Assembly: GCA_030803735.1 (NCBI GenBank)
Contig: JAURUC010000001.1
Location: forward strand, 4,786,501 to 4,850,500
DNA: 64,000 nt
Direction: 5' to 3'
Origin: Actinopolyspora lacussalsi
Lineage (GTDB): Bacteria > Actinomycetota > Actinomycetes > Mycobacteriales > Pseudonocardiaceae
In this document: one piece after another, positions 1 through 64,000 of the stretch
Layout of the letters: every line of letters starts with the position of its first letter
Numbering within the stretch: the stretch's first letter is position 1
Program-made: the position numbers and the translations under genes
The notes under the pieces: generated by a model
Told to the model about the DNA's origin: nothing
What the model saw: only the letters and a program-made list of their open reading frames with translations
Databases searched by the model: none

Positions 1-1
1 C

Positions 2-1549
2 AAGGGTGAGATCCTCTCCTCTTACCTGAACGTGGTGCCGTTCGGCAACCAGACGTTCGGTGTGGGAGCCGCCGCCCAGACCTACTTCGGCATCGGCCCG
101 GACCAGTTGAACATTCAGCAGGCCGCGCTGCTGGCCGCGATCGTCAACGCCCCCGGCGCGCTCAACCCGAACAGCAACCCGGACGCGGCGCGGGAGCGGC
201 GCAACGAGGTCATCGATCGGATGGCCGAGCCGAACAACAACTTCCGGATCACCAAGGAGGACGCCGAGCGTGCCAAGCAGCAGCCGCTCGGGGTGCTCTC
301 CCCGCTGGGCCGGCCGCCGAGCAGCTGCGTGAGCGCGGGCGGCAGCGCCACCAACGGATTCTTCTGCTCCTACCTGCGGGACTACCTCAACGAGGCCGGT
401 TTCAGTGACAAGGAGCTGGAGAACGGCGGCTACACCATCCACACCACGATGGATCCCGAGGCCACCAAGTCGGCCAAGAAGGCGGCCGAGGCGCAGGTGC
501 CCAAGAACTCCGACAACATCGCCAACCCGATGGCGATCGTGGAACCGGGCCAGAACAGCCACAAGGTCCGGGCGTTGGTCGCCAACCGCGACTACGGCAA
601 CGACGCCAGCAAGGGACAGACGGCCTACAACATCACCACCGAAGTGATTCCCCAAGGAGCCGGTTCGGTGTTCAAGATCTTCACCGCCGCCGCCGCGATC
701 CAGCAGGGGTGGAGCCCGAACGACACGATTCCGGTTCCGTCCGCTTACACGACGCACCAGTTCGGCCACGGGCAGCAGTGGACCGTGCACAACGCCGAGG
801 GCGTCTCCACCGGGAACAGAAGCCTGCGGGACGCGCTGGCCACCTCCCCGAACACCGGGTTCGTTTGGTTGCTGGAACGGGTCGGGCTGAACAACGCCGT
901 GGACATGGCAGAGAAACTGGGGCTGCGCCACAGTCTCAGTCGGATGGTGGATGCCGACGGTGACTCCGACACGGACGAGAAGATCTCCAAGGCGAAGGAC
1001 ATCAAGCAGAGCAGGCAGGGCTCGTTCACGCTCGGTGTCACACCGGTGAGCGTGCTGGAGCTGTCCAACGTCATGGCCACCATCGCCAGCGACGGCAAGT
1101 GGTGCCCGCCCACTCCGGTGGAGTCGATCACCGACCGCGACGGCAACCCGGTCCAGGTCAACGAGGAGTCCTGTTCACAGGTGGTCGCGCCGCGCACCGC
1201 GCACGGACTGGCGCAGGGGCTGGCCGACGACCACAAGGCGGGCGGTACCTCGCACGCCGCCGCCGAGTCCGCGGGCTGGACCAGGCCGCTGATGGCCAAG
1301 ACGGGAACCACGCAGTACTACCAGTCCGCCGTGCTGGTCGGTGCCACTCCGCAGATGGCGGGCGCCGTGATGACCTACACCGACGGCCCGCCCTACGAGG
1401 GCATCTGCGTCAACGGCAGTGCGGCGCCTTACCAGTGCAGCAACACGGGCGGGAACCTCTTCGGTGGCACCATTCCGGCGCGGACGTTCTATCCGGCCAT
1501 GAACACGGTGCACGAGGGTCTTCCGGTCAAGCAGCTGCCCGAGTTCTGA
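2..1549 (+). CDS. Class A penicillin-binding protein, C-terminal part (5' truncated)
   Basis: Bifunctional peptidoglycan synthase that polymerises glycan strands and cross-links stem peptides outside the membrane. The reading frame is open from base 2, so the start lies before the window; 515 residues are visible. The first codons read KGEILSSYLNVVPFG, the end of the GT51 glycosyltransferase domain. The transpeptidase domain follows with its three motifs in order: SVFK (nucleophile serine), SPN and KTGTT. There is no PASTA domain at the C-terminus. A strong hairpin follows the stop codon. The paralogue (PonA type) cannot be decided from this fragment. Confidence 0.93.
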   Translation, partial: KGEILSSYLNVVPFGNQTFGVGAAAQTYFGIGPDQLNIQQAALLAAIVNAPGALNPNSNPDAARERRNEVIDRMAEPNNNFRITKEDAERAKQQPLGVLSPLGRPPSSCVSAGGSATNGFFCSYLRDYLNEAGFSDKELENGGYTIHTTMDPEATKSAKKAAEAQVPKNSDNIANPMAIVEPGQNSHKVRALVANRDYGNDASKGQTAYNITTEVIPQGAGSVFKIFTAAAAIQQGWSPNDTIPVPSAYTTHQFGHGQQWTVHNAEGVSTGNRSLRDALATSPNTGFVWLLERVGLNNAVDMAEKLGLRHSLSRMVDADGDSDTDEKISKAKDIKQSRQGSFTLGVTPVSVLELSNVMATIASDGKWCPPTPVESITDRDGNPVQVNEESCSQVVAPRTAHGLAQGLADDHKAGGTSHAAAESAGWTRPLMAKTGTTQYYQSAVLVGATPQMAGAVMTYTDGPPYEGICVNGSAAPYQCSNTGGNLFGGTIPARTFYPAMNTVHEGLPVKQLPEF

Positions 1550-1557
1550 GACGTACG

Positions 1558-1600
1558 ACGGCCCGGCCGGCGTCCCCCAGATGGCCGGCCGGGCCGTTTT
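1558..1600 (+). terminator. Rho-independent terminator after the PBP gene
   Basis: A perfect 14-bp stem (1558-1571 with 1584-1597) encloses a 12-base loop and is followed by TTTT. It starts nine bases after the PBP stop codon. The convergent CPBP gene ends about 85 bases further on, so it may act in both directions. Confidence 0.85.
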
Positions 1601-1684
1601 CGTTCGGTGTGTTCGGCCCACAGTGGCACCGCCTCGAACGGGGGCACGGCCGGTGGCCCCCGTTCCCCGGCGGCACGCGGGAGA

Positions 1685-2647
1685 TCAGCGGTGGTGGAAC
1701 CGGGAGACGCCGCTGGTGAGGCCCTCCTCTTCCACCTGTTGCCGTGAGATGTGTACCGGCAGCCGGTGCAGCGCCACCAGCAGCAGGATCAGCAACCCCA
1801 GCACGATCCAGCCGGTCCAGCCGAGCAGACCCACCGAGACGTTGGAGAACGTCTCCTCCGGTGCGTTGAACACGGCGGGGAGCACGGCCGCGGCGTTGAG
1901 GAAACCGTGCGCGACCACGGCGGGCCACACACTGCGCGAGGCCAGCCTGAGCCAGCCGAGCAGCGCGCTGACCAGCACGCAGAAAATGATCATCATGATG
2001 AAGGCGGCCACTACGGGCACGGTCGGGTAGTTGTACCCCAGCACCAGCAGCGGAGCGTGCCAGAGCCCCCACAGCACTCCGGTGATCAGGAAAGCGGCGG
2101 GTTGGCCCAGCGGCAGCAGGGCCGGGGTGAGGTAACCCCGCCAGCCCCATTCCTCACCGGCGGCGGGAATCACGTTCAGCCAGCCGAACACGAACACGTG
2201 CAACACCAGCAGCAGGCCCCCCATGAACGCGGAGTCCGGGGCCTGGTCGGTCAGCGCGAAGCGGAGCTGTCCCGGCAGCCCGGCGAAGTCGAACCAGTGC
2301 GCGTCGTAGACGGTCAGCGCCCAGCCGACCAACAGCGCCAGCAGCATCGCCACCGGCGCACCGATCCAGCCGAGCAGCCCGTAGCGCCACCAGCCGCGTA
2401 TCCCGCTGGGATGGGTCACACCGGTCTCGCGGAGCATTCGGCCTCGCGGGCTGATCCAGCGGTTCGTCACGAACGTCGCCACGGCGGGCATGAACATCAT
2501 CGCGATCAGCAACGGGGGGTACCAGCCCCAGGACAGACCCTGGCCGGAAAGCCACAGCGGCAGGGTCAGCAACCATGCCGGTATGTAGGCGATCAGCACG
2601 AAGCCGACCACCCCGCGAACGTCCACTCGGTCGTACTCGGAGCTCAT
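1685..2647 (-). CDS. CPBP family intramembrane glutamic metalloprotease
   Basis: Multi-pass membrane protein of the CPBP (CAAX prenyl protease 2/Rce1, bacteriocin-processing) family, 320 residues. It carries the family motifs EEWGWRGYL (EExxxR), a downstream HAPLL histidine and HGFLNA near the end. I chose the ATG at 2647, which begins MSSEYDRVDV just before the first membrane segment; upstream in-frame starts would add an Arg-rich stretch with no protein character. It converges on the PBP gene. Such proteins in actinobacteria have varied or unknown substrates, so no substrate is assigned. Confidence 0.85.
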   Translation of the reverse strand: MSSEYDRVDVRGVVGFVLIAYIPAWLLTLPLWLSGQGLSWGWYPPLLIAMMFMPAVATFVTNRWISPRGRMLRETGVTHPSGIRGWWRYGLLGWIGAPVAMLLALLVGWALTVYDAHWFDFAGLPGQLRFALTDQAPDSAFMGGLLLVLHVFVFGWLNVIPAAGEEWGWRGYLTPALLPLGQPAAFLITGVLWGLWHAPLLVLGYNYPTVPVVAAFIMMIIFCVLVSALLGWLRLASRSVWPAVVAHGFLNAAAVLPAVFNAPEETFSNVSVGLLGWTGWIVLGLLILLLVALHRLPVHISRQQVEEEGLTSGVSRFHHR

Positions 2648-2793
2648 CCCGGTAATTCTGCCAACCCGAGTCCCACACATACAGCGGGTGATCGCCGACA
2701 TTCGCCACGGAAATCGCACATCCCGGGTTCCGCGGGGCCGATCGGCGGAACCTCGCACCGTTCCGGTGGTCCGGAGTTCCGGCCGAACACGCA

Positions 2794-2834
2794 CGGGTCG
2801 CCCCGGGCTCCGTGAACCCCGGGGCGACCCGTTT
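2794..2834. terminator. Hairpin terminator downstream of metE
   Basis: A perfect 14-bp GC-rich stem (2794-2807 with 2818-2831) lies about 90 bases past the metE stop on the minus strand and upstream of the CPBP gene. The only T-tract (TTT) is on the plus-strand side. It probably ends metE transcription. Confidence 0.6.
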
Positions 2835-2923
2835 CACGCCGTGCGCGTGTCGTTCCCGCGCGGGAACTCATGGCTGGTGAACGCGCACGACGCGAGTCCG
2901 ACGATCCGAACCGTCGGGTGCGT

Positions 2924-5215
2924 TCAGCTCCGCGACGAGCCGCGCACCCGCTCGGTCGCGACACGCATGTTCTCCAGGGCGGTCCGCACCTCCTCGTAAC
3001 CACGGGTCTTGAGCCCGCAGTCGGGGTTGACCCACAGCCGCTCGGCGGGCACCGCCTCCAGGGCCGCGCCGAGCAGCTTCTCGATCTCGTCGGAATCCGG
3101 CACACGTGGTGAGTGGATGTCGTAGACACCCGGACCGACGCCTCTGGCGAACCCGACCTCGTTGAGGTCGTCCAGCACCTCCATGCGGGAACGAGCGGCC
3201 TCCAAGCTCGTCACGTCCGCGTCGAGGTCCACGATCGCGTTGATGACCTCGCCGAACTCGGAGTAGCACAGGTGGGTGTGGATCTGCGTGGCGTCGGTGA
3301 CGCCCGCCGTGGCCAGTCGGAACGAGCGCACCGCCCACTCCAGGTACTGCCCGTGCCGTTCGGAACGCAGCGGTAGCAGCTCGCGCAGTGCGGGCTCGTC
3401 GACCTGCACCACGCCGATACCGGCCGATTCGAGGTCGCTCACCTCGTCCCGGATCGCCAGCGCCACCTGGTTGGCCGTGTCCCCGAGCGGCTGGTCGTCC
3501 CGGACGAAGGACCAGGCCAGGATGGTGACCGGGCCGGTGAGCATGCCCTTGACCGGCTTGTTGGTCATGCTCTGGGCCTTCTTGGCCCACTCGACGGTGA
3601 TGGGATCGGGCCGCGAGACGTCGCCGAACAGGATCGGCGGGCGCACGCAGCGCGAGCCGTAGGACTGCACCCAGCCGTTCAGCGTGCTCACGAAGCCGTT
3701 CATGTACTCCGAGAAGTACTGCACCATGTCGTTGCGCTCGGGTTCGCCGTGCACGAGCACGTCGAGGCCGAGCTCTTCCTGCATGGTGATCACGCGCTGG
3801 ATCTCGTCGACCATCCTGGTGTTGTAGGTGGCCTCGTCGATCTTGCCGTCCCGGAGCTGGGCGCGCGCCTTGCGCACGTCCGTGGTTTGCGGGAACGAGC
3901 CGATCGTCGTGGTCGGCAGCGGCGGAAGTCCCAGTGCCCGCTGCTGATCCGCACGCCGCTTGGTGTACTCACCGCGATCCGCGTCCTGCGGGCGCAGTTT
4001 CGAGATGCGATCACGCACCGCCTTGTCGTGCAGCCTGGCCGCGTTCCGCCGGTCCTCGATCGGAGCGCGGGCCCTGTCCAACTGGTCGCGTACCGCCTCG
4101 CGTCCCTCGTGCAGGGCGCGGTCGAGCAGCACGACCTCCTCGACCTTCTGCCGCGCGAACGCCAGCCAGGACTTGACCTGCGGGTCGATGTCCCGCTCGG
4201 CCTCGACGTCGTAGGGCACGTGCAGCAGCGAGCACGAGGTGCCCACCGAGACCTCACCGGCGAGACCGAGCAGCGTCGCCGCCTTGGACAGCGCGTCGTC
4301 GAGGTCGGTCCGCCAGATGTTGCGGCCCTCCACCAGACCGGCCACCAGTGTCTTGTTCCGCAGGCCGGTCAGTCCGGACAGCACCTCCATCGTGGTCGAG
4401 CCCGCCACGAGATCGACCCCGACCGCCTCGATCGGCGAGGAGGCCAGCACGCCGAGGGCCTCGCCCGGATCGCCGAAGTAGGTGGGCACGAACAGTTTCG
4501 GCCGTGCGGTGAGCTCACCGAGCCTGCGGTAGGCGCCGCGCAGCTTCTCGAGTTCCGCCGGCTCGCGGTCGGCCGCGAACGCGGGCTCGTCCAGCTGCAC
4601 CCACTCCGCACCGGCGCGGTGGAGTTCCCGCAACAGCTCGGCGTAAACCTCCAGCAGGTCGTCCAACCGGTGCAGCGGCGCGAAGGAGGACGGTGCCCCC
4701 TCGGCGCTCTTGGACAGCAGCAGGAAGGTCAGCGGCCCCACCAGCACGGGGCGGGTGGTTATCCCGAGTTCCCGCGCCTCCTGGAACCGCTCCACGGGGG
4801 TGCGGTCGGCGAGGCCGAACCCGGTGTCCGGACCGATCTCGGGAACGAGGTAGTGGTAGTTGGTGTCGAACCACTTCGTCATCTCCAGCGGCGGGGTGGA
4901 TTCCACACCGCGTGCCATGGCGAAGTAGGTGTCCAACGGGTCCAGCCTCAGCTCGCGGTAGCGCTCCGGTACGGCACCGAAGGTCACCGCGGTGTCCAGG
5001 ATCTGGTCGTAATAGGAGAACGTGTTGCTGGGAACGGATTCCAGACCCGCCTCGTGCAGTTCCCGCCAGCTCTGGGCACGCAGCGTGCGGGCGGTTTCGC
5101 GCAGTTGTTCCTTACCGCTCCTGCCCGCCCAGTAGCTCTCCAGGGCCCGCTTGAGTTCCCGCTGCGGGCCGATGCGGGGGTATCCGAGTACGGTGGATCC
5201 GATTTCGCTGGTCAA
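2924..5215 (-). CDS. metE: Cobalamin-independent methionine synthase
   Basis: 5-methyltetrahydropteroyltriglutamate-homocysteine methyltransferase, the last step of methionine synthesis without B12. The 763 residues match the usual 755-770. The N-terminal barrel opens [15 protein letters not shown]. The C-terminal catalytic barrel holds the zinc ligands, seen in [12 protein letters not shown] (near residue 647) and NPDCGLKTR close to the end, plus the VHGEPERND motif. The start is the TTG at 5215, preceded by AGGAGAG; the longer in-frame ORF to 5395 is untranslated leader. The gene stands alone behind a cobalamin riboswitch, so it should be expressed when B12 is scarce and an alternative MetH or supplied B12 is unavailable. 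Confidence 0.97.
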
Positions 5216-5344
5216 AGCTCTCTCCTCGCGAGCTCGACGACATGGTCGACCGAGCACCTCGAGGAATGGGGCACACGTGTCCACGGTCGCGTGGGAGCTC
5301 GCGACGTGACCGCCCTGCCGACCTTCCCTCGAGGTCCCGGACTC

Positions 5345-5364
5345 GCGCACCGCTCGCGGTGCGC
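5345..5364 (-). promoter_or_regulatory. Hairpin between the cobalamin riboswitch and metE
   Basis: A perfect 8-bp stem (5345-5352 with 5357-5364) with a 4-base loop lies directly 3' of the riboswitch core. It has no U-tract, so it may be part of the expression platform rather than a simple terminator. About 130 bases separate it from the metE start. Confidence 0.45.
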
Positions 5365-5596
5365 ACCGACGGCAGGTCTTCGGACTCGCGGGCACCGCCG
5401 GCTGTAGCCGGTTCTCCTACTGGTCGTCGGCTTCCCGGACCCCGGGTCCAGTGCCGTGTTCCGCTCGCGATCCCGGGCAGGGAGCGCGGCGGTGACGACG
5501 TTCGTTCCCACTCACCGCTGCGGGGCAGTTCCGGATTCGCACCGGATTCCCTCTTGCCTCAGCGACGAGGCCTGTGCCCTCGCCACTGAACCATCG
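5365..5596 (-). promoter_or_regulatory. Cobalamin (B12) riboswitch controlling metE
   Basis: Read on the minus strand, the leader contains the B12-box core (GGAATCCGGTGCGAATCCGG, then ACTGCCCCGC and GGTGA) at about 5513-5552. Near its 3' end is the conserved AGTCCGAAGACCTGCC at 5371-5386. These are the most conserved blocks of the AdoCbl riboswitch. It precedes metE in the correct orientation, so bound cobalamin should switch metE off. The boundaries are approximate. Confidence 0.95.
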
Positions 5597-5771
5597 GCGC
5601 TCGTATGGTTGCGTGCCCTGCCCGGTTTGGCAAGCCCCGCCCCTCTTTCACGGCGGTTGATGGGCACGTTCGTACCGTCGCTCGGCTGCCGTTTCGCCGT
5701 TCGGTGTATCAGCGGTCACACCGCGTTCCGGTGCGTGGCGAACTTGCCAACGACGGTGGTCGCGCGAAAGT

Positions 5772-7133
5772 ATGTGGTACATGGCCGGTGAACTGCTGCC
5801 CGCGACCCGACGTGCACTGCTGCGCCGACTGGCACTGGAGCAGTCGGGGAACCGTGTTCCCTCGATCATCGCCGGATTGGTGCGCGACGGTGAGACGATC
5901 TGGGTGGATTCCCGCGGGTGGGTGGGCGATCGACGGCCCGATTCCGATACGCAGTACCGCATCGGGTCCATCACCAAGACCTTCGTGGCTGTGTTGGTGC
6001 TGCGGCTGCGTGACGAGGGACTGCTGTCGTTGTCCGACCGGTTCGGCGACCACGTGCCGGGCACGGCCGTCGACGACCGGCAGATCTGGCAGTTGCTCGC
6101 GCACAGCAGTGGGCTGAGCTCCGAGCCGGCCGGTCAGTGGTGGGAGCGGACCAAGGGTGAGGCCGCCGAGGACTTCCTCGCGGGTGTGGACAGCGACCAG
6201 CTGCGTCCCGAACCGCAGCACGTGTTCCACTACTCCAACACCGCTTTCGGGCTGTTGGGGCAGTTGATCGAGCGCGTACGCGGCAAGGACTTCACGACGG
6301 TGCTGCACGAGGAGATCCTGGAACCGCTCGGGATGCGCCGCACCACGGAGAGCCCCGTCCCGCCGTACGCGCCGGGGCTGGCGGTGCACCCCTGGGCCGA
6401 CGTGCTGCAACCCGAACCGTTCGAGGACGCGGTCGCGATGGCTCCGGCCGGTCAGCTCTGGTCCACGGTGGACGACATGCTCCGCTGGTTGCGTTTCCTG
6501 GCCGGTGAGACGGGGGAGGTGCTGCACCCCGACACGCTCGACGAGATGCGCAAACCGGCCAGTGTGGACGACGGGCCGCAGTGGACCAGGGGAGCCGGGC
6601 TGGGGCTGCAACTGGCACGGCACAACGGGCGTGCGCTCGTCGGGCACAGTGGTTCCATGCCGGGCTTTCTGGCCAACATGCTGGCCGAGCCCGCCGAGTC
6701 CACCGGTGTGATCTTTCTCGCCAACACCACGGCGGGGGCGAACGGCGCGCTCGCGGTGGATCTGCTCGAGATCCTCGCCGAGCACGAACCCCGTATCCCT
6801 CCGGAGTGGGTTCCCGAGGGAGGGGTGTCCGAGGAGCTGCTGGAACTGACCGGGTTGTGGTACTGGGGTCCGGTGCCCCAACTGCTCCGGGTGCTGCCCG
6901 ACGGCATGCTCGATCTCTCGGCGTGGCAGGGTCCGGGGCGGCAGTCACGTTTCCGGCCGGACGGACCGGACGACTGGATCGGGCTGGACGGGTACCACCG
7001 AGGTGAGCGGCTGCGCGTCGTCCGGGCCGTTGACGGGTCCGTCACACATCTGGATCTCAACACCTTCGTCTTCACCAGAAGGCCCTACGACCCCTCGGCA
7101 CCCGTTCCGGGTGGGACGCTGCCCTGGGAGTGA
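5772..7133 (+). CDS. Serine hydrolase, class C beta-lactamase/DD-peptidase fold
   Basis: 453-residue protein of the beta-lactamase-related (PF00144) family. It has the SxxK motif as SITK (near residue 71), the YxN motif as YSN (near 156) and a late HSG motif in GHSGSMPG. No clear signal peptide is present, so it is probably cytoplasmic. Members include esterases, peptidases and D-aminopeptidases; the substrate cannot be told. A second in-frame ATG at 5781 is an alternative start. It is a single gene with its own terminator downstream, divergent from metE. Confidence 0.85.
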   Translation: MWYMAGELLPATRRALLRRLALEQSGNRVPSIIAGLVRDGETIWVDSRGWVGDRRPDSDTQYRIGSITKTFVAVLVLRLRDEGLLSLSDRFGDHVPGTAVDDRQIWQLLAHSSGLSSEPAGQWWERTKGEAAEDFLAGVDSDQLRPEPQHVFHYSNTAFGLLGQLIERVRGKDFTTVLHEEILEPLGMRRTTESPVPPYAPGLAVHPWADVLQPEPFEDAVAMAPAGQLWSTVDDMLRWLRFLAGETGEVLHPDTLDEMRKPASVDDGPQWTRGAGLGLQLARHNGRALVGHSGSMPGFLANMLAEPAESTGVIFLANTTAGANGALAVDLLEILAEHEPRIPPEWVPEGGVSEELLELTGLWYWGPVPQLLRVLPDGMLDLSAWQGPGRQSRFRPDGPDDWIGLDGYHRGERLRVVRAVDGSVTHLDLNTFVFTRRPYDPSAPVPGGTLPWE

Positions 7134-7252
7134 GACTCCGGTGCGAGTCCGCGCGGAACCTCGTCACTCCCCGAGCGGAGGTAAGCAGCCGCCGCGTCGG
7201 GACACGAGCCGACGGGTGACCGTGCCTCGGCGGAACCCGGTACCCGAGAGCC

Positions 7253-7289
7253 CCACCCCCGGGGCGCCGTCCCGGTTTCCCGGGGGTGG
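7253..7289 (+). terminator. Hairpin terminator after the serine hydrolase
   Basis: A perfect 11-bp stem (7253-7263 with 7279-7289) with a 15-base loop, about 120 bases past the serine-hydrolase stop. No long T-tract follows. The rest of 7134-7559 shows nothing further that I can support. Confidence 0.55.
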
Positions 7290-7559
7290 ATCGTTGTCGG
7301 AAGCGGTTGCCCGGCATCCGGCGGTGGGTGGTTCGGGCCGTGGGGGACCACTCCGTGAAACGTCGATTCCCGGTGTGCCGGACCGTGCGCCGTCTCAAGC
7401 GGACGAGCGACGCTCTGTGAGCGCTCTCGAAAGAACTCCGTGCTCGCGGGTGTCCGCTGTGCACAAAGTGTTTCGTCGGCTTTCTGCGGTGCTGCCGTGC
7501 TCGTCGGACGATTGGCGCTGGGTACTCCGTTCGAGGGAGAACCTGCCGTCTCGCATGTG

Positions 7560-7614
7560 TTGACCGTCACTCGATCGTGTCGTACGTTGTCGAACAACGT
7601 TCGGTATTCCGGAC
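7560..7614 (+). promoter_or_regulatory. Promoter and putative IclR operator of the SSS symporter gene
   Basis: A promoter TTGACC (7560-7565), 17-base spacer, TACGTT (7583-7588) is followed at once by CGAACAACGTTCGGTATTCC (from 7591). The block includes the inverted repeat CGAAC-AAC-GTTCG and overlaps ACGTTGT-CGA-ACAACGT. Nearly the same promoter-plus-block precedes the catabolic operon at 10931-10990, with the IclR gene between them. This implies common control; the binding protein is inferred. Confidence 0.65.
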
Positions 7615-7661
7615 ATGCGATTGGAGAGCCAACTCGCGGACGGCGACAGGATCGGACGACA

Positions 7662-9329
7662 ATGCACACTCTGGCCGATGGGCTACGGCTGTCCATGAAC
7701 TGGATGGACAGTCTCATTCTTGTCATTTACTTCGTGGTCGTGCTAGGTATCGCGTTCGCCGCGAAACGAAGCGTCCACTCCACGCTCGACTTCTTTCTGT
7801 CCGGGCGTTCACTACCCGCGTGGGTGACGGGACTGGCGTTCGTCTCGGCGAATCTGGGAGCCACCGAGATTCTCGGCATGGCCGCCAACGGCGCGCAGTA
7901 CGGCGCCTACACCGTGCACTGGTATCTGATCGGCGCGATTCCGGCCATGGTTTTCCTCGGCCTGGTCATGATGCCGTTCTACTACAACTCGAAGGTGCGC
8001 AGTGTTCCCGAATTCCTGCTGCGGCGGTTCAGCAGTTCCTCGCACCTGTTGAGCGCGGTCATATTCGCGGTGGCCTCGGTTCTGATAGCCGGTGTGAATC
8101 TCTACGCGCTGGCCATCGTGCTGCAGGCGCTGCTCGGCTGGCCGATCCCGCTGTCCATCGTCATAGCTGGTGTGTTCGTGCTGATCTACATCACCGTCGG
8201 TGGACTCACCTCGGCCATCTACAACGAGGTGCTGCAGTTCTTCGTCATCGTGGCGGCGCTGGTGCCGCTCACCGTGCTCGGGCTGATCAGGGTCGGCGGT
8301 GTCAGCGGTGTCATCGACAAGGTGACCGCCTCCGAGGGAGCGCAGTTCCTGAGCGCCTGGGGCGGCACCGGATTCGGGCAGGACAACCCGCTCGGGGCCA
8401 ACTGGCTCACCATCTCGCTCGGCCTCGGCTTCGCTATCTCCTTCGGGTACTGGACCACCAACTTCGCGGAGGTGCAGCGTTCCCTGTCCGCCAAGAACCT
8501 CTCGGCGGCCCGGCGTACTCCGCTGATCGCGGCGTTCCCCAAGATGTTCATCCCGCTGGTCGTGGTGCTGCCCGGTCTGATCGCGTTGATCATGCAGCCC
8601 AACATCGGGCAACCAGGCAGCCAGTACGACTACAACTCGGCGATTCCGCTGCTCATGGCGGAATTGTTGCCGAACGGCGTGCTGGGGCTGGCGGTCACGG
8701 GTCTGATGGCCTCGTTCATGGCCGGTATGGCAGCCAACGTCTCCAGTTTCAACACCGTGTTCACCGCGGATATCTGGGAGCCGTACATAAAACCGAACAT
8801 GCCGGATTCGCACTACCTCACGGTCGGCCGTGTCATCACCGCCATCGGTGTGGTGGTCGGTATCGGAACGGCGTTCATCGCGGCTTCCTTCAGCAACATC
8901 ATGAACTACATGCAGACGTTGTTCTCGTTCTTCAACGTCCCGTTGTTCGCCACGTTCATTCTGGCGTTGTTCTGGAAACGCATGACCGCCAAGGCGGGGT
9001 TCTGGGGATTGCTGCTCGGCACTCTCGCGCCGATCGCGTTCTACAGCATGTACCGGGCCGGAATAGTGGACATGGACAGCGCGCAGGGCGTGAACATGAT
9101 CGCGGCCATCATCGCGCTCGTGACCGACCTCGTGGTCAGTGTCCCGATCGCGCTGGCGACGACACCGAAGCCGGAGGCCGAACTCGTGGGCCTGGTCTAC
9201 ACCCGGGCGGATGCCACGGACTCCGGAGAGATGCAGCGGGGCGACGACGCCTGGTACCGCAAACCGGCCCTGCTCGGTTGGGGTGCGATCGTGCTCGCCG
9301 TGCTGTGCTACGTCCCCTTCTCCCTCTGA
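7662..9329 (+). CDS. Sodium/solute symporter (SSS family, SGLT-like)
   Basis: 555-residue integral membrane transporter with about 14 hydrophobic segments. The N-terminal part reads FFLSGRSLPAWVTGLAFVSAN and then GATEILGMAANGAQYG, typical of SGLT-type sugar symporters in the solute/sodium symporter family. The cargo is probably a sugar or sugar acid, because its promoter and operator match those of the adjacent sugar-acid operon. The start is the ATG at 7662 (MHTLADGL); an ATG at 7695 is an alternative, and the extended ORF from 7440 runs through the promoter. Repeat A1 begins 36 bases after the stop. Confidence 0.92.
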   Translation: MHTLADGLRLSMNWMDSLILVIYFVVVLGIAFAAKRSVHSTLDFFLSGRSLPAWVTGLAFVSANLGATEILGMAANGAQYGAYTVHWYLIGAIPAMVFLGLVMMPFYYNSKVRSVPEFLLRRFSSSSHLLSAVIFAVASVLIAGVNLYALAIVLQALLGWPIPLSIVIAGVFVLIYITVGGLTSAIYNEVLQFFVIVAALVPLTVLGLIRVGGVSGVIDKVTASEGAQFLSAWGGTGFGQDNPLGANWLTISLGLGFAISFGYWTTNFAEVQRSLSAKNLSAARRTPLIAAFPKMFIPLVVVLPGLIALIMQPNIGQPGSQYDYNSAIPLLMAELLPNGVLGLAVTGLMASFMAGMAANVSSFNTVFTADIWEPYIKPNMPDSHYLTVGRVITAIGVVVGIGTAFIAASFSNIMNYMQTLFSFFNVPLFATFILALFWKRMTAKAGFWGLLLGTLAPIAFYSMYRAGIVDMDSAQGVNMIAAIIALVTDLVVSVPIALATTPKPEAELVGLVYTRADATDSGEMQRGDDAWYRKPALLGWGAIVLAVLCYVPFSL

Positions 9330-9365
9330 CGGAAGTTCCCGGCCGGGTTACTTGGCGGTGCGGGT

Positions 9366-9468
9366 GGCGGAACCTCTCGCACGGCTCTCGCTCCGGGGAG
9401 GCCCGACATCGGGTAGGTACCTACACAACATCGGGCCTTCCTCGCGAGAGCCGCACGGGAGAACCCGC
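9366..9468 (+). repeat. Dispersed palindromic repeat A, copy A1
   Basis: A roughly 100-base imperfect palindrome. The left arm CGGCTCTCGC pairs with GCGAGAGCCG, inner GGCCCGA pairs with TCGGGCC, and the tip holds GTAGGTACCTAC. The outer arms also pair with a few mismatches. Closely similar copies are at 18195-18296 and 27635-27733 and a half copy at 39581-39635. It lies between the symporter and the small membrane protein gene. In 9484-9680 I see only a weak 69-codon ORF that I do not call. Confidence 0.9.
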
Positions 9469-9680
9469 TGCGGTGCCGACCGCGTGAGTGATGGGAGTTC
9501 GACCTGCGGGAGTGGTTGGAGTTCGGAGCCGTCGTGCCGTAGAAGATCGTCACATCCTGACCGGGGTGCAGATCGAGGAGTTCGACGAGGAGATGCTCTC
9601 GGGCCGAGAGGTGGTGTTCGTTGAGTCGGGGAGTCGTGGTTTTGGATCAAGAAGGACAGCAGGTTCGGTGGAGGTGAGCG

Positions 9681-9968
9681 ATGTCGGAGTCACGTGAACC
9701 GGGTAGCGAGCAGGCGGACGCCGCGCGGCGGGAGAGATCGGCGAAGCTGTTCGACGTGCGGACGGTCATAGGCGGCCTGTTCGTGGTCTACGGCCTGTTG
9801 GTCGGATCGGCCGGGCTGTTTCCCACCGAGGAGGGCTTGGACAAGGCCCAGGGGGTAAACATCAATCTCTGGACGGGACTGTCGATGTTGGTCCTGGGAG
9901 CGCTTTTCCTGCTGTGGGTGCGGTTGCGTCCGCTGGAAACCCCCACGCGGGGCGACGAGGGCGACTGA
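9681..9968 (+). CDS. Small two-helix membrane protein next to the SSS symporter
   Basis: 95-residue protein with two hydrophobic segments: about residues 29-47 (VIGGLFVVYGLLVGSAGLF) and 63-80 (WTGLSMLVLGALFLLWVRL). A charged N-terminus and an acidic C-terminus flank them. The ATG has a good GGAGGTGAG site. I recognise no named family. Its position downstream of the symporter suggests it is an accessory subunit or at least co-transcribed, but about 350 bases and repeat A1 lie between them. Confidence 0.75.
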   Translation: MSESREPGSEQADAARRERSAKLFDVRTVIGGLFVVYGLLVGSAGLFPTEEGLDKAQGVNINLWTGLSMLVLGALFLLWVRLRPLETPTRGDEGD

Positions 9969-9994
9969 TCGGGTTTACGTCGCGCGAACCCGCC

Positions 9995-10034
9995 GACGGG
10001 GCTTTTCGTTCCGGCCGGAACGAAAAGCCCCGTC
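9995..10034. terminator. Bidirectional terminator between the small membrane protein and IclR genes
   Basis: A perfect 18-bp stem (9995-10012 with 10017-10034) with a 4-base loop. It contains CTTTTCG on one side and CGAAAAG on the other, so it has T-runs in both directions. It reaches into the stop codon of the convergent IclR gene. Confidence 0.9.
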
Positions 10035-10794
10035 ACGCGCGGTGGCCCAACCGTTCCGAAAGGTTCTCCGCTCCCCGCATCACGGTTCCGGTGAGTTCGC
10101 CCTCCGAGGCGTCGCTCCAGCGCAGGATGGGAACCGCGATGCTCATCGCGGCCACGACGACTCCGTAGTGATCGTGCACCGGAGCCGCCACGCAGGCGAC
10201 CGCGTCGTTGGACTCGCAGTACTCCCGTGACCGACCGTGCTCGGCAACGCTGTCGAGTTCCGCTCGCAGGCTCGTGAGGTCGGTGATGCTGTTGTCAGTC
10301 ATCGCGCGCAACGCCTCCGAACCGTAGAGCTCGTCGAGCTCCCGTTTCGGGAGCGAGGCGAGCAGGGCCTTGCCGACAGCGGTGCAGTGGGCAGGCAATC
10401 GCCTACCCACGGCCGAGACCATCCGCACCGGGTGCCCACTGTCGACCTTGGCGATGTAGAGGACCTCGGTTCCCTCGCGGATACCGATGTGCACGGTCTC
10501 GTTGCACTCGGCGGCCACTTCCTCCGCCACCAGCTGCCCCTCGCGGGCGAGGTCGAGGCGGTCGGCGTAGGCGGAGCCGAGCTGGAAACCCCGCGCCCCC
10601 AGTCGGTAGCGAGCGCCGCCCCGGCCCGAGGGGACGAGATACCCGCGCTCCACGAGCGTGCTGAGCAGCTCGTGCACCGTTGTGCGCGGCAGTCCCAGCT
10701 TTCCCGTGATCTCCGGAGCGCTGAGCTCCGGTTCGTCCAGGAAAAGCTCCAGGATGTCGAATGCCCGCTGCAGTGCGGGTACCGCTCGTGCCAC
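10033..10794 (-). CDS. IclR family transcriptional regulator
   Basis: 253 residues. The N-terminal winged helix-turn-helix (residues 1-65) begins ALQRAFDILELFLDEPELSA and contains GLPRTTVHELLSTLVERGYL. The C-terminal effector-binding GAF-like domain has HCTAVGKALLA, the family hallmark. The start is GTG at 10794 with GGAGG nine bases upstream. It is divergent from the sugar-acid operon and shares operator-like blocks with that operon and with the symporter. It is the likely regulator of both and of itself, probably responding to a sugar acid or a breakdown product. Confidence 0.93.
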   Translation of the reverse strand: MARAVPALQRAFDILELFLDEPELSAPEITGKLGLPRTTVHELLSTLVERGYLVPSGRGGARYRLGARGFQLGSAYADRLDLAREGQLVAEEVAAECNETVHIGIREGTEVLYIAKVDSGHPVRMVSAVGRRLPAHCTAVGKALLASLPKRELDELYGSEALRAMTDNSITDLTSLRAELDSVAEHGRSREYCESNDAVACVAAPVHDHYGVVVAAMSIAVPILRWSDASEGELTGTVMRGAENLSERLGHRA

Positions 10795-10864
10795 CGGATT
10801 CGTCCTCCTGCCGTCGAGCCGGGGCGCGCTGTGACCCGGCCCGCGATGCCTGCCGGTTGTACCT

Positions 10865-10906
10865 CGGTATTTGACCGGTATTTCGAACAGCCTACCGAAC
10901 GGAGTG
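10865..10906 (-). promoter_or_regulatory. Putative IclR operators upstream of the iclR gene
   Basis: Two copies of CGGTATTT (10865 and 10875) are followed by CGAAC and then CGAACGGAGT. These share the CGRTATTTCGAAC core with 10975-10987 in front of the catabolic operon. They lie about 70-110 bases from the iclR start on the minus strand, consistent with autoregulation. Confidence 0.5.
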
Positions 10907-10930
10907 GCCGGTTGCTCGCGGCGCCGTCTA

Positions 10931-10990
10931 TTGACCTCGCGGAACTTCCGCGACTAAGTTATCCGAACAACGTCCGATATTTCGAACGGA
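10931..10990 (+). promoter_or_regulatory. Promoter and putative IclR operator of the sugar-acid operon
   Basis: TTGACC (10931-10936), an 18-base spacer and TAAGTT (10955-10960) form a promoter. The spacer contains a 7-bp inverted repeat, CGCGGAA-C-TTCCGCG. Directly after the -10 comes CCGAACAACGTCCGATATTT (from 10963), which matches the symporter block at 7591-7610 except for a few transitions, and then TTCGAACGGAG, which also supplies the ribosome site of the first gene. Confidence 0.65.
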
Positions 10991-10997
10991 GTAGGCG

Positions 10998-11939
10998 TTG
11001 GAAGCACGAACGTTCTTGCGATCCCAAGGATTGCCATCCGGGGACGCCGAGTCACCGCCGGACAGCTCGAAGCGTTTCCCGGACGGTGCTCGTTACCGGG
11101 TGGAGATCCCCAGCACCGAGGGGCCGGAAGTGCTCGACGCGGTGCTTGCCGAGGCCGATGAGCGCGATGTTCCGGTGCACCGGATCTCCCAGGGAAGCGG
11201 GGTGATGCTGCTCACCGACGACGAGCTCACGCGAATGGCGGGCACCGCCGCCCGCAACCACGTCGAGTTGAGCCTGTTCGCCCGCCCACAAGCCGGTTGG
11301 CACACCGGTGCGATGGCCTCGTCCCCGACCGGAGGCGCGGTCGCGTCCCAGGCGCGCGGAACCGAGCAGCTGGTTCACGTGCTCGAGGACATCCGCAGAA
11401 GCGCGGCGGCCGGAGTGCGCAGCGTGCTGATCACCGATCTGGGAGTGCTCTCCGTGGCTGCCAGAATGCGTGCCCAGCGGGAACTCCCCCCGGACATGCG
11501 CTTCAAAATCAGTGTCCAAATGGCACTGTCCAATCCGGCCTCTATACGTATCGCGGAGGAGTTCGGCGCCGACACCTACAACGTGCCGACCGATCTCTCC
11601 CCGGCACAACTGGCCGCGATCCGAGCCGCCACGGACCTTCCGCTCGACGTCTACATCGAGTCCCCCGACGATCTCGGCGGGTTCGTACGGCACTACGAGA
11701 TAGCCGAGATAGTGCGGGTGGCCGCCCCGGTCTACGTCAAGTTCGGACTGCGCAACGCCCCCAACATCTATCCGAGCGGAAGCCATCTCACCGACACGGC
11801 CGTCGGCCTCGGGAGGGAACGCGTGCGCCGCGCCCGCATCGGGCTGGACATGCTGCACCGCTACATGCCCGAGGCGGAGACATCCGAGCTGCCCGTGGCC
11901 GATCTGGCCGTCCCGACCGAAGTGGGTGAACACCGATGA
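10998..11939 (+). CDS. U32-peptidase-like protein of a sugar-acid operon
   Basis: 313-residue protein resembling proteins annotated as U32 family peptidases, which have a TIM-barrel-like fold. Visible segments are SVLITDLGVLSVAARMRA, KISVQMALSNPASIRIAEEF and a proline-rich VYVKFGLRNAPNIYPSG. No secretion signal is present. The start is TTG at 10998 after GAACGGAG; the ORF overlaps the next gene by ATGA. The operon context (dehydratase, two dehydrogenases, IclR) argues against a peptidase and for a role in sugar-acid breakdown, perhaps a lyase or RNA/protein modification step. The exact function is unknown. Confidence 0.7.
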   Translation: MEARTFLRSQGLPSGDAESPPDSSKRFPDGARYRVEIPSTEGPEVLDAVLAEADERDVPVHRISQGSGVMLLTDDELTRMAGTAARNHVELSLFARPQAGWHTGAMASSPTGGAVASQARGTEQLVHVLEDIRRSAAAGVRSVLITDLGVLSVAARMRAQRELPPDMRFKISVQMALSNPASIRIAEEFGADTYNVPTDLSPAQLAAIRAATDLPLDVYIESPDDLGGFVRHYEIAEIVRVAAPVYVKFGLRNAPNIYPSGSHLTDTAVGLGRERVRRARIGLDMLHRYMPEAETSELPVADLAVPTEVGEHR

Positions 11940-13099
11940 GGATCACGAAACTCGAACCCCTGGTGCTCGGCACCCCCTGGCGCGATCTGACCTATCTGCG
12001 GGTGCACACCGACGACGGCATCGTCGGTGTGGGGGAGACCCGCATGCTGGGCCACACCGAGGCGCTGCTCGGCTACTTCAACGAGGCCGCGCGCAACCAC
12101 GTGATCGGCGCCGACCCCTTCAACACCGAAGCGCTGGTGTGGCGCATGAAGCGCGGGGACTACGGCCGCGCCGGTGAGGTCGTCATGTCCGGCATCGCGT
12201 GCGTGGAGATGGCCTGCTGGGACATCGTCGGCAAGGCGCTCGGGCAACCCGTCTGGCGGTTGCTGGGCGGGAACGTCCGAGACGGGATAAAGGCCTACGC
12301 CAACGGCTGGTACACCGTGGAGCGCACCGCCGAACAGTTCCACGAAGCGGCCCGTGCGGTGGTCGAAAGGGGATATCGGGCGCTCAAGTTCGATCCGTTC
12401 GGGCCGGGCCGTTGGGAACTGGAGCCCGCCGAGTCGCGGCGTTCCGTGGAACTCGTCTCCGCGGTGCGGGACGCCGTCGGCCCCGACGTGGAGATCCTGG
12501 TCGAGATGCACGGCCGGTTCACACCCGCCGAGGCCACCCGCATCGCGGGCGAACTCGCGCCGTTCGACCCCAGCTGGATCGAGGAACCGGTGCCACCGGA
12601 GAACCAGGAGGCGTTGGCCAAGGTCTCGCGGAACACCACGCTGCCGGTGGCCACAGGTGAGCGTATCCACGACCGCATCGAGTTCCGCGAGCTGTTCGCA
12701 CACCAGTCCGCCGACATCATCCAACCCGACATCGGGCACTTCGGCGGAATAACGGAGACTCGGAAGGTCGCCGCCACCGCCGAGACCCACTACGTGCTGC
12801 TGGCCCCGCACAACGTCGGCGGCCCGGTGCTCACCGCGGCCAACCTGCACCTCGCCGCGGTGACGGAGAACTTCAAGATTCAGGAGCACTTCAACGACTT
12901 CGCCGACTCCCACGTGAAGCGGGCCGCGCCCGGAGTCCCCGAAGTGGAGGACGGCTACTTCGCACTTCCCACGGGCCCCGGCCTGGGGGTGGAGCTCGAC
13001 GTCGACTTCGTGCGGGAGTACCCGGCACGCGGCGCGAGGTTCGACCTCTACGCCGAGGACTGGCAGTTTCGGGGCACGAAGGGAGAGAGCGCCTCGTGA
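11936..13099 (+). CDS. Enolase-superfamily sugar-acid dehydratase (mandelate racemase/GalD-like)
   Basis: 387 residues. Enzymes of this group remove water from aldonic or aldaric acids to give 2-keto-3-deoxy acids, using an Mg-stabilised enolate. Visible are the capping domain (residues 1-115), GYRALKFDPFG, EMHGRF (metal ligand plus catalytic His; Glu where GalD-type enzymes commonly have Asp), WIEEPVPPEN, VATGERIH and LAPHNVGGP. The pattern is closest to galactonate-dehydratase-type members, but the substrate cannot be read from sequence. It overlaps the preceding gene by four bases and the next by GTGA. Confidence 0.88.
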   Translation: MRITKLEPLVLGTPWRDLTYLRVHTDDGIVGVGETRMLGHTEALLGYFNEAARNHVIGADPFNTEALVWRMKRGDYGRAGEVVMSGIACVEMACWDIVGKALGQPVWRLLGGNVRDGIKAYANGWYTVERTAEQFHEAARAVVERGYRALKFDPFGPGRWELEPAESRRSVELVSAVRDAVGPDVEILVEMHGRFTPAEATRIAGELAPFDPSWIEEPVPPENQEALAKVSRNTTLPVATGERIHDRIEFRELFAHQSADIIQPDIGHFGGITETRKVAATAETHYVLLAPHNVGGPVLTAANLHLAAVTENFKIQEHFNDFADSHVKRAAPGVPEVEDGYFALPTGPGLGVELDVDFVREYPARGARFDLYAEDWQFRGTKGESAS

Positions 13100-14109
13100 G
13101 CGATGCCAGAGCGGTACGTATCGACGAACCCGGCAGCATTCGCGTCGTTCCCACCGAACCCACCGAACCCGGCCTCGGGGAGGCACTCGTCGAGATCGCC
13201 CGCAGCGGCATCTGCGGATCCGACCGCGAGGTCTTCACCGGCAACCGGCCCGCCGACTTCGTGAGCTACCCCGTGATCCCCGGCCACGAGTGGTCCGGCA
13301 CCGTAGTCGAGGTGGGGCCGGACGTAACGGCTGACCTCCGTGGCCGGTTGGTCGTGGGGGAGGGATTCCGTGGTTGCGGGGTCTGCCCAGCCTGCCGCAG
13401 AGGCGACAACAATCTCTGCGCCACGCAGTACGAGGAAACCGGTTTCACCCGGCCCGGTGGCTGGTCGAACTACCTGACCCTGCCCGCGAGGCTGCTGCAC
13501 GTGCTGCCCGACGACGCCGATCCGCGCGGTGCGGCGGTGCTGGAGCCGGCCGCGTGCGCGGCCGCGGCCACCCTCAAGCTCGCGGTGGTCCCCGGAGAGC
13601 GGGTCGCGGTGGTCGGCGGCGGGAGTCTCGGGCTGTTGTCCACCCAGCTGATCGCCGCCGCCTCGCCCGCGGAGCTGTCCGTGGTGGAGCCCGGCGAGCG
13701 GGCCGGGGTCGCCACCGCCTGTGGTGCCACCGGCCTCCACGATCCCGCGGCTGTCGAGCAGCTGGCGGGAAGCTACGACGCCGTGCTGGAGGCGGCGGGT
13801 GCGCCGGGCACGGCCGCGCTCGCCACCCGGTTGGCACGGCCCGGCGGCAGAGTGGTGCTCACCGGAGTGGCCGCCGACGATCCGGAACCACCGGATCCGG
13901 CACGCCTGGTGCTCTCGCAGCTCACGGTGCACACCGTCTTCGGCGCTCCCTCCCGTGCGTGGGGACACGCCGTATCGGCGTTCACCAGCGGTGTGCTGGA
14001 TCCGGCTCTGCTCGTCACCCGCGAGCTGGAACTGGACGAGGCTTCCGAAGCGCTGCGCCTGCTCGGCGAACAGCGGGGTGCGGACGTGAAGATCCTGCTG
14101 CGCCCGTGA
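13096..14109 (+). CDS. Zinc-dependent alcohol/polyol dehydrogenase (MDR family)
   Basis: 337 residues. The GroES-like N-terminal half has SGICGSDREVF (catalytic Zn cysteine) and GHEWSGTVVEVG. The structural-zinc lobe has the spaced cysteines of GCGVCPACRRGDNNLC. The Rossmann half has VAVVGGGSLGLLS. It resembles sorbitol, threonine and galactitol dehydrogenases. In this operon it probably oxidises a hydroxyl of the sugar acid or its keto-deoxy product. It starts at GTG 13096, inside the stop of the dehydratase gene. Confidence 0.88.
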   Translation: MSDARAVRIDEPGSIRVVPTEPTEPGLGEALVEIARSGICGSDREVFTGNRPADFVSYPVIPGHEWSGTVVEVGPDVTADLRGRLVVGEGFRGCGVCPACRRGDNNLCATQYEETGFTRPGGWSNYLTLPARLLHVLPDDADPRGAAVLEPAACAAAATLKLAVVPGERVAVVGGGSLGLLSTQLIAAASPAELSVVEPGERAGVATACGATGLHDPAAVEQLAGSYDAVLEAAGAPGTAALATRLARPGGRVVLTGVAADDPEPPDPARLVLSQLTVHTVFGAPSRAWGHAVSAFTSGVLDPALLVTRELELDEASEALRLLGEQRGADVKILLRP

Positions 14110-14159
14110 CCCCGGCAGTCCGAACGCAGAACTCCGACCAGAGGAGGCAACCGAGTCCC

Positions 14160-15641
14160 ATGACAACGTCCCGAGTCGTTTCCACCGGTGAAGACCACGA
14201 AACCGTGCTGGACAACGCCACCGCCGCCGCCGAGACGCTCGCCGCGACGAGTCCGGCGGACATCGCGGGTCTGCTCCGTGGGGTGGCGGCCGAGTTGGAC
14301 GCCCACACCGAGGAGCTCGTGCCGCTGGCGCAGCGAGAGTCCCACCTGCCGGAGGGACGGCTGCGCGGCGAGCTCGTGCGCACCACGTTCCAACTGCGGT
14401 TGTTCGCGGACACCGTCGAGGAAGGCGCACACCTGAAGGCCACCATCGACACCCCGAATCCGGACTGGCCGACCGGTGCCCGCCCCGATCTGCGTCGTAC
14501 CGTGCTGCCGCTCGGCCCGGTTCTGGTGTTCGCGGCCAGCAACTTCCCGTTCGCCTTCAGCGTCGCCGGGGGCGACACCGCCTCGGCCTTGGCCGCGGGC
14601 TGTCCCGTGGTGGTGAAGGCGCATCCGGGCCATCCCGAGCTGTCCCGTCGAACCGCCGAGATCGTCGCGGGGGCGTTGACGAGTGCCGGGGCTCCCGAGG
14701 GGACCTTCGCGCTCGTGGAGGGGACCGAGCAGGCCAAGGCCGTGCTGCTGGACGAGCGGGTCCGGGCCGGTGCGTTCACCGGCTCGAACACGGCGGGCCG
14801 TGCGCTGTTCGATCTCGCCTGCTCCCGGAACTCACCCATCCCGTTCTACGCCGAGATGGGCAGCGTGAACCCCGCTTTCGTGACTCCCGAGGCCGCCGCC
14901 GGTCGGGGCGCGGAGATCGCGCGAGGGTATCTCGACTCCTACACGCTGGGTGTCGGGCAGTTCTGCACGAAGCCCGGCCTGCTGCTGGTGCCGTCCAGCG
15001 CGGCGCAGCGGTTCCGCGACGTTCTCATCCCCGAGGTGGAACAGCGGGCCGCCGCCCCCATGCTCAACGACGGCATCGAGAACGCGTTCCGGGAGACCCT
15101 CGGTGCGTTGGGCGGCCACGCGGCGGTGGAAACCCTGGTCTCCGGGCGCCGCTCCGAGGGCGAGGTCGGCCCGAGCCTGCTCTACACCAGCGCGCGCGAG
15201 CTCGTCGACAACCGGGAGGAGCTCACGGCCGAGTGCTTCGGGCCGGCCTCGCTGTTGGTGGGCTACTCCGACACCGACGAGTTGCTGGAAGCGGCCGGTG
15301 TCTTCACCGGGGAGCTGACGGCGACCGTGCACGGCAACGAGGAGGAGAGCATCGTCGCGCCGCTGTACCGGACGCTGCGCGCACGCGTGGGCAGGTTGGT
15401 CTGGAACGGTTGGCCCACGGGGGTAAGCGTCAGCCACGGCATGCAGCACGGTGGGCCGTACCCCGCCACCACGGCGCCGATACACACCTCGGTCGGCACG
15501 GCGGGCATCGAGCGGTTCCTGCGTCCGGTGTCGTTCCAGAACGCGCCGCGGGAGGTGCTGCCCGAAGCGCTCCGGGACGGCAACCCGCTGGGAGTGCCGC
15601 GTCGCGTGAACGGGCGGATGGAGACGCCCGAGCAGGACTGA
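14160..15641 (+). CDS. Aldehyde dehydrogenase, 2,5-dioxovalerate (ketoglutarate semialdehyde) type
   Basis: 493-residue NAD(P)-dependent aldehyde dehydrogenase. It has FAASNFPFAFSVAGGDTASA (nucleotide-binding side), PFYAEMGSVNP (general-base Glu) and LGVGQFCTKPGLLL with the catalytic Cys. GQFCTKPG and the overall layout are typical of alpha-ketoglutaric semialdehyde dehydrogenases in non-phosphorylative sugar-acid pathways, which feed 2-oxoglutarate into the TCA cycle. The ATG at 14160 lies 12 bases after AGGAGG. It is the last gene of the operon; a separate keto-deoxy acid dehydratase is not visible. Confidence 0.88.
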   Translation: MTTSRVVSTGEDHETVLDNATAAAETLAATSPADIAGLLRGVAAELDAHTEELVPLAQRESHLPEGRLRGELVRTTFQLRLFADTVEEGAHLKATIDTPNPDWPTGARPDLRRTVLPLGPVLVFAASNFPFAFSVAGGDTASALAAGCPVVVKAHPGHPELSRRTAEIVAGALTSAGAPEGTFALVEGTEQAKAVLLDERVRAGAFTGSNTAGRALFDLACSRNSPIPFYAEMGSVNPAFVTPEAAAGRGAEIARGYLDSYTLGVGQFCTKPGLLLVPSSAAQRFRDVLIPEVEQRAAAPMLNDGIENAFRETLGALGGHAAVETLVSGRRSEGEVGPSLLYTSARELVDNREELTAECFGPASLLVGYSDTDELLEAAGVFTGELTATVHGNEEESIVAPLYRTLRARVGRLVWNGWPTGVSVSHGMQHGGPYPATTAPIHTSVGTAGIERFLRPVSFQNAPREVLPEALRDGNPLGVPRRVNGRMETPEQD

Positions 15642-15664
15642 CCGGAACATCGCGTCGAAGGCCC

Positions 15665-15689
15665 GGCGATTTCGCGAGAAATCGACGCC
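15665..15689 (+). repeat. Dispersed palindrome B, copy B1
   Basis: The 16-base palindrome GATTTCGCGAGAAATC is flanked by GGC and GACGCC. It begins 24 bases after the aldehyde dehydrogenase stop, in the same orientation. It sits inside a larger stem (GGCCCGGC at 15660-15667 with GCCGGGCC at 15702-15709). Confidence 0.9.
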
Positions 15690-15727
15690 GCACAGTGTCG
15701 TGCCGGGCCCTCCGGCCGACTCTCGCC

Positions 15728-15763
15728 GTGGACTCCGGACGCACGTCCGTGTCCGGAGTCCAC
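15728..15763 (+). terminator. Terminator-like hairpin ending the sugar-acid operon
   Basis: A perfect 13-bp stem (15728-15740 with 15751-15763) with a 10-base loop, between the operon and the xyloglucanase promoter. No T-tract follows. Confidence 0.6.
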
Positions 15764-15798
15764 ACTGGTCCATTCCGGCGTTTCCGTGAGTCGCCTCG

Positions 15799-15840
15799 TT
15801 GACAGCGATGTGAAGCGCTTCGATTCTGGGAGCGCTCCCA
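15799..15840 (+). promoter_or_regulatory. Promoter with CebR-type operator for the xyloglucanase gene
   Basis: TTGACA (15799-15804), a 17-base spacer and GATTCT (15822-15827) form a promoter. The perfect palindrome TGGGAGCGCTCCCA (15827-15840) overlaps the -10 end. This sequence is the known operator of the LacI-family cellobiose repressor CebR in actinomycetes. The same 14-mer occurs at 19985-19998. Confidence 0.9.
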
Positions 15841-15858
15841 AAACTTCGGAGGTAGCTC

Positions 15859-18162
15859 ATGTGGCGACGGTTACCCGTACTGCTGGCGGCCACGCTGTTG
15901 GCTGCCGTGCCGCTCACGAGCCCGGCGAGCACGGCATCCTCGGCGGAGGCCGAGCCCGCGGCCCACAGTGAACAGTACGACTGGCGCAACGCACAGATCG
16001 GCGGTGGCGGATTCGTCCCGGGGATCGTGTTCAACCGGACCGAGCCGGGACTGGTCTACGCGAGAACCGACATCGGTGGTGCCTACCGACGTGACTCCGG
16101 TACCGACGGTCGCTGGGTACCCCTGCTGGACTGGGTGGGTCAGGACAACTGGGGTTACAACGGTGTGGCGAGCCTGGCGACCGACCCGGTGAACCCGGAC
16201 CGCGTCTACGCCGCCGTCGGCATGTACACCAACAGCTGGGACCCCAACAACGGCGCCATCCTGCGCTCGAAGGACCGTGGCGAGAGCTGGAAGGTCACCG
16301 AACTGCCGTTCAAACTCGGCGGGAACATGCCCGGCCGCGGCATGGGAGAACGGCTGGCGATCGATCCCAACGACAACAGCGTGCTCTACCTGGGCACCCC
16401 CAGCGGAAACGGTCTGTGGCGCAGCACCGACCACGGCAAGACCTGGTCCGAGGTGGGGAACTTCCCGAATCCCGGCAACTACGTCGCCGACCCGAGCGAC
16501 ACCACCGGACTGTACTCGGACAACCAGGGGGTCAGCTGGGTCGCCTTCGACCGCGGCAGCGGATCCGGCGGTTCCCCCACCAACGACATCTACGTCGGGG
16601 TGGCCGACAAGCAGAACACGATCTACCGCAGCACCGACGCCGGAGCCACCTGGGAACGTGTTCCGAACCAGCCGACCGGTCACCTCGCCCACAAGGCAGT
16701 GATCGACAGCCGGAACGGCTACCTCTACATGGCCACCAGCGACACGGGCGGCCCGTACGACGGCAGCTCGGGCGACGTGTGGAAACTCGACACCGAAACC
16801 GGTGCGTGGACCCGGGTAAGCCCGGTGCCGTCGACCAGCTCCGACAACTACTACGGCTACAGCGGGCTGACCATCGACCGGCAGAACCCGGACACGCTCA
16901 TGGTCGCCACCCAGGTCTCGTGGTATCCGGACGTGATCCTCTTCCGCAGTACCGACGGCGGCCAGAACTGGAGCCGCATCTGGGACTGGGGCGCCTATCC
17001 GAACCGGGAACTGAACTACGAGATGGACATCTCCTCGGTTCCCTGGCTGACCTTCGGAACCGAGCAACCCGCCCCGCCGGAGACCTCGCCGAAGCTCGGT
17101 TGGATGACCGAATCGGTGGAGATAGACCCGTTCGACTCCGATCGGATGCTCTACGGCACCGGCGCCACGATCTACGGGACCGACAACCTCACCGAGTGGG
17201 ACAAGGGAAACAAGATCACTATCGAACCGCGGGTGGCGGGACTGGAGGAGACCGCGGTGTTCGACCTGATCAGCCCACCGGGCGGCGCTCCGGTGCTGTC
17301 CGCCCTCGGTGACCTCGGTGGTTTCCGGCACGAGCGGCTGGACGAGATCCCGGACACGATTTACGAGAATCCCGTCTTCACCAGTACCACGAGCATGGAC
17401 TACGCGGGCACCTCGCCCGACACGATCGTCCGGGTGGGTGAGTTCGACAAGTCGAGCAGGCCCGATGACAGCCGGGTGGCGTTCTCCGACGACGGTGGGA
17501 AGAGCTGGTTCCAGAACACCGAACCCTCCGGTGTCACGGGCGGCGGCACCGTCGCGGCCGCCGCGGACGGCAGCGGCTTCGTATGGAGTCCGGAAGGTAC
17601 CGGGGTGCACTACACGACCGACCAGGGCGCGAGCTGGCAGTCCGCCAGCGGTATTCCCGATGGTGCGCGCGTGGAGTCCGACCGCGTCGACCCGGACAAG
17701 TTCTACGGTTTCCACCAGGGAACCTTCTACGTCAGCACAGACGGCGGGGCCACCTTCACGGCTTCGTCCGCTTCCGAGCTCCCGACCGGCAGCGGTTACT
17801 TCAAGGCCGTTCCCGGACGCGCAGGCGAGATCTGGCTGACCGGCGAAGGCGGACTCTGGCACTCGACCGACTCGGGAGAGTCCTTCAGCAGGATCTCCGG
17901 AGTGGCCGGTTCCGACAACATCGGATTCGGCAAGTCCGCGCCGGGAAGCGACTATCCCGCCATGTACTCGATCGCCACGATCGATGGAGTGACCGGTGTC
18001 TTCCGTTCCGACGACGCCGGACAGAGCTGGACTCGCATCAACGACGACCAGCATCAGTACGGCAACATCGGCGACGCCATCACCGGTGATCCCGATGTCT
18101 ACGGGCGGGTCTACCTCGGCACCAACGGACGAGGCGTTATCTACGCCGACCCCTCGAACTAG
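15859..18162 (+). CDS. Secreted GH74 xyloglucanase
   Basis: 767-residue glycoside hydrolase family 74 enzyme, which cuts the beta-1,4-glucan backbone of plant xyloglucan outside the cell. A signal peptide (residues 1-29) starts MWRRLPVLLAATLLAA. The two seven-bladed propeller halves hold repeated Asp-box-like strands (SKDRGESW, STDHGKTW, STDAGATW). The catalytic acids should be Asp71 in RTDIGGAYR and Asp485 in GDLGGF. No carbohydrate-binding module or dockerin follows. The ATG has a GGAGG site. The CebR-type operator points to induction by cello-oligosaccharides. Confidence 0.95.
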   Translation: MWRRLPVLLAATLLAAVPLTSPASTASSAEAEPAAHSEQYDWRNAQIGGGGFVPGIVFNRTEPGLVYARTDIGGAYRRDSGTDGRWVPLLDWVGQDNWGYNGVASLATDPVNPDRVYAAVGMYTNSWDPNNGAILRSKDRGESWKVTELPFKLGGNMPGRGMGERLAIDPNDNSVLYLGTPSGNGLWRSTDHGKTWSEVGNFPNPGNYVADPSDTTGLYSDNQGVSWVAFDRGSGSGGSPTNDIYVGVADKQNTIYRSTDAGATWERVPNQPTGHLAHKAVIDSRNGYLYMATSDTGGPYDGSSGDVWKLDTETGAWTRVSPVPSTSSDNYYGYSGLTIDRQNPDTLMVATQVSWYPDVILFRSTDGGQNWSRIWDWGAYPNRELNYEMDISSVPWLTFGTEQPAPPETSPKLGWMTESVEIDPFDSDRMLYGTGATIYGTDNLTEWDKGNKITIEPRVAGLEETAVFDLISPPGGAPVLSALGDLGGFRHERLDEIPDTIYENPVFTSTTSMDYAGTSPDTIVRVGEFDKSSRPDDSRVAFSDDGGKSWFQNTEPSGVTGGGTVAAAADGSGFVWSPEGTGVHYTTDQGASWQSASGIPDGARVESDRVDPDKFYGFHQGTFYVSTDGGATFTASSASELPTGSGYFKAVPGRAGEIWLTGEGGLWHSTDSGESFSRISGVAGSDNIGFGKSAPGSDYPAMYSIATIDGVTGVFRSDDAGQSWTRINDDQHQYGNIGDAITGDPDVYGRVYLGTNGRGVIYADPSN

Positions 18163-18194
18163 GTGCGTCGGTCGGTTTGCGTGGCGGTGCGCTC

Positions 18195-18296
18195 GGCGGA
18201 ACCTCTGGCACGGCTCTCGCTCCGGGAGGCCCGACATCGGGTAGGGACCTACACAACGTCGGGCCTTCCTCGCGAGAGCCGCACCGGAGAACCCGC
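18195..18296 (+). repeat. Dispersed palindromic repeat A, copy A2
   Basis: Full copy of repeat A, 32 bases past the xyloglucanase stop and in the same orientation. The arms CGGCTCTCGC and GCGAGAGCC, inner GGCCCGAC and GTCGGGCC, and the GTAGGGACCTAC tip are all present. It is followed by GCGGCGGTGCCGACCG, also seen after copy A1. Confidence 0.9.
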
Positions 18297-18342
18297 GGCG
18301 GTGCCGACCGTGAAGATGGTGGGGGATCGCCCTGCGTCGAGG

Positions 18343-18371
18343 GCGCGATGATTTCGCGAGAAATCAACGAC
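18343..18371 (+). repeat. Dispersed palindrome B, copy B2
   Basis: GATTTCGCGAGAAATC with slightly altered flanks, 47 bases after repeat A2 and downstream of the xyloglucanase in the same orientation. A decayed copy (CAATTTCGCGGGCGGTC) lies at 18396-18418. Confidence 0.85.
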
Positions 18372-18440
18372 AGCTGGGGCCGCACCGCTCCATCGGCCCG
18401 GCAATTTCGCGGGCGGTCTCAGGGGGTGCGTTGCCCAAGC

Positions 18441-18470
18441 GGCGCGGCGATTTCGTGGGAAATCCACGCC
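18441..18470 (+). repeat. Dispersed palindrome B, copy B3
   Basis: GCGGCGATTTCGTGGGAAAT followed by CCACGCC: the palindrome with a slightly changed loop. It is the third B-type element in the 130 bases after repeat A2. Confidence 0.8.
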
Positions 18471-18544
18471 GAGACAGCGGTGATGCGGGTGAGGTAGGGC
18501 CGCGCAGCGCTTCTCGTGATGAGCGTTCACTCCGATGAGTGACG

Positions 18545-18581
18545 GAACCGGCCGGGTGGAAGGGTTCCACCCGGCCGGTTC
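18545..18581 (-). terminator. Terminator of the secreted sugar dehydrogenase gene
   Basis: A perfect 16-bp stem (18545-18560 with 18566-18581) with a 5-base loop, 28 bases past the minus-strand stop. Confidence 0.85.
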
Positions 18582-18608
18582 GTCGCGCTCACGAGCCGCG
18601 TCGGAGTA

Positions 18609-19838
18609 TCAGGAGTCCGTGGAGAAGGACAGCCGGTACAGCATGCCGGGCAGGTCGTTGACCACGTACAGCTCGCCGGAGCTGTCCGCTCCGAAGGCGG
18701 TGACCTGGATGGGCAGTTTCCCGAGCTTGGCGCTCTGATAGGTGTGTCCGCCGTCGTCGCTGCGGATGCCCCACACGTTGGCCGAGCAGTAGTCCGCCGC
18801 CAGGTAGGTGCCGTCCGCGACGTCCGAGTACCGCTCTCCCCGGTAGACCCGTCCGCCGATCACGGCGCAACCCTCCACCGAGGTCTGGTAGGTGAACACC
18901 GGCTCCACGTAGTCGGCGGACGGGTCGCACCGGTCCGGGGCGAATTGCTCCGTCCCCTCCATGCAGGACCAGCCGAAGTTCTGATCGCGCACTCCTTGCG
19001 GGATCCGGTTCACCTCCTCGAGGGAACCCTGCCCGACATCGGCGATCCACAGCGATCTGCCCTCCGGGTCGAAGGAGATCCGCCACGGATTGCGCAGTCC
19101 GTAACTCCAGATCTCGTCACGCGCTCCGGGAGTGTGCGCGTAAGGGTTGTCCGGCGGTACGCAGTACGGCAGATCACCGCACTTCCTGCTGACGTCGATC
19201 CGCAGCACCTTGCCCAACAGCGTGCCGAGGTCCTGTCCGCTGCGCAGCGGGTCCCCCGCGCCTCCGCCGTCGCCGATTCCCATGTAGAGAAACCCGTCCG
19301 GACCGAAGGCGATGTCGCCACCGTTGTGGTTGGTGTGCTCGGCGTGTGGTTGGCTGAGCAGGACTTCCTCGGAGGCGGCCGGGTCGTCCGCCGCCAGCGA
19401 GAACCGTGACAGGGTCACGGCGGCGTCGGAGGACCGGGTGTAGGCGGCGTAGAGGGTGTTGTTCCCGGTGTCCTCGGGGGAGGGAACTATACCGAGCAAC
19501 CCCTGCTCGTTGCCCGCGTTCTCCACCCGGTTCGTTATGTCGAGTACCGGTTGCTCCATCGTGCCGCTCGCGGGGTCGTAGGCGCGTACCGTGCCCGGTT
19601 TCTCGGCTATGAGCATTCGGCCGGTGCCGTCCGAAGCGGACGTGATGTCGGTGGGACGTCGCAGTCGCTCCGTGTCCACCCGCGTGGCCGTGACGTCCAG
19701 GTCCGTCAGCGCCGGTCGCTGAGCTCGGGCGGTGGTGGCCCCGGTGGTTCCGGTGGGGGATTCCGCCACGGCCGGTGCGCCCAGGGTTACCGTGCTCAGG
19801 ACCAGTGACAGGAGTATCGTGCCGGTTCTTCGTCGCAT
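18609..19838 (-). CDS. Secreted PQQ-dependent sugar dehydrogenase (soluble glucose/sorbosone type)
   Basis: 409-residue beta-propeller protein of the GSDH/HHIP-like family. A signal peptide (MRRRTGTILLSLVLSTVTL then GAPAVAES) leads into LRRPTDITSASDGTGRMLIA. Family motifs are HTNHNGGDIAFGPDG (catalytic His region), GIGDGGGAGDP, SYGLRNPWRISF and WIADVGQ. Such enzymes oxidise aldoses with PQQ outside the membrane. The start is ATG 19838 after GGGAGAG; upstream in-frame codons lack protein character. A CebR-type operator 147 bases upstream matches that of the xyloglucanase, so it may oxidise released sugars. PQQ synthesis genes are not in this window. Confidence 0.87.
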   Translation of the reverse strand: MRRRTGTILLSLVLSTVTLGAPAVAESPTGTTGATTARAQRPALTDLDVTATRVDTERLRRPTDITSASDGTGRMLIAEKPGTVRAYDPASGTMEQPVLDITNRVENAGNEQGLLGIVPSPEDTGNNTLYAAYTRSSDAAVTLSRFSLAADDPAASEEVLLSQPHAEHTNHNGGDIAFGPDGFLYMGIGDGGGAGDPLRSGQDLGTLLGKVLRIDVSRKCGDLPYCVPPDNPYAHTPGARDEIWSYGLRNPWRISFDPEGRSLWIADVGQGSLEEVNRIPQGVRDQNFGWSCMEGTEQFAPDRCDPSADYVEPVFTYQTSVEGCAVIGGRVYRGERYSDVADGTYLAADYCSANVWGIRSDDGGHTYQSAKLGKLPIQVTAFGADSSGELYVVNDLPGMLYRLSFSTDS

Positions 19839-19984
19839 TTCGCTCTCCCTGTCGGGGTGCGGTTGCTTGATCGGTTCCGTTTGCCGGTCGATCCAGCGGG
19901 AAATGGCCGCTCGCCACGGCTCCCCCGGGGTCCGGGTCGGGGCGTGGAGCAACGCCGCTGTCGCCGTGGCTGGGGAGTATGCTA

Positions 19985-19998
19985 TGGGAGCGCTCCCA
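19985..19998 (-). promoter_or_regulatory. CebR-type operator upstream of the sugar dehydrogenase
   Basis: Perfect TGGGAGCGCTCCCA, identical to 15827-15840. On the minus strand it is followed by a -10-like CATACT (19974-19979). Confidence 0.85.
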
Positions 19999-20134
19999 AA
20001 AAGAGTAGGGTGCGTTCGGGGGAGTTGGTGCTCGCGCGCTCGGGTGCAGCCGAGGAACTCTAGGCCGAACGTCGCGATGTGATCCGCCGCTCCGGTTCCC
20101 GGCGATCGCGGCGTACCGCGGATATCTTGGGGTC

Positions 20135-21076
20135 GTGACTATCGGGAGGGAAACGACGAGAACCACCGCGTGGGTGCTGCCGGGAGGGTCCACGTTCGGC
20201 GCGGTGCAGGCAGGTCTGATCAGCGCACTGTTCGAGGGCGGTATCACCCCCGACATGCTGGTCGGCACCTCGGCCGGGGCGCTGAACTCGGCCTGGCTGG
20301 CAGCGGACCCGACCTCGCGCGGGGCCGAGCGGCTTAGGGAACTGTGGACGGGGATGCGGCGCCGCGACGTGTTTCCCGTCGACCCGCTGCGCATCCTGGC
20401 GGGCAAGCTGGGGATGTCGAACCACCTGATGAGCAATCGCGGTCTGGCGACGTGGTTGCGCCGAACCCTGCCCTTTCGGACGTTGGAGGAGGCGCGGTTG
20501 CCGCTCACGGTCACCACGACCGATGTGGACACCAGTGAGGCGGTGTTCCTGGAAAGCGGCCCTGCGTTGCCCGCACTGGTGGCCTCGTGCGCCATTCCCG
20601 GCGTGTTCCCGCCCGTCGAGGTGGCGGGACGTTCGCTCATCGACGGTGGTCCGGCGGCGTTCATGCCGATCAGCCGTGCGGTGGCGCGGGGCGCGGAACG
20701 CGTGTACGTGCTGCCCTGCAGCGGAACCCGTTCCCTGGAGTCGGACGAGGCGCGGTTCGGGGTACTGCCGCCACCGAGGCGACCTGCCGGGTCGATCAGC
20801 GGTATCAACGGTGCCGCGCTGAGCGCGGCCATGTTCGCGGCCTCGACACTGGACATGCAGCTCAACGCGGCGCACTGCGAACTCTACGTGCTGCCCTCGC
20901 CGAAGGTGGAGCGGCTTTCGCCCTACTCGTTCCGCCACTCGGCCGCGCTGATCGACTGGGCCTGGCGCACGGCGCGCGACTGGTTGCCCACCGCGCGACC
21001 CGTTCCCGTGGCTCCGGTGGACATCGCGGGAGAGGCCCGTGCGCCTGGTGGGATGCTCGAAATCACCGATTCGTGA
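20135..21076 (+). CDS. Patatin-like phospholipase family protein
   Basis: 313 residues with the patatin layout: the glycine-rich oxyanion loop LPGGSTFGAVQAG near residue 15, the nucleophile elbow GTSAGAL (Ser near residue 49) and the DGG catalytic aspartate in LIDGGPAAF (near 170). Members hydrolyse acyl esters of lipids. No signal peptide is present. The start is GTG at 20135 with a weak ribosome site. It is a single gene between the sugar dehydrogenase and the urease operon; I cannot assign a substrate. Confidence 0.88.
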   Translation: MTIGRETTRTTAWVLPGGSTFGAVQAGLISALFEGGITPDMLVGTSAGALNSAWLAADPTSRGAERLRELWTGMRRRDVFPVDPLRILAGKLGMSNHLMSNRGLATWLRRTLPFRTLEEARLPLTVTTTDVDTSEAVFLESGPALPALVASCAIPGVFPPVEVAGRSLIDGGPAAFMPISRAVARGAERVYVLPCSGTRSLESDEARFGVLPPPRRPAGSISGINGAALSAAMFAASTLDMQLNAAHCELYVLPSPKVERLSPYSFRHSAALIDWAWRTARDWLPTARPVPVAPVDIAGEARAPGGMLEITDS

Positions 21077-21251
21077 CGAAATTCCTCGTTCCTCGGCTCA
21101 TCGGCCGGTCGATCGAACGTGGCGAGGCGGGGTGACTCGGTGTTTTACCGCTTCCTTCGGCAGATGAACGTTGTGAGTAGTTCTGTTTCGTCGTGATGAA
21201 TTCCGTGGTGGCGCTGATGCGGAAAGTCATTCGCAATGCTAAAAACGTGCC

Positions 21252-21554
21252 ATGCACCTGGCACCGCAGGAACGTGACAAGCTGCTCGTCTACGTCGCGG
21301 CCCAGCTCGCCCGCAGCAGGTTGGAACGCGGGCTGCGGATGAACCATCCCGAGGCGATCGCGTTGATCACCGATCACGTGGCCGAGGGAGCGCGTGAGGG
21401 GCGCAGCGTCTCCGAACTGATGTCCAGTGGCCGACACGTGTTGACCAGGGAGCAGGTCATGGAGGGTGTGGCCGAGATGATCGACGACGTCCAGGTGGAG
21501 GCCACGTTCCCGGACGGGACCAAGCTCGTCACGGTGCACTCGCCGATCCAGTAG
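21252..21554 (+). CDS. ureA: Urease gamma subunit
   Basis: 100 residues, the usual length. It begins [20 protein letters not shown] and ends VTVHSPIQ, both characteristic. It forms the trimeric urease core with UreB and UreC. It is first in ureABCFGD. The 175 bases before it hold an AT-richer stretch with no promoter I can define. Confidence 0.97.
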
Positions 21555-21571
21555 GGCACTCGCCGATCCAG
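21536..21571 (+). repeat. 20-base-period tandem duplication at the ureA/ureB junction
   Basis: GCACTCGCCGATCCAG occurs at 21536-21551 and again at 21556-21571. The first copy encodes the end of UreA and the second lies between the ureA stop and the ureB ribosome site. Confidence 0.95.
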
Positions 21572-21582
21572 CAGGAGTTCGT

Positions 21583-22005
21583 GTGTATCCCGGAGAGATC
21601 ATTCCCGCCGCCGAGCCCGTGCCTCTCAATCCGGGACGGCCTCGGGTGCGGCTGACCGTCCGCAACCTTGCCGACCGGCCGGTGCAGGTCGGTTCGCACT
21701 ACCACTTCGCCGTGGCCAACCCGGGGCTCGAGTTCGACCGGGACGCCGCATGGGGGCAGCGGCTGGACATCGCCGCGGGCACCGCGGTGCGTTTCGAACC
21801 GGGGATCGAACGTGAGGTCGAGCTGGTCCCGATCGGTGGTGCGCGCACCGTGCCGGGGCTTCGTACCGAGTTCGCGGGCTCCCTCGACTCCGCGTCTTTC
21901 GATGCCGCCCGCCTCGATCCCATCCCTCTCGATCCCGGCCGTTTCCGAAACGGCGGCTCCGAGCCCGAGGATCCGGAGCGATCCGGAAAGGACCCGCATG
22001 ACTGA
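21583..22005 (+). CDS. ureB: Urease beta subunit
   Basis: 140 residues, longer than the usual 100-105. It has [23 protein letters not shown] and the [17 protein letters not shown] core. The extra length is a C-terminal tail of about 35 residues rich in Asp, Ser and Arg. The start is GTG 21583 with AGGAG upstream. It overlaps ureC by eight bases. Confidence 0.96.
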
Positions 22006-23737
22006 CCACAGCGATCCCAAGGAGATCGACCGGGAGCGCTATCTGGAACTGTTCGGGCCCACCACCGGTGACCGGATCCGGCTCGCCGACACCGACCTGC
22101 TCGTGGAGGTCACCGAGGACTTGGCCACCGGTCCGCACGGATCCGGCGAGGAGGCCGTGTTCGGCGGTGGCAAGGTCGTGCGCGAGTCCATGGGGCAGTC
22201 GACCGCCACCAGGGCCGAAGGGGCACCGGACCTGGTCATCACCGGAGCGGTGATCCTCGACCACTGGGGTGTGGTCAAAGCCGACGTGGCCGTGCGTGAC
22301 GGGCGGATCGTCGGCATCGGCAAGGCGGGAAACCCGGACACCGCCGACGGGGTCGATCCCGCGATGGTGATCGGCCCGGCGACCGAGATCGTCGCGGGCA
22401 ACGGCAGGATTCTCACCGCCGGCGCCATCGACTGCCACGTGCACTTCATCTGCCCGCAGGAGATCGAGGCCGCGCTGGCTTCCGGCGTCACCACCCTCAT
22501 CGGAGGTGGCACCGGCCCGGCCGAGGGGTCCAAGGCCACCACGGTCACGCCCGGCGAGTGGAACCTCTCCCGGATGCTGCTCGCGCTGGAGACAGCGCCG
22601 GTGAACACCCTGCTGCTGGGCAAGGGGAACACCGCGAGCCAGGAGGCGCTGACCGAGCAGTTGCGTGGCGGTGCCGGGGGGCTCAAGCTGCACGAGGACT
22701 GGGGCGCGACTCCCTCGGCCATCGACGCCGCGCTGCGCGCCGCCGACCGCAGTGGTGTCCAGGTCGCGATCCACACCGACACGCTCAACGAGGCGGGCTT
22801 TCTGGAGTCCACTCTGGATTCCGTGGCGGGCAGGTCGATCAACGCCTACCACGCGGAGGGAGCCGGCGGCGGGCACGCGCCGGACATCATCAAGGTGGCG
22901 GGCCACTCCCACGTGCTGCCCTCCTCGACCAATCCGACCAGGCCGCACACGGTCAACACCATCGACGAGCACCTGGACATGTTGATGGTCTGCCACCACC
23001 TGAACCCCTCGGTCCCGGAAGACCTGGCCTTCGCGGAGAGCCGCATCCGCCCGACCACCATCGCGGCCGAGGACGTGCTGCACGACCTCGGCGCGATCTC
23101 CATGATCGGTTCGGACGCGCAGGCCATGGGCCGGATCGGCGAGGTGGTAACCCGCACTTGGCAGACGGCGCACGTCATGAAACGCGGCAGGGGAGCGCTG
23201 CCGGGCGACGACGCCGCGGACAACCGACGCGCCCGCCGCTACATCGCCAAGTACACCGTCAACCCGGCGATCGCGCACGGCATCGACGGCTCCGTCGGAT
23301 CCGTCGAGGTGGGCAAGCTCGCCGACATCGTGCTGTGGGAGCCGAAGTTCTTCGGAGTCCGACCGCACGCGGTGTTCAAGAGTGGATTCGCGGTGCGGGC
23401 CGCGATGGGCGACGCCAACGCCTCCATCCCCACACCGCAGCCGGTGCTGTCCCGCCCGATGTTCGGTGCCGAACCGCGCGCGGCGGCAGCGGGATCGGTG
23501 TCATTCGTGGCCCCCGAGACGCTCGGGACGGGGCTGGCGGAACGGTTGGGGCTGCGTCGAGAGCTCGTCGGGACCTCCGACACGCGTGCTGTGACGAAGC
23601 GGGACATGCGGCACAACGAGGCCACCCCTGACGTGCGGATCGATCCGGACAGTTTCGCGGTGCGGGTGGACGGTGAACTCGTCGAGCCCCAGCCGGTATC
23701 CGAGGTTCCCATGGCGCAGCGCTACTTCCTGTTCTGA
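21998..23737 (+). CDS. ureC: Urease alpha subunit
   Basis: 579-residue catalytic subunit with the di-nickel centre that hydrolyses urea to ammonia and carbamate. Visible are DCHVHF (Ni-binding His pair), GLKLHEDWG with the carbamylated Lys near residue 230, [10 protein letters not shown], and LMVCHHLNP with the flap Cys near 332. All expected active-site residues are present. The ATG at 21998 lies inside the end of ureB and is far better supported than the longer ORF upstream. Confidence 0.98.
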
Positions 23738-24447
23738 TGACACCCGCGATGTCCACAGTTTCACTCGCGACGCTCGCGCTCGCCGACTCACGGTTCCCCG
23801 GCGGTGGTCACGCGCACTCCGGTGGTCTGGAGGAGGCGGTGCACCGCGGCAACGTGTCCGGGCCGGAGCAGTTGGCCGAGTTCCTCCACGGGAGGCTGCA
23901 CGGAGCCGGTGCGCAGGCGGCGGCCTTCGCCGCTGCCGCCGCACACGCCGCCGCCAGGGGAGTGCGTCCGGACCACTGGTCGCTGTTGGACGCCGAACTC
24001 GACGCGAGAACACCGTCGCCCGCCCAGCGCGCGGCGAGCCGTGCGCAGGGCCGGGGCACGCTTCGCGCGGGTCGGGCGGCGTGGCCCTCGCGCGCCCTCG
24101 ACGAGCTGCTCGCCACAACGGGCAGTCCACATCATCCGATCGTGGTCGGTGTGCTGCTGGGGGCGGGCGCGTCCGGTTCACCGGCCGATGCCGCTTCCGT
24201 GGTGGCCTATCTGTCGGTCAGCGGTCCGGCGTCCGCCGCGGTTCGGCTGCTGGGGTTGGACCCGTTCGCGGCCAACGCGGCGGTCACCGCGTTGCGGGCC
24301 GATACCGAGCGCATCGCGGCGGAAGCGGCACGGACGGCGGGCCACCGGCCCGAGAGCCTGCCCGGTACCAGTTCCCCGGCACTCGATCTGCTCGCCGAAC
24401 AACACCAACGACACCACCGGGAAGAGGTACGGCTCTTTGCAAGCTGA
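23737..24447 (+). CDS. ureF: Urease accessory protein UreF
   Basis: 236 residues, alpha-helical. It opens with [20 protein letters not shown], the conserved UreF start. It works with UreD and UreG to load nickel into UreC. The ATG overlaps the ureC stop by one base; its end overlaps ureG by 11 bases. Confidence 0.93.
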
Positions 24448-25177
24448 ACACCAGCACCACGTACACGGCCAGGACGGCCATCGCCATCCGGTCGATTTCG
24501 ACCCGACCGCCGCGGGCCCCGATCCGTTCGCGCCCACGGCCTCGGGCAGCAGGCCGGTGCGGATCGGCATCGGAGGTCCGGTCGGCAGCGGCAAGACCGC
24601 GTTGACCGCGGCGCTGTGCCGCACTCTCGGGGCCGAACTCGAACTCGCGGTGGTCACCAACGACATCTACACCACCGAGGACGCGGACTTCCTGCGGCAG
24701 GCGGGAGTGCTGGATCCCGGTCGGATCGAGGCGGTGCAGACCGGTGCCTGCCCGCACACCGCCATCAGGGACGACATCACCGCGAACCTGGACGCGGTGG
24801 AGCGGCTGCAGCAGCGTTACGCCTCGCTGGATCTCGTGCTCGTCGAGAGCGGCGGCGACAACCTCACCGCGGTGTTCAGCCGCGGGTTGGCGGACGTGCA
24901 GGTCTTCGTGGTCGACGTAGCAGGCGGTGACAAGGTACCCCGCAAGGGCGGGCCGGGTGTCACCACGGCTGACCTGCTGGTCGTCAACAAGGTGGATCTG
25001 GCCGAACGGGTGGGTGCGGACATGGCGGTCATGCTCGCCGACGCCCACCGGATGCGTGGTGAGCTGGCCGTGCTCGCGCAGTCGCTGACCGAGGATCCGG
25101 CAGCCTCGGCGGCTGCCGACTGGGTGAGGCGGCAGCTCGCGGAGCACCGAGCCGCCGTGGGGCCGAGCGCGGAATGA
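24437..25177 (+). CDS. ureG: Urease accessory GTPase UreG with His-rich N-terminus
   Basis: 246 residues. The GTPase core starts [20 protein letters not shown] (P-loop), with [22 protein letters not shown] (the CPH nickel motif), ESGGDNL and NKVDLA. The chosen TTG start at 24437 (after GAGG) gives an N-terminal [14 protein letters not shown] stretch, a likely nickel reservoir; this may compensate for the missing UreE. A later start would remove that stretch. The end overlaps ureD by ATGA. Confidence 0.95.
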
Positions 25178-25941
25178 AGTCGGCCGCTTCGTTGACCGTC
25201 GAACTCGACGGTGCGGGCAACTCGGTGGTGCGGCGGTTGCGTTCGATGGCACCGCTGACCCTGGTGCCGCGCCGTCGTCGCACTCCCTCGACGGGAGGGG
25301 CGGTCGTGCACCTGGTGGGCTCGGCCACCTCGCCGTTGGGCGGGGACGATCTCACGCTGCGGGTCCGGGTCGGTGCCGGTGCTCGGCTGCTGTTGCGCGG
25401 TATCGCGGCTTCCCTGGCGTTGCCGGGGCACGGCCCCGGTGGCAGCCGCGGTTCGATCAGCATCGACGTCGAGGAGGGCGGCACCGTCGAGTACCTGCCC
25501 GAGCCCACGGTGGTGACCTCCCGCGCCGAACACCGTGCCGACCTCTCGGTGCGACTGGCCGACTCGGCGCGGGCCTGCTTCCGGGAGACGTTGGTGCTGG
25601 GGCGCACCGGGGAGGAACCGGGCGGATTGGTGACCACTACGAGCCTGGAGCGCGCGGGCAGGCCGCTGTTGCGACACACCTTCGAGGCCGGGCGGCAGCG
25701 GTTGCGTGCCAGTCACGCCCATCTCGGAGGTGCCCGGGTGCTGGCCAACGAGGTCGTGGTCTGGGGCCGGGATCCCGAGCCGCGTTCGGAGGTGGACTGG
25801 GCACTGCAGCCGTTGGCGGGTGGGGGATCGCTGACCACTGTGCTCACCGCCGACACGGTGACGGCTCGACGGCGGTTGGCCGAAGCCCGGGCGGTGCATC
25901 CGGCAGGGGACGATCTCACCCCGGTCGGGACGGCCGGTTGA
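25174..25941 (+). CDS. ureD: Urease accessory protein UreD/UreH
   Basis: 255 residues. It has the UreD pattern, including an LTLVPRR start, [22 protein letters not shown] and [10 protein letters not shown]. It is a scaffold in the UreDFG-urease activation complex. It is last in the operon and converges with the DUF1707 gene 15 bases away. Confidence 0.9.
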
Positions 25942-25956
25942 ATCCGCACCGCTCAC

Positions 25957-26553
25957 TCAGTCGGCCCGCTCACCGGGCTCTTTGCTGTAGATGCTCACTC
26001 CGCCACAGAACGCGAAACCAGTTATGAGTACCTTGATCTCGCTCTGCGAGGCCGCGCCGCGCACCTCTCGCTCCACACCGCCCATGATCGCGGCGCACCG
26101 GTCCTCGATCCTGGTGCCCGGGGGCACGATGACCTCGATTCCGCCCATGATCGCGTAGCAGCGGATCTCGACCTCGTCCGCGTCGAGGTAGGCTTCCCGG
26201 AGGTCGATGCTGCCACCGCCCCAGAAGGCGAACGTGGCGAAACGCGGCGGCACGCGCCAGTGTCCGGCGCGCTCGGTGTAGCTCATGATCCCCACCGCCG
26301 TCCTGCCCGGAGTCGAGTCCGAGGTCGAGCCACGGGAGGACGTGCCGGTCCCCGCCGCTTTGCCGGTCTCGTCGGGCAGATCGCTGATCAGCGGTGCCAG
26401 CTCGCTGTAGGTTCGCGCGCGGTACGCTTCGGCGATCCGCTCGTCGAACTCGTTCAGCGTCAACCGACCTTCCTGCTGTGCCTGTCGCAGCAGGGTCGCG
26501 ATCTGTTCCCTGTCGTCGTCTGACGCGCGCAAGTCGGGCGATTCGCTCGGCAT
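25957..26553 (-). CDS. DUF1707 plus LiaF-like C-terminal domain protein
   Basis: 198 residues. The N-terminal DUF1707 domain reads LRASDDDREQIATLLRQAQQ then EGRLTLNEFDERIAEAYRAR. After a Ser/Thr-rich linker comes a beta-rich C-terminal domain with repeated YAIMGGIEVIVPPG and AAIMGGVE, like the LiaF/cell-wall-antibiotic-response domain. It is common in actinobacteria and possibly membrane- or stress-associated; function unproven. The ATG at 26553 is chosen; 26565 is an alternative. Confidence 0.8.
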   Translation of the reverse strand: MPSESPDLRASDDDREQIATLLRQAQQEGRLTLNEFDERIAEAYRARTYSELAPLISDLPDETGKAAGTGTSSRGSTSDSTPGRTAVGIMSYTERAGHWRVPPRFATFAFWGGGSIDLREAYLDADEVEIRCYAIMGGIEVIVPPGTRIEDRCAAIMGGVEREVRGAASQSEIKVLITGFAFCGGVSIYSKEPGERAD

Positions 26554-26688
26554 GGCACAGAGCATACTTCCGAAGGCCGTTTCCGGGTGCTCCTGTCGCG
26601 GGTTGAGGTGCCGGGCGCCCGACCGTACCTTCAATGCGAGTTGTTTTCGTATTCGTTTGGTGATCGCAGTCTCATTCGGAGTAACGAC

Positions 26689-27600
26689 ATGCCTCGACGC
26701 AGCGCCCTCTGCTCGGTCGCAGCCCTCTGTTCGCTCGCGTTGGCCGCGCCGCTGGCCACCGGCCCCGGGGTCGCGCACGCGGCCGAACAGCCCCGAACCG
26801 ACGGGAGCTTCTCCGCACTGACCTACAACGTGGCCGGACTGCCCGATTTTGTCTCCGGCAGCGACCCGGCGACCAACACACCGTTGATCAGCGAGCGGCT
26901 GCCGCACTACGACCTGGTCAACGTTCAGGAGGACTTCAACTACCACGACGAGCTGTACGCCGCCGACGACCACCGGCATCGCACCGAGACCAGTGGTCCC
27001 GCCGTCTTCGGCGACGGGCTCAACACGCTCTCCCGCGATCCGATCGCCGACTTTCGACGGATCACCTGGGACGAGTGCTACGGAACCGACTGCCTGACGC
27101 CGAAAGGCTTCAGCCACGCCCGGATCGAGCTCGCCGCGGGAACCGGGTTCGACCTGTACAACGTGCACGCCAACGCGGGAACCGACTCCGGCGATCTCGC
27201 GGCCCGTCGGTCCAACCTGGCACAGCTCTCCGAGTACATCCGGCGGAACTCGCGGGACAGGGCCGTGATCGTCATGGGCGACACCAACACCCGCTACACC
27301 AGGGAGGGTGACAACATTCGCCAACTGGTGGACGACAACGGGCTCACCGACGCCTGGGTGCGGCTCGAACGGGGCGGGAGCCGTCCCGCCGCCGGTGCCG
27401 CTCCGCTGGAGTGCGATCCCGACGCGCCGAGCGACTCCTGCGAGGTGGTGGACAAGATCCTGTACCGCGACGGGGGTGGTCTCGACCTCACGGCGGTCGA
27501 CTACGGCAACGAGCACACCGCGTTCCTGGACGAATCCGGCGAACCGCTGTCCGACCACTTCCCGCACCGCGTCCACTTCGAATGGACCTCCACCGAGTAG
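26689..27600 (+). CDS. Secreted endonuclease/exonuclease/phosphatase (EEP) family protein
   Basis: 303 residues with a signal peptide (MPRRSALCSVAALCSLALAA, cleavage near AHAAEQ). EEP-fold motifs follow: LTYNVAGLP, VNVQED, HARIELAAG, YNVHANAG, VMGDTNTRY and SDHFPHRV. These match the metal-binding Asn, Glu, Asp and His of the DNase I/sphingomyelinase fold. Four cysteines in two close pairs suit an extracellular protein. The substrate (lipid phosphoester or nucleic acid) is undecided. The ATG has GGAG eight bases upstream. Confidence 0.85.
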   Translation: MPRRSALCSVAALCSLALAAPLATGPGVAHAAEQPRTDGSFSALTYNVAGLPDFVSGSDPATNTPLISERLPHYDLVNVQEDFNYHDELYAADDHRHRTETSGPAVFGDGLNTLSRDPIADFRRITWDECYGTDCLTPKGFSHARIELAAGTGFDLYNVHANAGTDSGDLAARRSNLAQLSEYIRRNSRDRAVIVMGDTNTRYTREGDNIRQLVDDNGLTDAWVRLERGGSRPAAGAAPLECDPDAPSDSCEVVDKILYRDGGGLDLTAVDYGNEHTAFLDESGEPLSDHFPHRVHFEWTSTE

Positions 27601-27634
27601 GGGTTCGCCGCTCGGTTCGTCGAGGTGGCCGGGT

Positions 27635-27733
27635 GGCGGAACCTCTCGTGCGGCTCTCGCTGCGGGTGCCCCGACATCGGGTAGCGATACAACGTCGGGG
27701 CCGTCCTCGCGAGAGCCGCACGAGAGAACCCGC
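27635..27733 (+). repeat. Dispersed palindromic repeat A, copy A3
   Basis: Full copy of repeat A, 34 bases past the EEP gene stop and in its orientation. The CGGCTCTCGC and GCGAGAGCCG arms are intact; the inner part is CCCCGACATCGGG then CGTCGGGGC, a compensated variant. The tip is shorter than in A1. Confidence 0.9.
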
Positions 27734-27787
27734 GGGTGGTCGGGCCGCGTGCGTGGGGTTCGGTGGTGCCGGTGCGCAGCGTCGGTG

Positions 27788-27814
27788 GCGTCGATTTCCC
27801 GCGAAATCGCCGCC
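27788..27814 (-). repeat. Dispersed palindrome B, copy B4
   Basis: Minus-strand oriented GGCGGCGATTTCGCGGGAAA followed by TCGAC, 19 bases past the stop of the minus-strand ABC ATPase gene, so again downstream and sense-oriented. Confidence 0.85.
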
Positions 27815-27832
27815 GACCGCGCCGGGCGGGTG

Positions 27833-29392
27833 CTACCGCCGCGCGGCGGTGACGAGACGGGTTGCCACGGTCGACCGGGGCGATCCCAGCAACCTCCCGG
27901 TAGGAGCCCGTTCCACGCAGCGCCCCTCCGCCATCACCAGCACCTCGTCGGCCAACGGTGCCACCGCCGCCAGGTCGTGACTGATCAGCACGAGTCCGAT
28001 CGCGGAACGTTCGGTGATCTCGCGCAGCAGCCCGAGCAGTTCGGACTGGTTGACCACGTCCTGCGCGGCCGTGATCTCGTCGCAGATCAGCACGGCCGGT
28101 TCGGCCAGCAACGCCCGGGCCAGGGCCGCGCGTTGCAGCTGGCCTCCCGACAGCTCGGCCGGACGCCGCTCGTGCGTGGCCTCGTCCAACCCCACGGAGC
28201 GGAGCGCACGTGCGCTCTCCTCCCGCGCCGACCGTCGGGTGCCACCCCGGTTCAGCCGGACGGTGCGGGCCAGTTGCCTTCCGACGGTGCGGAACTCGTC
28301 GAACGAGGCCCTGGCGTCCTGGTGTACGTACTGCACCGCGCCGCGCTGCCGTCTGCTCCGTAGGTGGATGTCGTTGTCCAGTACGGCGCCGTCGAGCTCG
28401 ATCCGACCGGAATCGGCCGGGGTGAGCCCGGCGAGACAGCGTGCCAGCGTGGTCTTGCCCGCCCCGGAACGTCCCACGACGGCAACGCGGTGTCCCGGGG
28501 GAACGGCCAGTTCGGCCTCGTGCAGCAGCGGGACACCGGTGGGACTCGTACTGCGGAGACCGTCCGCCCGCAGACCACCCACCGAGGGCGACGGATCCGG
28601 TTCGGTGATTCCGCGTCCGGACACCGGGAGCCGTGGTTCGGCGGCGAGCAGCGCACCCGTGTACTCGTGCGCCGGCTCGCGCAGCACCCTTCCGGTGACT
28701 CCCCGCTCCACGACCTCCCCGTCGCGCAGCACCATCACCCCGTCCGCCAGTTCCCGCGCCAACCCGAGGTCGTGCGTCAGCAGCAGTACCCCGGTCCCCG
28801 TGCCGGTGAGCTCGCGCAGCGTGTCGACGGTTTCGGCCCGGGTCACCGTGTCCAGGCCACTGGTGGGTTCGTCCAGTATCAACAGTTCGGGTTCGATGAT
28901 CAGCGCGTGGGCCAGGGCCACGCGCTGTTGCTGTCCCCCGGAGAGCTGGTGCGGAAACCGTCGCAGCAGGCGCTCGTCCGGGGGCAGGTGCGCCGATTCG
29001 AGCGCCCGGCGAACCGCATCGCGGCGTCGCTCGCGGGGCCGGTGGCTCGGTGGGGCCAGTTCACCGAGCACGCTGCCGATCCGCCGCGCCGGATTGAGCA
29101 CCGCGGCCGGGTGCTGGGGCAGGTAGCCGATTTTCCGGGAGCGGGCGGCTCGCCGTTGCCGTTCACGCAGCGAGAGCAGATCCAGCCCGCGTAGCCGTAC
29201 GTTGCCGGACAGCTCCACACCGCTGCCGTGCTCGCCCTGGGCGGCCAGCCCCAGTGTCGTCTTGCCACTGCCGGATTCCCCGAGCACGCACAGCGTTTCC
29301 CCGGGATTCACGCCCAGCGTCACGTCGTCGAGCAGGCGGGTTCCCGCCGCGTTCGCAGCCAGGCCGGTGATTTCGAGAAGTGATCGGTTCAA
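27833..29392 (-). CDS. Fused double ATPase of a peptide/nickel-type ABC importer (DppD-DppF fusion)
   Basis: 519 residues with two ABC domains in one chain. The first has GESGSGKT, LSGGQQQRVALA and LLILDEPTSGLD; the second has GRSGAGKT, LSGGQLQRAALA and VLICDEITAAQD, a somewhat unusual Walker B/D-loop. The arrangement corresponds to DppD-DppF or NikD-NikE. TTG start at 29392 overlaps the permease stop as TTGA. It powers uptake through the two permeases below. It is last in the B12-riboswitch operon. Confidence 0.93.
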   Translation of the reverse strand: MNRSLLEITGLAANAAGTRLLDDVTLGVNPGETLCVLGESGSGKTTLGLAAQGEHGSGVELSGNVRLRGLDLLSLRERQRRAARSRKIGYLPQHPAAVLNPARRIGSVLGELAPPSHRPRERRRDAVRRALESAHLPPDERLLRRFPHQLSGGQQQRVALAHALIIEPELLILDEPTSGLDTVTRAETVDTLRELTGTGTGVLLLTHDLGLARELADGVMVLRDGEVVERGVTGRVLREPAHEYTGALLAAEPRLPVSGRGITEPDPSPSVGGLRADGLRSTSPTGVPLLHEAELAVPPGHRVAVVGRSGAGKTTLARCLAGLTPADSGRIELDGAVLDNDIHLRSRRQRGAVQYVHQDARASFDEFRTVGRQLARTVRLNRGGTRRSAREESARALRSVGLDEATHERRPAELSGGQLQRAALARALLAEPAVLICDEITAAQDVVNQSELLGLLREITERSAIGLVLISHDLAAVAPLADEVLVMAEGRCVERAPTGRLLGSPRSTVATRLVTAARR

Positions 29393-30201
29393 CGTCGTAC
29401 CGTCCGTCGGTTCGACAGACTCCGGTCCACCACGAGATTGACCCCCGTACACAGCGACACCAGCAGCAGTGCGGGGACGGTCACCGCCCACGGCTGGATG
29501 AACAGCGCGTCCCGGTTCAGTTCGATCAACACCGCCCAGTCGGTGGCCGACGAGGCCAGCCCGAGCCCCAGGAAGTTCGCCGAGGCCATCAGGTACAGCA
29601 CCAGGTTGAGCCGGGACGCCGCGTCCACCAGCACCGGCCCGACCACCGAGCGGCCGAGATAGCCCAGCCTGATCCGGGCACACCCCTCGCCCTGCATGAG
29701 CATCGACTCCACCGCGGTGCTGGTCCCGGGACGCAGCGCGGCGGTGCGCGCTATCCGGACCACGGCGGGCAGCTGCAGCGTGGCTATCGCGAGTACCAGT
29801 GTCGTGGTGCCCCGCCAGCCTGTCGCCGCCAGCACAAGCAGCACCAGCAGTCCGGGCAGTGCCAGCAGGAAGTCCAGCAGCCGCAGCACCAGTCGGTCCG
29901 CCCACCGCCGTCGTCCCCCGGCGATTACCAGCGCGATCGGAACCCCGATCAGGTAGGACAGCAGCAGCGCGGCCGCGGCCATGGTCACGATGGAGGTGCC
30001 GCCGCTGAGCGCCAGCGCCAGCACGTCGCGCCCGAGTTCGTCGGTGCCCAGCGGATGTCCGGGGCCGGGAGGTGAGAGCGAACCACCCTCCGAGCGCGTC
30101 GAACCGGCCACCAGCGGTCCGAGGAACGCCGTCAGCACCGGCACCAGCAGCAGGATCCAGCCGACCGGTGTGATCGGGAAACGGTCTCGTGATCGGTTCA
30201 A
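29389..30201 (-). CDS. ABC importer permease (DppC/NikC-like)
   Basis: 270 residues with about six membrane helices. It has the N-terminal PLGTDELGRDVLAL block found in DppC/NikC-type permeases and the EAA-loop region around MLMQGEGCARIRLGYLGRS. The TTG start at 30201 overlaps the preceding stop as TTGA; the longer upstream ORF is not needed. The first codons match those of the ATPase gene exactly (TTGAACCGATCA). Confidence 0.92.
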   Translation of the reverse strand: MNRSRDRFPITPVGWILLLVPVLTAFLGPLVAGSTRSEGGSLSPPGPGHPLGTDELGRDVLALALSGGTSIVTMAAAALLLSYLIGVPIALVIAGGRRRWADRLVLRLLDFLLALPGLLVLLVLAATGWRGTTTLVLAIATLQLPAVVRIARTAALRPGTSTAVESMLMQGEGCARIRLGYLGRSVVGPVLVDAASRLNLVLYLMASANFLGLGLASSATDWAVLIELNRDALFIQPWAVTVPALLLVSLCTGVNLVVDRSLSNRRTVRR

Positions 30202-31148
30202 GACGCACTCCGGTGTCGCGGTACAAGCCGGTACGCGGCGATGTCGGCGAGCAGGTTGACCGTCACCGTCGTGCCCGCGAACACCAGCGCGTAGCCCTGG
30301 ACCGTGGGCAGGTCGCGAGCCATCACCGCGTCGACGAAACCCGAACCCAGTCCGGGAAGGGCGAACAGCGCTTCCACGACCACCACGCCTCCCAGCAGGC
30401 CGTCCACGGTGCGCGCGAGCTGCTGTACCGATGGTCCTGCCGCGTTCGGCAGCACGTGCTTGAACAGCAAGGTGCTTTCCCGCAGTCCGTGCGTACGGAC
30501 GTGCCTGGTGTACTCCGCGGTGTTGGCCTCGGCCACCCCGATCCGGATCTGCCGGGCAAGCGCGCAGAGTTGTTTGCACACCAGCACGACCACCGGCAGC
30601 ACCAGCACCGCGGGGTGCGTCGCCAGCGAGGTCCCGGAAAGTCCGGCCGCGGTGGCGGGCAACCAGCCCAGCCGCAGTGAGAACAGCGCCACCAGCAGCA
30701 GTCCCAGCGCGAACTCCGGTATCGAGTCGAGCACCACGATGACGGAGTTGACCGTCCTGTCCAGCCGTGAGCTCTGGCGCAGCCCGGTGGTGACTCCGAT
30801 GAGCAGCGCCAGCGGCACGATCACGGCCAGTGCGACACCGGTGAGCACGGCTGTGGTGGCCAGTCCGTCGGCCAGCTCGGCGGTGACCGGCGCGCCGGTC
30901 AGCAGCGAGGTGCCGAGATCCCCGTGCGCCAGACCTCCGAGCCAGGCCAGCAGGCGCCGCACGAACGGTTCGTCCAGGCCCAGCTGCTGCCGCAGCGCCT
31001 CGATCTGCTCCGGGGTGCCGTGCTTGCCCAGGATCACCACCGCGGTGTCGCCGGGCAGCAGCGCGCTCAGCGCGAAGACCGCCACGGTGACACCGAGGAT
31101 CTGCAGTACCGCGACCGCCACCCGTCTCGGTACGTACGCGAGTGTCAA
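30198..31148 (-). CDS. ABC importer permease (DppB/NikB-like)
   Basis: 316 residues with about six helices. The N-terminus YVPRRVAVAVLQILGVTVAV and LLPGDTA are typical of DppB/NikB permeases. The EAA loop lies at EYTRHVRTHGLRES. TTG start at 31148 overlaps the binding-protein stop (TTGA). It forms the membrane channel with the second permease. Confidence 0.93.
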   Translation of the reverse strand: MTLAYVPRRVAVAVLQILGVTVAVFALSALLPGDTAVVILGKHGTPEQIEALRQQLGLDEPFVRRLLAWLGGLAHGDLGTSLLTGAPVTAELADGLATTAVLTGVALAVIVPLALLIGVTTGLRQSSRLDRTVNSVIVVLDSIPEFALGLLLVALFSLRLGWLPATAAGLSGTSLATHPAVLVLPVVVLVCKQLCALARQIRIGVAEANTAEYTRHVRTHGLRESTLLFKHVLPNAAGPSVQQLARTVDGLLGGVVVVEALFALPGLGSGFVDAVMARDLPTVQGYALVFAGTTVTVNLLADIAAYRLVPRHRSAS

Positions 31149-32677
31149 CCCAGTTCGGCCTCGTCGAACCTGGCCCAGCGCGTCGAGTTCGGCGTGGCCG
31201 CGCGCAGACCGCTGACCTGCTTGGACACTCCGACGTTCCAGTTGCTGAATCCCCAGACCATCATGCCGCTGTGGTCGCGTGCGTGCCGCTGTGCCTCGGT
31301 GAGCAGTTCGTCGCGCTTCCGCTCGTCCGGCGTGGCGACGGCCTCGTCGTAGCGGTTATTGAACTCGGACGAGTCGTAGCCGGTGTAGTTGGCGCTGACC
31401 GACGCCTCGCGCAGTCGTTTGGACAGGTAGCTGGTGATCGGCAGCGTCGCCGTCCTGGTGTGCCCGGCGACGCCCTTCTTCTTGATGTCCGAGTAGTGGG
31501 TCTCGGATGGGCCGACCCGGGGGGTGACCTTCAGACCGATCTCGCCGAGCTGCTCGGCGATCAGGTTCGCGGCCGGTTCGAAGTAGGGGTCGGCGGAGCT
31601 GGTGTTCAGCTCGAAGTCGAGCCCTTCCGCCCCGGCCTCGCGCAGCAGGCCCCGGGCGTGGTCCACATCGCGTTCGCGTTGCGGAATCTCATCCGGGTAG
31701 TACTTGAGTCCCTTGCCGAACAGGTCGTTGCCGAGCTTGCCGCGCTCGTTGAGCACGACCTTGACCAGCGCCTCGCGGTCGACGCCCGAGAGCACCGCGC
31801 GCAGGACCCGGCTGTCGTTGAACGGTGGCCTGTCCACCTTGAACGCCACCGCCTGCATGGTGCTGTACGGCGCGGCCAGGATCCTCGCCCCGCTGTCGTC
31901 GTCCACGGTCGAGACCGAGTTGGCGCCGATGTCGTGCGAGTAGTGCACCTGCCCGGACAGCAGTGCCGATACCCGTGCGTCCTCCTCGTTGACGGACACG
32001 AATTCCAGTTCGGCCGGTTTCGGGGCGCCGTTCCAGTGGTCGGCGAACTTCTCGAACACCGCCGATTCGCCGGTCTCGAACGAGACGAACCGGAAGGGGC
32101 CGCTGCCGATCGGCTTGCCGAAGTCCGTGGTGCCCGCGGGCACGATCTCGGTGGCGGGGGCGCCCATCGCGGTGGGGAAGGTGAAGTCCGGTTCGGACAG
32201 CACCAGGACGAGTTCGCGGTCCGAGTTCGCCTTGCTGGATTCGAAATCCACTCCCGACAACTGGGGTTGGGCGGGGGAGCCGGTGGCGGGATCGGCGATG
32301 CGTCGGTAACTGTAGAGCACGTCCTCGGCGGTCACCGGCTTGTTGTCGTGGAACCTGGCCTCGCGTAACCGGATCCGCCACCGTTTGCCGGTCTCGTCGG
32401 GTTCCCACGACTCGGCGAGGCGAGGGATGGGGCTCATGTCCTGGTCGTAACCGAGCAGGGTGTCGAAAAGCGCCTTCGATCGGGCCTGGTCGACGAAGAG
32501 GGTGCTGGTGTGCGGATCCAGTGATTCCCGGTCCCCGGAGGTGGAGAACGCCACCCGCAGCCGGTTGTCGCTCGAACTCGCGCCCGTGTTCGCACCGCAG
32601 GCCGCGAGTGGGCCGAGTGCCAGGGCGCCCAGTGTCGTCGACAGCACCCGTCTTCTGCTGATACCTCCCGCGTTCAC
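31145..32677 (-). CDS. ABC substrate-binding lipoprotein, peptide/nickel (SBP_bac_5) family
   Basis: 510-residue family-5 binding protein of the DppA/OppA/NikA type. The N-terminus has both a twin-arginine motif (SRRRVL) and a lipobox (LAACG), so it is an exported lipoprotein. The mature part has LDPHTSTLF, LAESWEPDETGKRWRIRLRE and FHDNKPVTAEDVLYSYRRI. GTG start at 32677 after AGGAG overlaps the MFS stop. The family binds peptides, nickel or cobalt chelates and opine metallophores; given the riboswitch, a cobalt chelate is the best guess. Confidence 0.93.
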   Translation of the reverse strand: MNAGGISRRRVLSTTLGALALGPLAACGANTGASSSDNRLRVAFSTSGDRESLDPHTSTLFVDQARSKALFDTLLGYDQDMSPIPRLAESWEPDETGKRWRIRLREARFHDNKPVTAEDVLYSYRRIADPATGSPAQPQLSGVDFESSKANSDRELVLVLSEPDFTFPTAMGAPATEIVPAGTTDFGKPIGSGPFRFVSFETGESAVFEKFADHWNGAPKPAELEFVSVNEEDARVSALLSGQVHYSHDIGANSVSTVDDDSGARILAAPYSTMQAVAFKVDRPPFNDSRVLRAVLSGVDREALVKVVLNERGKLGNDLFGKGLKYYPDEIPQRERDVDHARGLLREAGAEGLDFELNTSSADPYFEPAANLIAEQLGEIGLKVTPRVGPSETHYSDIKKKGVAGHTRTATLPITSYLSKRLREASVSANYTGYDSSEFNNRYDEAVATPDERKRDELLTEAQRHARDHSGMMVWGFSNWNVGVSKQVSGLRAATPNSTRWARFDEAELG

Positions 32678-33960
32678 GCCGAGGTCTCCTTTCCTTCCGA
32701 TAGATTCGGCTCGCTCGATCGAGCGAGCAGCCCGCGCCGCCGCATCGCCGCGGCGCCGCTGCCGCCGGCGAGCCCCACCAGGAGCAGCGCCAGCCAGGGC
32801 AGCCATCCCAGCGCCGAGCCGCTGAAGCCGTCGAGCAGGCTGCCTGCCAGCCAGCTCACCGCCGCGGCCACGACGCTGGCAACCAGGTAGTAGAAGCCGT
32901 AGTACGTGCCCGCCAGCCGTTCACTGCCCACGATGGGCAGCAGTTCCATGGCGAAGGGGTTGGTGACGGCCATGCCCACGGTGAACAGCACCGTGCCCAG
33001 CAGTACCGGCAGACAGGCCAGCGCGATCCCGAGCCAGGAGTCGTCGCCCGCGCCCGAGTGCGTCGGGATGAACGGGTTCGTGAGCAGAACCGGTAGGAAG
33101 GACGCACCCATGCAGAACAACCCGGTCGACACCGAGCGTCCCGCACCCCAGTTGCGGCGGCACCAGTCGGTGATCCGCACCTGCCCGAACACCCCGATCA
33201 GCGTGGAGACCACGAACACGGCGGCGATCGACCAGGACAGTCCGGAGACGCGTTGAATCTCCAGCGGCATCGTCAGGTACAGCTGGTTGTACAGCGCGAA
33301 GTAAGCCGACAGCGACAGCGTAAAGGCCACGAAACGGCGGTTGGTGATCACCTCCCGCCAGCTGCCCAGCACACCGTTCTCCTGCCGCTCGATGTCCCGG
33401 TGTGGCAGTACCGCCAGCTGCGCGACCGTCAGCACCGCGAAGGCGACGCAGGCCGAGGTGGCGATCAGCCGGAAGTCGACGCTGAGCAGCGCCGCACCGA
33501 GCAGCGGTCCGACCAGGGTGCCCGCGTGGGCGAACACGTTGAACACCGCGAACGCCTCCGCCCTGTGCTCGCCCGCCTCGTGGATGAGGTAGGTGCGCAC
33601 AGCGGGGTTGAACAGCGCACCGGCGAGCCCGGTGAGCACGGCGGCGACGATCAGGCCGGGCAGCGAGGTGAACAGCCCGAACGAGCCGAAGGCCACCACG
33701 CGCAACGCGCAGCCCGTGATGATCATCGGTCTGCATCCCAGCCGGTCGGCCGCGGTGCCGCCGACGAGGAACATGCCCTGTTGGCTGAGGTTGCGGATTC
33801 CCAGCACCAGCCCGATCACGGCCGCGCCGTACCCCAGCTGCCCGCTCATGTACGAGGCCAGGAACGGCAACAGCATGTAGAAGCCGAGGGTGATGCCGAA
33901 CTGGTTGACGACCAGCAGTCGTGCCGCGGGTGACAACCCGCGGAAAGCGGCTCCGCTCAA
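32674..33960 (-). CDS. MFS transporter, probable exporter in the B12-riboswitch operon
   Basis: 428 residues with 12 predicted helices, without a long central loop. The MFS loop 2-3 motif appears as GGTAADRLGCRP. It lies between the PLP enzyme and the binding protein, both overlapping by four bases. Opine-metallophore operons pair an MFS exporter (CntE type) with a peptide/nickel-type importer, and the layout here is similar. TTG start at 33960 is set by the TTGA overlap; the reading frame upstream has no better site. Confidence 0.88.
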   Translation of the reverse strand: MSGAAFRGLSPAARLLVVNQFGITLGFYMLLPFLASYMSGQLGYGAAVIGLVLGIRNLSQQGMFLVGGTAADRLGCRPMIITGCALRVVAFGSFGLFTSLPGLIVAAVLTGLAGALFNPAVRTYLIHEAGEHRAEAFAVFNVFAHAGTLVGPLLGAALLSVDFRLIATSACVAFAVLTVAQLAVLPHRDIERQENGVLGSWREVITNRRFVAFTLSLSAYFALYNQLYLTMPLEIQRVSGLSWSIAAVFVVSTLIGVFGQVRITDWCRRNWGAGRSVSTGLFCMGASFLPVLLTNPFIPTHSGAGDDSWLGIALACLPVLLGTVLFTVGMAVTNPFAMELLPIVGSERLAGTYYGFYYLVASVVAAAVSWLAGSLLDGFSGSALGWLPWLALLLVGLAGGSGAAAMRRRGLLARSSEPNLSEGKETSA

Positions 33961-35078
33961 GACAGTGCACCGTCCTGTCCGCACACCGGGCAGTCGGTTC
34001 CGGCGGTACGCCCCGGGCACGGGTCGGCCACGCGGCGGGACCTGCTCCAGCGGGCGGTCCCCTCGTGGCGCTCGTCCTCCCGATCGAGCGGACGCCGCTC
34101 TCCCCGCGTGGTGTGCAGTCCGTTGCGATCGACGAACTCGTCGTCGTAGATGGTTTCCCAGTAGCGGTGTGGACCGTCCGGGAAGACGCCCACGATCCGG
34201 TCCGGCCCGATCCCGGCCGCGTACCAGGCCGAGACGAGAGCGACCGCGCCGGTACTCCAGCCCCCGCTGACGAAGTTTCCCCGGGCCAGTTCCCGACACG
34301 TCCGCGCCGCCTCGGCCGGGCCGACCCAGTGCACCTCGTCGAACCGGTCGTAGGCGACGTTGTCCGGATGGATACTGCTTCCCAGGCCCCGCATCAGGCG
34401 TTTCTCCGGTGGTTCGCCGAACAGGGTGGAACCGGGGGAGTCGACTCCGACGATGCGGACGTCCGGCCGGTGCGGGCGGATGGCGGACGCGATACCGGCG
34501 CTGTGACCACCGGTGCCAACACTGCAGACCACCGTGTCCAGTCGGTCGAGCTGGTTCAGCAGCTCTCGACCGAGGGGTTCGTAGCCCGCGGCGTTGTCCG
34601 GGTTGTTGTACTGATCCGGCCAGAAGGATCCCGCGTGCTCGGCCAGCAGCTCGTTCACCCTGTCGCGGCGTGCCCGTTGCCAACCGCCTCGCGGGTGCGG
34701 TTCTCCGACGATCTCGACCCGTGCGCCGTAGGCGCGCAGCAGCGCCAGCGTCAGCGCGTCGATCTCCCGGTCGGTCACCAGGATCACCGGGTGGCCGAGT
34801 GCGATTCCCACGTAGGCCAGTCCGATACCCAGGGTTCCGCTGGTGGACTCCACGATCGTGCCGCCCTCGGCGAGCTCGCCGCGGCGGCGTGCTCCGGTCA
34901 CCATGGACAGTGCCGCTCTGGCCTTCATGCCACCGGGGGAGAGTCCTTCGAGCTTCGCCCAGAACCCCGGCTGCGGATCGGGAAGCGGGGTGGTGACGCG
35001 CAGCAGTGGGGTGTTGCCGACCAGTTCGGAGAGGGAGTGGTACTTCCTGTCGCCGGGTACGCGCTGCGGATCGTTCAC
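33957..35078 (-). CDS. PLP-dependent cysteine-synthase/SbnA-like enzyme
   Basis: 373 residues of the fold-type II PLP family (cysteine synthase, CBS, SbnA). Features are LVGNTPLLRV, GGMKARAALSMV with the Schiff-base Lys (near residue 52), ESTSGTLGIGLAYVG, and the phosphate loop GTGGHSAGI. In the asparagine loop, Thr replaces the Asn usual in SGNTG/SGNLG. A C-terminal extension of about 45 residues ends with CPGRTAGTDCPVCGQDG, a possible metal-binding Cys cluster. Family members join an activated serine to a nucleophile (sulfide, or glutamate in SbnA). GTG start at 35078 overlaps the previous stop. Confidence 0.88.
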   Translation of the reverse strand: MNDPQRVPGDRKYHSLSELVGNTPLLRVTTPLPDPQPGFWAKLEGLSPGGMKARAALSMVTGARRRGELAEGGTIVESTSGTLGIGLAYVGIALGHPVILVTDREIDALTLALLRAYGARVEIVGEPHPRGGWQRARRDRVNELLAEHAGSFWPDQYNNPDNAAGYEPLGRELLNQLDRLDTVVCSVGTGGHSAGIASAIRPHRPDVRIVGVDSPGSTLFGEPPEKRLMRGLGSSIHPDNVAYDRFDEVHWVGPAEAARTCRELARGNFVSGGWSTGAVALVSAWYAAGIGPDRIVGVFPDGPHRYWETIYDDEFVDRNGLHTTRGERRPLDREDERHEGTARWSRSRRVADPCPGRTAGTDCPVCGQDGALS

Positions 35079-36010
35079 ACCGCACCACCTTCGGTGCGAC
35101 GCGCCGTCCGAGAGGGTGGCGGGGCGGTGTCCGTCTCAATGCGCTCGTCGGCCCGCGATGGGGTCGTGGCCGGGTAGGTGTGGATGTCACCGGCCTCGCC
35201 GGTCAGCCAGAAGAACGGGTACGGCTCCGCGGACAGGGCGGCCACCTCGTCGCCGAGCAGTTCCCGGAAGACGGCGCTGCCGGTCTGCGCGAACACCACC
35301 AGCGGTACGCCGCTGTCGCGGCAGTGCGCCGCGATCTCGTCGAAGGTCCCGTTGCCGAGCACCATGCCGGAGGCCAGCACCGCTCCCGCCTCGTTGATCA
35401 CCTCGGAGTGCTCGGTCCGGATGGGGTCGCCCCATTCGGTGTGTCCACCCTTGAGGTCACAGGGGACGTAGTCGAAGCCGCGTCCGGTCAGCGCCGCCAG
35501 CAGCGAGTTCACCACGCCGATCACCGCCACCGGACCGGTCGCCCTCTCGGGCAGCAGGTTCGCCACGATCTCGGCCCGTGCGGTCGACTTCCGCAGCGAG
35601 TCGCCGGCCGGGACACGCACGGTTCGGGCAGCGGGATGGGAGGTGTGCGGCCGGAGCCAGGTCAGATACGCGTCCAGCGCGGCGACCCGCACCGCCGTCA
35701 CGGGGTGTCGGAGCAGCTCGTCGACACTGCTGCCCGCTATCCCGGTGAGCGCTCCCGCGTGGAGTTCGCCGGGCTCGGTGGCGCAGGAACCGACCACCTC
35801 GCCGACACGGATGCTGAGCACCGAGTTCACGTACCCCGTGCTTCTGCCGCTGTGCCGTGCGCTCTGTTCGGTGCGGAACGCCACCGAGGCGGTCGTTCGC
35901 CGTGGGGTGTTCTCGTCGGGGAGCCCGTTCGCTGCTGTGCGGGTGCGCCGGATCAGGTCGTCCAGCACGGTGCGATGAGGATCCGGAGAAGATAAGTCCG
36001 CAGTAGACAT
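35075..36010 (-). CDS. DUF4213/DUF364 protein (putative heavy-metal chelation)
   Basis: 311 residues. The N-terminal part (about 1-115) resembles DUF4213. The C-terminal Rossmann-like DUF364 part runs through VAVIGVVNSLLAALTGRGFD, ASGMVLGNGTFDEIAAH and PLVVFAQTGSAVF. Pfam describes DUF364 as a putative heavy-metal chelation domain; no reaction is established. Conserved Cys, His and Asp occur around YVPCDLKGGHTEWGD. The ATG at 36010 has GGAGA six bases upstream. It is first in the operon, about 215 bases after the riboswitch core. Confidence 0.85.
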   Translation of the reverse strand: MSTADLSSPDPHRTVLDDLIRRTRTAANGLPDENTPRRTTASVAFRTEQSARHSGRSTGYVNSVLSIRVGEVVGSCATEPGELHAGALTGIAGSSVDELLRHPVTAVRVAALDAYLTWLRPHTSHPAARTVRVPAGDSLRKSTARAEIVANLLPERATGPVAVIGVVNSLLAALTGRGFDYVPCDLKGGHTEWGDPIRTEHSEVINEAGAVLASGMVLGNGTFDEIAAHCRDSGVPLVVFAQTGSAVFRELLGDEVAALSAEPYPFFWLTGEAGDIHTYPATTPSRADERIETDTAPPPSRTARRTEGGAV

Positions 36011-36082
36011 AGGTGTCTCCGCGCGTCCCGGTTCGCTCCGGGGAATCGGAGGAGTCGGCCGCGACTGTTGGCGAGAGGTCGT

Positions 36083-36184
36083 TCAGGCGCGCACGCCGAG
36101 TGGGTCGGGTGTCAGCGCGAGTGCGTCGCGGCTTCCGCGACGGGACGGCTCGAACGGTGTCGTGCTCGCAACTCGGTGCGGCAA
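36083..36184 (-). CDS. Possible 33-codon leader ORF after the second riboswitch
   Basis: A TTG at 36184 has AGGAGG eight bases upstream (36193-36200), the best-spaced ribosome site in this leader. The predicted peptide is 33 residues, Arg-, Ser- and Pro-rich, and of no known family. It begins about 40 bases 3' of the riboswitch core and ends 72 bases before the DUF364 gene. It could be a translated leader whose ribosome site is controlled by the riboswitch; chance is also possible. Confidence 0.3.
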   Translation of the reverse strand: MPHRVASTTPFEPSRRGSRDALALTPDPLGVRA

Positions 36185-36224
36185 CGTCGTTACCTCCTCC
36201 GGGGCTCCGCGACCCCGTACGAAT

Positions 36225-36395
36225 CGGCACGACGGCGGCAGTCTCCTGACTCGTGGTTCCTCACCGTCCACCGCCTTCCCGTCGACTCACTCGACAGTGG
36301 CATGTTGGTGGTGGCTACCCACTCACAGTGGCGGGACCGTGCCGGAGTCGCACCGGCTTCCTGGACGCCGTCGTTCGGTTGTTCCGGAGTCAGAC
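36225..36395 (-). promoter_or_regulatory. Second cobalamin (B12) riboswitch, leader of the metallophore-like operon
   Basis: On the minus strand the leader contains AGGAAGCCGGTGCGACTCCG then GCACGGTCCCGCCACTGTGA (36326-36365), the classic B12-box core. The expected GCCACTGTCGAGTGAGTCGA and GGGAAGGCGGTGGA segments follow, and then CGAGTCAGGAGACTGCC near 36238-36255. Orientation and distance fit control of the DUF364 gene at 36010. A TTGACA -35-like element lies at 36417-36422. A perfect hairpin (36125-36131 with 36135-36141) lies between the riboswitch and the gene. Confidence 0.94.
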
Positions 36396-36585
36396 GTTCA
36401 CAGTCCGTAGATGCCCTGTCAAGGTGCGGCAGATCACGACATCGCGGCATCCGAGAATTTTTCCAGCTCAGCGGGGTGTGTTCGGCCACCCGTACGAACG
36501 AATTCGATGCAACTATTGTGCAACAGACATCGCATGGCGACTGCCGTGTTCGTTCGAGCCGTTCGAGAACTCCCGAAGGAGCGAG

Positions 36586-37131
36586 ATGACCGAGGAGACC
36601 CGGGTGGTGGGGGAGTACGTGGTTCGCCCCGCGGAACCCGCCGACGTCGAGGGTGCGCGCACCCTGATGCTGGACACCTTCTACCGGGTGCTGGGACACG
36701 GTTACGTGCCGCGGTGGCACGCCGACGTGATCGACATCGAGGGAACCTACTTCCGCACTCCGGGACACGCGCTGTTCGTCGCCGTGCGCGGCGAGCGGGT
36801 CGTGGGCACCGCCTCGGTACGCGCCGACGGCCCCAAGAGTCCGCCCCACCCGGCATGGATCGCCGAGCGCTACCCGTCCGGCCCCACGGCGCAGATCTTC
36901 CGCACCTACGTGGACCCGGAACACCGCAGGCAGGGTCTGGCCACCGAACTGGTTCGGTCGGCCTGCTCGTTCATCGCCTCCGTACCCGGCTACGAGTCGA
37001 TCTATCTGCACACCAACCCGGCCATCGACGGTGCCGAGCCCTTCTGGCGCGCCATCGCCAAGGAGGTCCACGACGCCAGGCGGGATCCCGGGCACGGTTC
37101 CACGGTCCACTTCGAGATTCCCATCGCGTGA
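36586..37131 (+). CDS. GNAT family N-acetyltransferase
   Basis: 181 residues. The GNAT fold is visible with VRPAEPADVEGARTLM at the start and the acetyl-CoA loop TYVDPEHRRQGLATELVRSA (the RRQGLA motif). The ATG at 36586 has AAGGAG upstream; the longer ORF into the riboswitch is spurious. It is divergent from the B12-riboswitch operon. The substrate is unknown. A link to the operon is possible only by position. Confidence 0.87.
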   Translation: MTEETRVVGEYVVRPAEPADVEGARTLMLDTFYRVLGHGYVPRWHADVIDIEGTYFRTPGHALFVAVRGERVVGTASVRADGPKSPPHPAWIAERYPSGPTAQIFRTYVDPEHRRQGLATELVRSACSFIASVPGYESIYLHTNPAIDGAEPFWRAIAKEVHDARRDPGHGSTVHFEIPIA

Positions 37132-37429
37132 ATTCGTTGACTTCGTGCTCTCCAGTCACCGCTCTGCGGGATCCCGCGCGGGCTCTCGTGCCGTGAGCAC
37201 GGTGAGCCCCGGCAGAGCATTAGCGGACGGCTGATCCGAGCACTTTTCGTTTTCCACGGTGCCGTGCACACACGGTGGGGCGGGCGGACACTCGAGGGCG
37301 GGCCTCACGGCCGGGATGTCGTTCCCGGAACCTCCGGAGCTCACGCCGCGGGTGAGCTCCGTGCCGGGTGGGCATATACGGGTGACGACTCGGGTCGTGC
37401 AGGTCGTCGTGTCCCGGCGGCCGGAGCTG

Positions 37430-39526
37430 ATGATGAGCGAAGTGGAGAACGGACCCGGTATCAGGGCCGACGCGGAGGAACTGATCGGCAGGTTCGGCGC
37501 GTCGCTTTGGGAGTACGCCGTCTACACCCTCGACCCGTTCGGGGTCGTGTCGACCTGGAACCCCGGAGCGGAGCGAATCACCGGTGCCTCGGCGGCGGAG
37601 GTAATCGGGCGCAACATCTCGGTGTTCTACACCGCCGAGCAGCTCGCCGCGGGCGAACCGGAGGAACTGCTCGAACGGGCCGCCCGGTTCGGCAGCCACA
37701 CCGACGAGGGCTGGCGGGTGCGCAAGGACGGCACCAGGTTCTGGGCGCACGTGACCACCATCGCGCTGTGGTCCAGTGCGGGGACGCTGCGGGGTTTCGC
37801 CCGCGTCACCAGGGACGACACCGAGCTGCACTCCAGGCTGGAGCGTTCGCTGCGTCAGTTCCGCGACTTGTTCGGACTCACACCGGTCGGTATCGGCGTG
37901 TTCGACCGGTACGGTTACGTGCTCGACTCCAACCCGGCGCTGCGCGAGCTGCTCGGATACGACCAGAACGAGATGCGCGGCGCGCACATCGCCAACATGG
38001 TCCACCCGGACGAGCCGGGCAGGGAACCGTTGCGTCGGGCGTTCCGCTCCGGGAACCCGCCGAACGAGGACCTCACTCAGGAGTGGTCCATGATCCGTGC
38101 CGACGGACGACGGGTGATCTGCGAACTACACATCGCGAAATCTGTTCGCGCCAGCGGGGAGTCGTTCTGGCTGGCGGTGTTCCAGGACGTTACCGAACGC
38201 CACCGGCGCGCGGAGGAATGGCGCTACTGGGCGACGCACGACAGCCTGACCGGACTGCCGAACCGAGCGGCGGTCAACGAGCTGCTCAGCGGAACCGACA
38301 CGCGTGGTTTCGCGATGCTGTACTGCGACATCATCAACTTCCGGCGGATCAACGAATCACTGGGGTTGCGCGCGGGGGACGAGCTGCTCATCGAACTGGC
38401 CAAGCGGATGCGCAGCGACCTGCCGAGGGACTGGCTGGCCGCCCGGATGGCAGCGGACGAGTATCTGATCGTGTGCCCCGAGCCCGCCACGGTGGGGGGA
38501 ATCGATACGATCGCCGACACTGTCGGCGAGCTGTTCCACCGTCCCGTGTACCTGCGCGGACACCCACCGATCCGGGTCTCCGCCTCCATCGGCATAGCGG
38601 TGGGCGACGAGACCACCTCCACCGTCGACGACCTGCTGCGTTCGGCAGGCGCGGCCGTTATGGAAGCCAAGGCGAACGAGCGCAGGCGGATCTCGGTCGC
38701 CGGACCGGGGACCATCTCGGAGATGGACCGCAAAGTGGAGCTCGAGAGCGAGCTGCGCGCGGCGATCGAGTCCGACGAGCTGACGCTGTTCTACCAGCCG
38801 ATAGTCCGCGCGAGCGGCGCGATCGTGGCCGCCGAGGCACTCGTTCGCTGGCGCCATCCCAGTCGGGGGCTGCTCAGCCCCGACACTTTCCTGCCGGTGG
38901 CCGAGAGCGCCGATCTGCTCGGGGAACTCGACCGGTGCGTACTGCGCACGGCCATGCGTGACGCCGCGGACTGGCCCGTCAAGCCCGACGGGAAGCAGGC
39001 AGCGGTGTCGATCAACCTCGCCGAACTGTCACCCGGCGATCCGGATTTCGCGGCCACACTGGACACGATCGAGGCAGAGACCGGGCTCGACCGGCGGCAC
39101 GTGGTCATGGAACTGCTGGAAACCTCGTTGATCAACCTCTCCGACCGGGGGAGAAGGACCATGCGCGGACTCACCGAGCAGGGGTTGCGGTTCGCCGTGG
39201 ACGATTTCGGCACCGGGTATTCCTCACTGGCGCGGTTGCGCGAACTTCCCATCGACGTCATCAAGATCGACCGGGGTTTCGTCACCGATGTCGCGAACAC
39301 CCGGGCCGACCTCATGGTCATCAAGGCGATCGCCGATCTGGCCAAGGCGATCGGGTGCACCTGCACCGCGGAGGGAGTGGAAACGTTCGAGCAGTTCGAG
39401 CTGCTGCGTGACGTCGGTGTGCACACTTTCCAAGGGTGGTTGTTCGCGCCCGCGATGCCTTTGACGGAACTCAAGACGCTACTGGCGGCGGGTCCGCTCG
39501 AGCAGCGGACCGGCGAGAACGCGTGA
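37430..39526 (+). CDS. PAS-PAS-GGDEF-EAL cyclic-di-GMP signalling protein
   Basis: 698 residues: two PAS domains (about 20-140 and 145-260), GGDEF (about 265-425) and EAL (about 435-690). The GGDEF signature is AADEY, so cyclase activity is unlikely, though the domain may bind GTP. The EAL part has AEALVRWRHP, ELLETSLI, VDDFGTGYSSLARL and IKIDRGFV, keeping the metal- and substrate-binding residues, so phosphodiesterase activity is likely. No membrane segment is present, so it is cytosolic. ATG at 37430 or 37433 after GGAG; the ORF extension upstream is not protein-like. Confidence 0.9.
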   Translation: MMSEVENGPGIRADAEELIGRFGASLWEYAVYTLDPFGVVSTWNPGAERITGASAAEVIGRNISVFYTAEQLAAGEPEELLERAARFGSHTDEGWRVRKDGTRFWAHVTTIALWSSAGTLRGFARVTRDDTELHSRLERSLRQFRDLFGLTPVGIGVFDRYGYVLDSNPALRELLGYDQNEMRGAHIANMVHPDEPGREPLRRAFRSGNPPNEDLTQEWSMIRADGRRVICELHIAKSVRASGESFWLAVFQDVTERHRRAEEWRYWATHDSLTGLPNRAAVNELLSGTDTRGFAMLYCDIINFRRINESLGLRAGDELLIELAKRMRSDLPRDWLAARMAADEYLIVCPEPATVGGIDTIADTVGELFHRPVYLRGHPPIRVSASIGIAVGDETTSTVDDLLRSAGAAVMEAKANERRRISVAGPGTISEMDRKVELESELRAAIESDELTLFYQPIVRASGAIVAAEALVRWRHPSRGLLSPDTFLPVAESADLLGELDRCVLRTAMRDAADWPVKPDGKQAAVSINLAELSPGDPDFAATLDTIEAETGLDRRHVVMELLETSLINLSDRGRRTMRGLTEQGLRFAVDDFGTGYSSLARLRELPIDVIKIDRGFVTDVANTRADLMVIKAIADLAKAIGCTCTAEGVETFEQFELLRDVGVHTFQGWLFAPAMPLTELKTLLAAGPLEQRTGENA

Positions 39527-39580
39527 GCGGGAACCCGGTCACCGGAGTTCCCGCCCACCCCGCCCCGCCACTCGAGCAGC

Positions 39581-39635
39581 CCTACCTACCCGATCTCGGG
39601 GCACCCGCGGCGAGAGCCGTGCGAGAGGTTCCGCC
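39581..39635 (-). repeat. Half copy of dispersed repeat A (A4)
   Basis: Minus-strand copy of the left arm and tip of repeat A (GGCGGAACCTCTCGCACGGC onwards, to GGGTAGGTAGG). The right arm is missing. It lies 120 bases past the lipase stop in the lipase orientation. Confidence 0.8.
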
Positions 39636-39650
39636 CCGACTTCGGCGCGG

Positions 39651-39677
39651 TGTCAATTTCTCGCGAAATCGCCGCGC
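39651..39677 (-). repeat. Dispersed palindrome B, copy B5
   Basis: Minus-strand GCGGCGATTTCGCGAGAAAT followed by TGACA, between half repeat A4 and the lipase stop, in the lipase sense. Confidence 0.85.
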
Positions 39678-39753
39678 CGGCCCAACAGACGAGGCACCGA
39701 CTCACGTGACGGCTAACCGGCCATCCGAGCGATCCCGTCGGGCACTCGTTACA

Positions 39754-40668
39754 TCAGCAGCCGGGGCGCTGCGCGTCGGCGGGATCGAGAGCGTTGAACA
39801 CCAGCTGCTGTGCCGTTCCGTTGTAAGAGATACCGATGTGCTCGGTCAGGTCGATGGCACAGAAGTCCTGCAGCGTCAGGTTGGTCACGTTGGGACCGTC
39901 TTCCAGGAAGGAGGAAGTGTAGGGCGTGACCACCTCGTCGTACCTGGTGGCGATGTTGGTGTAGTCCACGCCCGGCACCGTTTCACCGTCCGAGTTCAGC
40001 TCCGTGATGAAGTCGGATCCCGCCAGTTGCTGCGTGCACGAGGCGCACGGGGGCTGCCCCTCGGGCAGGAATCCGGCCAGTTGGTCGAGCCCGTACAGCG
40101 TGGTGCCGTGGTTGGACGGAACGAGGCCGACGAGCGAATCCACTTCGGAAGCGCCGCCGAGGTTCTCGATGTAGTACCTGGGCATCATCCCGCCCTGGGA
40201 GTGTCCGACGATGTCCACCTCCTCCGCCCCGGTGGCGGCGAGCACCCGGTCGACGAACCCGCTCAGCTCCCGGGCGGAACGGGTGATCTCGCCGGTTCCC
40301 TTGATAGCGCTGTCCGCGCCGCCGCCGTAGTTCAGCGAGAACACGCAGTAGCCGCGTTCGGCCAGTTCCGGTGACAGCTCAGCCCAGTTGTCGTACCGAT
40401 TCTCGAAGGTCCCGTGCACCAGCACCACCGGATTCGGATGCTCGTCACCCGGTTCGCACGAGAAATCGTTCGATCCGGCTGGTACGGCGTTCGGGTGCTG
40501 CTGCGAGTACGCGAACGCGCTCAGGAAGTCGTCCTGTCGTGGGCCGGTTTCCACCGCGGTGTCCTCGGCACTGGAAACACCCGTCATCCCGATTCCGGTG
40601 ACAGTGGCCAGTGCCAGGGCACCCGTGCCCGCCACCAGACCGCGCGCTAGTCGCGCCGCTCGGTTCAT
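39754..40668 (-). CDS. Secreted triacylglycerol lipase (alpha/beta hydrolase)
   Basis: 304 residues with a signal peptide (residues 1-34, ending near VSSAED). It has the lipase oxyanion motif VVLVHGTFENR, the nucleophile elbow GHSQGG (Ser near residue 160) and a late HIGISYN histidine. Two cysteines flank CASC. This pattern fits Streptomyces/Bacillus-type secreted lipases. ATG 40668 has AGGAG upstream. It is a single gene; half repeat A4 and palindrome B5 follow. Confidence 0.9.
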   Translation of the reverse strand: MNRAARLARGLVAGTGALALATVTGIGMTGVSSAEDTAVETGPRQDDFLSAFAYSQQHPNAVPAGSNDFSCEPGDEHPNPVVLVHGTFENRYDNWAELSPELAERGYCVFSLNYGGGADSAIKGTGEITRSARELSGFVDRVLAATGAEEVDIVGHSQGGMMPRYYIENLGGASEVDSLVGLVPSNHGTTLYGLDQLAGFLPEGQPPCASCTQQLAGSDFITELNSDGETVPGVDYTNIATRYDEVVTPYTSSFLEDGPNVTNLTLQDFCAIDLTEHIGISYNGTAQQLVFNALDPADAQRPGC

Positions 40669-40979
40669 CCTGGCTCCTCTCGAATTCCCGGTCGTCCGAA
40701 GCGCACTGGGTGAAACCGTGTTTGCGTGCGGCGACCGAGGATTTTCAGGTCGCCGTTTTCGCTCCGACTCCCGAACCGAAACCCGGTTTTCCTCGTGGGA
40801 CGGCGCCGAGTCGTTGGATGCGTGAAACGGCGAGTTCAGCGTCCGAGTACGAGGGAACCGGTTCAATGCTCCAAACGAGTGGAAAGCGACCAGCGGAGCG
40901 GATTCGCTCGCTTTTCTGTCATTTCGCGGACAACTCCGGATTCCGGTTATGGCAACCACGTGCCAACAGCGCGGTTTCG

Positions 40980-41002
40980 CGCACCGGAGTGAGTCCGGTG
41001 CG
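40980..41002. repeat. 23-base perfect inverted repeat upstream of the MFS exporter
   Basis: CGCACCGGA-GTGAG-TCCGGTGCG lies in the 622-base gap between the divergent lipase and MFS genes. It is a candidate operator or RNA hairpin. I see nothing else definite in this gap beyond the small ORF at 41265. Confidence 0.55.
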
Positions 41003-41264
41003 GACCCTGTTTGTCACCGGGATTATGGATCGTTTCCGGCACGGCGGTTTTCGGTTGTGCGGAGATCCCTTCGGCAGTAGCTTCCCGCCACGGGCTTCGG
41101 TGTGGCGAGGACCGGATTGTTCGGGAGTCGCGTGTGGACCTGATGTGTCGATTCGGATTCCCGTCCCGCTTCGGTGCACCGGCCACGAGTGCTCCGCTGC
41201 CGCGCAGGGTGTCTCTCGCGAGATCCCGTTCACGACTTCGACCAGCCGGAGGTGTCGGCATCCC

Positions 41265-41294
41265 ATGACGAGCCCCGATCAGCTGATCCCATGA
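41265..41294 (+). CDS. Possible 9-residue leader peptide coupled to the MFS exporter
   Basis: ATG at 41265 follows a GGAGG (41248-41252) and encodes MTSPDQLIP, stopping at 41294. Its stop overlaps the exporter ATG (41291) as ATGA. The exporter has no convincing ribosome site of its own, so translational coupling or attenuation is plausible. The peptide has no known family. Confidence 0.35.
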   Translation: MTSPDQLIP

Positions 41295-42763
41295 CAGCGG
41301 TCCCCAGTGACACCGCTCCCGTCGGGACGAGCCCGGGACGGTCCCCCGTGACGGTGCTGACCGTGGTGGCGCTCGTCGGCTTCGTCACGGCGCTGGACAA
41401 CACGATCGTCGCGGCCGCCGCGCCCTCCGTGGGACGTGACCTGGGAATCGGCCTCGCGACACTGCAGTGGGTCAGCATCGCCTACATGCTGCCCTACGCA
41501 GGGTTGGTACTGGTCGCGGGAACCGTGCTCGATCGACTCGGGGATCGTGCGCTGCTGGCCGGTTTCGGTGTGTTCGTGGCCGGAGCCGTGGTCTGCGGCG
41601 CGGCGGGCAGTGCCGTCCCGTTGCTGCTGGGACGGGCCTGTCAGGGAGTCGCCGCCGCCTTCATCGTGCCGGGGACGCTGCGACTGCTGCGCACCGAACT
41701 CCCGGAACGGCTGCGCGCCACCGCCGCCGCCACCTGGACCGCGGCCCTGGCCGCCGCGCTGGCACTCGGTCCCTGGCTGGGGGGTGTGGTTTCGCAGTAC
41801 CTGCACTGGAGCTGGATCTTCTACGGCAATCTGCCGTTCGTGCTGCCCGCCGTGGTGCTGGTCTCGCTCGGGACCTCCCAAGGAGACCGGCGGCGCGCCG
41901 CGAAGGTGCGCCTGCCCGCCGCGCTGGCGGTGACCACCGGACTGGTGCTGCTGACATCGGCACTGGTGACAGCTTCGGAAACCGGCACGGATCCCTCGTG
42001 GTCAGTGCCGCTGGGAGTGCTCGGCGCACTGCTGCTCGTGGGGTTCGTGCTCGGTGAGCGCCGTGCCGCCGACCCCCTGGTTCCGCGGCGGCTGTTGCGC
42101 GGGCGGGTGTTCCCGGGAGCCAACGTGCTGTTGCTGCTGTGGGGGATCGGCATCAGCGGAGTGGTCTTCTTCACACCGCTGGTGCACCAGAGTTATCTCG
42201 GGCTGGACCCCGGTACGGCCGGTCTCCCACTGGTGGTGGTCGCGTTCGGGGTGACCGCCGCGACACCGCTGGTGGGGCCGGCGGCCCGCGGGTTCGGCAC
42301 ACATCGGGTGGTCGCCTGCGGGCTCGGTGTGGTCGCGCTGGGGCTGTTCGGACTCGCCGCGGTCAACACCGTCGCCGCGATACTCCCGCGCGTCCCGGCG
42401 CTGTTGCTGATCGGTGCGGGGTCGGCCTTCACCGCCCCGATCACTTCCCACGCGTTGGACCGCAGTGACGAGGACGACGCGGGGACCGCCTCCGGGGTGC
42501 TCACAGCGTCCCGGGAACTGTCCAGCGCTTTCGGGGTGGCGGTCGTCGGACTGGTCGTTTCCACCGTGCTGCGGCACCGGATCGCAACCGGCAGTCCGGA
42601 ACCGGCCGCGCTGGCCGCGGGCTACACGCACGGAGTCCTGCTCGCGGCCTCGCTGCAGGTGATCGCGGCGGTACTGGCCTGGTCACTGCTGCGACCCGTT
42701 TCCACCGACACCCCCGCTCCGGGGGCGCGACCGACGAGTCGAGTGAAGAATTCGAGGCGATGA
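41291..42763 (+). CDS. MFS drug exporter, DHA2 (EmrB/QacA) family
   Basis: 490 residues, about 14 helices. It has the DHA2 motif region ALDNTIVAAAAPSVGRDLG, then WVSIAYMLPYAG and LDRLGDRALL, GPWLGGVVSQYLHWSWIF, and in the second half GTASGVLTASRELSSAFGVA. It probably exports hydrophobic drugs or secondary metabolites by proton antiport. Start ATG 41291 overlaps the small upstream ORF. The next gene begins five bases after its stop, so the two are likely an operon. Confidence 0.9.
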   Translation: MTAVPSDTAPVGTSPGRSPVTVLTVVALVGFVTALDNTIVAAAAPSVGRDLGIGLATLQWVSIAYMLPYAGLVLVAGTVLDRLGDRALLAGFGVFVAGAVVCGAAGSAVPLLLGRACQGVAAAFIVPGTLRLLRTELPERLRATAAATWTAALAAALALGPWLGGVVSQYLHWSWIFYGNLPFVLPAVVLVSLGTSQGDRRRAAKVRLPAALAVTTGLVLLTSALVTASETGTDPSWSVPLGVLGALLLVGFVLGERRAADPLVPRRLLRGRVFPGANVLLLLWGIGISGVVFFTPLVHQSYLGLDPGTAGLPLVVVAFGVTAATPLVGPAARGFGTHRVVACGLGVVALGLFGLAAVNTVAAILPRVPALLLIGAGSAFTAPITSHALDRSDEDDAGTASGVLTASRELSSAFGVAVVGLVVSTVLRHRIATGSPEPAALAAGYTHGVLLAASLQVIAAVLAWSLLRPVSTDTPAPGARPTSRVKNSRR

Positions 42764-42767
42764 GCTC

Positions 42768-43847
42768 TTGTCGATACGAAGAACCCTACGCGTTGCCGGA
42801 CGAGCACTCGCGTTATCACTCGTACTGGTGATTTCGCAGCTCCCCGTCGCGACAGCCCCCGGGGTCGCGGCCGACTCCGGCGGTGACAACGGCCCCGATA
42901 CCGAGCTCTTCTCGTCCGGTCTGCCGTCCTGGGTGCACGACGGTTCCGGCGCACGCGGCGAGCCCGCCGACAACGGTGCGCGGGTCGTCTCGCGCAACTG
43001 GGTGGGGCAACGAGCACTGGACCTGGGGATCCGGTCCCCCTCGCTGGCGGATGTCGGGATGGTGCGGGTGCTGCTGCCCCCCGGCTGGCGCGCGCAGCCC
43101 TCGAAGGAATGGCCGGTGCTCTACCTGCTGCACGGCTGCTGTGAGCCGGCCGACTACCGGTCGTGGACCGAGTTCACCGATGTTCGCCGGTTCGTCGCCG
43201 ACAAGCCCGTCATGGTGGTCATGCCCAGTGACGGCTCCGCGGGGATGTACAGCCAGTGGCGCAACTTCGGGATGGCGACCGTCCCGGACTGGGAGACCTT
43301 TCACCTCACCGAGGTGCGGCAGATCCTCGAACGCAACTACAACGCGGGGACCCGCAGAGCGGTCGCCGGTGTCTCCATAGGTGGTTTCGGGGCGATGCAC
43401 TACGCGTTCCGGCGTCCGGACATGTTCCGGGCGGCCGCCTCCTACAGCGGCATGCTCCACACCACCGGTCCGTTCGTGCCCGAGATCGTCAAGGGAATCC
43501 TCATCCGCGAGGGATACTACGACTGGAGGGCACTCTGGGGAGACGATCGGGCCAACCGGGAGCTGTGGCGCGCCCACAACCCCTACAACAACGTCGGCGC
43601 GCTGCGCGGCACCGATCTCTACGTGTCCGGTGGTAACGGCATCGGTGGACCACTGGACCCGAAGCCGAAGTTCGACGCCCTCGAACCGGCGGCGCTGTAC
43701 ACCTCGAAGCTGTTCGTGCGCGAGCTGCGGACCAACGGTATTTCCGTGACGACGGACTTCTACGGCCGGGGAACGCACAGCTGGCCGTACTGGGAACGCG
43801 CACTGCACCGTTCCTGGCCGATGCTCACGGCGGACCTCTACGAGTGA
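42768..43847 (+). CDS. Secreted esterase of the esterase D/antigen 85 type
   Basis: 359 residues with a signal peptide (residues 1-34). An alpha/beta hydrolase core shows VLYLLHGCCEPADYRSW, VMVVMPSDGS, the nucleophile elbow AGVSIGGFGAMHYAF, and the late catalytic His in YGRGTHSWPYWE. The set resembles mycolyltransferases and S-formylglutathione hydrolase-like esterases. The function is probably ester hydrolysis or acyl transfer in the cell envelope. TTG start at 42768, five bases after the MFS gene. Palindrome B6 follows 63 bases downstream. Confidence 0.85.
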   Translation: MSIRRTLRVAGRALALSLVLVISQLPVATAPGVAADSGGDNGPDTELFSSGLPSWVHDGSGARGEPADNGARVVSRNWVGQRALDLGIRSPSLADVGMVRVLLPPGWRAQPSKEWPVLYLLHGCCEPADYRSWTEFTDVRRFVADKPVMVVMPSDGSAGMYSQWRNFGMATVPDWETFHLTEVRQILERNYNAGTRRAVAGVSIGGFGAMHYAFRRPDMFRAAASYSGMLHTTGPFVPEIVKGILIREGYYDWRALWGDDRANRELWRAHNPYNNVGALRGTDLYVSGGNGIGGPLDPKPKFDALEPAALYTSKLFVRELRTNGISVTTDFYGRGTHSWPYWERALHRSWPMLTADLYE

Positions 43848-43910
43848 CCGGGAATCTCTCTACCGGTGACCGGGAAACGTGCCCCGCGCGAGGCCGCAGG
43901 GCATCCTCCC

Positions 43911-43934
43911 GGCGATTTCGCGAGAAATTGACAC
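43911..43934 (+). repeat. Dispersed palindrome B, copy B6
   Basis: GGCGATTTCGCGAGAAATTG then ACAC, downstream of the esterase in its orientation and six bases from the 3' end of the minus-strand tRNA-Arg gene. Confidence 0.88.
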
Positions 43935-43940
43935 TAAGGG

Positions 43941-44013
43941 TGCCCTCGGCAGGACTCGAACCTGCGACACCCGCCTCCGGAGGGCGGTGCTCTATCCGCT
44001 GAGCTACGAGGGC
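43941..44013 (-). tRNA. tRNA-Arg (anticodon CCG)
   Basis: 73 bases on the minus strand. The acceptor stem GCCCTCG pairs with CGAGGGC, the D-arm is GCTC...GAGC, the anticodon arm is CCGCC-CTCCGGA-GGCGG with anticodon CCG, and the T-arm is GCAGG-TTCGAAT-CCTGC. It reads the arginine codon CGG, common in this GC-rich genome. CCA is not encoded. argS lies about 1.4 kb away on the other strand. Confidence 0.97.
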
Positions 44014-44384
44014 TTTGCTGTTGAACTTCCCAAAGCCTAACCCATACCGTGCCGGGGTTCGACGGTGGGGGTGATCGGGTAGTCGTGACCAGCGTCGCGG
44101 CTACCCGCGCCTCGGAGCCCGCGCCTCGTCGCCGAGTCGGTCCTGTCCGTTCGTTTCGGTGAGGCAGCTCGCGGGTGCGTGTTCACGTTCGCGCGGTGCC
44201 GTGGTTCGCGGGTCGGGCCCGGGTGTTCCGTGCCTTCCTTCCGGGTATCCGGAATCGGGTGTCCAGCTTCGGGCCTCCCACGCGAGTGGCCCGCCTCGGG
44301 CTTCTCCGGCCAGCTCTCTCGGTCGGCCACCCCGTTGGGTACCCCTCCGTGAGTGATGTCACCCATGCGGTGCGTATTTCTTGT

Positions 44385-44416
44385 TGCGTCGACTTATGCA
44401 TATGTCACTATGTGTC
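44385..44416 (+). promoter_or_regulatory. AT-rich operator/promoter-like region before the CDF exporter
   Basis: A short AT-rich island in GC-rich DNA contains the palindrome TATGCATA overlapping CATATG, followed by TCACTATGTG. It lies 30-60 bases before the GTG start of the metal exporter. This kind of site is often bound by ArsR/SmtB metal sensors. That is inference; no sensor gene is next to it. The rest of 44014-44384 shows nothing I can support. Confidence 0.4.
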
Positions 44417-44444
44417 CGTCGGAAGTCATTCGGGAGGTGCGGCT

Positions 44445-45365
44445 GTGGGACACGGTCACGGACACGGCGGAACCGGAGAAGCGGCCGCCAGTGCCTCGGG
44501 ACGTTACGTGCGCAGACTGGCGCTGTCCCTGCTCGTACTGCTGGCGTTCCTGGTCGTCGAGGTCGTCGTCGGCTTCATGACGTCCTCGCTGGCCCTGCTC
44601 TCCGACGCGGGCCACATGCTCACCGACGTGCTCGGCATCGGAATGGCCCTGGCCGCCATCACCGCCGCACGTCGGACCTCCGGTTCCAGGAGCACCTTCG
44701 GGCTCTACCGGGTGGAGGTGCTGGCCGCCCTGGCCAACGCCGTGCTGCTGTTCGGTGTGGCGGGATACATCCTCTACGAGGCGATCGGGCGCCTGGCGAG
44801 CCCTCCGGAGATCCCTGGGCTGCCGATGATGCTCACCGCCGCGGCCGGGCTGGTGGCCAATCTCGTGGTGTTCGCGCTGCTGCGACGCGGCGCGGACGAG
44901 AGTCTCAACGTGCGCGGCGCCTACCTGGAAGTGCTCGCCGACACGGTCGGTTCGGTCGGTGTGCTGATCGGCGGTGCGCTCACCTGGGGATTCGGGTGGG
45001 GACTGGCGGATCCGATCGTGGCCGTGGCAGTGGGACTGTTCGTGCTGCCCCGGACCTACAAGCTGGCACGACAGGCGCTGCGCATTCTGGTGCAACAGGC
45101 ACCGGAAGGGGTCGACGTCGAGCGGATGCACGGTGATCTCGTCGACATAGAGCCGGTGACGGAGGTGCACGATCTGCACGTGTGGACGCTGACCTCCGGC
45201 ATGGAGGTGGCCTCGGCGCACCTCACCACGGTCTCCGAAGCCGACCACTGCGACGTGCTGGCCAGTGCGCAGCGGCTGCTTTCCGAGCGGTACCACATCG
45301 AGCACGCGACCCTGCAGATCGAGCCGCACGACCGCACCACCGGCTGTCATTCTCTCAGATGGTGA
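44445..45365 (+). CDS. Cation diffusion facilitator, CzcD-like zinc/cobalt/cadmium exporter
   Basis: 306 residues. It starts VGHGHGHGGTGEAA (GTG at 44445, GGGAGG eight bases upstream), giving a His-rich N-terminus. Six helices follow, with SLALLSDAGHMLTDV (metal-site HxxxD of helix 2) and EVLADTVGSVGVLIG (helix 5). The cytoplasmic C-terminal domain has VHDLHVWTLTSGMEVASAHL. It exports divalent metal by proton antiport. It is upstream of argS but with its own start region. Confidence 0.93.
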   Translation: MGHGHGHGGTGEAAASASGRYVRRLALSLLVLLAFLVVEVVVGFMTSSLALLSDAGHMLTDVLGIGMALAAITAARRTSGSRSTFGLYRVEVLAALANAVLLFGVAGYILYEAIGRLASPPEIPGLPMMLTAAAGLVANLVVFALLRRGADESLNVRGAYLEVLADTVGSVGVLIGGALTWGFGWGLADPIVAVAVGLFVLPRTYKLARQALRILVQQAPEGVDVERMHGDLVDIEPVTEVHDLHVWTLTSGMEVASAHLTTVSEADHCDVLASAQRLLSERYHIEHATLQIEPHDRTTGCHSLRW

Positions 45366-45452
45366 GACCATGTTCGCCCGGTCCGTTCCGGAACCCACTG
45401 TCCCGGCCACCCGCTCGTTAACCAGCGGCATTGCTTTCTTAGACTTCATCAG

Positions 45453-47117
45453 GTGACACCAGCCGCGCTTGCCGAACTCGTCCGAACGACCGCTGCCGAC
45501 GTCCTGTCCGCCCGAGGGGTGGACACCTCGGTGCTGCCGGAGAAGGTCACGGTCGAGCGTCCCCGAAACCCGGAGCACGGCGACTACGCGACCAACCTGG
45601 CCATGCAGGTCGCCAAACCGGCCGGTCTCAATCCCCGGGAGCTGGCGGGGTGGCTCGCCGAATCGCTCGCACAGCGCGACGAGATCACCTCCGCGGAGGT
45701 GGCGGGACCCGGTTTCCTCAACCTGCGGCTCGCCGCCGATGCCCAGGCGGCCATCGTCCGCGACGTGCTGACCAGGCAGGCGGCCTTCGGTGCGGGTGAG
45801 CTCTACAGCGGGCTGCGAGTCAACCTGGAATTCGTCTCGGCCAATCCGACCGGACCCATTCACCTGGGGGGAAGTCGTTGGGCCGCCGTCGGTGACGCGC
45901 TCGGGCGCGTGCTCACGGCACAGGGCGCCGAGGTGACCAGGGAGTACTACTTCAACGACGCCGGTGCGCAGATCGACCGCTTCGTGCGGTCACTCGTCGC
46001 CGCCGCGCTGGGCGAGGAGATCCCCGAGGACGGTTACGGCGGGGAGTACATCGCCGAGATCGCCTCCGAGGTCGTGAAATCCCGTTCGGACGACGTGCTC
46101 GCGCTGCCCGCCGAGGAACGCGACGAGGTGTTCCGCAGGGTCGGCGTCGGGCTCATGTTCGACGAGATCAAGCGCAGCCTGCACGAGTTCGGCACCGACT
46201 TCGACGTCTTCTTCCACGAGGACTCGCTGCACAACTCCGGCGCGGTCGCCGAATGCGTGCAGCGGCTCAAGGACTCCGGCAACCTCTACCACGCCGAGGG
46301 GGCGTGGTGGTTGCGCTCCTCCGAGTTCGGCGACGACAAGGACAGGGTCGTCATAAAGAGCGACGGCGCACCCGCCTACATCGCCGGTGACATCGCCTAC
46401 CTGCGGGACAAGAGTGACCGCGGCTTCCAACTCTGCCTGTACATGCTCGGCGCGGACCACCACGGCTACGTCTCGCGGCTGAAGGCCGCCGCGGCGGCGA
46501 TGGGCCAGGATCCCGACTCGGTGGAAGTCCTTATCGGCCAGCTGGTCAACCTGGTTCGGCACGGCGAGCCGGTGCGGATGAGCAAACGCGCGGGCACGGT
46601 CGTCACGCTCGAGGACCTAGTCGAGGCGGTAGGGGTGGACGCGGCTCGCTACTCCCTGATCCGTTCCTCGGTCGACTCGGCCGTGGACATCGACCTCGAC
46701 CTCATCAGCAAGCACACCAACGAGAACCCGGTCTTCTACGTGCAGTACGCGCACGCCAGGTTGTCCTCGTTGCAGCGCAACGCGCTTTCGCTCGGTATCG
46801 ACCGGGGTGACGTCGAGGCCGCGGACCTGGCGCTGCTCACGCACGACCGGGAAGGCGACCTGATCCGCACGCTGGGAGAGTTCCCCAGGGTGGTGCGCTC
46901 GGCCGCGGAGCTGCGCGAGCCGCACCGCGTGGCCCGCTACCTGGAGGACCTGGCCAGCGCGTACCACCGCTTCTACGACTCCTGCCGCGTCCTGCAACCA
47001 GGGGACGACCAGCCGGGGCCGTTGACCATCGCCCGGCTGCAGCTCTGTGAAGCGGCCCGCCAGGTGTTGGCGAACGGGCTGAGCCTGCTCGGTGTCAGTG
47101 CTCCCGAACAGATGTAG
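45453..47117 (+). CDS. argS: Arginyl-tRNA synthetase
   Basis: 554 residues, class I synthetase. The N-terminal Add1 domain leads into [20 protein letters not shown], with HLGG in place of HIGH. The KMSK-type motif appears as RMSKRAG near residue 373. The C-terminal DALR domain is rich in [12 protein letters not shown]. It charges tRNA-Arg, one of which (CCG) is nearby. GTG start at 45453 follows AGG. lysA follows nine bases after the stop. Confidence 0.97.
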
Positions 47118-47126
47118 AGGAGGCGC

Positions 47127-48548
47127 ATGATGCGCGCCCATCCAGCCGGGCCGAGGCACGCCGACGTCGCCGTGAACGCCGATGCCGCCGGACCGGCCCC
47201 CTCCTCCCCGGAGGAGACCAATCGACTGCACCCCGCCGTCTGGCCCCGCAACGCGACGCGGGGTGCCGACGGGGTTACCACCATCGCCGGATGCGACGTC
47301 CGGGAGCTGGCCGAGCGGTACGGCACGCCGCTGTTCGTGCTCGACGAGGACGACTTTCGCGCCCGGTGCCGGGAGTACACCGCCGCGTTCGGCGACCCCG
47401 CCGCCGTGCACTACGCCGCCAAGGCGTTCCTGTGCACCGAGGTGGCCCGCTGGGTCGACCAGGAGGGCCTCGGGCTGGACGTCTGCAGCGGTGGTGAACT
47501 GCGAGTGGCGCTGCGAGCCGGCTTCCCACCGGAGCGCATCGCGATGCACGGCAACAACAAGTCAACGGCGGAGCTGACGTCAGCGCTCGAAGCCGGGGTC
47601 GGCGCGATCGTGCTCGACTCGTTCCACGAGATCGCCAGGCTGGAGCACCTCGCCGCCGAGCACGGTACGCGTCAGCGGGTGATGATCCGGCTGACCGTGG
47701 GCGTGGAAGCGCACACCCACGAGTTCATCGCCACCGCGCACGAGGACCAGAAGTTCGGTTTCTCGCTCGCCTCCGGCGACGCCGCCGAAGCGGCGCGCCG
47801 TGTGCTGAAGTCGGATTCGCTGCTGCTGGTGGGGCTGCACAGCCACATCGGCTCGCAGATCTTCGACGACAACGGTTTCGAACTGGCGGCACACCGGGTG
47901 ATCGGTCTGCTGGCCGAACTGCGTGCCGAACACGGTGAGCGGGCGCTGGAGACGGTCGGAACGGTGGACCTCGGCGGTGGCCAGGGCATCGCCTACACCG
48001 CCGACGACGATCCACTGCCGCCCGCCGAGCTCGCCGCCGGGCTGAACGAGATCGTGCGCAAGGAGTGCGCGGCGGCCGGGTTCGACCCGCCCCGGATAGC
48101 CGTCGAACCGGGCCGTGCCATCGCGGGGCCCGGCACGGTCACGCTCTACGAAGTGGGCACGATCAAGGACGTCGCCCTCGACGGCGGGGCTTCCCGCCGC
48201 TACATAAGTGTCGACGGCGGTATGAGTGACAACATCCGGACTTCGCTCTACGACGCCGCATACGACTGCCGACTGGTCTCCCGCGCCGGGGAACGGAGCG
48301 GTGCGTTGTCCCGCATCGTGGGCAAACACTGCGAATCCGGCGATGTGGTGGTGCGCGACAGCTGGATGCCCGAGGATGTCGCACCGGGGGATCTGGTGGC
48401 GGTGGCCGCCACCGGTGCGTACTGCTACGTGATGGCCAGCAATTACAACCGGCTCCCCAAGCCCGCGGTCGTCGCGGTACGCGACGGGCAGTCGCGGTTG
48501 TTGCTCCGCAGGGAGACCGAGGACGACCTGCTTCGCCTGGAGGTGTGA
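47127..48548 (+). CDS. lysA: Diaminopimelate decarboxylase
   Basis: 473-residue fold-type III PLP enzyme, the last step of lysine synthesis. It has [22 protein letters not shown] with the Schiff-base Lys, [41 protein letters not shown] and the CESGDVVV cysteine. The N-terminus is about 40 residues longer than in enterobacteria, usual for actinobacteria. ATG 47127 with GGAGG. It is directly followed by hom. Confidence 0.96.
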
Positions 48549-49853
48549 GTGATCGAGGATCGGGAACCGATCAGGGTGGCGCTGCTGGGCTGCGGCACCG
48601 TCGGCACCGAGGTGGTGCGCCTGCTGCAGGAGTACCCCACCGAGTACGCCGCTCGAACCGGTGCGCCGGTTCGTGTCACCGGAGTTGCGGTACGTCGTCC
48701 GCACAAGCACCCCGATGTGCCCGAGCAGCTGCTGACCACGGACGCCGCCGCCCTGGTGGAGGGCAGTGCGGACGTGGTCGTGGAGCTGATCGGCGGTATC
48801 GAACCCGCGCGTTCGCTGTTGCTGGCCGCGCTGCGCGCCGGTAAGTCCGTGGTGACCGCCAACAAGGCACTGCTGGCCGAGCACGGCTCGGAACTGTACG
48901 CGGCCGCCGACGCCAACGGGGTGGACATCTACTTCGAGGCGGCGGTGGCCGGGGCGATTCCGCTGCTTCGTCCGCTGCGGGAGTCGCTGGCGGGTGATCG
49001 CATCAACCGCGTGACCGGGATCGTCAACGGCACCAGCAACTACATCCTCTCCGCCATGGACTCCACGGGTGCCGGTTACGAGGAGACGCTGGAAGAGGCG
49101 GGCCGGCTCGGTTACGCCGAGGCCGACCCCACGGCAGACGTCGACGGATTCGACGCCGCCTCCAAGGCGGCCATCCTGGCTTCACTGGCCTTCCACACCA
49201 GGGTCGGCGCCGGTGACGTCCACCGGGAGGGGATCTCGGGTATCGGAGCCGGTGACATCGAGGCGGCACGCTCGCTGAACCGCACGGTCAAGCTGCTGGC
49301 CATCTGCGAGCGCGTGATCGACGAGGACGGCACCGAGTCCGTATCCGCGCGCGTTCATCCGGCCATGATTCCGCGTGACCACCCGCTGGCCGGGGTCGGC
49401 GGGGCGTTCAACGCGGTCTTCGTCGAAGCCGAGTCCGCGGGGCAGCTCATGTTCTACGGGCAGGGAGCCGGTGGTGCTCCCACCGCCAGTGCGGTGCTGG
49501 GCGACCTCGTCGCCGCCGCCCGCAACGTGGTGGTTTCCGGCAAGGGACCGCGCGAGTCCGCGCACGCGCAGCTCCCCGCGCGTTCCATGGACTGGACTCC
49601 CACGCGGTACCACATCAGTCTGGACGTGGCCGACCGGCCGGGTGTGCTTTCCCAGGTGGCCGCCACGTTCAACGAACACGACGTCAGTATCTCCGTGGTT
49701 CGACAGCAGGGCCGGGGGGCCGATGCCAGCCTCGTGGTGGTCACCCACACCGCCGCGGACTCCGCGCTGCGCGCCACCGTGGAACAGATCGCACGGCTCT
49801 CCTCGGTCAACGAGGTCGCCAGCGTTATGCGTGTGGAGGGTGAACCGTCTTGA
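48549..49853 (+). CDS. hom: Homoserine dehydrogenase
   Basis: 434 residues. The Rossmann domain starts [17 protein letters not shown], catalytic blocks are [31 protein letters not shown] and [11 protein letters not shown], and the C-terminal ACT domain is [20 protein letters not shown]. It reduces aspartate semialdehyde to homoserine. The ACT domain is the likely site of threonine feedback inhibition. GTG start directly abuts the lysA stop; the end overlaps thrC as TTGA. Confidence 0.97.
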
Positions 49854-50941
49854 CCTCGCAAGCACAACTCGCGGCGTCCGGGGCAGGTACCGGTTGGCGT
49901 GGGATCATCGAAGCCTACGGTGACCGGATCGGCGTTCCCGACGACGCCGAGGTGGTGACCCTGTACGAGGGCAACACCCCGCTGGTGCCCGCCCCGTACC
50001 TCTCGGAACTGACCGGTTGCCGGGTCCTTGTCAAGGTCGAGGGGGCCAATCCGACCGGTTCGTTCAAGGACCGCGGTATGACGATGGCGATGACCCACGC
50101 CAAGGCCGCGGGCATGCGTGCCGTGATCTGTGCCTCCACCGGCAACACCTCGGCCTCGGCGGCGGCCTACGCCACACGCGCCGGAATGACCTCGGCCGTG
50201 CTCGTGCCGCAGGGCAAGATCGCCATGGGCAAGCTCGCCCAGGCAGTGGTGCACGGCGCGCGCATCCTGCAGGTGCGGGGAAGCTTCGACGACTGCCTGG
50301 AACTGGCGCGCAAAACGGCGGTGGAGTACCCGGTGACGCTGGTCAACTCCGTCAATCCGGTTCGGTTGGCGGGTCAGAAGACGGCGGCTTTCGAGATCTG
50401 CGACGCCCTCGGCACGGCACCGGACGTCCACTGCCTCCCGGTGGGCAACGCGGGAAACATCACCGCCTACTGGGCCGGTTACCGCCAGTACGTCGACGAG
50501 GGGCGCAGCGAGCGCGCCCCGGCGATGTTCGGTTTCCAGGCCGCCGGCGCCGCACCGCTGGTTTCCGGTGAGCCCGTCGCGTCGCCCGAAACCGTGGCCA
50601 CCGCGATCCGTGTCGGCAGCCCGGCCTCCTGGGCCGGGGCGGTGGACGCCAAGAACGCCTCGAACGGGTTGTTCGAGGCGATCACCGACGAGCGGATCCT
50701 GGAGGCTTATCGGCTGCTGGCCTCGAAGGAGGGCGTTTTCGTGGAGCCCGCCTCGGCTTCGAGCATCGCCGGGCTGCTCGCCACCTCGGCCGACGGTCGG
50801 TTGCCGAGCGGTTCCACTGTTGTGTGCACGGTCACCGGGCACGGCCTCAAGGATCCGGACACCGCGTTGGCCGACATGGTGGAGGTGGAGCCTCTCCCGG
50901 TCGATCCGGATGCGGTGGCCACGGCTCTGGAGCTGTCTTGA
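49850..50941 (+). CDS. thrC: Threonine synthase
   Basis: 363-residue fold-type II PLP enzyme converting O-phosphohomoserine to threonine. It has [29 protein letters not shown] with the PLP Lys (near residue 73), [15 protein letters not shown] and [12 protein letters not shown] (phosphate loop). The TTG start overlaps the hom stop, and its stop overlaps the thrB start, both as TTGA. Confidence 0.97.
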
Positions 50942-51897
50942 GTTCCGGTGCCGTCCTTCCCTCCGGTTACGACGCCGAATCGGCCGCGGGTGGAACGGAT
51001 TCCGCTTTCCGGGTGACCGTTCCCGCTTCCACCGCGAATCTCGGTTCCGGGTTCGACACGCTGGCCGTGGCGTTGGCGCTGCACGATGTCGTGGAGATCA
51101 CCCGCACCGATGCCGCACCGCGGACCGCGCGTGTCGAGGTCACCGGCTCCGGTGCCGGTGAGGTCCCCGTCGACGAGAGTCACCTGGTGGTTCGGGTGCT
51201 GCACGCGACCATGGATCGACTCGGTGTGCCACCGCCCGCGCTGCGGCTGCGTTGCACGAACGCCGTACCGCACGCGCGGGGGCTCGGTTCGTCCGCCGCC
51301 GCGATCGTCGCGGGGGTGGCAGCCGGTTATCGGCTGGCCGGGCTCGACGTTCGCGCCGAGCCGGTTCGTGCGGAGGCGCTGCGACTGGCGGCCTCCTACG
51401 AGGGACACGCCGACAATGTCGCGGCGGCGCTGTTCGGCGGGTTGATCGTCGCGTGGAATGTGGAAAATCGTTATCGATCCGTTCGGCTGGAACCGCATTC
51501 GGAGCTGGCTCCCGTGGTGTTCATACCCGGCGTGGAGTCCGCCACTCACACGATGAGGGGGTTGCTGCCGGAGACGGTGCCGCACTCCGACGCGGTGTTC
51601 GCCGCCGGGCGCACGGCTCTGGCCGTGCACGCGCTGACCACCGAGCCGGAACTGCTGCTCGAAGCCACCGAGGACCGGCTGCACCAGGAGTACCGCGGGC
51701 CCGCGATGCCGGAAACGCTGGAACTCGTCCACCGGCTCCGGAATAACGGAGTGCCGGCCGTCGTTTCGGGGGCAGGCCCCACGGTGTTCGCCCTGCCACG
51801 CGGCGGTGAGCTTCCCGATTCGTCGGTGGTGGGGGACTTCGAGGTCAGGCGGCTGGATGTGGACCGGACTGGTGTGCGGGTCGACCGGATGAGTTGA
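50938..51897 (+). CDS. thrB: Homoserine kinase
   Basis: 319-residue GHMP kinase: [17 protein letters not shown] at the start, the ATP-binding [16 protein letters not shown], and [10 protein letters not shown] at the end. It phosphorylates homoserine for ThrC. TTG at 50938 overlaps the thrC stop. It is last in argS-lysA-hom-thrC-thrB. The neighbouring Sua5 (58973) uses threonine. Confidence 0.96.
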
Positions 51898-52223
51898 CCG
51901 GGGCGGTGGTCACCGGCATCGTCCGTCGCTCGTCCTCGGGGCGGTGACACCGGTCCCAACTCGTCCCCGATGGGGTTTCCCGGCAGGTGTTCCGTGACGG
52001 TGGACCCCGATCGGGGCCGGGGTCGTGGTGGCCGGTGTTTCGAGTGGTATAAAGGGAATGTCGGCATCGCCGTCGTCGGACCGGCGGTCCTGCGAGGCCC
52101 GGGGCACGGTAGCCGGGGCCGGTGAATTCCCGTGCTGTCGCACCGGGTTCGTGGTTCGGCGGGTGAGACCGACAGACTCGTGACCGAGTAGGGGGCGCTC
52201 CAGCTGTGGGCGTGTCATGCTCT

Positions 52224-52256
52224 TGGTTGTTGCACCGGAGTGACTCGGCGTATACC
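52224..52256 (+). promoter_or_regulatory. Probable rho promoter with long leader
   Basis: GTTGCA (52229-52234), 16 bases, then TATACC (52251-52256) is the best promoter in the 1036-base gap between thrB and rho. It would give a rho leader of about 670 bases. I see no convincing ORF in this gap. Confidence 0.45.
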
Positions 52257-52518
52257 CTCAAGGTCAATCAGTCACCGGGCGCATCGGCGCCGGTGCCTTG
52301 CCCGGGAGTTTCTTTCCGGGATGCATCCCTCGCTGTGAATCGACTGCACCTTACGGGTGAAGATCAGGATGGCGGGTGGCCGATCGCGGTGACCGAGGCA
52401 GGAGTTGTCAACTCAATGGGGTTCGCGTCGTCGAGTCGAACTTCACGCAGTTGCCGGTGTCGGACTGGGAGCTCTGGCGTTACGGATTGTGGTTCCGCAC
52501 GGCAGTCACGAATAACTC

Positions 52519-52555
52519 GGTGACCACAGTGGAGGTTTCGGCCTCTCTGGTCACC
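52519..52555 (+). promoter_or_regulatory. Strong hairpin within the rho leader
   Basis: GGTGACCA (52519-52526) pairs with TGGTCACC (52548-52555), and inner GAGG with CCTC (52532-52535 with 52542-52545). It is the clearest RNA structure between the promoter and the rho start. rho leaders are often used for autoregulation; a role here is inferred. Confidence 0.5.
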
Positions 52556-52933
52556 GTATTCCGCGACCGCGCGGGATCGCGCTCCGAACGAACAGTGCGG
52601 ACCTCCTCGACATCGGTCGATTCGGTGAGTCCGGTAACGAGTGAGCAGCAAGGTACGCATCCGGGAGTGGTGAACGGACACGGTCACGGTTGTTCCGGCA
52701 GGTGGTGGTACCGCTGTGGACGAGTGATATCACCACGGGTGCGCGAGTCGGGCGCCTCCGCTGCCCGGTGCTGCCGGTTTTCGAGTGGGTGCCGACACCA
52801 CGCGCGCCGGGTGTCCTCGTCGAGTTCATTCGATAAAGGGGCCGGTAGCACTACAAGGCCGCTCGTGTTCGCAGCGAGCGGGGTAATCCGCTGGGCCGCG
52901 TAGGAGGCGCGGATCCGGTCAGGAAGGACATTC

Positions 52934-54964
52934 GTGAGCAACACCGATCTGTTGAGCAGCGAGACGACCAACGGCGTCTCTCCGTCCGGCCGGCAGGAGT
53001 CCGAGTCGCAGCAGGCAGCCTCCGGATCAGGAACCAACGGCAGCGCACGCCGCCGGGGTGGCCTGTCGGGCATGGTGCTCGCCGAACTGCGGCAACTCGC
53101 CGACGAATTGGGGATCGACACCACGGGCTTGCGTAAGGGCGACCTGATCGCCGCAATCAAGGAGCGCCAGGGAGGTACCGCCGCGCCACGCCAGGCGGAG
53201 TCCGGTACCCGTCAGCCGACTCTCGACCAGCAGGCGGCCCCGGAGAACAACACCCAGGACACCGAAAGCCGAGGCACCAAGGGTCAGCAGACCAAGGGGC
53301 GAGGCGGCAGGGATCAGGGCGCCGGGAACCGGACGGCGGAGCGGACGTCCGGCAAACCCGCCGCGGGCTCGCCCTCCGATAAGGACGATGCCCAGGACCC
53401 GGCCACCGAATCCGGCACCGAGAAACGCTCCAACGGTTCCGCACCGAATCGGGGCGGTTCACGTCGCTCCGGTAACGACGGATCCGGTGAGGAGGGACGC
53501 CGGAACAACCGTCGTCGCCGTTCCTCGCAGCGTCCGTCCGGCAACCAGGACCAGGACGAGCGCGGCGACCGCAACGACCGGGGCGGCGGCGCGGACGGCG
53601 GGGGTCGGGCGGAACGCACCGACAACCGCCAGGATCGCCAGGACCGCCAGGACGGCGGTAACGGTGACAGGCAGGAGAACCGTCGGGACGGTCGTGGCGA
53701 GAACAACCGCAACGACAACAACAGGCAGGACGACGAGGATCGCGGCAACAGGCGCAGCCGTCGTTTCCGGGACCGCAGACGCGGGCGTGGCCGTGGCGAC
53801 AACGAGCCCGAGGTGCGCGATGACGACGTGCTGCTACCCGTGGCAGGCATCCTCGACGTGCTGGAGAACTACGCGTTCGTCCGGACCTCCGGCTATCTCG
53901 CCGGACCCAACGACGTCTACGTCTCGCTCTCGCTCGTTCGCAAGTACGGACTGCGTCGTGGCGACGCCCTCAAGGGTGTGGTCCGGCAGCCGCGTGAGGG
54001 TGAGCAGCAGCGGCAGAAGTTCAACCCGCTGGTGCGGGTCGACGCCATCAACGGGCTGGAGCCCGAGGCCGCCAAGAAGCGTTCGGAGTTCCACAAGCTC
54101 ACTCCGCTCTACCCCAACGAACGGCTCCGTCTGGAAACCGACCCGCAGGGTATGACCAGCAGGGTTATCGACCTGGTCATGCCCGTCGGCAAGGGGCAGC
54201 GTGCGTTGATCGTCTCCCCGCCGAAGGCGGGTAAGACGATGATCCTGCAGTCGATCGCCAATTCGATCACCACGAACAACCCCGAGTGCCACCTGATGGT
54301 CGTACTCGCCGACGAGCGCCCCGAAGAGGTCACCGACATGCAGCGCTCGGTCAAGGGTGAGGTCATCGCCTCCACCTTCGACCGTCCGCCGTCGGACCAC
54401 ACCACGGTCGCCGAGCTCTCCATCGAGCGTGCCAAGCGGCTGGTCGAGATGGGACACGACGTGGTGGTGCTGTTGGACTCGATCACGCGTCTCGGCCGTG
54501 CCTACAACCTTTCCGCGCCGGCGTCCGGACGGATCCTGTCCGGTGGTGTGGACTCCACGGCGCTGTATCCGCCCAAGCGGTTCCTGGGTGCGGCACGCAA
54601 CATCGAGAACGGCGGTTCGCTGACTATTTTCGCCACCGCGCTGGTGGAAACCGGTTCCGCCATGGACACCGTGATTTTCGAGGAGTTCAAGGGAACCGGC
54701 AACGCCGAGCTCAAGCTCGACCGCAAGCTGGCCAACAAGCAGCTGTTCCCGGCGGTGGACGTGGACGCCTCCAGCACTCGTAAGGACGAGCTGCTGATGT
54801 CGTCCGACGAACTGGCCGTGCACCAGAAGCTGCGCCGGGTGCTGGCGGCGTTGGACACGCAGCAGGCGCTCGAACTGGTCCGGGACCAGTTGCGCAAGAC
54901 CCGTACCAACATCGAGTTCCTCACCCAGGTCGCCAAGACCACTCCGGGCAAGGAGGACGAGTAG
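52934..54964 (+). CDS. rho: Transcription termination factor Rho with large N-terminal insertion
   Basis: 676 residues against about 420 in E. coli. The N-terminal helical domain (about 38-75, LSGMVLAELRQLADELGIDT) is followed by a roughly 225-residue disordered insertion rich in Arg, Asp, Gly and Asn (to residue 295). Then come the RNA-binding cold-shock fold (GILDVLENYAFVRTSGYLAG) and the ATPase (SPPKAGKTMIL, VVLADERPEEVTDM, LDSITRLGRAYN, GTGNAELKLDR). It unwinds RNA to end transcription. GTG start at 52934 with AGGAAGGA. The insertion is typical of actinobacterial Rho. Confidence 0.97.
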   Translation: MSNTDLLSSETTNGVSPSGRQESESQQAASGSGTNGSARRRGGLSGMVLAELRQLADELGIDTTGLRKGDLIAAIKERQGGTAAPRQAESGTRQPTLDQQAAPENNTQDTESRGTKGQQTKGRGGRDQGAGNRTAERTSGKPAAGSPSDKDDAQDPATESGTEKRSNGSAPNRGGSRRSGNDGSGEEGRRNNRRRRSSQRPSGNQDQDERGDRNDRGGGADGGGRAERTDNRQDRQDRQDGGNGDRQENRRDGRGENNRNDNNRQDDEDRGNRRSRRFRDRRRGRGRGDNEPEVRDDDVLLPVAGILDVLENYAFVRTSGYLAGPNDVYVSLSLVRKYGLRRGDALKGVVRQPREGEQQRQKFNPLVRVDAINGLEPEAAKKRSEFHKLTPLYPNERLRLETDPQGMTSRVIDLVMPVGKGQRALIVSPPKAGKTMILQSIANSITTNNPECHLMVVLADERPEEVTDMQRSVKGEVIASTFDRPPSDHTTVAELSIERAKRLVEMGHDVVVLLDSITRLGRAYNLSAPASGRILSGGVDSTALYPPKRFLGAARNIENGGSLTIFATALVETGSAMDTVIFEEFKGTGNAELKLDRKLANKQLFPAVDVDASSTRKDELLMSSDELAVHQKLRRVLAALDTQQALELVRDQLRKTRTNIEFLTQVAKTTPGKEDE

Positions 54965-55000
54965 GGGAGCGCGTGGGACGGGCTGTGTCGGTGGTGCGGT

Positions 55001-55020
55001 GAGCCGTCGCGAAGCGGCTC
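55001..55020 (+). terminator. Possible terminator after rho
   Basis: A short GC hairpin (GAGCCG at 55001-55006 with CGGCTC at 55015-55020), partly extended by outer pairs, follows the rho stop by 36 bases with no T-tract. The remaining 55021-55399 leads to rpmE; it contains a small direct repeat of AAGCTCGA but no promoter I can define. Confidence 0.35.
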
Positions 55021-55399
55021 CCACCGCTTCTCGGGATGCCGAACCGACGTAGCGACACAAGCCCGACCCAAGCTCGAACCAAGCTCGACCCTTGCGGCTC
55101 GTGGAGTCCGTGACGAAATTCGCGGGCCAGGCCGTGCCCGGCCCGTGAGGTCACGTGAGGTGTCGCCTCGCGGCGTTGGGCCGCTCTCGAGTGGCGCGAG
55201 CTACGGGGACTCGACGAGCACCGACGCGAGCGGTTCACACCGTCCCCGGGCGCGCCTCCTCCGGGAATACCCACACTGCCTCGGGCGTTGCCGAGCAGCG
55301 GTCCCCGGTCTGACAGAATCGGGACCTGTTCCGGTTCCGGTGCCGGTTCACCTCCGGTTGACACCGCGAGGACCCGGTGCCACGAAGAGAGGACGAGAC

Positions 55400-55630
55400 A
55401 TGAAGAGCGACATTCATCCCGAGTACGTCGAGACCCAGGTCATCTGCGACTGCGGGCACAGCTTCACCACCCGCAGCACCAAGACCAGCGGGCACATCAG
55501 CGTCGAGGTCTGCTCCAACTGCCACCCGTTCTACACGGGCAAGCAGAAGATCCTGGACACCGGCGGCCGCGTGGCCAAGTTCGAGGCTCGGTACGGTCGT
55601 CGTCCGCAGAACGCTCGCACCAAGAAGTAG
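55400..55630 (+). CDS. rpmE: Ribosomal protein L31, zinc-binding type
   Basis: 76 residues. It begins [20 protein letters not shown] and keeps all four zinc cysteines (CDC and CSNC), so it is the zinc-containing form. [17 protein letters not shown] is the family signature. A zinc-free paralogue may exist elsewhere. ATG 55400 after AGAGGA. prfA follows. Confidence 0.97.
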
Positions 55631-55711
55631 CCGGGTCCGCGGCGCCCGCCGTTTCGACAACGTGGCGGGCGCCGTTCTCGTATCGGACTCGTAGCGAAAG
55701 TGGGGAGCACC

Positions 55712-56782
55712 GTGGAGACGTCGAGGCTCGAGGAGTTGCTCGCCGAGTACACCGAGCTTGAAGGGCGGCTCGCGGATCCGGACGTGCATGCCGACCAGGC
55801 GCGTGCCCGTAAGCTCGGTAAGCGACACGCCGAGTTGACTCCGATCGTGCGCACGGCGCGAGAGCTCGAGAACGCCCGCTCCGACCTGGCCACCGCACGG
55901 GAACTCGCCGACGAGGACCCCGGTCTGGCCAGTGAGGCCGAGCAGCTCGAGCGGCGGATTCCGGAACTGGAGGACAGGCTCGCCGAACTGCTGGCGCCGC
56001 GGGATCAACGCGACGGCTCCGATGTCGTGCTGGAGATCAAGTCCGGCGAGGGCGGCGAGGAGTCGGCGCTGTTCGCCGGTGATCTGCTCCGGATGTATCT
56101 GCGGTTCGCCGAGCGGCAGGGTTGGCATGCCGAGATACTCGGCGCCACCGAATCCGACCTCGGCGGGTACAAGGACGTCATCGCCACGGTCAAGTCCAAG
56201 GGCGAGCCCGGTCTCGAAGGAGTTTGGTCCAAGCTCAAGTTCGAGGGCGGGGTGCACCGGGTGCAGCGTGTTCCCGTCACCGAGTCGCAGGGACGAGTGC
56301 ACACCTCCGCCGCCGGTGTGCTGGTTTACCCGGAGCCGGAGGAGGTCGAGGTCGAGGTCGACGAGAAGGACCTGCGCATCGACGTCTACCGTTCCTCGGG
56401 CCCCGGCGGGCAGAGCGTGAACACGACCGACTCCGCGGTGCGGATCACACACCTGCCCTCGGGTGTCGTGGTGGCTTGCCAGAACGAGAAGTCGCAGCTG
56501 CAGAACAAGCTGCGCGCCATCCAGGTGCTGCGCGCTCGACTGCAGGCCATGGCCGAGGAAGAGGCCGAACGCGAGGTGGCGGAGACACGACGCAGCCAGG
56601 TCCGTACCGTGGATCGCTCGGAGCGGGTGCGTACCTACAACTTCCCGGAGAACCGGATCTCCGACCACCGCATCAACTTCAAGGCGTACAACCTCGACCA
56701 CGTGCTCGAAGGTGAGTTGGATTCGGTGCTCGGCGCGTTGCGTGAGGCCGATCGGAACGAACGGATGCAGGCCGGGGTCTGA
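55712..56782 (+). CDS. prfA: Peptide chain release factor 1
   Basis: 356 residues from GTG 55712 ([17 protein letters not shown], with GGGGAG upstream); a GTG at 55700 is an alternative. It reads UAA/UAG stop codons. The GGQ tripeptide lies in [20 protein letters not shown] (near residue 232). The PxT-type codon-recognition region is earlier, at [17 protein letters not shown]. The glutamine of GGQ is the target of PrmC, encoded next. Confidence 0.96.
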
Positions 56783-56958
56783 TTCCGGTTTCCGCCCGAT
56801 CCGCCGATCGGAGCCCGTGAGTCCGTCCGTGCTCGACCACCGGGAACGCCGGGCCTCGGTTGGTCCGTTCTCGGACGTCTCCGAAGCCTCCGGGGCAGCG
56901 CACGGTGAATCTCGCCGAACTCGCCCCCCGCGAGCATGCTGAAAGGATCGTTACCACC

Positions 56959-57846
56959 GTGGAACGAAAGCCGTTGCGGTTGGCCATCCTGGAAGGCGAG
57001 CGCGTGTTGGCAGCGGCGGGGATTCCCAGTCCACGTGCCGATGTGGAGTCACTCGCGGCTCACCTGCTCGGTGTCGAGCGCCCTCGGTTGCTGCTGCTGC
57101 CACCCCTCGAACCCGCCGTGCTCGACTCGTTGCAGGAGTTGGTACGTCGCCGCGCGGAGCGCGTCCCGCTGCAGCATCTGACCGGTACTGCCGCGCTGGG
57201 GAGCACGACGCTCTCCGTCGGCCCCGGCGTGTTCGTGCCTCGCCCGGAAACCGAGCAGTTGCTGGAATGGGCATTGACCCGCATCCGGTCGGTGCGTGAC
57301 CCCCTCGTGGTCGATCTGTGCAGTGGATCCGGCGCGCTCGCGCTGGCCGTCGCCCGGCAGCGTACCGACGCTCGCGTGCTTGCCGTGGACAACGATCCGG
57401 CCGCGTTGGAATGGGCTCGGTACAACGCCGACTCGCTCCGTACCACCGCGGACACCTCCGTGGAGGTGGTCGCCGGGGACGTCACCGACCCCACCCTGCT
57501 CACCGGGTTCGACGGGATCGTCGACCTGGTGGTCTGCAATCCGCCCTACGTGCCGGAAGGCACTCCGGTGCCTCCGGAGGTGTGGGAGTACGACCCGTAC
57601 ACGGCGGTCTTCGCCGGTCGTGACGGTCTTGAGATCGTGCCGCACGTGCTGACGCGTGCCATCGGCCTGCTGCGTCCCGGTGGGGTTCTCGCGGTCGAGC
57701 ACGACGACACGCACGCCGAGGCGGTGCCCGCGCTCATGAACGACAGCGGGACGCTGACCGAGGTGCGGGATCATTCGGATCTGGCGGGGCGGCCTCGTTT
57801 CGCCACGGCCGAGAAGAAGCCTCAGGGCCCCTCCGGGAGCTCGTGA
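56959..57846 (+). CDS. prmC: Release factor glutamine methyltransferase
   Basis: 295 residues from GTG 56959; GTG 56905 is another possible start. The N-terminal helical domain (LAILEGERVLAAAGIPSPRA) is followed by a SAM-binding fold with VVDLCSGSGALALAVA and the NPPYVPEG active-site motif (near residue 194). It methylates the GGQ glutamine of RF1 and RF2. The prfA-prmC order is conserved. Palindrome B7 lies 56 bases after the stop. Confidence 0.95.
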   Translation: MERKPLRLAILEGERVLAAAGIPSPRADVESLAAHLLGVERPRLLLLPPLEPAVLDSLQELVRRRAERVPLQHLTGTAALGSTTLSVGPGVFVPRPETEQLLEWALTRIRSVRDPLVVDLCSGSGALALAVARQRTDARVLAVDNDPAALEWARYNADSLRTTADTSVEVVAGDVTDPTLLTGFDGIVDLVVCNPPYVPEGTPVPPEVWEYDPYTAVFAGRDGLEIVPHVLTRAIGLLRPGGVLAVEHDDTHAEAVPALMNDSGTLTEVRDHSDLAGRPRFATAEKKPQGPSGSS

Positions 57847-57901
57847 CGGAGCTCCTGCGCGCGGTCGGGCAGCCGTGCACGTGAGTCCGCGCCCCGCGGC
57901 G

Positions 57902-57929
57902 CGGCGATTTCGCGAGAGATCGACGCCGC
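57902..57929 (+). repeat. Dispersed palindrome B, copy B7
   Basis: CGGCGATTTCGCGAGAGATC then GACGCC, downstream of prmC in its orientation. Confidence 0.88.
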
Positions 57930-57949
57930 CCCGAAGCGGTTCCGACGAT

Positions 57950-57992
57950 GTGGGTCAGGATTCCCGCCACGTGGGTCAGGGATTCCCGCCAC
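57950..57992. repeat. 21/22-base tandem duplication covering a stop codon
   Basis: GTGGGTCAGGATTCCCGCCAC (57950-57970) is repeated with one extra G at 57971-57992. The second copy contains the stop codon of the minus-strand hydrolase. Confidence 0.95.
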
Positions 57993-58851
57993 GGTTGAGG
58001 AACTCCCGTAGCGCGGCGTTGAACTCGCCGGGTTTCTCGCGGTGGCACCAGTGGCCGGCTTCGGTGAGCACCCGCAGTTCCGAGCCCGGCACGACATCGG
58101 CCGCCGTTCGGGAGACCTGGAGCGGAACCCGCCGGTCGGCCGCACCGTGGATCAGCATGGTCGGGCAGCGGACACGGTCCAACAGCGGCAGGTGGTTGAC
58201 CCGCATGCTCCGGCTACCCACCGCCTCGAAAAGCCAGTCGGAGAATACCGAATCCGTCCCGCGAAGTTCCGCGAGAACTTCGTCGAGCAGCTGTTCGAGG
58301 TCGGCCACGCGTCCGGGTGCGTGCAGCACACCACGACTCAGGTATCGCCGACACGTCCCCCGGGAAAGCTTCGCCAGCCTCGCGATCGCCGGTCCCGCGA
58401 CGCGGGATCGCAGCATCAGATACATCGGCAGTTGTCCGGCGATCCGGTGTCGCAGGCCGCCGGAGGCGACGAGTACGAGTCCGCTGGCCCGATGCGGATG
58501 GCGCAGTGTGAAACCCGTCACCGCACTGCCCCCGGTGGACAGTCCCACCAGCACCGCCCTCTCGACCCCCCAGAGATCCAGCAGCCAGCGCAGTATCTCC
58601 TCCATCGTGCGCTGTCCGACCCGGCCCGACCAGTTCCGGCTGCCACCGTGCCGGGGAAGATCCGGGACGAAGACGCGGTGGTCCGCCGCCAGGGCCGGAA
58701 TCGTGTGCCGCCAACTGATCATCGCGTTGTCGATGCCGCCACCGTGCACCAACACGATCGCGGGACCCGCCGTGCCTGCCCGGTAGTAGCGGATCGTGCC
58801 CGCCGGGAACTCGGCGTGTTCGGTCGCCGAGCCCTGTGGTGGAGCGGTCAT
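57976..58851 (-). CDS. Alpha/beta hydrolase
   Basis: 291 residues. It has the oxyanion-side motif IVLVHGGGIDNA, VFVPDLPRHGGS, the nucleophile elbow VGLSTGGSAV (Ser near residue 105), PTMLIHGAADRRVP and the final His in TEAGHWCHREKP. No signal peptide, so cytosolic. ATG 58851 has AGGAGG eight bases upstream. It lies antisense between prmC and Sua5, which are usually adjacent. The substrate is unknown. Confidence 0.9.
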   Translation of the reverse strand: MTAPPQGSATEHAEFPAGTIRYYRAGTAGPAIVLVHGGGIDNAMISWRHTIPALAADHRVFVPDLPRHGGSRNWSGRVGQRTMEEILRWLLDLWGVERAVLVGLSTGGSAVTGFTLRHPHRASGLVLVASGGLRHRIAGQLPMYLMLRSRVAGPAIARLAKLSRGTCRRYLSRGVLHAPGRVADLEQLLDEVLAELRGTDSVFSDWLFEAVGSRSMRVNHLPLLDRVRCPTMLIHGAADRRVPLQVSRTAADVVPGSELRVLTEAGHWCHREKPGEFNAALREFLNRGGNP

Positions 58852-58972
58852 GGGGTGTCCTCCTGGAACCGTTGTCGACCCTGGCGAGGAAGATCGCCCG
58901 GACATGTTGCCCGATGTGCGGGTGAGGTACCACTCGCAGCCGAGTTTCGGGCGCGTGCCAGGATTTGGGACT

Positions 58973-59620
58973 GTGAGCACGGTCTATGATTGCGACAGCC
59001 CGGACGGTCGCAGTGCCGGCCTGAGCAGGGCTGCGAGTTCGTTGCGCGGCGGTGGACTGGTTGTCCTGCCGACCGACACGGTTTACGGAATCGGTGCGGA
59101 CGCGTTCGACCCGGAGGCGGTCCGCGCACTGCTCTCGGCGAAGGGACGCGGCCCCGACATGCCCGTTCCGGTGCTGGTTGGCTCTTGGAACACCGTCGAC
59201 GGGTTGGTCATGTCCGTGCCGCGGCAGGCCAGGGCACTCATCGAGGCGTTCTGGCCCGGTGGGCTTTCGCTGGTTCTACCGCAGGCACCCTCCCTGTCCT
59301 GGGACCTGGGGGAGACCCGTGGCACGGTCAACCTCCGGATGCCGCTGCACCCGGTGGCCCTGGATCTGTTGCGCGAGGTCGGCCCCATGGCTGTTTCGAG
59401 TGCCAACACCACCGGCAATCCCCCCGCCGCCACCGTGGAGCAGGCGCGGGAGCAGCTCGGTGAGGCCGTTCCGGTCTATCTGGACGGCGGGCCCTCCGGC
59501 GAACCCGTCGCTTCCACGATCGTGGACCTTACCGGGGATCAGCCGCGGGTGCTGCGTGAAGGAGCGGTCGGTCGGGACGAGCTGGCCGCCGAACTGGGTG
59601 TCGAGCTACCGGTGGAGTAA
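58973..59620 (+). CDS. L-threonylcarbamoyladenylate synthase (Sua5/TsaC)
   Basis: 215 residues of the YrdC/Sua5 fold: GGLVVLPTDTVYGIGADAFD, KGRGPDMPVPVLVGSW, FWPGGLSLVLP and SSANTTGNPPA. It makes threonylcarbamoyl-AMP from threonine, bicarbonate and ATP for tRNA t6A37. The C-terminal Sua5 domain of the long form is absent. GTG start at 58973; the longer ORF overlaps the divergent hydrolase start. Confidence 0.94.
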   Translation: MSTVYDCDSPDGRSAGLSRAASSLRGGGLVVLPTDTVYGIGADAFDPEAVRALLSAKGRGPDMPVPVLVGSWNTVDGLVMSVPRQARALIEAFWPGGLSLVLPQAPSLSWDLGETRGTVNLRMPLHPVALDLLREVGPMAVSSANTTGNPPAATVEQAREQLGEAVPVYLDGGPSGEPVASTIVDLTGDQPRVLREGAVGRDELAAELGVELPVE

Positions 59621-59934
59621 CACGCCGTTCGTCTCGTACCGCTGTTCGTCCGACCCGCTCCTCCCGCGGACGGGTGAGTAGCCGCTGCGTGGAACTCGTG
59701 TCACTCTGCGCCGTGCGGGGTATTGACCTGCTGAAACGGCGCCGCGGTGATGTCCCGAGATCGTCGGTGCGGACCCGCGCGGCGTGCCGCACCGCTTCTC
59801 GATAGCGTGAACGAGCGTGCGCGGCCAGTGGACGACGCCTTCGTCCCGTGCCGCGCGGTTGTCGGCAACGGCGCGTCGGCGCGGTTGCGCCGGTTTTCGT
59901 GTTCGCCCCGGAAAATGACGAGGAGCAACCAACG

Positions 59935-59994
59935 GTGACTGTGCTGTCGTGGGATCAAAGCGGTGTCGTACGCCACGTTCCCACGCACGGCTAG
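59935..59994 (+). CDS. Possible 19-codon ORF immediately before wecA
   Basis: GTG at 59935 has AGGAG about nine bases upstream, a better site than that of wecA. It encodes MTVLSWDQSGVVRHVPTHG, and its stop (59992-59994) is directly followed by an in-frame GTG of wecA at 59995. It may be a leader that couples translation to wecA, or chance. In 59621-59934 I see nothing else I can support. Confidence 0.3.
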   Translation: MTVLSWDQSGVVRHVPTHG

Positions 59995-60003
59995 GTGGCG
60001 ACG

Positions 60004-61143
60004 ATGGATACCGTCCCCTCCTGGGCGCCGGTCGGGGTGCCCGCACGCGAGTACTTGCTGGTGTGCCTGACTTCCGCGGCCGTGACTTTCCTGCTCACCG
60101 GGCTGATCCGGATTTTCGCCATCCGCGGCCGTGCCGTGGCACATCCCAGACGCCGGGACGTGCACTCGACCCCCATCCCCAGGATGGGCGGGGTCGCGAT
60201 GTACTTCGGCGTGCTCGGCGGCATGTTCCTCGCCGGTAACCTGCCCGCTCTCTCCCGCGGGTTCGACTACTCCAACGACGCGCTCGCCGTGATCTTCGCC
60301 GGTGGGCTGATCACGCTCGTCGGCGCGCTGGACGACCGCTTCGAACTCGATTCGTGGACCAAGCTGGCTGGTCAGGTCACCGCGGCGGGGATTCTGGTGC
60401 TGATGGGCGTGCAGTGGTACATGCTGCCCGGCGGCCAGGGCGGTGAGTCCGGTTCGGTGCTGGTGCTCAGCGGAAACCAGGGGCAGCTGCTGACGGTGCT
60501 GTTGACCGTGGCCATGGTCAACGCGATGAACTTCGTCGACGGGTTGGACGGTCTCGCCTCCGGCATAGGTCTGATAGCCGCCAGCGCGACCTGTGCGTTC
60601 TGCCTGGGGCTGCTCAACGACCAGGGTGGCGACGTCACGGCTTATCCGCCCGCGCTCATCGCGGCGACCATAGCCGGTGCCTGTCTCGGTTTCCTGCCGC
60701 ACAACTTCCAGCCCGCCCGCATCTTCATGGGTGACTCGGGATCCATGCTGATCGGGCTGATGCTCGCCTCGGCCAGCACCACCGCCGCGGGCAAGATGGA
60801 CCCCACGAGCCTGGACGCCTTCGGGCTGTTCGCTCCGTTGTTGGTGGTGGCGGCGGTGCTGTTCGTGCCGCTGCTCGACCTGAGCCTGGCCGTGGTGCGC
60901 AGGACCAGGGCGGGTAAGAGCCCGTTCCACGCCGACAAGATGCACTTGCACCACCGGTTGCTGGAGCTGGGGCACTCGCAACGGCGTGCGGTGCTGCTCA
61001 TCTATCTGTGGGCCGGGGTGGTCGCGTTCGGTGCCGTCTCGCTCACGCTGTTCGACGATATGCTCCTCGTGGCATGGGCTGTGGGCTTCGCGGTGCTCGT
61101 AGCGGGTACCGTATCCGCGATACCCCGAATGAGGACCAAGTAG
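60004..61143 (+). CDS. wecA: WecA/MraY-family polyprenyl-phosphate GlcNAc-1-phosphate transferase
   Basis: 379 residues with about 11 membrane helices. It has HSTPIPRMGGVAMYFG, the aspartate-rich VGALDDRFELD, the NFVDGLDGLASG motif, RIFMGDSGSMLIG and the HADKMHLHHRLLELGHS cytoplasmic loop. It transfers a sugar phosphate to decaprenyl phosphate, the start of arabinogalactan or teichoic/O-polymer linkers. Start ATG 60004 has AGGTGG upstream; GTG 59995 is an alternative. Its place before atpI is conserved in actinobacteria. Confidence 0.94.
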   Translation: MDTVPSWAPVGVPAREYLLVCLTSAAVTFLLTGLIRIFAIRGRAVAHPRRRDVHSTPIPRMGGVAMYFGVLGGMFLAGNLPALSRGFDYSNDALAVIFAGGLITLVGALDDRFELDSWTKLAGQVTAAGILVLMGVQWYMLPGGQGGESGSVLVLSGNQGQLLTVLLTVAMVNAMNFVDGLDGLASGIGLIAASATCAFCLGLLNDQGGDVTAYPPALIAATIAGACLGFLPHNFQPARIFMGDSGSMLIGLMLASASTTAAGKMDPTSLDAFGLFAPLLVVAAVLFVPLLDLSLAVVRRTRAGKSPFHADKMHLHHRLLELGHSQRRAVLLIYLWAGVVAFGAVSLTLFDDMLLVAWAVGFAVLVAGTVSAIPRMRTK

Positions 61144-61163
61144 AACTTCGCGGCGGGAGAGTG

Positions 61164-61643
61164 ATGACGGAAGCGACCGGAACGCCCGACGACACCGACC
61201 GGCCCACGGCCGAGGAGACGAATCCACACGCCCGGACGGTGCGCCGGTTGGCCGCGGCCATGCTTCGCGCCGCCGTGCTGCCGGGCGCCCTGGCCGTGCT
61301 GTTGTGTACGGTCGTCGCCGCTTTCCTGACAGGGATGCCGGGGCTGCTGGGCGGGTTGATCGGTGGCGCGGTGGCTTTCGGTTCGTCGCTGCTCACGCTG
61401 TGGTTGATGCGAAGTACGGCCGATTTTCACCCGATGTTCGTGATGGTGGCCGCGCTGGGCGGCTACATCGGGAAGATGATCGTGCTGTTCGTGGTGGTGA
61501 CCCTGCTGCGTGGGCTCGACTTCGTCCACGTGGATTCCGTGGCGCTGACGATACTGGTCACGGTCCTGGTGTGGACCGCGGCCGAGGTGCGCGGCTTCCG
61601 CAAAACCAGGACTCCCACGATCGCGGTGGCGGACCGCTCCTGA
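61164..61643 (+). CDS. atpI: ATP synthase protein I
   Basis: 159 residues with four membrane helices (about 35-150), an acidic N-terminus and a short cytoplasmic tail. Position directly before atpB fits AtpI, a chaperone-like helper of c-ring assembly or magnesium uptake. ATG 61164 after GGGAGA. The sequence is poorly conserved, as is usual, so the call rests partly on context. 61644-61921 holds the probable atpB leader. Confidence 0.82.
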   Translation: MTEATGTPDDTDRPTAEETNPHARTVRRLAAAMLRAAVLPGALAVLLCTVVAAFLTGMPGLLGGLIGGAVAFGSSLLTLWLMRSTADFHPMFVMVAALGGYIGKMIVLFVVVTLLRGLDFVHVDSVALTILVTVLVWTAAEVRGFRKTRTPTIAVADRS

Positions 61644-61921
61644 ACGAACCGACTCGCCCCGGGAAACGCGTCCTGGCGTGTGGGCGTTACGACCGTTTTA
61701 TTACCGAATGGTAGGGTTCGCTGCGCAGGTAACTCGGGTTTCGACACGAGTACGTCCTCCGCTCCCGGGGGTCGTGGTCCGTCCCGTGGGGCTTGCCTGG
61801 CGGAACCTGCCCGGTGGGAGGGCCCCTTAGTCCTCGATCGTGTATCAGGTACGTTGAGTGCAAATCGTGACGATTCCCCCGGTGGAGTTAGCTCCAGCCG
61901 GGAGAACCGGAAGGAGCCCAG

Positions 61922-62701
61922 TTGGGCGCGCTGGTGTTGAGCCAGGGCGGAACTTTCGAGCCGCCCGGTGTCGATAGCTTTTTCCTCCCGCCGATCTTTG
62001 GTGAAGTCACCAAGCCGATCGTGCTCGTAGTGCTCTCGGCTGTCATCGTCGGTGCGTACTTCTTGATTGCCACCCGCAATCTCAAGTTGGTACCTGGCAA
62101 GGCTCAGTTCGCGGCGGAGTACATCTACGACTTCAGCAGGAACACGATCGCCAGGGATCAGATCGGGGCGCAGCACTTCCGCCCCTTCATCGGGCTGATC
62201 TTCGGGCTGTTCACCTTCATCCTGGTGAACAACCTGTTCGGGATCATTCCGCTGATCCAGTACCCCACGATGGCCAAGATCGGTTTCCCGATCGCACTGT
62301 TCCTCATGGTCTACGTCGTTATCCACACCGTGGGATTCCGGCGGCACGGCTTCCTGGGGTACTTCAAGCATGTGATGTTCCCCCCGGGGGTACCCAAGCC
62401 GGTCTACGTTCTGCTGGCCCCCATCGAGTTCCTGCAGAAGTTCCTGTTTCAGCCGGCGGCGCTGGCCATCCGAGTCTTCGCGGCCATGTTCGCCGGACAC
62501 CTCATTCTGCTGGTGTTCACCCTCGGTGGGCAGTTCCTGCTGCTCGAGGGGAGTGCGCTGCTCAAGCCGGTTTCCATCGTCAGCTTCGCCTTCGCGATCC
62601 TTCTGACCTTCGCCGAGGCCTTGATTCAGGTCTTGCAGGCGTACATTTTCGCGGTGCTCACCGCCAACTTCATCGGTGCCGCACTCGCGCAAGACCACTG
62701 A
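61922..62701 (+). CDS. atpB: ATP synthase F0 subunit a
   Basis: 259 residues with five or six helices. It has FRPFIGLIFGLFTFILVNNL, the essential-Arg helix ALAIRVFAAMFAGHL and the last helix EALIQVLQAYIFAVLTANF. It forms the proton half-channels against the c-ring. TTG start at 61922 with AAGGAG. First of the F0 genes a-c-b-delta. Confidence 0.97.
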   Translation: MGALVLSQGGTFEPPGVDSFFLPPIFGEVTKPIVLVVLSAVIVGAYFLIATRNLKLVPGKAQFAAEYIYDFSRNTIARDQIGAQHFRPFIGLIFGLFTFILVNNLFGIIPLIQYPTMAKIGFPIALFLMVYVVIHTVGFRRHGFLGYFKHVMFPPGVPKPVYVLLAPIEFLQKFLFQPAALAIRVFAAMFAGHLILLVFTLGGQFLLLEGSALLKPVSIVSFAFAILLTFAEALIQVLQAYIFAVLTANFIGAALAQDH

Positions 62702-62761
62702 AGGACAGATCGAGACCTCACGATCCGCGAGTTATGCGGACCGAGTTGAAAGGTAGTAACA

Positions 62762-63019
62762 GTGAGTAACATCGTTCTTGCACAGGCTGCGGAGACCGCA
62801 AGCAACATCAACCCTGGTCTGGCCGCCATCGGCTACGGCCTCGGTGCGATCGGTCCCGGTATCGGCGTTGGTCTGATCTGGTCGGCCGTTATCAACGGAA
62901 CCGCTCGCCAGCCCGAGGCGCAGGGCCAGCTGATGGGTATCGCCTGGATCTCCTTCGTTCTGGTCGAGGTGCTGGCGCTGATCGGTCTGGTCATCTACTT
63001 CATCGCTTCCGCCGCCTGA
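62762..63019 (+). CDS. atpE: ATP synthase F0 subunit c
   Basis: 85 residues, two helices: GLAAIGYGLGAIGPGIGVGL and LVEVLALIGLVIYFIA, joined by the polar loop GTARQPEAQG. The ion-binding carboxylate is the Glu in VLVEVLAL. Proton-type, with no sodium-binding motif seen. GTG start at 62762 after AAAGG. Confidence 0.98.
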   Translation: MSNIVLAQAAETASNINPGLAAIGYGLGAIGPGIGVGLIWSAVINGTARQPEAQGQLMGIAWISFVLVEVLALIGLVIYFIASAA

Positions 63020-63052
63020 GTCTGACAGCTTGACGGGTTGGGAGAAGTCCTG

Positions 63053-63607
63053 ATGGAGAACAAGATGGTGCTGGCAGCGGAGGGCCACAATCCGATTCTG
63101 CCCGCCCCGGCCGAGATAATCGTCGGTTTCGTCGCGTTCGCCGCCCTCCTCTTCGTGCTCTACAGGTACGCCGTTCCACGCTTCGAGAAGGTCTACCAGG
63201 AGCGCAGCGAGCGGATCGAGGGTGGCATCGCCCGTGCCGAGGAGGCGCAGGCCGAGGCACAGCGCACCCTGGAGCAGTACAAGGCACAGCTCGCCGAGGC
63301 ACGCGCGGAGGCCGCCAGGATTCGCGACGACGCCCGTGCCGAGGGGCAGCAGATCCTGGACGAGATGCGTTCGCAGGCTCAGGAGGAGAGCGACCGCATC
63401 ATCAGCCAGGGGCAGGCACAGCTCGCCGCGCAGCGTTCGCAGGTCATCGCGGAGCTGCGTGAGGATCTCGGCAGGCAGGCCGTTGATCTGGCGAGCAAGG
63501 TCGTCGGTGAATCCCTCGAGGACGAGGCCCGGCGGCGCGGCACGGTGGACCGGTTCCTGGACGAGCTGGACGCCGCTTCCGCCCCGTCGACATCGGCCAA
63601 CAGCTGA
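63053..63607 (+). CDS. atpF: ATP synthase F0 subunit b
   Basis: 184 residues. One N-terminal helix ([20 protein letters not shown]) is followed by a long charged coiled coil rich in Glu, Ala, Arg and Gln that forms the peripheral stalk. ATG 63053 with GGAGAAG. Normal length; not fused to delta as in mycobacteria. Confidence 0.96.
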
Positions 63608-63678
63608 ACGGTTCCGACCGTTCGGTCGAAGGTCGAAGGGACGTAAGTGATGGGCCCAGGAGAGAAAGGCGTGCAGAG

Positions 63679-64000
63679 TTGAGCACCCTCGTGAACGCCG
63701 CGAGTCGCGATGCCCTGGCAGCCAGCGAGCTGCAGCTGTTGCAGGCCACTGACGGGGCAGGACCCGCGGAGATCACCGGGCTCGCCGAGGAGTTGTTCGG
63801 GGTCGCCGCGCTACTGCGCGGCGAGTCCGCCCTGCGGCGTGCTCTTGCCGATGCCGCCACCCCCGCTGAGTCCAGGCAAGGTTTGGTCCGCGAACTGCTG
63901 ACCGATCACCTCGGTGCACGGGCGCTGCCGGTGGTCACCGAGGCGGTGGGAGTTCGCTGGTCGTACCCCGGTGACCTGGTGCACGGTCTCGAACGGCTCG
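63679..64000 (+). CDS. atpH: ATP synthase delta subunit, 5' part (runs off the window)
   Basis: TTG at 63679 opens a frame, without a stop, to base 64000 (107 codons). It reads [20 protein letters not shown] and then [20 protein letters not shown], the helical N-terminal part of delta. The ribosome site is AAAGG. It links the b subunits to F1. The start of the rest of the atp operon lies beyond the window. Confidence 0.92.

Follow-up and report, generated by a model that had tools for sequence, protein, structure and literature searches.

A cobalamin riboswitch operon of Actinopolyspora lacussalsi as a candidate cobalt metallophore system

Background

Iron and zinc metallophores are familiar, and cobalt for corrin synthesis is supplied by CbiMNQO, NicO and CbtAB, which move the metal without a metallophore. 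In the open PMC papers, we found no metallophore dedicated to cobalt. The window analysed here, i.e. a stretch of 64,000 nucleotides of A. lacussalsi DNA, contains seven minus-strand genes (36010 to 27833) downstream of a cobalamin riboswitch, with candidate biosynthetic enzymes, a presumed exporter and an importer side by side. What would a bacterium short of B12 make, send out and take back?

Results

Gene content and layout of the operon

Protein families were assigned with Pfam and NCBIfam profile models (Table 1). Reading frames overlap by 4 nt at all six gene junctions, given the start codons chosen here. Together with the RF00174 match well over the gathering score, this agrees with the seven-gene operon under B12 control that a sequence-only reading had proposed, except that its end coordinate (36422) lies 35 nt beyond the riboswitch. 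The peptide/nickel-type ABC importer of that reading was likewise recovered (substrate-binding lipoprotein, two permeases and one protein with two ABC domains), and none of the seven genes resembled CntK, CntL or CntM, whose absence it had noted.

Table 1. Features of the operon and its leader in the window
Feature	Coordinates	Strand	Basis
Cobalamin riboswitch aptamer RF00174	36217..36387	-	Rfam 100 bits, gathering score 31.5
Conserved hairpin GGGGTCGCGGAGCCCC, then Shine-Dalgarno GGAGGAGG	36193..36216	-	Read from sequence; conservation
Putative upstream ORF, 33 codons, TTG start	36083..36184	-	Conservation
DUF364-fold protein, probable biosynthetic enzyme	35075..36010	-	Pfam 21.9 bits (cut-off 23); fold match 3l5o
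SbnA/CysK2-like PLP enzyme	33957..35078	-	PALP 185.5 bits; SbnA model 248.9, under cut-off
MFS transporter, presumed exporter	32674..33960	-	MFS_1 121.2 bits
Family-5 substrate-binding lipoprotein	31145..32677	-	SBP_bac_5 258.8 bits
ABC permease, NikB/Opp-like	30198..31148	-	BPD_transp_1 94.9 bits; nickel permease model 230, under cut-off
ABC permease, NikC/Opp-like	29389..30201	-	BPD_transp_1 46.2 bits; nickel permease model 122, under cut-off
Fused double ATPase, NikD/NikE-like	27833..29392	-	ABC_tran, two stretches; NikD model 321.6, cut-off 318.7

Among NCBIfam models, the importer parts are nearest to the nickel-type ones, NikD being the only NikABCDE component to exceed its curated cut-off. 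The substrate-binding lipoprotein reached 125.9 bits with the nickel model (cut-off 600), and the importer stayed far below the cut-off of the CntA model (66.7 bits against 800). The MFS transporter had MdtH as its best NCBIfam model, under the cut-off, and no CntE-type NCBIfam model matched it; the CntE-type exporter proposed earlier holds as a likeness of role only.

The first gene product scored slightly below the Pfam cut-off for DUF364 (PF04016). The predicted structure (pLDDT 87.7) had solved DUF364 proteins as its top matches (3l5o, E 3.4e-8), in line with the assignment made before from sequence, and the protein is probably a biosynthetic enzyme. For the PLP enzyme, SbnA was the best NCBIfam model and SbnA structures were the best PDB matches, as the earlier label "SbnA-like" implied; however, the score is under the SbnA equivalog cut-off of 349.95, and some close relatives bear the name CysK2 or S-sulfocysteine synthase (names alone). 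The lysine and loops are conserved. Elsewhere in the A. lacussalsi genome, DUF364 is again paired with a PLP enzyme beside Fec-type transport.

Leader of the operon

The hairpin/Shine-Dalgarno block and the short upstream ORF were common to 24/24 type 1 leaders (type 1 is defined below) and to 9/9 split importers. Because the leader folded no better than its shuffles (z -0.27), the leader block is recognized solely by this conservation. A promoter/terminator scan gave no promoter-like site; its single terminator-like site lay on the plus strand (mean of 2.8 in shuffles).

Type 1 cassettes among relatives

To see how often such genes stand behind cobalamin riboswitches, a check that the sequence-only reading had suggested, we surveyed 297 genomes of the family Pseudonocardiaceae. 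Cassettes were called type 1 at 300 bits of DUF364, a cut-off placed in the score gap from 304 to 269; one further genome, G602 (263 bits), was included on the strength of its gene order and clade. In total, 25 of the 297 genomes possessed a type 1 cassette, and a riboswitch accompanied 24 of these 25, the exception being G602. Nine of the type 1 genomes have the importer at a separate locus, and there it always has its own cobalamin riboswitch (9/9). The suggested co-occurrence was found.

Related importers (48-65% identity) were present in 20 further genomes with no type 1 cassette of at least 300 bits, a count that leaves out five more importers at 45% identity. A riboswitch was found for 11 of the 20, of which ten look importer-only and one has a decayed cassette. 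The remaining nine importers (48-54% identity) overlap in score with the riboswitch-bearing ones (570-578 bits), and so we count 11/20 unsplit, the split into 11/11 and 0/9 having been made post hoc.

Scripted riboswitch patterns served as a first look and missed most own-genome riboswitches and the importer-only ones; riboswitch counts therefore rest on Rfam, except at seven of 14 type 1 contig loci, which were called by scripted pattern, the other seven being confirmed by Rfam. As the assemblies partly coincide, contig-locus and genome counts were kept separate.

A sister cassette linked to zinc

We read 17 loci below the type 1 cut-off. One was G602, and 16 carried ATP-grasp, PLP and enolase-superfamily genes; this type 2 is distinguished by added ATP-grasp, enolase-superfamily and methyltransferase genes, and its DUF364 relative reaches 27.5 bits for DUF364. 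Riboswitches were absent from type 2 cassettes (0/16) and from type 2-like importers (0/6). Instead, putative Zur boxes were detected upstream of type 2 in 66/66 cases at a match of at least 10 of 15, a level reached by 22/990 random windows and 20/990 shuffles. Type 1 leaders contained no strong Zur-like site (at most 9 of 15 for the 21-bp form; for the 15-bp form, one leader reached 9 of 11). A search for Zur, IdeR and Nur boxes covered the regions upstream of G602, of the looser importer relatives and of a type 3 operon; the last alone reached 11 of 15, for Zur. The wider family, having this sister with Zur-box-like sites, is thus not restricted to cobalt.

Other cobalt genes

CbiM, NicO and CbtA were not found in the A. 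lacussalsi genome, yet a CobN-like gene stands under a riboswitch there. In the family, CbiM was present in 6/24 type 1 genomes versus 168/273 others. Within one genus the figures were 4/9 and 11/13, and within Actinopolyspora 1/5 and 1/5; no riboswitch lay near those CbiM loci (0/15). At least one of CbiM, NicO and CbtA occurred in 10/24 type 1 genomes. The complementarity of CbiM with type 1 was set aside as support, the within-genus contrast being weak, as the equal numbers in Actinopolyspora illustrate.

Discussion

A B12-responsive cobalt metallophore system?

The gene set stands behind a riboswitch, and B12 control is conserved jointly over cassette and importer. The presence of riboswitches on type 1 cassettes as well as on separated importers indicates that import belongs with synthesis and export in a single B12-responsive unit, which has a sister linked to zinc. 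From this regulation and from the sister operon, we infer a metallophore as the molecule and cobalt as its metal, and we consider a B12-repressed cobalt metallophore system the probable explanation. In its favour stands the contrast of 24/25 type 1 with 0/16 type 2 cassettes, and of 9/9 with 0/6 importers. Further points in favour are the nickel-type importer models, the Zur-like sister, the DUF364 and PLP genes beside Fec-type transport, the 11/20 further importers, the CobN-like gene in a host lacking CbiM, NicO and CbtA, and the role in metal chelator synthesis proposed in a DUF364 structure study (PMC2954201). Against it we count G602 and the nine riboswitch-less further importers, the relatives named S-sulfocysteine synthases, the weakness of CbiM rarity as evidence and the 10/24 type 1 genomes with other cobalt genes. 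The cobaltophore proposed from sequence before has thus gained comparative support for its B12 control, its unity of synthesis with export and import and its metal role, although not for a family handling cobalt only.

Judging from the protein families, the system could work as follows. At low cobalamin, the riboswitch would permit translation of the leader and operon. The CysK2/SbnA-like enzyme would couple an activated serine with a nucleophile, most likely that of an amino acid, to give a small molecule on which the DUF364 enzyme would also act. The MFS transporter would export this molecule, which would bind cobalt outside the cell, and the lipoprotein and ABC importer would return the complex for corrin synthesis.

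Both the nickel-type importer and the zinc-linked sister would also suit a metallophore of broader or different metal range (nickel, zinc or others), switched by B12 as cobalt is one cargo among several, much as staphylopine is reported with several metals; but type 1 leaders have no strong Zur-like site and control by cobalamin belongs specifically to the B12 pathway, and we regard this alternative as unlikely. M. tuberculosis CysK2 has been described to use O-phosphoserine and sulfide (PMC11361707), and the CysK2 names among close relatives might mean that no metallophore is involved and that a sulfur or amino-acid compound (e.g. S-sulfocysteine) is made, exported and retrieved at B12 shortage. 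The nickel-type importer, the metal-linked sisters and the riboswitches of separated importers make this rather improbable.

Still more improbable is that the operon scavenges or handles a corrin precursor or other corrinoid. We know of no family-5 binding protein for corrinoids, and A. lacussalsi has other riboswitch-controlled FecCD/binding-protein sets which, by eye, look like the usual corrinoid type; this reading is nonetheless in keeping with the B12 riboswitch and with the flavin-, pterin- or tetrapyrrole-like ligands proposed for the pocket of a DUF364 protein (PMC2954201).

If the cobalt metallophore is taken further, type 1 might represent a dedicated cobaltophore family with an aminopolycarboxylate-like product, CysK2-like and DUF364 synthesis, MFS export, nickel-type import and B12 shut-off via riboswitch and upstream ORF. 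Importer-only relatives would use the cobalt complexes of others, and the chemistry would be re-used for zinc in type 2. Pairs of CysK2 and transporter genes that answer to other metal regulators may represent additional versions. To us, this extended proposal has an even chance of being right. If true, it would explain how some actinobacteria without CbiM, NicO and CbtA obtain the cobalt needed for B12, cobalt would be a resource that soil bacteria share and can steal, DUF364 and CysK2-like enzymes would gain a testable role, and producer/importer-only pairs would suit direct study of cross-feeding.

Comparison with known systems

In M. tuberculosis, metE and ppe2 have been described with a B12 riboswitch that acts on translation and includes a short upstream ORF (PMC11260477). 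A like combination is predicted here, in front of another operon and with a putative upstream ORF. The PLP enzyme shares one fold family with SbnA and CysK2, with GGMKAR in place of the PGGSMKDR motif of SbnA. M. tuberculosis cysK2, likened here by description and not by sequence, is grouped with a transporter gene in the RicR regulon, which responds to copper (PMC10470581, PMC7924339). The importer resembles NikABCDE in its component types and in its NikD score, but differs from it by fused ATPase domains, linked synthesis genes and the B12 riboswitch. With CbiMNQO, NicO and CbtAB, type 1 would share the purpose of cobalt supply, while using a metallophore.

The pathway of [S,S]-EDDS includes a cysteine-synthase-like enzyme. 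This actinobacterial aminopolycarboxylate of Amycolatopsis japonicum, compared here by description and not by gene sequences, is repressed through Zur (PMC9252823, PMC6103462). Its regulation thus resembles that of the type 2 sister, whereas type 1 is under B12. Staphylopine employs a family-5/nickel-type ABC importer and an MFS exporter, and the opine (Cnt) systems, staphylopine and pseudopaline, follow the scheme proposed for type 1, in which a molecule is made, exported and imported again. Pseudopaline is Zur-regulated (PMC5719457, PMC6103462). Type 1 departs from them in its synthesis genes, in an importer distant from the CntA model and in being controlled by a B12 riboswitch.

Coordinates of the features discussed (window positions where no locus is named)
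Feature	Position	Strand	Remarks
Cobalamin riboswitch of the operon	36387-36217	-	Rfam, 100 bits
Seven-gene operon	last gene ends at 27833	-	DUF364 protein, SbnA/CysK2-like PLP enzyme, MFS transporter, family-5 lipoprotein, two permeases, double ATPase
Second window riboswitch	5354-5610	-	78.4 bits; precedes MetE-like gene (by eye)
Rfam 5_ureB_sRNA match	22177-22472	-	48.9 bits (gathering 40); perhaps merely conserved urease coding sequence
Riboswitch before FhuF-like iron-sulfur reductase gene, own genome	L097:979-2239		by eye; unusual for a B12 regulon
Type 3 operon, own genome	L133:8142-13981
G659 riboswitch, importer and remnant	L253:5737-11727
Type 2 loci, nine to ten genes	L022-L087, e.g. 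L056:8718-20181		Zur-box-like site
CysK2-like PLP gene (56%) adjoining MFS gene (41%), no DUF364	L026:2361-4726		Streptomyces also carrying type 2

The operon and its riboswitch

The sequence-only reading had placed a seven-gene operon behind a cobalamin riboswitch, and this proved correct. The window lies inside one 5.03 Mb contig, and all gene junctions of the operon are 4-nt overlaps, given the chosen start codons. Against curated models, the DUF364 protein scored 21.9 bits (cut-off 23), the PLP enzyme 248.9 (SbnA cut-off 349.95) and the lipoprotein 125.9 (nickel-binding protein model, 600), while the ATPase exceeded the NikD cut-off (321.6 vs 318.7). The top matches of the predicted DUF364 structure (pLDDT 87.7) were solved DUF364 structures, for which the describing authors suggested an enzyme of metal-chelator synthesis (PMC2954201). 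The PLP-enzyme lysine is conserved across 15 aligned type 1 rows, type 1 being the cassette of DUF364, PLP and MFS genes with a nickel-type importer.

Conservation of the B12 riboswitch

Named genomes, searched with a DUF364 alignment, yielded 306 relatives. Among the best 80, which were retained, 14 had the window's first three genes in the same order, and the remaining 66 had the longer type 2 order. The riboswitch was recognized by sequence pattern in all 14 type 1 loci and confirmed by Rfam in 7/7 of those submitted; within the fetched DNA, the importer followed the cassette in 10 of the 14. DUF364 relatives of at least 300 bits occurred in 24 of the 297 genomes of the window's family. Rfam placed a cobalamin riboswitch upstream in all 24, window included, but not in a 25th cassette genome, G602, where the seven-gene order is identical and the DUF364 belongs to the same clade, yet no cobalamin riboswitch lies within about 3 kb upstream of the cassette. 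No riboswitch was detected in 16 type 2 loci (1.5 kb of flank), in seven long type 2 loci or on six type-2-like importers.

Of the 24 type 1 genomes, 14 have the importer adjoining the cassette and nine have it at another site in the genome; in G638, the sole importer relative found is 37% identical. Each of the nine split importers is preceded by a separate cobalamin riboswitch (89.9-98.7 bits), and the G638 relative also lies behind one (48.3 bits). Synthesis and import form one unit; the strongest evidence obtained here is that both halves, where separated, retain this switch.

The leaders also share a design. Past the aptamer, all 24 type 1 genome loci and all nine split importers contain a hairpin like GGGGTCGCGGAGCCCC, followed by a Shine-Dalgarno sequence GGAGGAGG (GAGGAGG in a few) and, 3-10 nt beyond, a start codon opening a putative upstream ORF of 17-38 codons. 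The same block is carried by the remnant leader of G659; it was found in none of 11 other riboswitch-bearing importers, nor in the CobN-like and chelatase-like leaders of the window's own genome. At L228 and L231-L234, the upstream ORF stop falls within a GTGA which may be the start of the binding protein. In a published account, M. tuberculosis PPE2 requires translation of an upstream ORF governed by a B12 switch (PMC11260477).

Importers without cassettes

A binding protein was detected at E 1e-130 or better in 48 of the 297 genomes, 23 of type 1 and 25 others. Upstream stretches of 20 of these 25 importers (48-65% identical) were checked with Rfam: 11 contained a riboswitch (31.8-95 bits, the lowest barely above threshold) and nine, G602 included, contained none, with overlapping importer scores in the two groups. 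Among the 11, G659 retains riboswitch, importer and a shortened remnant of the first genes, and thus seems to be a former producer decayed into an importer-only state. DUF364 of at least 300 bits was not found in the genomes of the other ten, and the five loci inspected at length (L254-L257, L265) had no PLP or MFS gene near the importer. In G546 and G441 (L258, L259), MFS and importer relatives occurred with a second binding protein (36-37%) and no DUF364 or PLP matches beside them, possibly a further variant.

Proposed metal and mechanism

The window's own genome contains six other cobalamin riboswitches, followed (by eye) by MetE-like, CobN-like and chelatase/CobO-like genes, two FecCD/binding-protein sets and an FhuF-like reductase. 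CbiM, NicO and CbtA were not found there; among the 24 type 1 genomes, 14 have none of the three. Within the family, type 1 genomes carried CbiM less often than the others (6/24 vs 168/273, p 0.0008), as they did, less clearly, within one genus (4/9 vs 11/13 others, p 0.07), kinship being ignored in both comparisons; in Actinopolyspora there was no difference (1/5 in each group), and none of the 15 CbiM loci of that one genus had a riboswitch nearby. We regard CbiM rarity as weak evidence for a cobalt role.

According to the proposed mechanism, low B12 would allow translation of the operon, the PLP enzyme, with DUF364 working alongside, would make a serine-derived chelator, the MFS transporter would send it out, and the importer would bring the cobalt complex back. 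Only the genes and the B12 switch are established: comparison has much strengthened B12 control and the unity of the system in the cobalt-metallophore reading, but its chemistry and metal are inferred and unproven. The term "cobaltophore" was not found in the open PMC literature, and wider terms gave nothing beyond a siderophore review.

Related operons and zinc

DUF364 trees gave one clade each for types 1, 2 and 3 (15, 20 and 15 rows; support 99/92, 97/84 and 100/100). In a quick PLP tree, 14 type 1 rows grouped together (98), and the G602 row was not firmly joined. The distant type 3 is represented in the own genome by an operon that joins a further DUF364 (42%) to FecCD, ABC and Peripla_BP_2 genes, a GHMP kinase and another, SbnA-like PLP enzyme; the leader of this operon matches the Zur box at 11/15. 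DUF364 and PLP matches neighboured each other in 15 loci from other genomes, only those two genes being considered.

The 66 type 2 loci, which include Streptomyces, Kitasatospora, Rhodococcus and a Saccharopolyspora, are ordered ATP-grasp, DUF364, PLP, enolase-superfamily, MFS, methyltransferase, binding protein, permeases, ATPase. The importer is of the nickel type. All 66 loci contained the ATP-grasp and enolase-superfamily genes and 59 the methyltransferase, some loci ending at contig ends. A site 5' of ATP-grasp resembles the published Streptomyces Zur box (PMC5472717). Its 15-bp form matched at least 9/11 in 53/66 loci (36/990 random windows, 22/990 shuffles) and its 21-bp form at least 10/15 in 66/66 (22/990 and 20/990); type 1 leaders reached at most 9/15 with the 21-bp form, and one reached 9/11 with the 15-bp form. 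Type 2, which occurs widely in Streptomyces, is a candidate pathway for a zinc metallophore. A second DUF364 (240-260 bits) is present in 9 of the 24 type 1 genomes and a second importer (41-44%) in 10, so neither version seems to make the other redundant. The ATP-grasp, enolase-superfamily and methyltransferase steps are absent from type 1, and no close relative of the ATP-grasp exists in the own genome (best 31 bits); judged from gene content, the type 1 product should therefore be simpler than that of its zinc-linked sister.
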